Part shown: piece after piece, positions 1 through 14,391 of the stretch
Layout: every line of letters begins with the position of its first letter
Numbering within the stretch: the stretch's first letter is position 1
Assembly: GCA_017394475.1 (NCBI GenBank)
Contig: JAFPYQ010000388.1
Span: 1-14,391, forward strand
Source: Oscillospiraceae bacterium
GTDB taxonomy: Bacteria; Bacillota; Clostridia; Oscillospirales; Ruminococcaceae
Length of the DNA stretch: 14,391 nucleotides
Reading direction: 5' to 3'
The notes under the pieces: generated by a model
Told to the model about the DNA's origin: nothing
Seen by the model: the letters and a program-made list of their open reading frames with translations, nothing else
Databases searched by the model: none
Translations under genes and position numbers: made by a program

Positions 1-1273
1 CACAGTCGTTTTCGGTGAATATGGACTTAGCCCTTGCTATGGCTTTTTCCTCCGTAGCATCCGTGCAGATGCCTATTATCTGGCAGTCCTTCTCTTCAAA
101 TTCCTTTGCCATAGTGCCAAGGGCGGGGAGCTCTCTCTTACAGGGACCGCACCAGGTCGCCCAGATATTGATCATAGTCACCTTGTGACCTGCAAAGATA
201 TCCTTGCTCGAAACAGCGTTCCCGTCAAGGTCGGTGGTCTCAAAAGAGATCACATCCCCTACCGCTCTTTCGGCTGTTTCCTCGGGTACAGGTTCATAGA
301 GCTTCACAGAGGAGAGGAATGTCTCCTTATCCGCCAGCAGATCGCGGAATTCATCGTAGAGATCGCCCATATATTCCTTGATACGCTCGTCATCATCATC
401 CGCATCACTGAACTGAACGAGATAGAATGTGGTGCTGCCGCAGGTGTCAAGCTTCTCCATCAGCTTTATACCGGAATCATGATCCTTTGCGATGAACTCA
501 CGGAGCTCATCCTCTGTCCTGTCGCTGTCGATGGAATAGATGGTGTAAAGGTTGCAGCTCAGACTGCGCCAGTCATCCCAGTGCTCCCTGGGAGCCTCGG
601 GCTTTTCCGTATCGTCGAGCACTGCGTTCATGTAGTCTTCCAGATACTGGTTGAAAAGGTCCACATCCTCCGCATGTATGGCATAGTAGTCGAGATTGAA
701 GGATTGTACCACAGGGTCTTCCTTGTTCACATAATTCGCACCAATATCGATAGTTCCTTTGGTATTCTTATACTTCGGGAGCAGCGTGAATGTGATGCCG
801 AATGAACTTACATCACAGATATCATCTTCGGAGACCCCGGAGCTGTCGCTTCCCGCTTCGGCTTTAAGGACTATCTCGGTAGTGCCGGGAACAGCGATAT
901 ATTCGGTATCGTCACTCATATAGCCATCGGGGGCACTGAGGATATGTGCGGTATAATCCCCTTCATCGCCCTCGAATGAAGCAATGCCGTCCTCCCCTGT
1001 GGTGCCCAGAACGCACTCTATATCAGAGCAGAACTGCACTGTAACTCCCTTGACGGGAGCACCGTTCTCATCGGTCACCAGCACATTGTAGCCTGCAGCG
1101 GATGATGTTTCATTCTCCGTGGTCTCGGACACCGTCTGTCCGACAGTTTCCTGTACAGTGGAGCTTTGAGTATCTGCAGTGGTATCGATAGCAGCGGGTG
1201 CCTTGCCGCCGCAGCTGCTCAGGATAGAAACGCAGAGCAGTAATGCTGCTGCGGTATATGTTTTTCTTTTCAC
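1..1273 (-). CDS. TlpA/ResA-like thioredoxin-fold lipoprotein, 3' end outside window
   Basis: Partial gene running off the left edge, with 424 codons visible. Translated by hand from a GTG at 1273 preceded by AAAGGAAAAAG. The overlapping ATG at 1275 runs straight into TGA, which favours GTG. The N-terminus is a lipoprotein signal (KRK, hydrophobic core, lipobox L18-S-S-C21), so the mature protein should be lipid-anchored outside the membrane. A Thr/Ser-rich linker (about 25-60) leads to a small Ig-like or carboxypeptidase-regulatory-like domain (about 62-138, with motif TDENGAPVKGV). An acidic middle region of about 200 residues is not recognised. The C-terminal redoxin domain carries the active site WCGPC at 374-378 (bases 140-154) in the context NIWATWCGPCKRELP, typical of TlpA/ResA proteins that reduce extracytoplasmic disulfides. 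It starts 59 bases after the dipeptidase gene with no terminator between, so co-transcription is likely. The partner substrate is unknown. Confidence 0.85.
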   Translation of the reverse strand, partial: MKRKTYTAAALLLCVSILSSCGGKAPAAIDTTADTQSSTVQETVGQTVSETTENETSSAAGYNVLVTDENGAPVKGVTVQFCSDIECVLGTTGEDGIASFEGDEGDYTAHILSAPDGYMSDDTEYIAVPGTTEIVLKAEAGSDSSGVSEDDICDVSSFGITFTLLPKYKNTKGTIDIGANYVNKEDPVVQSFNLDYYAIHAEDVDLFNQYLEDYMNAVLDDTEKPEAPREHWDDWRSLSCNLYTIYSIDSDRTEDELREFIAKDHDSGIKLMEKLDTCGSTTFYLVQFSDADDDDERIKEYMGDLYDEFRDLLADKETFLSSVKLYEPVPEETAERAVGDVISFETTDLDGNAVSSKDIFAGHKVTMINIWATWCGPCKRELPALGTMAKEFEEKDCQIIGICTDATEEKAIARAKSIFTENDC

Positions 1274-1332
1274 ATTCTTTTTCCTTTCCCCGATGTTAAG
1301 TTGTTTACATTTGTCTGTTTTCTTACGGTATG

Positions 1333-1995
1333 CTATTTTTTCAGATAGTCAGCGGAAACGGGGAACTCGAAATATGTTTCCGGATAGGGCTCGTCCTTCA
1401 GCGTAAAATGCCACCATTCGCAGTCAAGGGTCTCAAAGCCGTTTCTCACCATAACGCCCTGCAGCAGCATACGGTTCAAATACTGTTCCTCGGTGATGCC
1501 CTTGTAATCCGGATGTGATATCTCCCCGAACATATCGAAGGGGCTGCCCATATCCACTTCCTTGCCTGTTTTCATATCAAGCAGAGTAAGGTCTACCGTG
1601 CTCCCCCTGCTGTGGCTCGACTGCTTTGCGATATAGCCCTTTGCAAAAAGCTCCTGCTTTTCAAGACCGGGATAGAAATACTGCTTCATGCGGATATCCG
1701 TATCCTCTATCCCCCACATCATAAAGTGCTTTACCGCACTGACAGGACGGTAGGCATCAAACACCTTTATCCTGTAGCCCTGCACCATAAGCTCATTGCT
1801 GACAGTTTTCAGTGCCCTTGCTGCCTCTCTGGTGATAAGGGCGACAGGCTCTTCATAGCCGTCGATCCTGTCACCTATGAAATTATAGCTTGAATGATAA
1901 CGTATCTCCTGGATAACAGAGGGCACAAGATCGGACAACACCACAAACCCCGAAGGATCCATCGTTTCAGACACTACACCGACTTTCACAAGCAT
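1333..1995 (-). CDS. VanX-family D-Ala-D-Ala dipeptidase (peptidase M15D)
   Basis: A 220-residue zinc D,D-dipeptidase expected to hydrolyse D-alanyl-D-alanine; the family is usually about 200 residues. Signature residues are all present with VanX spacing: R83 in DAYRP (transition-state Arg), H128 and D135 in SSHSRGSTVDL (zinc ligands), and E193/H196 in EWWHF (catalytic Glu and third zinc ligand). R-H, H-D and E-H distances of 45, 7 and 3 match those I recall for VanX. No signal peptide is seen, so it is probably cytoplasmic. No vanH, vanA or VanRS genes are visible, so a role in D-Ala-D-Ala turnover is as plausible as glycopeptide resistance. The ribosome site AAGGAG lies only 2 bases before the ATG. 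A GTG two codons downstream (1989) has better spacing and may be the true start. It is transcribed from the promoter at 2057-2085 and probably continues into the lipoprotein gene. Confidence 0.9.
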   Translation of the reverse strand: MLVKVGVVSETMDPSGFVVLSDLVPSVIQEIRYHSSYNFIGDRIDGYEEPVALITREAARALKTVSNELMVQGYRIKVFDAYRPVSAVKHFMMWGIEDTDIRMKQYFYPGLEKQELFAKGYIAKQSSHSRGSTVDLTLLDMKTGKEVDMGSPFDMFGEISHPDYKGITEEQYLNRMLLQGVMVRNGFETLDCEWWHFTLKDEPYPETYFEFPVSADYLKK

Positions 1996-2056
1996 CTCTC
2001 CTTACAATCACCGGGCGGGAAATGAGTCATCCCACCCCATCAACGCATTTTTCTTT

Positions 2057-2085
2057 ATTATAGCATTATTTGTATGAATTGAAAA
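2057..2085 (-). promoter_or_regulatory. Sigma-A promoter for the dipeptidase operon
   Basis: On the minus strand, -35 TTTTCA (2085-2080), a 17-base spacer and a perfect -10 TATAAT (2062-2057) with an extended TG motif (TGCTATAAT). Transcription would start near 2050, giving a leader of about 55 bases before the VanX-family gene. Confidence 0.75.
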
Positions 2086-2106
2086 GAGATATTTAATTTT
2101 TTTAGT

Positions 2107-2131
2107 TTATTTGTGTAACACTTACAAATAA
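2107..2131. repeat. Inverted repeat in the divergent intergenic region, possible operator
   Basis: TTATTTGT (2107-2114) and ACAAATAA (2124-2131) are perfect 8-base arms around a 9-base spacer. A second small palindrome GTGT-A-ACAC (2113-2121) overlaps it. It lies between the minus-strand promoter at 2057-2085 and the plus-strand promoter at 2192-2220, where a shared regulator could bind. No regulator family is recognised from the motif, and no T-run follows it to make a terminator. Confidence 0.4.
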
Positions 2132-2191
2132 GTTGTTGTTTTTTTGTGAAATTTGCGGCAGCCGATATACGCATCCTGCCGGAGAATGGAC

Positions 2192-2220
2192 TTGATTATA
2201 TTTCCGTTTTCTGTTATAAT
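2192..2220 (+). promoter_or_regulatory. Sigma-A promoter for the aldo/keto reductase gene
   Basis: TTGATT (2192-2197), a 17-base spacer and TATAAT (2215-2220) with extended -10 (TGTTATAAT). The expected start is near 2227, giving a leader of about 68 bases to the ATG at 2295. Confidence 0.8.
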
Positions 2221-2294
2221 GTTATATGATATGTTTTTTTGAGATCTCCGTAAAGGTATCTGCACGGAGATGACGCAAGCAGAGAGGTGACGAT

Positions 2295-3410
2295 ATGATA
2301 GACGTTGAAAGATCATCAAAGCTGGGTTTTGGTCTTATGCGCCTTCCCGAAAAGGACGGCAAGATAGACTATGAACGCGTTAACAAAATGGTGGATGACT
2401 ACCTTGCATCCGGCCTGAATTATTTTGATACAGCCTATGTGTACCACGGCGGAAAGTCTGAGGTAGCTGTGCGCGAATGTCTGGTAAAGCGCCACCCCAG
2501 GGACAGCTTTACCGTTGCTACAAAACTGCCTATATGGAGCATAAACTCCTTTGAGGACAGGGACAGTATATTCAATGAACAGCTCCGGCGCACCGGTGCT
2601 GGCTATTTTGACTATTATCTTCTCCATTCCATAGAGGACGGCAACTATGCCAATTATGAGAAGTTCGAATGCTTCTCCTGGGGACTCAAAAAGAAGGAGC
2701 AGGGGCTCATAAAGCATCTGGGATTTTCCTTCCACGGCACTCCCGCGCTGCTCGAAAAGGTGCTTGACAGGCATCCGGAAGCGGAATTTGTCCAGATACA
2801 GCTCAACTACCTTGACTGGGATGATCCTGTGATACAGTCGGGCAAGCTGTATGACATTCTTTACGCGAGAAAGATACCCATGATAATCATGGAGCCTGTA
2901 AAGGGCGGCACACTTGCCAATATCTCCGAAAACTGTGCAGAGGTCTTCAATGAGGTGTCCCCCGGCAGGTCGGCTGCATCCTGGGCCCTGAGATTCGTGG
3001 CATCTCTCCCCGGCGTGATGACCATACTTTCCGGTATGTCCACAGAGGAGCAGGTAGCGGATAATCTTGCCACCTTCGGCAATTTCGTCCCCCTCTCTGA
3101 CACCGAACAGACCGCTGTGACAAAGGTAAGAGGACTGATGCGGGATGTACCCCTCATCGGCTGCACTGCCTGCCGCTACTGCACCGACGGCTGCCCTATG
3201 GAGATAAGCATCCCCGATATTTTCAGCGCCGTGAACGCCATGAGGCTCGATCCGTCTGCATGGAGGCCGAAGAATTACTACAGGAGCGCTACGGACGGAA
3301 AGGGAAAGGCACACGACTGCGTAGCCTGCGGTCAGTGTGAATCAGTCTGTCCCCAGCATCTTGATATCATAGAGCTGCTCAGGGAAGCATCCGGGATGTT
3401 CGATGAATAA
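2295..3410 (+). CDS. Aldo/keto reductase with C-terminal 4Fe-4S ferredoxin-like domain
   Basis: A 371-residue cytoplasmic oxidoreductase. Residues 1-270 are an AKR TIM barrel with the family tetrad D45, Y50 (FDTAYVYHGG), K77 (ATKLPIW) and H111 (LLHS). The C-terminus holds two cysteine clusters of the 4Fe-4S ferredoxin type: C290, C293, C296 and C300 followed by Pro, then C342, C345, C348 and C352 followed by Pro. This architecture is common in anaerobic Clostridia and implies electron transfer through iron-sulfur clusters alongside, or instead of, simple NAD(P)H hydride transfer. The substrate cannot be inferred. The start is supported by GAGAGGTGA 5 bases upstream. It is transcribed from 2192-2220 as the first gene of its unit. 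Long antisense reading frames over this gene are composition shadows. Confidence 0.92.
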   Translation: MIDVERSSKLGFGLMRLPEKDGKIDYERVNKMVDDYLASGLNYFDTAYVYHGGKSEVAVRECLVKRHPRDSFTVATKLPIWSINSFEDRDSIFNEQLRRTGAGYFDYYLLHSIEDGNYANYEKFECFSWGLKKKEQGLIKHLGFSFHGTPALLEKVLDRHPEAEFVQIQLNYLDWDDPVIQSGKLYDILYARKIPMIIMEPVKGGTLANISENCAEVFNEVSPGRSAASWALRFVASLPGVMTILSGMSTEEQVADNLATFGNFVPLSDTEQTAVTKVRGLMRDVPLIGCTACRYCTDGCPMEISIPDIFSAVNAMRLDPSAWRPKNYYRSATDGKGKAHDCVACGQCESVCPQHLDIIELLREASGMFDE

Positions 3411-3414
3411 AAAA

Positions 3415-3446
3415 ATCTTCTCCGCTGTTAATACGGCGGAGAAGAT
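3415..3446 (-). terminator. Strong hairpin with its U-run on the minus strand
   Basis: Perfect 11-base arms ATCTTCTCCGC (3415-3425) and GCGGAGAAGAT (3436-3446). On the minus strand the stem is followed by seven T, the form of an intrinsic terminator. On the plus strand it is followed by GATGATGTAGG, with no T-run. It lies directly after the reductase stop codon. It may block antisense transcription from the right, or protect the 3' end of the reductase mRNA. No minus-strand gene ends here. Confidence 0.6.
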
Positions 3447-3465
3447 GATGTAGGATCGATCTGCC

Positions 3466-4167
3466 ATGAACGAAAACACAAATGCAGAGTTTAAAAGGTT
3501 TCTGAAAACATCCTGTCTTGTAAAATTCCTCATCACCCTTATTATCGCTGCGATACTTGTTATAGCTGCATTGAAAAGTATTGCTCCGCTCACACGCTTC
3601 AACTATATCTTCGAGAACGGGCAAATAGTTTTTCACGATCTGAGGTCGGGTATACCGATGATATGTGCGACTTTCCTTGCGGGAATATCTGTTGTATGGT
3701 CTGTATGTGCAGTGGTGATAACGATAATCAAAGGGATAACGCGGAAGGCTGATATCGGAGTTGTCCCGTGGACAGCACTTCTCATATTTATCGACATCAT
3801 CATGGCAGCCGGATTTCTGACAGGTGCTTATCTGTATACAACAGCCTGCAATGACAGTTTTTTTGATAACTATTGTCCGGAATTCTATACATTTGAGCAT
3901 GATGATAAAAGAATCGTCATGGCAGAGGGTGCGTACTTCTTTGACGGCTGTACTGCAGTCTATCAGGTATTCGATGACAATACTGCATGGGAGATAGGCT
4001 CATTCCATACTGACGATGGAGCGGTAAACGGCGGAAAATACGATCTGGAATGGTCGGAAAGCGGGATAAGTATAACATACGATACCGGAACATCGGCTCA
4101 TACAGCAAATACTGTTTTCATGAAATGGACTGATAAAGAGAGAGCAACACAGTCGATATCGATTTGA
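3466..4167 (+). CDS. Three-span membrane protein of unknown function
   Basis: A 233-residue protein whose family I do not recognise. Hydrophobic segments lie at about 18-38, 62-88 and 98-124, with basic residues (KGITRK, 89-94) between spans 2 and 3. The remaining 105 residues form a soluble, acidic, probably beta-rich tail containing YFFDGCTAVYQVFDDN and KYDLEWSESGISITYD. With three spans and a short charged N-terminus, the tail is probably extracytoplasmic. The ribosome site is weak (GTAGGATC about 11 bases before ATG). No promoter is visible in the 55 bases after the reductase gene, so it may depend on read-through. The sigma gene begins 66 bases downstream, so co-transcription with the sigma factor and a role as its signal sensor are possible but unproven. 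Confidence 0.75.
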   Translation: MNENTNAEFKRFLKTSCLVKFLITLIIAAILVIAALKSIAPLTRFNYIFENGQIVFHDLRSGIPMICATFLAGISVVWSVCAVVITIIKGITRKADIGVVPWTALLIFIDIIMAAGFLTGAYLYTTACNDSFFDNYCPEFYTFEHDDKRIVMAEGAYFFDGCTAVYQVFDDNTAWEIGSFHTDDGAVNGGKYDLEWSESGISITYDTGTSAHTANTVFMKWTDKERATQSISI

Positions 4168-4233
4168 CGCAGAAAATAAGCAATTAATGAACTGCAGGGT
4201 AACTGCGGACTTTGCCCGTATGGAAGTGAAAAA

Positions 4234-4794
4234 ATGGATGACAACGCGATCGTTGAGCTTTATTTAAAAAGAAACCAAAGAGCCATATCGGAAACAAAGG
4301 ATAAATACGGTTCACGGCTGCGCTCACAGGCAAAGCGCATCACCGCGGATGATTTCACCGCAGATGAATGTGAGAACGACACATATATGCAGGCGTGGAA
4401 CAGTATCCCGCCCAATGAACCGAGAACATATCTGTACGCCTACCTTGCAAGGATAGTGCGCCATATAGCGCTCAACCGCTGCGAAATGAACAACGCGCAG
4501 AAAAGACAGGCATATCTTGTGGATATCGAGGATGAGATGGAGCAGTGCATAGCCGCTCCCGACGATACCGAGAAGGTCATAGACGATCTGGTGTTCAAGG
4601 AATCCATAGACCGCTTTCTGTCAAAGCTGGATGAGGACAAGAGGAACATCTTCGTCCGCAGGTATTTTTTTATGGACGATATAAAAGAGATAGCCGAAAG
4701 ATATGATTATTCCGAAAGCAAGATAAAATCGATGCTGATGCGTCTGCGGGAAAAGCTCAGGGAACATTTTGAAAAAGATGGTATTTTTTCATAG
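4234..4794 (+). CDS. ECF-like sigma-70 family RNA polymerase sigma factor
   Basis: A 186-residue protein with the two-domain layout of ECF sigma factors. Region 2 spans about 7-90, with WNSIPPNEPRTYLYAYLARI and the conserved helix IVRHIALNRCE, which contributes to -10 recognition. An acidic linker (about 95-120) leads to region 4 at about 125-180, with LDEDKRNIFVRRYF and a helix-turn-helix IKEIAERYDYSESKIKSMLMRLREKL, expected to bind the -35 element. It directs RNA polymerase to a small target set. The ribosome site is GGAAGTG 6 bases before the ATG. No good promoter is visible in the 66-base gap upstream. Eighteen bases after its stop codon is the element at 4812-4845, repeated before the surface-protein gene at 7234, making it the best local candidate for the factor's target. 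Stationary-phase or general sigma domains 1 and 3 are absent. Confidence 0.87.
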   Translation: MDDNAIVELYLKRNQRAISETKDKYGSRLRSQAKRITADDFTADECENDTYMQAWNSIPPNEPRTYLYAYLARIVRHIALNRCEMNNAQKRQAYLVDIEDEMEQCIAAPDDTEKVIDDLVFKESIDRFLSKLDEDKRNIFVRRYFFMDDIKEIAERYDYSESKIKSMLMRLREKLREHFEKDGIFS

Positions 4795-4811
4795 TTTTCT
4801 GTCTTAAAAAC

Positions 4812-4845
4812 GCAACGCAGACAGTCAGAAATCTGCTTATATATA
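4812..4845 (+). promoter_or_regulatory. ECF-type promoter element, copy 1
   Basis: GCAACGCAGA (4812-4821), 7 variable bases, then AAATCTGCTTATATATA (4829-4845). It is identical outside the 7-base spacer to 7155-7188. AAC in the upstream block is typical of ECF -35 elements. The distance from AAC to CTGCTTA is 16 bases, as expected of such promoters. GCAGA and TCTGC also form an inverted repeat with a 10-base spacer, so a dyad operator is the alternative reading. Transcription would start near 4850, a few bases before the ribosome site of the two-span gene. Confidence 0.7.
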
Positions 4846-4873
4846 CAGAGAGCAGAAAAAGGAGATGGACTTG

Positions 4874-5185
4874 ATGGACGGAAAATACCTTCTTGAAAAA
4901 ATGGAACTTATAGACCCCGTTTATATCGAGGCGGCTGAGAAAAAGCCGTGCAAAAAGATCGTGATATGGCCGTATTATGCTGCGATGGCAGCCTGCATCG
5001 CCGTTATGATCTTCTCGGGGTATGACCTGTTTACCACACAGTATGAAGGGATATCGCCCTTTGCCGTTATCAATTCCGCAAGCATATTCGGAGACGGCAG
5101 TTTAGCCCTCTTAATATTTATTTCTGCTGCCCTCGTCACGGCAGCGCTGGCGGCGGTAATAATACAAAGGAGGAAACAAAAATGA
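4874..5185 (+). CDS. Small two-span membrane protein, probable anti-sigma factor
   Basis: A 103-residue protein. The ATG at 4874 is chosen over the in-frame ATG at 4865 because AAAAGGAG abuts the first and lies 9 bases from the second. The N-terminal cytoplasmic stretch (1-28) reads LLEKMELIDPVYIEAAEKKP, resembling the short 'IDxxYIEEA' tails I recall on membrane proteins encoded behind ECF sigma genes in Clostridia. Two hydrophobic segments follow (about 29-50 and 76-97), with an outside loop of about 25 residues and a basic cytoplasmic end RRKQK. Position and topology suggest it holds the sigma factor at the membrane. No zinc-binding HxxxCxxC anti-sigma motif is present. It is transcribed from the element at 4812-4845, so the sigma factor may drive its own inhibitor. 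Its TGA overlaps the next ATG (ATGA), implying translational coupling. Confidence 0.72.
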   Translation: MDGKYLLEKMELIDPVYIEAAEKKPCKKIVIWPYYAAMAACIAVMIFSGYDLFTTQYEGISPFAVINSASIFGDGSLALLIFISAALVTAALAAVIIQRRKQK

Positions 5186-5433
5186 ACGATAATTGCAGAC
5201 TTGACATGGATACACTCGAAAAGGTGAGCGGCGGCGCAGCAGCTCCCGCAGATGAATCGGCAGAAAAGCTCAAGGAGCTCAAAGAGGCTCTGAAAGAGCT
5301 GGCACCCGATTATACAGGCCACCGGATCCTCGCCCTTGCTGACAAGTGGGAAAAGAACGGCTACCAGCCCAGTGCAAGAGAGTTCGTAGCACAGGAACTG
5401 GGAATTGACTCTGCCAACATCAGGACACAGTGA
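5182..5433 (+). CDS. Peptide with double-glycine leader, secreted bacteriocin or signal candidate
   Basis: An 83-residue protein with a strong ribosome site (AAAGGAGG, 8 bases before ATG) and a four-base overlap with the gene before it. Residues 1-18 fit the class II bacteriocin/peptide leader: L7 at -12, L12 at -7, V15 at -4, then G17-G18 at the end of LDMDTLEKVSGG. A C39-peptidase ABC transporter would cut after G18; none is encoded in the window. The 65-residue remainder is not a typical hydrophobic, Gly-rich bacteriocin core. It has a charged amphipathic helix (SAEKLKELKEALKELAP), then what looks like a small folded helical region (HRILALADKWEKNGYQPSAR) and an acidic end. No Cys occurs in the putative core, ruling out lanthionine formation there. 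It could be an export-processed signal peptide, an immunity-like or effector protein, or a cytosolic protein with a chance leader. Confidence 0.78.
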   Translation: MNDNCRLDMDTLEKVSGGAAAPADESAEKLKELKEALKELAPDYTGHRILALADKWEKNGYQPSAREFVAQELGIDSANIRTQ

Positions 5434-5445
5434 TCATAAAAAATG

Positions 5446-5475
5446 CTCTCCCGTCAAAGCGGCGGGAGAGTTTTT
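5446..5475 (+). terminator. Intrinsic terminator between convergent units, probably bidirectional
   Basis: CTCTCCCG (5446-5453) and CGGGAGAG (5463-5470) form an 8-base stem followed by TTTTT. On the other strand the stem is followed within three bases by a run of six T. It ends the GG-peptide unit and, in reverse, the PrsW unit, whose stop codon is at 5478-5476. Confidence 0.88.
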
Positions 5476-6141
5476 CTATATGTCCTGTTCCTCTGTATGC
5501 ACATCTGTGCTGTTTTTTCTGTTTCTGATCATGGTCATGATCACCACGGGGATATACACCATTGAAGGGAGTATCAGCGCTGCTGCCCTGTATTCGGACT
5601 GTACCAGCACATTGAAGGTGGCGTGGAATATGATGGCGGTGATGAGCAAAGCGAAGGTGCCGCTGTAAAATAGCTTTCTGCGCTTGCGTATATAGCTCAT
5701 GCCCATGCCCACGCAGGCAGTGCAGGCACCGTGCATCAGTGCAGCCCCTATCACCCTTGCAAGTGCCCACGAGATGGTGACGGACTTGATATACTGGGTG
5801 AGTATGGTGGCATTTTCGAGCACTGCAAAGCCTATGCCCAGTGCAAAGGATATAGACAGCAGCGTATCCCTGTCATCGGAGAATATCAGTGCGAAATACA
5901 GTATGGGGATCGCTTTGAGGAGTTCCTCGGAAATAGGGGTTATAGTGGTGGTGACATAATCCATATCATTCCCGAAGGCGTGGAGCAGCAGCGTGTTTAT
6001 CTGCCCTGCCACAAGGCATATCACCGCCCCTGTTATCATATACCCCAGTATCAGGCGGGAACGCTTGTCTGGAAGAATAAGGAGCATGGGTATCATAGGC
6101 ATGGCTATGCACACGAAAAGTATCTGTATCATCTGCTCCAT
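5476..6141 (-). CDS. prsW: PrsW-family intramembrane metalloprotease
   Basis: A 221-residue polytopic membrane protein. All PrsW-family motifs are visible: the acidic pair ISEELLK (E72, E73, K76), GFAVLEN (E109, N110), MHGACTACVGMG (H137) and FHATFN (H173, N177). In Bacillus subtilis, PrsW (218 residues) makes the first cut in the anti-sigma factor RsiW, releasing an ECF sigma factor. The target here is unknown, but a small membrane anti-sigma candidate is encoded about 0.9 kb away. The start at 6141 is chosen because AAGGGGGTGA lies just upstream and the protein then begins MEQMIQILFV at the first membrane span. A longer frame from 6204 adds 21 unconvincing residues inside the upstream gene. 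It overlaps the end of the upstream membrane-protein gene by 13 bases, implying coupled translation. The symbol is by family likeness, not proven orthology. Confidence 0.85.
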   Translation of the reverse strand: MEQMIQILFVCIAMPMIPMLLILPDKRSRLILGYMITGAVICLVAGQINTLLLHAFGNDMDYVTTTITPISEELLKAIPILYFALIFSDDRDTLLSISFALGIGFAVLENATILTQYIKSVTISWALARVIGAALMHGACTACVGMGMSYIRKRRKLFYSGTFALLITAIIFHATFNVLVQSEYRAAALILPSMVYIPVVIMTMIRNRKNSTDVHTEEQDI

Positions 6142-6779
6142 GCTCTCACCCCCTTGTCCATCACGGGTATCATGAACAGCGTTATGATACACTGAGAGAT
6201 GCACACAAACAGCAGCATATCATTTATCCCGTAGGCTATGAGCCCCTTTTCCGTCATACACAGCAGCCCGTAGGCAAGGGCAAGGGCATTGTAGCCCCGC
6301 TGGCAGCGCACCACGCCGTAATCCACATCGGGGATGACCAGGTGCTTCATGTGGAAGTAGGCAGCAGCCCCGATGAATATGGCTGCGATGCCGTCTGTCG
6401 TCCTTTCCGCTGCGGTGGCGGGGCTCATCATTATCCATATATACATAAGGATGATGACAGCCACGGGGATGAACGGTATCAGGCGATATTTGTTATAGTC
6501 CTCCCTGCCGTCATCCACAAGAGAATCTATCTGGCCGTAGTTTGCGGAGAAAAAAAAGGAGAAGGCGCCTATGGTGCCGAGTATCCCCACATGGAACACC
6601 CCGGAAGATGAAAACCCCGTCATCAGCCGCAGGAAGCTGTAAAGATGCCCCAGAGCGATGCACCCCGTCCCCAGGACTATCATCGAGGCATACAGCGGCT
6701 TGTGAGGCTGCAGATATCTGAACGCTCCGTAAACAAATCCCAGAGCGGCAGCTATAGTCATAGCAAGTTCATAGTACAT
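6129..6779 (-). CDS. Polytopic membrane protein encoded upstream of PrsW
   Basis: A 216-residue protein of no family I recognise. Six or seven hydrophobic segments can be seen at about 3-20, 29-50, 58-78, 101-119, 128-145, 162-178 and 186-205, with a charged loop DSLVDDGREDYNKYR (85-99) and little soluble mass. The start at 6779 is chosen because AAGGATG lies 6 bases upstream. Longer open frame upstream reaches into the repeats and promoters at 6889-7081 and is not credible coding sequence. Its stop codon overlaps the PrsW start by 13 bases, so the two products are probably made together and may work together, for example as sensor and protease. Transcription is likely from 6917-6889, giving a leader of about 100 bases. 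Confidence 0.78.
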   Translation of the reverse strand: MYYELAMTIAAALGFVYGAFRYLQPHKPLYASMIVLGTGCIALGHLYSFLRLMTGFSSSGVFHVGILGTIGAFSFFFSANYGQIDSLVDDGREDYNKYRLIPFIPVAVIILMYIWIMMSPATAAERTTDGIAAIFIGAAAYFHMKHLVIPDVDYGVVRCQRGYNALALAYGLLCMTEKGLIAYGINDMLLFVCISQCIITLFMIPVMDKGVRAWSR

Positions 6780-6827
6780 GATCAACATCCTTATCAGGCA
6801 GGAGATGGATACCGCGAAAACGTAAAT

Positions 6828-6856
6828 TTGACAAGTCGGGCTCAAAATGGTATAAT
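6828..6856 (+). promoter_or_regulatory. Consensus sigma-A promoter facing the surface-protein gene
   Basis: TTGACA (6828-6833), exactly 17 bases, TATAAT (6851-6856), with TG at the extended -10 position (TGGTATAAT). This is a perfect match to the housekeeping consensus. Transcription would start near 6863 and run right through both direct repeats toward 7234, leaving a leader of about 370 bases, or making a short non-coding RNA. No open reading frame with a ribosome site follows closely. Confidence 0.8.
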
Positions 6857-6888
6857 TATGAAAACGGATGCTCACGGTACCACATATC

Positions 6889-6917
6889 AGTTTACCACAA
6901 TCCCCCTCCAATGTCAA
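6889..6917 (-). promoter_or_regulatory. Sigma-A promoter for the PrsW operon
   Basis: On the minus strand, TTGACA (6917-6912), 17 bases, TAAACT (6894-6889), with TG in the extended position (TGGTAAACT). Start near 6882, reading left into the membrane-protein and PrsW genes. Its -35 box lies 8 bases from the first direct repeat. Confidence 0.72.
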
Positions 6918-6925
6918 GGCATGCA

Positions 6926-6985
6926 GGCTGAGCCTGCACCCTCCTCGTTGATTTTTTTTGAGAAAGCCGTTCATTTTGCGACCCG
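6926..6985. repeat. Direct repeat, copy 1
   Basis: A 60-base unit running from GGCTGAGCCTGCACC to TTTTGCGACCCG. It matches copy 2 except for one base and two extra T in the T-run (8 T here, 6 in copy 2). At its left edge GCAGGCT-G-AGCCTGC (6924-6938) is a perfect palindrome. It has no terminal inverted repeats or coding capacity that would mark it as an insertion sequence. Confidence 0.85.
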
Positions 6986-7023
6986 GTAATTCATTTGACC
7001 GCTCAGATCTCATACAATATTTG

Positions 7024-7081
7024 GGCTGAGCCTGCACCCTCCTCGTTGGTTTTTTGAGAAAGCCGTTCATTTTGCGACCCG
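7024..7081. repeat. Direct repeat, copy 2
   Basis: A 58-base second copy, starting 98 bases after the first and separated from it by 38 unrelated bases. The left palindrome is shortened here (GGCT-G-AGCC). Near-identity over 58 bases in non-coding DNA suggests recent duplication or selection on a binding or RNA function. Confidence 0.85.
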
Positions 7082-7154
7082 ACCGTTTTTGTCGCAGGTT
7101 CATTACATTATGTAGACGGCTGACAGTGCACCCGTTCACACAGATACAGAAAGT

Positions 7155-7188
7155 GCAACGCAGATATGAAAAAATCTGCTTATATATA
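7155..7188 (+). promoter_or_regulatory. ECF-type promoter element, copy 2
   Basis: GCAACGCAGA (7155-7164), 7 bases, AAATCTGCTTATATATA (7172-7188). All 27 bases outside the spacer are identical to 4812-4845, and the spacer has the same length. It lies 45 bases before the ATG of the surface-protein gene, so transcription from near 7193 would give a leader of about 40 bases containing the ribosome site. Confidence 0.72.
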
Positions 7189-7233
7189 TGAGGGAATTTG
7201 CCGCAAGGCACAGAAAGGGAAAGAAGGATCATT

Positions 7234-10026
7234 ATGACAAAGACAAAAAAGCGGATGATCGGCATCCTCACCGCAGCATCAATGGTCATGGCCATCGGGG
7301 CTGCTGATGCCATCGTCGGTACATATACGGATCATTCACTGATAGGCTGCACGGCAAGTGCGGCGGGAGAAGTGAGCTTTGTGGATGAAGCCGGCTATAT
7401 AAGATCCGAAAGTCAGTATAACATCATCGATGAATACACGGGCACATTTGAAGGCGGATGGTATGTGGCGAAGGGCAATGTGACCATAGACAGCCGCATA
7501 TACTCCTACGGCACCGTGAACATCATCCTTGAAAACGGCTGCAGACTCATCGCAAAGGACGGCATAAACATAGATGCGGGCGGCACGCTCAATATCTATA
7601 CCCAGAACGGCGGTTCGGGCACGCTCTATGCAGGCACCTCCAACGGCACCAACACCACTGCGGGCAGGAACTGCTCGGGCATCGGCGGTGATGATGCGAA
7701 TATCAACATAATCGGCGGAAAGGTATATGCAAAGGGCGGTTCGGGTGCCTATGGCATCTCGGGTTCATCCATTTCCCTTGGGTGGACAAATCCCGGCGAT
7801 CTGGTACAGTGCTCATCCTACAGCACACAGGTGGATATAACCAAGATATTTGCGGACAGATCAACGGGCACTGTCTATGATATCGGGACCGTTACCGCCT
7901 CGAACGCCAGGAACGTTATCCTTTCGGGAGCGGAGGTAGTAGACCGTGATACCACCGTTCTCGGGAACGGCACCTATGTTGTGATGGCAAATGTCACCGT
8001 CCCCGATCGCATGGAAGTAAACGGAAATGCTGCCCTCATCCTCACAAGGGGGGTGTATCTCAGGGCGGAAAAGGGCATCACCGTGGCAAACGATGATTCT
8101 CTGACGATCTACGGCACCACAGGCAAGCTCTACGCAGGCACCAGAAACGGCACCGACTGCACCGCTGATGACGGATATGCGGGACTTGGCGCTGCAGCAG
8201 GCACGAAAGCGGGCACTGTCACCATAGACGGCGGCACTGTATATGCAAACGGCGGGCGAAATGCGGCGGGCCTTGGCGGAGCGGATGCCCATATCGAGAT
8301 AAACAACGGCACTGTCACTGCCACAGGCGGCACAAACGGCGCAGGCATCGGCAGCGGGTACGCTGAGAGCGGCAGCAGGATAGATATAAACGGCGGCAAT
8401 GTAACTGCCTATGGCGGGGATAATGCCGCAGGTATCGGCAATGGCGCAGATTCAAACGGCTCTGTCATATCCCTTAACTGGACAAAGTCGGGAGATTCGG
8501 TCTACGCCTCCTCATACAGGGGCGATGTGCGCTTCCTCAGGGATTTCATCATCCACGAGACCAATATGACCGCATCAAAGGACAATATAGACAACAAGAC
8601 CCTCACCCCCACCAGCGGCGCATATACCATAACCTTTGAGACCAACGGCGGCTCTCCGGTAGCACCTATGACAGCCGCACAGGGACAGCACCTGACCTTG
8701 CCCGCAGCTCCCATAAAGAATGGCTGCACCTTCAGCGGATGGTACCTTGACAAGAACTGCACCAAACCCTTTGAACCAAACAATATCCCCATAAACAAGG
8801 ACTATGTCCTCTATGCAAAATGGACAGCGGGCTCCCATACAGTTTCCTTCAACACCAACGGCGGCAGTTATATCGACCCTGTTTCCGTTCCCGAGGGCGG
8901 CTGTGCGGATATTTCAAAAGCACCGGTCAGAACGGGCTACACCTTCGGCGGATGGTACACCGACAGTGCTTTCAATGTCCGCTTTGACCCGAATGCCCGG
9001 ATATACAGCGATATCATGCTTTACGCCAAGTGGACGGCTTCTCAGGTGACAGTCACCTTTGAGACCAACGGCGGCAGCTACACCCCGCCCATGACCGTGA
9101 ACAGCGGTGAGTATCTGACCACTCTGCCGGGCTGTACCAGAAACGGCTATGCCTTTGCGGGATGGTACCTGAACAGGAGCTTTACTCAGAAAGCCACAGA
9201 TGCTCCCGTGACAAAGAACACGGTGCTCTATGCAAAGTGGACGGAAAACATATCCTATGTGACGGTGAACTTTGATCCCTGCGGCGGCTCCTATGTGGCA
9301 TCACAGAAGGTACAGAGCGGCAGCAATATCTCCGACCCGTACTGCTACCGTGACGGATACAGGTTCACAGGCTGGTGGCAGGACAGTGCACAGGCAGGCA
9401 GCCCCTATGATTTCAGCCGCCCCGTCACCGCTGATATGACCCTCTACGCAGGCTGGGAAAGCGATGTTCCCGTATACTACAATGTGCGATACATCACCAA
9501 CGGCGGCTCCTACTGCCCGCCTTCCATGGTGCGCGCAGGGACATTCATAAACGATATCCCCGCCCCTGTGATGACAGACTATGTATTTGACGGCTGGTTC
9601 ACCGATGCGGACTGCACCATCCCCTATGACTATTCCGCAGTAAACAGCGACATCACCCTCTATGCCCGCTGGACACAGGCAGCAGCCTATGTGACAGTGA
9701 CCTTTGACCCCTGCGGAGGCACCTATGTTGCATCCCAGACGGTAAGGGAGGGCGGATATATCTCCGAGCCCACCTGCTACAGAGAAGGCTACATATTCAC
9801 AGGCTGGTGGGAAAACGGCTCGCAGACAGGCAGTCCCTACAGCTTCGGCGACCCTGTCAACAGCAGCAAGGTGCTCTACGCAGGCTGGGTAGAAGACCCC
9901 AATTACAGCGGCGCTTACTATTACGGCTCCAGCTTCGGCGGCATCGGCACCACCGCAGCCATAGCAGCGGCAGCAGCCCTTATAAGCTCGCTCATCACCG
10001 CCATCATCATGAAAAAGCGCAAGTGA
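7234..10026 (+). CDS. Secreted, membrane-anchored InlB-repeat surface protein
   Basis: A 930-residue protein. The ATG at 7234 is chosen because AAGAAGGA lies about 5 bases upstream and a clear signal peptide follows (KTKKR, then a hydrophobic stretch about 8-24; possible cuts after ADA26 or ASA43). Residues about 65-435 are two homologous halves of Gly/Asn-rich beta-strand repeats (such as AGTRNGT, GGTVYANGG, AGIGNG), suggesting a solenoid or carbohydrate-binding-like fold. Six Listeria-Bacteroides (InlB B-type) repeats follow at about 464-531, 535-601, 605-670, 675-741, 748-814 and 819-885, each ending in YAKW, YAGW or YARW. A C-terminal membrane span (about 903-926) ends in KKRK. There is no LPxTG, so sortase is not implied. 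The likely role is adhesion or surface binding; no catalytic domain is visible. The ECF-like element at 7155-7188 is its proximal promoter. Confidence 0.9.
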   Translation: MTKTKKRMIGILTAASMVMAIGAADAIVGTYTDHSLIGCTASAAGEVSFVDEAGYIRSESQYNIIDEYTGTFEGGWYVAKGNVTIDSRIYSYGTVNIILENGCRLIAKDGINIDAGGTLNIYTQNGGSGTLYAGTSNGTNTTAGRNCSGIGGDDANINIIGGKVYAKGGSGAYGISGSSISLGWTNPGDLVQCSSYSTQVDITKIFADRSTGTVYDIGTVTASNARNVILSGAEVVDRDTTVLGNGTYVVMANVTVPDRMEVNGNAALILTRGVYLRAEKGITVANDDSLTIYGTTGKLYAGTRNGTDCTADDGYAGLGAAAGTKAGTVTIDGGTVYANGGRNAAGLGGADAHIEINNGTVTATGGTNGAGIGSGYAESGSRIDINGGNVTAYGGDNAAGIGNGADSNGSVISLNWTKSGDSVYASSYRGDVRFLRDFIIHETNMTASKDNIDNKTLTPTSGAYTITFETNGGSPVAPMTAAQGQHLTLPAAPIKNGCTFSGWYLDKNCTKPFEPNNIPINKDYVLYAKWTAGSHTVSFNTNGGSYIDPVSVPEGGCADISKAPVRTGYTFGGWYTDSAFNVRFDPNARIYSDIMLYAKWTASQVTVTFETNGGSYTPPMTVNSGEYLTTLPGCTRNGYAFAGWYLNRSFTQKATDAPVTKNTVLYAKWTENISYVTVNFDPCGGSYVASQKVQSGSNISDPYCYRDGYRFTGWWQDSAQAGSPYDFSRPVTADMTLYAGWESDVPVYYNVRYITNGGSYCPPSMVRAGTFINDIPAPVMTDYVFDGWFTDADCTIPYDYSAVNSDITLYARWTQAAAYVTVTFDPCGGTYVASQTVREGGYISEPTCYREGYIFTGWWENGSQTGSPYSFGDPVNSSKVLYAGWVEDPNYSGAYYYGSSFGGIGTTAAIAAAAALISSLITAIIMKKRK
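8623..9888 (+). repeat. Six tandem InlB-type repeat units within the surface-protein gene
   Basis: Units of about 67-72 codons. Units 1, 2, 3 and 5 have a TNGGS motif and GWY or GWF. Units 4 and 6 are a distinct subtype (FDPCGG, YVASQ, CYRDGY or CYREGY, GWW, GSPY, YAGW), each with two extra conserved Cys. Unit 5 sits between them, pointing to a 4-5-6 pattern made by duplication of a two-unit block or by gene conversion. Confidence 0.85.
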
Positions 10027-10050
10027 TGGGAAATACACATCAAACCCATA

Positions 10051-10086
10051 CCATCCCCGATGAATACTGCATCGGGGATGGTTTTT
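10051..10086 (+). terminator. Intrinsic terminator of the surface-protein gene
   Basis: CCATCCCCGATG (10051-10062), a 7-base loop, CATCGGGGATGG (10070-10081), then TTTTT. A perfect 12-base GC-rich stem starting 24 bases after the stop codon. Confidence 0.93.
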
Positions 10087-10129
10087 CCTAACTGTTCCCA
10101 TAAAAATATGCGTGATATTGAAAATACAC

Positions 10130-10159
10130 TTGATTTGAGCTGTCCGTATATGCTATAAT
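10130..10159 (+). promoter_or_regulatory. Sigma-A promoter for the YczE-like/GH43 operon
   Basis: TTGATT (10130-10135), 18 bases, TATAAT (10154-10159) with extended TGC before it. Start near 10166, leaving a leader of about 35 bases to the ATG at 10201. Confidence 0.75.
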
Positions 10160-10200
10160 GCATATAGACAGTTCTTCCATTCTTGAAATACAGGTGACAC

Positions 10201-10890
10201 ATGAAGAAAAATATCAAGGAATATATCACAAGACTTGTACTGCTTTTCATAGGGCTCGTGACCGCACATCTCGGAGTAACGCTCTTTCTGCTCTCAGACA
10301 TGGGGGCAGACCCCTTCAACGTGCTGATACAGGGAGTCCATAACATCATCGTGAAGGCAGGGGCAGCTTCTGTCACTCACGGAATGGTACACATGGCAGT
10401 GTGCTTTCTGATAATAATAGTGCTGCTCATCACCGATAAGAGCTATATCAAGGCGGGCACGGTGGTATGCATGGTCTGCGGGGGACCTGTCATCGACTTT
10501 TTCACATGGCTGCTGTCGGGACTTGATATCGGCAGTATGCACATCGCTATGAAGATACTGATACTCGTCATCGGCTGCGTGGTGCTGGCTTTCGGCATGA
10601 CCATAGTCATCCGCTCGGAGGCGGGAACAGGACCCAACGACCTTGTGGCAGTGGTCATAAGCGACAAGAGCGGCAAAAAGTTCGGCATCATAAGGATGAT
10701 AACGGACTGTGTATTTGTTGCGGCAGGAGCGGCAGCGGGCGGAAAATTCGGCATAGGCACGCTCATCTGTGCTTTTCTGGTAGGGCCTGTGGCTGATATA
10801 TTCATGCCTGTTTCATCTGCGATAGTGAGACATGGGCTGGCGCTGATGAAGACAGGTACCGATGATACCAAGGAAACATCACATACATGA
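10201..10890 (+). CDS. YczE/YyaS/YitT-like integral membrane protein
   Basis: A 229-residue protein with about six membrane spans (roughly 10-32, 58-78, 83-105, 112-132, 160-180 and 185-205) and a short charged C-terminal tail. SDMGADPFNVLIQG and the later GTGPNDLVAVVIS are a duplicated G-x-(D/N)-P-hydrophobic pattern typical, as I recall it, of the YczE/YitT-type membrane proteins, whose transport role is undefined. The ribosome site AGGTGA lies about 5 bases upstream. The GH43 gene begins 17 bases after the stop codon with its own ribosome site, so the two are probably one operon. The pairing raises the possibility of sugar or oligosaccharide uptake, but the family's substrates are not known. 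Confidence 0.78.
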   Translation: MKKNIKEYITRLVLLFIGLVTAHLGVTLFLLSDMGADPFNVLIQGVHNIIVKAGAASVTHGMVHMAVCFLIIIVLLITDKSYIKAGTVVCMVCGGPVIDFFTWLLSGLDIGSMHIAMKILILVIGCVVLAFGMTIVIRSEAGTGPNDLVAVVISDKSGKKFGIIRMITDCVFVAAGAAAGGKFGIGTLICAFLVGPVADIFMPVSSAIVRHGLALMKTGTDDTKETSHT

Positions 10891-10907
10891 TATGAGCGGA
10901 GGGAATT

Positions 10908-11879
10908 ATGAGCAACACCGAAAAGACTTTCCATACCAACCCCATAATGAAAAACATCTACACTGCTGACCCTGCGCCTATGGTCTGCGGTGATACGCTC
11001 TATCTCTACACCACTCATGACGAGGATGTTCTGGTCAACGACTTCTACACCATGTATGACTGGCGCTGCTTTTCCACAAAGGATATGGTGAACTGGACGG
11101 ATCACGGCAGGATATTCTCCCTTGACGATATCGAATGGGCGGATGACAGGGCATGGGCGCCGCAGTGCGCAGAACGCGGCGGGAAATACTTCCTGTACTG
11201 CCCCGTTCACAAAAAGAACGGCGGTATGGCAATAGCTGTAGGTGTTTCCGACAGCCCCACAGGGCCTTTTAGGGATATAGGCCATCCCCTTGTGGATGAG
11301 GGCGACTGGAACGATATAGACCCCACGGTGTTTATAGATGATGACGGACAGGCATATCTCTATTTCGGCAACCCCGAGCTCCGTTATGTTCTGCTGAATG
11401 AGGATATGGTATCCTACGATGAAAAGACAGGTGTGGTAAAGATACCCATGACGGTGGAGTCCTTCGGAAATGGCAGCCATGACACGGGAACATCCTATGG
11501 TGAAGGCCCCTGGTTCTACAAGCGTGACGGGCTTTATTACATGGTATATGCTGCATTCGCCGAAGTGACGGATAAAAACGGCGTCGAAGTGCCCAGGGGT
11601 GACAATGCGCAGATAAATGAACATCTGGCATATTCGACATCCACCTCCCCCACAGGGCCCTGGGTATACCGCGGTGTGCTCATGACCGATGAAGGCGGCG
11701 TATTTACCAATCACCCGGGCATTGCAGAATTCAAAGGCCATCACTACCTGTTCTACCACACAGGAGAGCTCCCGGGCGGCAGCCTTTTCCACCGCAGTGT
11801 ATGTGCTGCGGAATTCACTTACAATGAAGACGGCTCTATCGACACGGTGCCGAAATGCAGCGGTGTCTGTGCCGTCTGA
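10908..11879 (+). CDS. Glycoside hydrolase family 43, intracellular
   Basis: A 323-residue five-bladed beta-propeller glycosidase. The three expected acidic residues are visible: D21 in YTADPAP (general base), D138 in NDIDPTVFIDDDGQAYLYFG (pKa modulator) and E199 in SYGEGPW (general acid). The family motif DSPTGPF occurs at 115-121, with a second copy, SPTGPW, later. Members act on alpha-L-arabinofuranosyl or beta-xylosyl bonds of arabinoxylan-type oligosaccharides; the precise substrate cannot be read here. There is no signal peptide or binding module, so it should act in the cytoplasm on imported oligosaccharides. The ribosome site is GGAGGGA before ATG. It is second in an operon with the YczE-like gene. 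A long minus-strand frame over both genes is a shadow. Confidence 0.9.
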   Translation: MSNTEKTFHTNPIMKNIYTADPAPMVCGDTLYLYTTHDEDVLVNDFYTMYDWRCFSTKDMVNWTDHGRIFSLDDIEWADDRAWAPQCAERGGKYFLYCPVHKKNGGMAIAVGVSDSPTGPFRDIGHPLVDEGDWNDIDPTVFIDDDGQAYLYFGNPELRYVLLNEDMVSYDEKTGVVKIPMTVESFGNGSHDTGTSYGEGPWFYKRDGLYYMVYAAFAEVTDKNGVEVPRGDNAQINEHLAYSTSTSPTGPWVYRGVLMTDEGGVFTNHPGIAEFKGHHYLFYHTGELPGGSLFHRSVCAAEFTYNEDGSIDTVPKCSGVCAV

Positions 11880-11916
11880 TACCACACTCCCCTATCAACC
11901 TCATAACAAAACGGAT

Positions 11917-11943
11917 GCCCCGAAGCGTTAAAAACTTCGGGGC
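11917..11943. terminator. Hairpin between convergent genes
   Basis: GCCCCGAAG (11917-11925), a 9-base A-rich loop, CTTCGGGGC (11935-11943). The stem is perfect, but neither side has a clean T-run (GTTGCATT on plus, ATCCGTTTTG on minus). Its position 38 bases after the GH43 stop and 22 bases from the converging gene suggests a weak bidirectional terminator. Confidence 0.6.
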
Positions 11944-11964
11944 GTTGCATTACATCTGACAATA

Positions 11965-12243
11965 CTATTCATCTGCCGCTATGCTGATATAGTACCGTAC
12001 ACGTTCCTTATATCCTTCCAATGTATCCTCATCTGTCCAGCCGCTCTTTTTGTCGATCTCGTATAATTCCTCATAGCCGTAATGATCTGTCAGAAAAGCC
12101 CAGCCCTTTTTTGTGATGTAGGCTTCAAGTATCTGGCAGTAGTCGAACAGTTCCTTTACGGTCTCAGGCTCCATCAGTTGTTCTCCGGTATATTCAACAG
12201 CATTCTGCCCGGGTACAAAAGGATATAAACGGTAGGCTAACAT
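11965..12243 (-). CDS. Small acidic protein of unknown function
   Basis: A 92-residue soluble protein I do not recognise. It is rich in Tyr, Glu and Asp (YGYEELYEIDKKSGWTDED), has no signal peptide, membrane span or cysteine pair, and looks like a compact helical protein. That it is a real gene is supported by a strong ribosome site (AAAGGAG, 9 bases before ATG) and a good promoter at 12311-12283. It stands alone, converging on the GH43 operon and divergent from the TetR gene. Confidence 0.75.
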   Translation of the reverse strand: MLAYRLYPFVPGQNAVEYTGEQLMEPETVKELFDYCQILEAYITKKGWAFLTDHYGYEELYEIDKKSGWTDEDTLEGYKERVRYYISIAADE

Positions 12244-12282
12244 ATTTATCGCTCCTTTTGATCACGATCTGCATCAGTAATA

Positions 12283-12311
12283 ATTTTAGCACAGCTTTTC
12301 TGCGCTGTCAA
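12283..12311 (-). promoter_or_regulatory. Sigma-A promoter for the 92-residue protein
   Basis: On the minus strand, TTGACA (12311-12306), 17 bases, TAAAAT (12288-12283), with extended TGC. Start near 12276, leaving a leader of about 33 bases. Confidence 0.8.
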
Positions 12312-12396
12312 TAAAAACCGGGCACACATCAGAAAAGTTTTCCACCTCTTTATGTGATGATTTGATGATATCTGTGTGATATTCCGGTGATAACCA

Positions 12397-12425
12397 TTGA
12401 CTTGTGAATATTTATATGCTATTAT
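12397..12425 (+). promoter_or_regulatory. Sigma-A promoter for the TetR operon
   Basis: TTGACT (12397-12402), 17 bases, TATTAT (12420-12425), with extended TGC. The whole spacer and -10 box lie inside the nested palindrome at 12403-12457, so a bound repressor would block polymerase. Confidence 0.78.
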
Positions 12426-12457
12426 TCATAATGAATGGATAAGCCCAAATATTCACA
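12403..12457. promoter_or_regulatory. Nested palindrome over the TetR promoter, probable operator
   Basis: Outer arms TGTGAATATTT (12403-12413) and AAATATTCACA (12447-12457) are perfect 11-base inverted repeats. An inner palindrome ATTCAT-A-ATGAAT (12424-12436) has exactly the same centre, base 12430. The outer arms start 44 bases apart, about four helical turns, so they face the same side of the helix. The position over -10 and start site fits autorepression by the TetR protein encoded next. Confidence 0.7.
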
Positions 12458-12463
12458 GGCGGT

Positions 12464-13051
12464 ATGATAATGACACCAACATTTACGGAAGAACAGAAAA
12501 AAGAGATAAGGGCAAAGCTCATATCATCGGGCATAGAGCTTTCACAGACCGAGGGGCTCAAAAAAATGACCGTCGCTCTCGTTGCAAAGTCCGCAGGCAT
12601 CGCGACAGGCACCTTCTACAAGTTCTTTGAGTCAAAGGAGAGCTTTGTGGTGGAGATGATACGGGACTTTGAGACAAGAGCCTATGACCAGACCGCAGCC
12701 TGCTTCATAAACGGCAGGATAGAGCTGAAAAGGTTCCTGGAGGTATTCCGCGGATACTTCAGACCAGAAAACAATTTTTTCCTGAGCCTGAGAAGGGATG
12801 ACTGGACATGGTGCCTCACCCATATAAAAGATGCGGATTATTTCACATCGGACAGCGCTGAAAAAAGGATACTCGCCCTTATCCCACATATCGACGGGAT
12901 AAGAAAGGATGCGGATATGCGAGTTGCGGCGAATTTCATCAAATCCATCTACAGTATGTATCAGAACAGGGAGACCCTGTTTGAAGATGTTCTTGAAAAG
13001 AATGTGGATCTTATATTTGATACTATGTACCGGTATATGAAGGAGGAATAG
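12464..13051 (+). CDS. TetR/AcrR-family transcriptional regulator
   Basis: A 195-residue regulator. The N-terminal DNA-binding domain has the family helix-turn-helix at about 35-58 (MTVALVAKSAGIATGTFYKF followed by FESKESF). The C-terminal 130 residues form the divergent ligand-binding and dimer domain, so the effector cannot be predicted. GGCGGT abuts the ATG at 12464 but lies 6 bases from the in-frame ATG at 12470, which may be the true start (two residues shorter). The membrane-protein gene starts 2 bases after its stop codon, with its AGGAGG ribosome site inside the regulator's last codons, so the two are co-transcribed. Likely target: its own promoter through the palindrome at 12403-12457. 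Confidence 0.9.
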   Translation: MIMTPTFTEEQKKEIRAKLISSGIELSQTEGLKKMTVALVAKSAGIATGTFYKFFESKESFVVEMIRDFETRAYDQTAACFINGRIELKRFLEVFRGYFRPENNFFLSLRRDDWTWCLTHIKDADYFTSDSAEKRILALIPHIDGIRKDADMRVAANFIKSIYSMYQNRETLFEDVLEKNVDLIFDTMYRYMKEE

Positions 13052-13053
13052 TT

Positions 13054-13542
13054 ATGGGAACTGTTATCATCGAAGGGCTCGTTGACTGCTTTCTGCTGCT
13101 CATCCCCTGTGTGGTCGGCATAGCCAACGGTCCTGTCAATATGGTGTTTTTTTATGAAAAGGAAGTTCATGAAAGAGTCATCACAAATGGTCTCACCACA
13201 AAGGAAAAGATCGACAAGGGCTTAAAAAGGTTCAAACTTTACAGTATAATACCCCTGATAGTCTTTCCGCTTATCGCAGTCTACGGGATAAACGGCACAG
13301 TGGGATTTGTCGATGGTTTTGTACAGATATGTACCATACTTGTGATGATGGGTCTGTTTGACAGGCTTTTCATAGACTGGTACTGGGTGGGCAAGACCAA
13401 GGCGTGGGTAATAGATGGCACAGAAGACCTGCAGCCCTATATCTACGGCAAAACGCTACTGATAAAATGGCTTACTACTCTCGTCGGCTTCCCTGTACTG
13501 GCAGTGATACTTTCCGCAGTGATGACGCTGTTCATCAGATGA
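13054..13542 (+). CDS. Four-span membrane protein co-transcribed with TetR regulator
   Basis: A 162-residue protein with four hydrophobic segments (about 5-27, 62-80, 86-105 and 138-160) and a charged loop (EKEVHERVITNGLTTKEKIDKGLKRFK, residues 35-61 in part). Recurrent aromatic residues FIDWYWVG precede a polar stretch before the last span. The family is not recognised; it is too small for an MFS or RND exporter. TetR-linked small membrane proteins are often efflux or stress-response factors, but nothing here proves that. Translation is served by AGGAGGA 6 bases before ATG. Confidence 0.75.
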   Translation: MGTVIIEGLVDCFLLLIPCVVGIANGPVNMVFFYEKEVHERVITNGLTTKEKIDKGLKRFKLYSIIPLIVFPLIAVYGINGTVGFVDGFVQICTILVMMGLFDRLFIDWYWVGKTKAWVIDGTEDLQPYIYGKTLLIKWLTTLVGFPVLAVILSAVMTLFIR

Positions 13543-13558
13543 CAAATTCTTTTTCGCT

Positions 13559-13589
13559 CTCTCCCGGGATGCCTCGGGGGAGAGTTTTT
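13559..13589 (+). terminator. Intrinsic terminator of the TetR operon
   Basis: CTCTCCC (13559-13565) and GGGAGAG (13578-13584) with GC-rich bases between, then TTTTT, 17 bases after the stop codon. Confidence 0.85.
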
Positions 13590-13677
13590 CGTTATACCAT
13601 ATCCCGTGCCCAGTGTACCGTTACAGTTACTCAAAATTAGAATCTCATTAAAACAAGTTAAGAATTTCCGTTTTCGG

Positions 13678-13706
13678 GTGATTTTTTGAAAACTTTGTGC
13701 TATAAT
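13678..13706 (+). promoter_or_regulatory. Extended -10 promoter for the alpha/beta hydrolase gene
   Basis: A perfect TATAAT (13701-13706) with TGC at the extended position. The -35 is poor (GTGATT at 13678-13683, 17-base spacer), so the extended -10 probably carries recognition. Start near 13713, giving a leader of about 20 bases that holds the ribosome site. Confidence 0.65.
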
Positions 13707-13734
13707 GGATAAGTCCAAAAAGGAGGAACTTATC

Positions 13735-14391
13735 GTGAAAAAGGCACTGATAACAGTTGGAAAAATACTGCTCGTCATACTGATACTGATAATACTGTCA
13801 CTGACCGCACTGTTCATCTATCACAGAGTTATGCTCTCAAAGGAAGAAGAACTTCTGAAAGACTACCCCGGTCAGATCGTCGAAGTGAACGGTCACAAAA
13901 TGAACGTGCTCGTTGATGGTGAGGGAGAGCATACATTCGTTTTCCTGTCGGGCGCAGGCAATTCCTCTCCCGCATTATCGTTCAAGCCGCTCTGCAGCAG
14001 ACTGAACGATGGATACAGAACAGTTGTCATCGAAAAATTCGGCTATGGTATCAGCGATATAGTTGATACAGAAAGAGATTACAAGTTCATGGTCGATGAG
14101 TGCAGAGAAGCACTTTCAAAGGCAGGTGTGCAGGCGCCATATATCCTCTGCCCTCATTCCAAATCGGGACTTGATGCACTGATGTGGGCACAGTGTTATC
14201 CCGATGAGGTAGAAGCGATAGTAGGGCTCGACATGGCTTTCCCGAAATCGTATGAGGGCATGGATCTTGAAAACAGGGATGACAGCACGACCCTTACGGA
14301 TATTGCAAAGAACACGGGCATAATAAGACTGTTCCTCACAGACGCTTCTTTGCCGGATATCTATACAAAGGATGAGAAAGCACTTATACGA
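13735..14391 (+). CDS. Membrane-anchored alpha/beta hydrolase, 3' end outside window
   Basis: Partial gene with 219 codons visible, start GTG preceded by AGGAGGA at 7 bases. An N-terminal membrane anchor (about 7-29, KKALITVGKILLVILILII) holds the enzyme on the outer face of the membrane. The following residues fit the alpha/beta hydrolase fold: a first strand EVNGHKMNVLVDGEG, the oxyanion-loop strand FVFLSGAGNSSP (68-79) and the catalytic strand YILCPHSKSGLDALMWA (136-152). The nucleophile would be S142. The elbow is PHSKS rather than the usual GHSxG, so both glycines flanking the nucleophile are replaced. The acid and histidine of the triad lie beyond the visible part, or the acid may be D166 (VGLDMAF). 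The substrate is unknown. Confidence 0.82.
   Translation, partial: MKKALITVGKILLVILILIILSLTALFIYHRVMLSKEEELLKDYPGQIVEVNGHKMNVLVDGEGEHTFVFLSGAGNSSPALSFKPLCSRLNDGYRTVVIEKFGYGISDIVDTERDYKFMVDECREALSKAGVQAPYILCPHSKSGLDALMWAQCYPDEVEAIVGLDMAFPKSYEGMDLENRDDSTTLTDIAKNTGIIRLFLTDASLPDIYTKDEKALIR

Follow-up and report, generated by a model that had tools for sequence, protein, structure and literature searches.

SigW-type promoters have a spacer of 16 bases between AAAC and CGTA. The SigW/RsiW/PrsW/RasP system of Bacillus subtilis, in which PrsW cuts RsiW and the SigW regulon includes noncoding RNAs (accessible text of PMC3498285), resembles the locus analyzed here, which combines an ECF sigma factor, a candidate membrane anti-sigma protein, and a PrsW-family protease. 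A second likeness is to Escherichia coli RpoE, an ECF sigma factor with sRNAs among its targets (accessible text of PMC8103513), namely, MicA, RybB, and MicL; here, too, an ECF regulon appears to include sRNA-like transcripts (two, in the related genome G010), although the bacteria and the sequences are unrelated. Third, the ECF factors CsfT, CsfU, and SigV of Clostridioides difficile are, like the present one, clostridial. For C. difficile, PMC7438776 cites a title that connects PrsW with ECF expression, and the accessible portion of that paper describes the ECF promoter consensus of the species as still unidentified, so that the promoters are not comparable. No papers about the present system were found in a literature search, most subscription papers lying outside its reach.

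The window (the whole stretch of 14,391 nucleotides analyzed here) comes from a genome, G000, of 2.26 Mb in 477 contigs that is 72% complete. As the preliminary description had claimed, GCAACGCAGA-N7-AAATCTGCTTATATATA occurs in the window exactly twice without a mismatch (4812 to 4845 and 7155 to 7188, both on the forward strand). No third match to the 34-mer with ≤3 mismatches was found in the window (200 shuffles; mean, 0.00), and the genome-wide search that had been proposed returned the same two copies as the only matches with ≤3 mismatches (reversed control, 0). The placement of the copies also stood: 17 bases separate the end of the sigma factor gene (4794) from copy 1, which had been placed close behind it, and 45 bases separate copy 2 from the ATG (7234) of the InlB-repeat protein gene that it had been said to precede. 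The promoter core, GCAAC-N16-CTGCTTATAT, spans 4812 to 4842 (+) in copy 1 and 7155 to 7185 (+) in copy 2, with transcription starts predicted near 4847, from SigW numbering (accessible text of PMC6713349), and near 7190. Judging from sequence comparison, the element very probably serves as a promoter for the ECF sigma factor whose gene occupies 4234 to 4794; of the explanations considered, an ECF promoter serving a small, coherent regulon is by far the best.

The sigma factor gene (4234 to 4794, +) encodes an ECF-type protein of 186 amino acids with matches above the cutoffs to Sigma70_r2, Sigma70_r4_2, and Sigma70_r4 of Pfam and to TIGR02937. Between Sigma70_r2 (residues 24 to 83) and Sigma70_r4_2 (residues 123 to 175) lies a linker of 39 residues, within the limit of <50 residues given for ECF factors (accessible text of PMC8103513), and no sigma-3 domain was matched in Pfam at an E value of 0.1. 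No PDB relative was found by sequence at an E value of 0.001.

The first test of recurrence covered a genus set of 20 genomes, including that of the window. A close homolog of the sigma factor was found only in G010 (64% identity), the next best match being a second G010 copy (45%). Downstream of the G010 sigma gene lies GCGACCTGCCCCTGCTGAAATCTGCTTATAT, followed by a homolog of the small membrane protein encoded after copy 1 in the window. This site has the same boxes and spacing as the window copies but differs in the inverted-repeat arms, which defines GC[AG]AC-N16-CTGCTTATAT as the conserved unit. G010 contains four exact copies of the element (none with one mismatch), and G000 contains two exact copies and two with one mismatch. 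The small anti-sigma-like protein as sole query found no relatives in genome contigs, and the second scan therefore used an alignment of the two sigma proteins, which yielded five loci at 64 to 68% identity and eight at 41 to 45% among GTDB species. One of the five is taken to be that of G010, and the other four are in G409 to G412. In G409 to G412, the pattern with one mismatch gave 19 matches, 12 of them at regulon positions (control, 3), and in each of these four genomes the element precedes both the gene for the small membrane protein and a gene for a surface protein homolog. The third test used the pattern only (exact GCRAC-N16-CTGCTTATWT) on 99 relatives of G409 and gave 14 matches in 9 genomes (control, 0), 11 of which lie before regulon genes. 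Four genomes (G414, G436, G458, and G462) were new by pattern alone, and all have the sigma gene (62 to 67% identity), the match to which ends 26 to 153 nt before the element; the sigma gene was sought among the relatives with a pattern match. When 396 family genomes were searched with the pattern ending in TATAT, six were hit (G000 twice, G010 four times, and four others once; control, 3), and only G000 and G010 had more than one exact match. None of the four single matches lies before a regulon-type gene, and two are inside open frames of >700 codons.

The element is thus found in ten genomes: the window's own, five identified by the sigma protein (including G010), and four identified by the pattern. 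It stands before the small membrane protein gene in all ten, as expected of a promoter of one sigma factor, which should recur beside orthologous sigma genes and ahead of a few related genes, largely in noncoding DNA. It also precedes the surface protein gene in each of the nine genomes where this gene was found (with two mismatches in G414) and GG-leader genes in two further genomes, and these positions support the earlier proposal of a promoter recognized by one sigma factor. Against a promoter count the facts that the surface protein gene was not seen in the G010 stretches examined and that the sigma gene of G409 and G410 is on another contig; in the other eight genomes it is directly upstream of the element. 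From this co-occurrence we infer dependence on the neighboring sigma factor. It is highly improbable that the element is read instead by a different ECF sigma factor in the cell, even though G010 has a second such factor (45% identity) and G411 has one about 4 kb away (40%), since the neighboring sigma gene lies 24 to 153 nt before the element in eight of ten genomes and since, in the genus set of 20, a close sigma ortholog and exact copies of the element occur in the same two genomes.

Comparison across genomes refined the anatomy of the element. The two conserved blocks of the preliminary description are real, but their length is not: other genomes keep only the shorter GC[AG]AC and CTGCTTATAT, 16 bases apart, and the CAGA and AAAT additionally common to the window pair are mostly local. 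The −35 box is GCAAC in most sites and GCGAC in 5 of 19, and AAC itself, an early ECF hallmark to which attention had already been drawn, is consequently present in 14 of 19. The −10 box, unlike that of the SigW system, is CTGC (18 of 19 sites; CTGT in one). CGT, given as an ECF hallmark for this box in the accessible text of PMC8103513 and since dropped as a defining one, is absent, and this mismatch counts against reading the element as an ECF promoter. Conservation also extends beyond the 34-mer, into an A-tract before it and into positions 35 to 38 (mostly TGAA) after it. Among 26 sites with the N16 spacer, which are not independent because all come from the ten related genomes, positions 35 to 38 are [TC]GA[AG] in 23 (TGAA in 18), compared with none of seven exact matches elsewhere. 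The exceptions are window copy 1 and the anti-sigma copy of G010, where CAGA in place of TGAA counts against a promoter, and one copy of a tandem array in G411 (TGTA). The A-tract directly 5′ of the 26 sites is conserved despite lying outside the search pattern, and the 40 nt upstream have an A+T content of 70%, versus a mean of 51% (standard deviation, 9) for 40-mers drawn at random from those stretches, with coding sequence included. In SigW numbering, the C of the −35 box is at −31 (accessible text of PMC6713349), which by analogy would place the start near element position 36, inside TGAA; this is about 1 to 3 bases past the 34-mer and not the 5 to 8 bases originally expected. A matrix derived from these 26 sites (excluding the N15 copy of the G411 array and the two-mismatch G414 surface site) was run over 18 stretches, with reversed controls of 0. 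It scored the sites from which it had been built at 35 to 58 bits, and the only other scores of >14 bits were 47.3, for the surface site of G414, and 19.6, for a degraded fourth copy of the G411 array.

Both window copies carry arms of 5 to 6 bases, and copy 2 folds better than its own shuffles (z, −3.55; copy 1, −0.94; both for the 34-mers), as might be expected of an operator, i.e., a GCAGA/TCTGC dyad bound by a repressor or activator, with transcription from another promoter. Such an operator is nevertheless very unlikely, as 16 of 19 sites lack an arm of ≥5 bases (one of those 16 has 4) and G010 retains the boxes and spacing without the arms. A hairpin or dyad was rejected as the general explanation because the window copies can fold but these 16 sites lack the arm. 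The least probable alternative is that the block belongs to a conserved cis-regulatory RNA with its promoter further upstream. Conservation through TGAA and beyond would suit an RNA leader, as would the small hairpin at the start of some of the leaders, but the fixed spacer is unconserved and is unpaired in most sites, and Rfam gave no match for the window or for two sRNA-like loci of G010.

The first relaxed pattern, AACGCAGA-N10-TCTGCTTATATA, gave 16 matches in 10 of the 20 genus genomes at 3 mismatches (reversed control, 1), with <3 mismatches in the two window copies only; spacer bases were included in it, it found none of the G010 sites, and it was rejected. The second, GCRAC-N12-AAATCTGCTTATAT, gave 48 matches in 20 genomes at 3 mismatches, versus 10 in the control, and the four with 0 or 1 mismatch are all in G000 and G010. 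Forward matches with 3 mismatches outnumber the reversed control even in genomes without a sigma ortholog, which counts against a promoter and indicates that loose matches carry background. With 2 mismatches, the final pattern gave 19 matches in G000 (control, 4) and 9 in G010 (control, 6). Matches set aside before counting were 7 of the 19 in G409 to G412 (G409:C173, G410:C46, and G412:C3, C40, C66, C97, and C158), 3 of the 14 in the pattern-only screen (G439, G500, and G409:C173), and 4 of the 10 in the family screen (G047, G063, G123, and G293). Also set aside were one 1-mismatch match (C3) and 15 2-mismatch matches in G000 and five 2-mismatch matches in G010.

The locus had been described as a candidate regulon with both feedback and output. 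The element does precede the anti-sigma-like and surface protein genes, but no copy lies upstream of the sigma gene: within 500 nt it is absent from all ten loci (best matrix score, −10.2), so that feedback looks negative only. Positive autoregulation, an early ECF hallmark that has since been dropped as defining, is accordingly not seen in the element positions of any of the ten loci. In this respect the locus differs from RpoE and also from the SigW system, since here a separate copy of the element precedes the anti-sigma-like gene and none precedes the sigma gene.

The small membrane protein (4865 to 5185, +; likely start at ATG 4874, from homologs and the ribosome-binding site) has no Pfam match and quite probably functions as an anti-sigma factor. 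Six aligned homologs share an N-terminal segment with invariant residues (consensus, LLEKMELIDPxYIExA), after which come a hydrophobic stretch, a short loop with AS-x-F at its end, and another hydrophobic stretch; by eye, four further small membrane proteins fit the same layout. In the G010 protein, the N-terminal unit is present twice. The partners of more distant ECF factors begin with a similar unit (by eye), which favors the N-terminal unit as the part that would hold the sigma factor. Only ∼30 residues precede the first hydrophobic stretch, unlike in the SigW system, and there is no four-helix cytoplasmic domain of class I, which averages about 101 amino acids (accessible text of PMC7406223). 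The segment, a candidate sigma binder, has a length that fits the short domain of class II anti-sigma factors (< about 50 amino acids). The next gene (5182 to 5433, +), whose start overlaps the preceding stop, encodes a small protein whose double-glycine-type leader (LEKVSGG) was recognized by eye; the leader is putative, and the protein has no Pfam or NCBIfam match above the cutoff.

On the opposite strand is a PrsW-family membrane protease gene (5476 to 6204, −; likely start near 6141, from homologs), with a PF13367 score of 71.6 bits against a cutoff of 23.5. Upstream of and overlapping it is a gene for a membrane protein of ∼216 amino acids (6129 to 6779, −), 58% identical to its neighboring counterpart in G409. 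PrsW homologs of 68 to 73% identity are linked to the locus in G409, G411, and G412, and the pair of genes is in the same stretch in 7 of 10 genomes, linkage in G436 being judged on its 10.3-kb contig alone. G010 has a PrsW homolog elsewhere in the genome (42%), and none was found in G410 at an E value of 0.001. Unlike PrsW of the SigW system, the protein falls far below the cutoff of the NCBIfam PrsW equivalog NF033739 (28.4 versus 225 bits). Linkage and analogy to B. subtilis leave evenly balanced the proposal that this protease controls the system. We propose that the small membrane protein would hold the sigma factor at the membrane via its short N-terminal segment and that, on a signal, the PrsW-family protease would cut it near the conserved, outward AS-x-F motif. 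The freed sigma factor would then transcribe the anti-sigma/GG-protein operon, providing negative feedback, along with the adjacent surface protein gene and, in this genome, a gene for a Big_2-domain surface protein.

The adjacent gene (7234 to 10026, +) encodes an exported surface protein with a beta-helix part, six InlB-type repeats, and a C-terminal membrane anchor (the last by eye). It is 39% identical to the G409 protein over 837 columns, and its InlB-type repeats are also present in four homologs. A further target in G000 is the gene for an exported Big_2-domain protein (G000:C389), whose start codon lies 41 nt after a 1-mismatch element. Three tandem copies of the element, 80 to 93 nt apart, precede the surface protein gene of G411 and G412, the middle one in G411 having an N15 spacer. 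A further copy in G409 precedes another GG-leader protein gene, and one in G010 (C28) precedes a gene encoding a LysM-domain protein with a GG leader, after which comes an ABC exporter gene; a C39 domain is absent among the matches listed for this exporter.

The G010 copies on C10 and C21 precede predicted short transcripts, each consisting of a 5′ hairpin, an unpaired stretch that has CCTCCC at its end, and a hairpin resembling a terminator, the last of which a terminator scanner picked up on C10 and not on C21. Downstream of these hairpins and ahead of the next genes are sigma-A-like promoters (12 of 12 matches on C10 and 11 of 12 on C21), so that free sRNAs are likelier than leaders. These transcripts are probably sRNAs, with lengths of about 97 and 101 nt by arithmetic from the predicted start, and their unpaired stretch may pair with ribosome-binding sites. 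A BLAST search of the 20 genus genomes with one of them returned nothing but itself at an E value of <0.01.

More speculatively, the locus could be a self-contained surface-remodeling circuit of rumen-type Clostridia, a doubtful possibility. A minimal membrane anti-sigma protein with the AS-x-F motif and a dedicated PrsW pair would form the sensor, and an ECF factor with negative feedback only would drive a giant beta-helix/InlB-repeat surface protein via one to three tandem promoters. It would also drive small GG-leader proteins, which may themselves be the signal sensed back, and one species would add twin sRNAs, the unpaired stretch of each resembling antisense sequence to ribosome-binding sites.

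From sequence data only, these results assign to an ECF sigma factor found in uncultured gut bacteria a defined promoter together with a set of targets and a probable proteolytic switch. Metatranscriptomes can be searched for the promoter code, GCRAC-N16-CTGCTTATAT with TGAA at the predicted start, which also lends itself to direct testing. Because a large surface protein is the main target, the circuit may determine how these cells meet host, fiber, or neighbors.

In G409 and G410, two relatives found by the sigma protein, the sigma gene (L133 and L134) lies on a separate contig from the anti-sigma-like genes (L170 and L171) and the surface protein genes, an arrangement confined to these two among the ten genomes with the system; the other eight differ. 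Two surface protein genes are preceded by tandem promoter copies, with three at L172:7640-7918 and three at L173:5233-5395, both on the minus strand and spaced 80 to 93 nt apart. The tandem array of G411, another such relative, has N15 in one copy and an additional, worn fourth copy.

In the window, two copies of a repeat unit (6926-6986 and 7024-7081), delimited by eye and spanning GGCTGAGCCTGCACCC to GCGACCCG, lie immediately 5' of promoter copy 2, and units resembling them are present on other contigs of the same genome (L097 to L099).

Across 20 genus genomes, two relaxed patterns with 3 mismatches gave 16 matches versus 1 in the reversed control and 48 versus 10, respectively, and this excess extends to genus genomes without a sigma ortholog.

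G010, a genus genome with a close sigma ortholog (64%), carries an anti-sigma-like protein (L080:9311-9706) whose N-terminal unit, LLEKMELIDPAYI, is duplicated in tandem. A further promoter copy precedes a GG-leader LysM protein gene followed by an ABC exporter gene (L107:3427-5548); no C39 peptidase domain was found among the listed matches of this exporter. Two predicted sRNA-like transcripts of ∼100 nt, at L105:3115-3211 (plus strand) and L106:5849-5749 (minus strand), lie behind exact promoter copies, each locus containing a 5' hairpin, an unpaired CCTCCC stretch, and a terminator-like hairpin.
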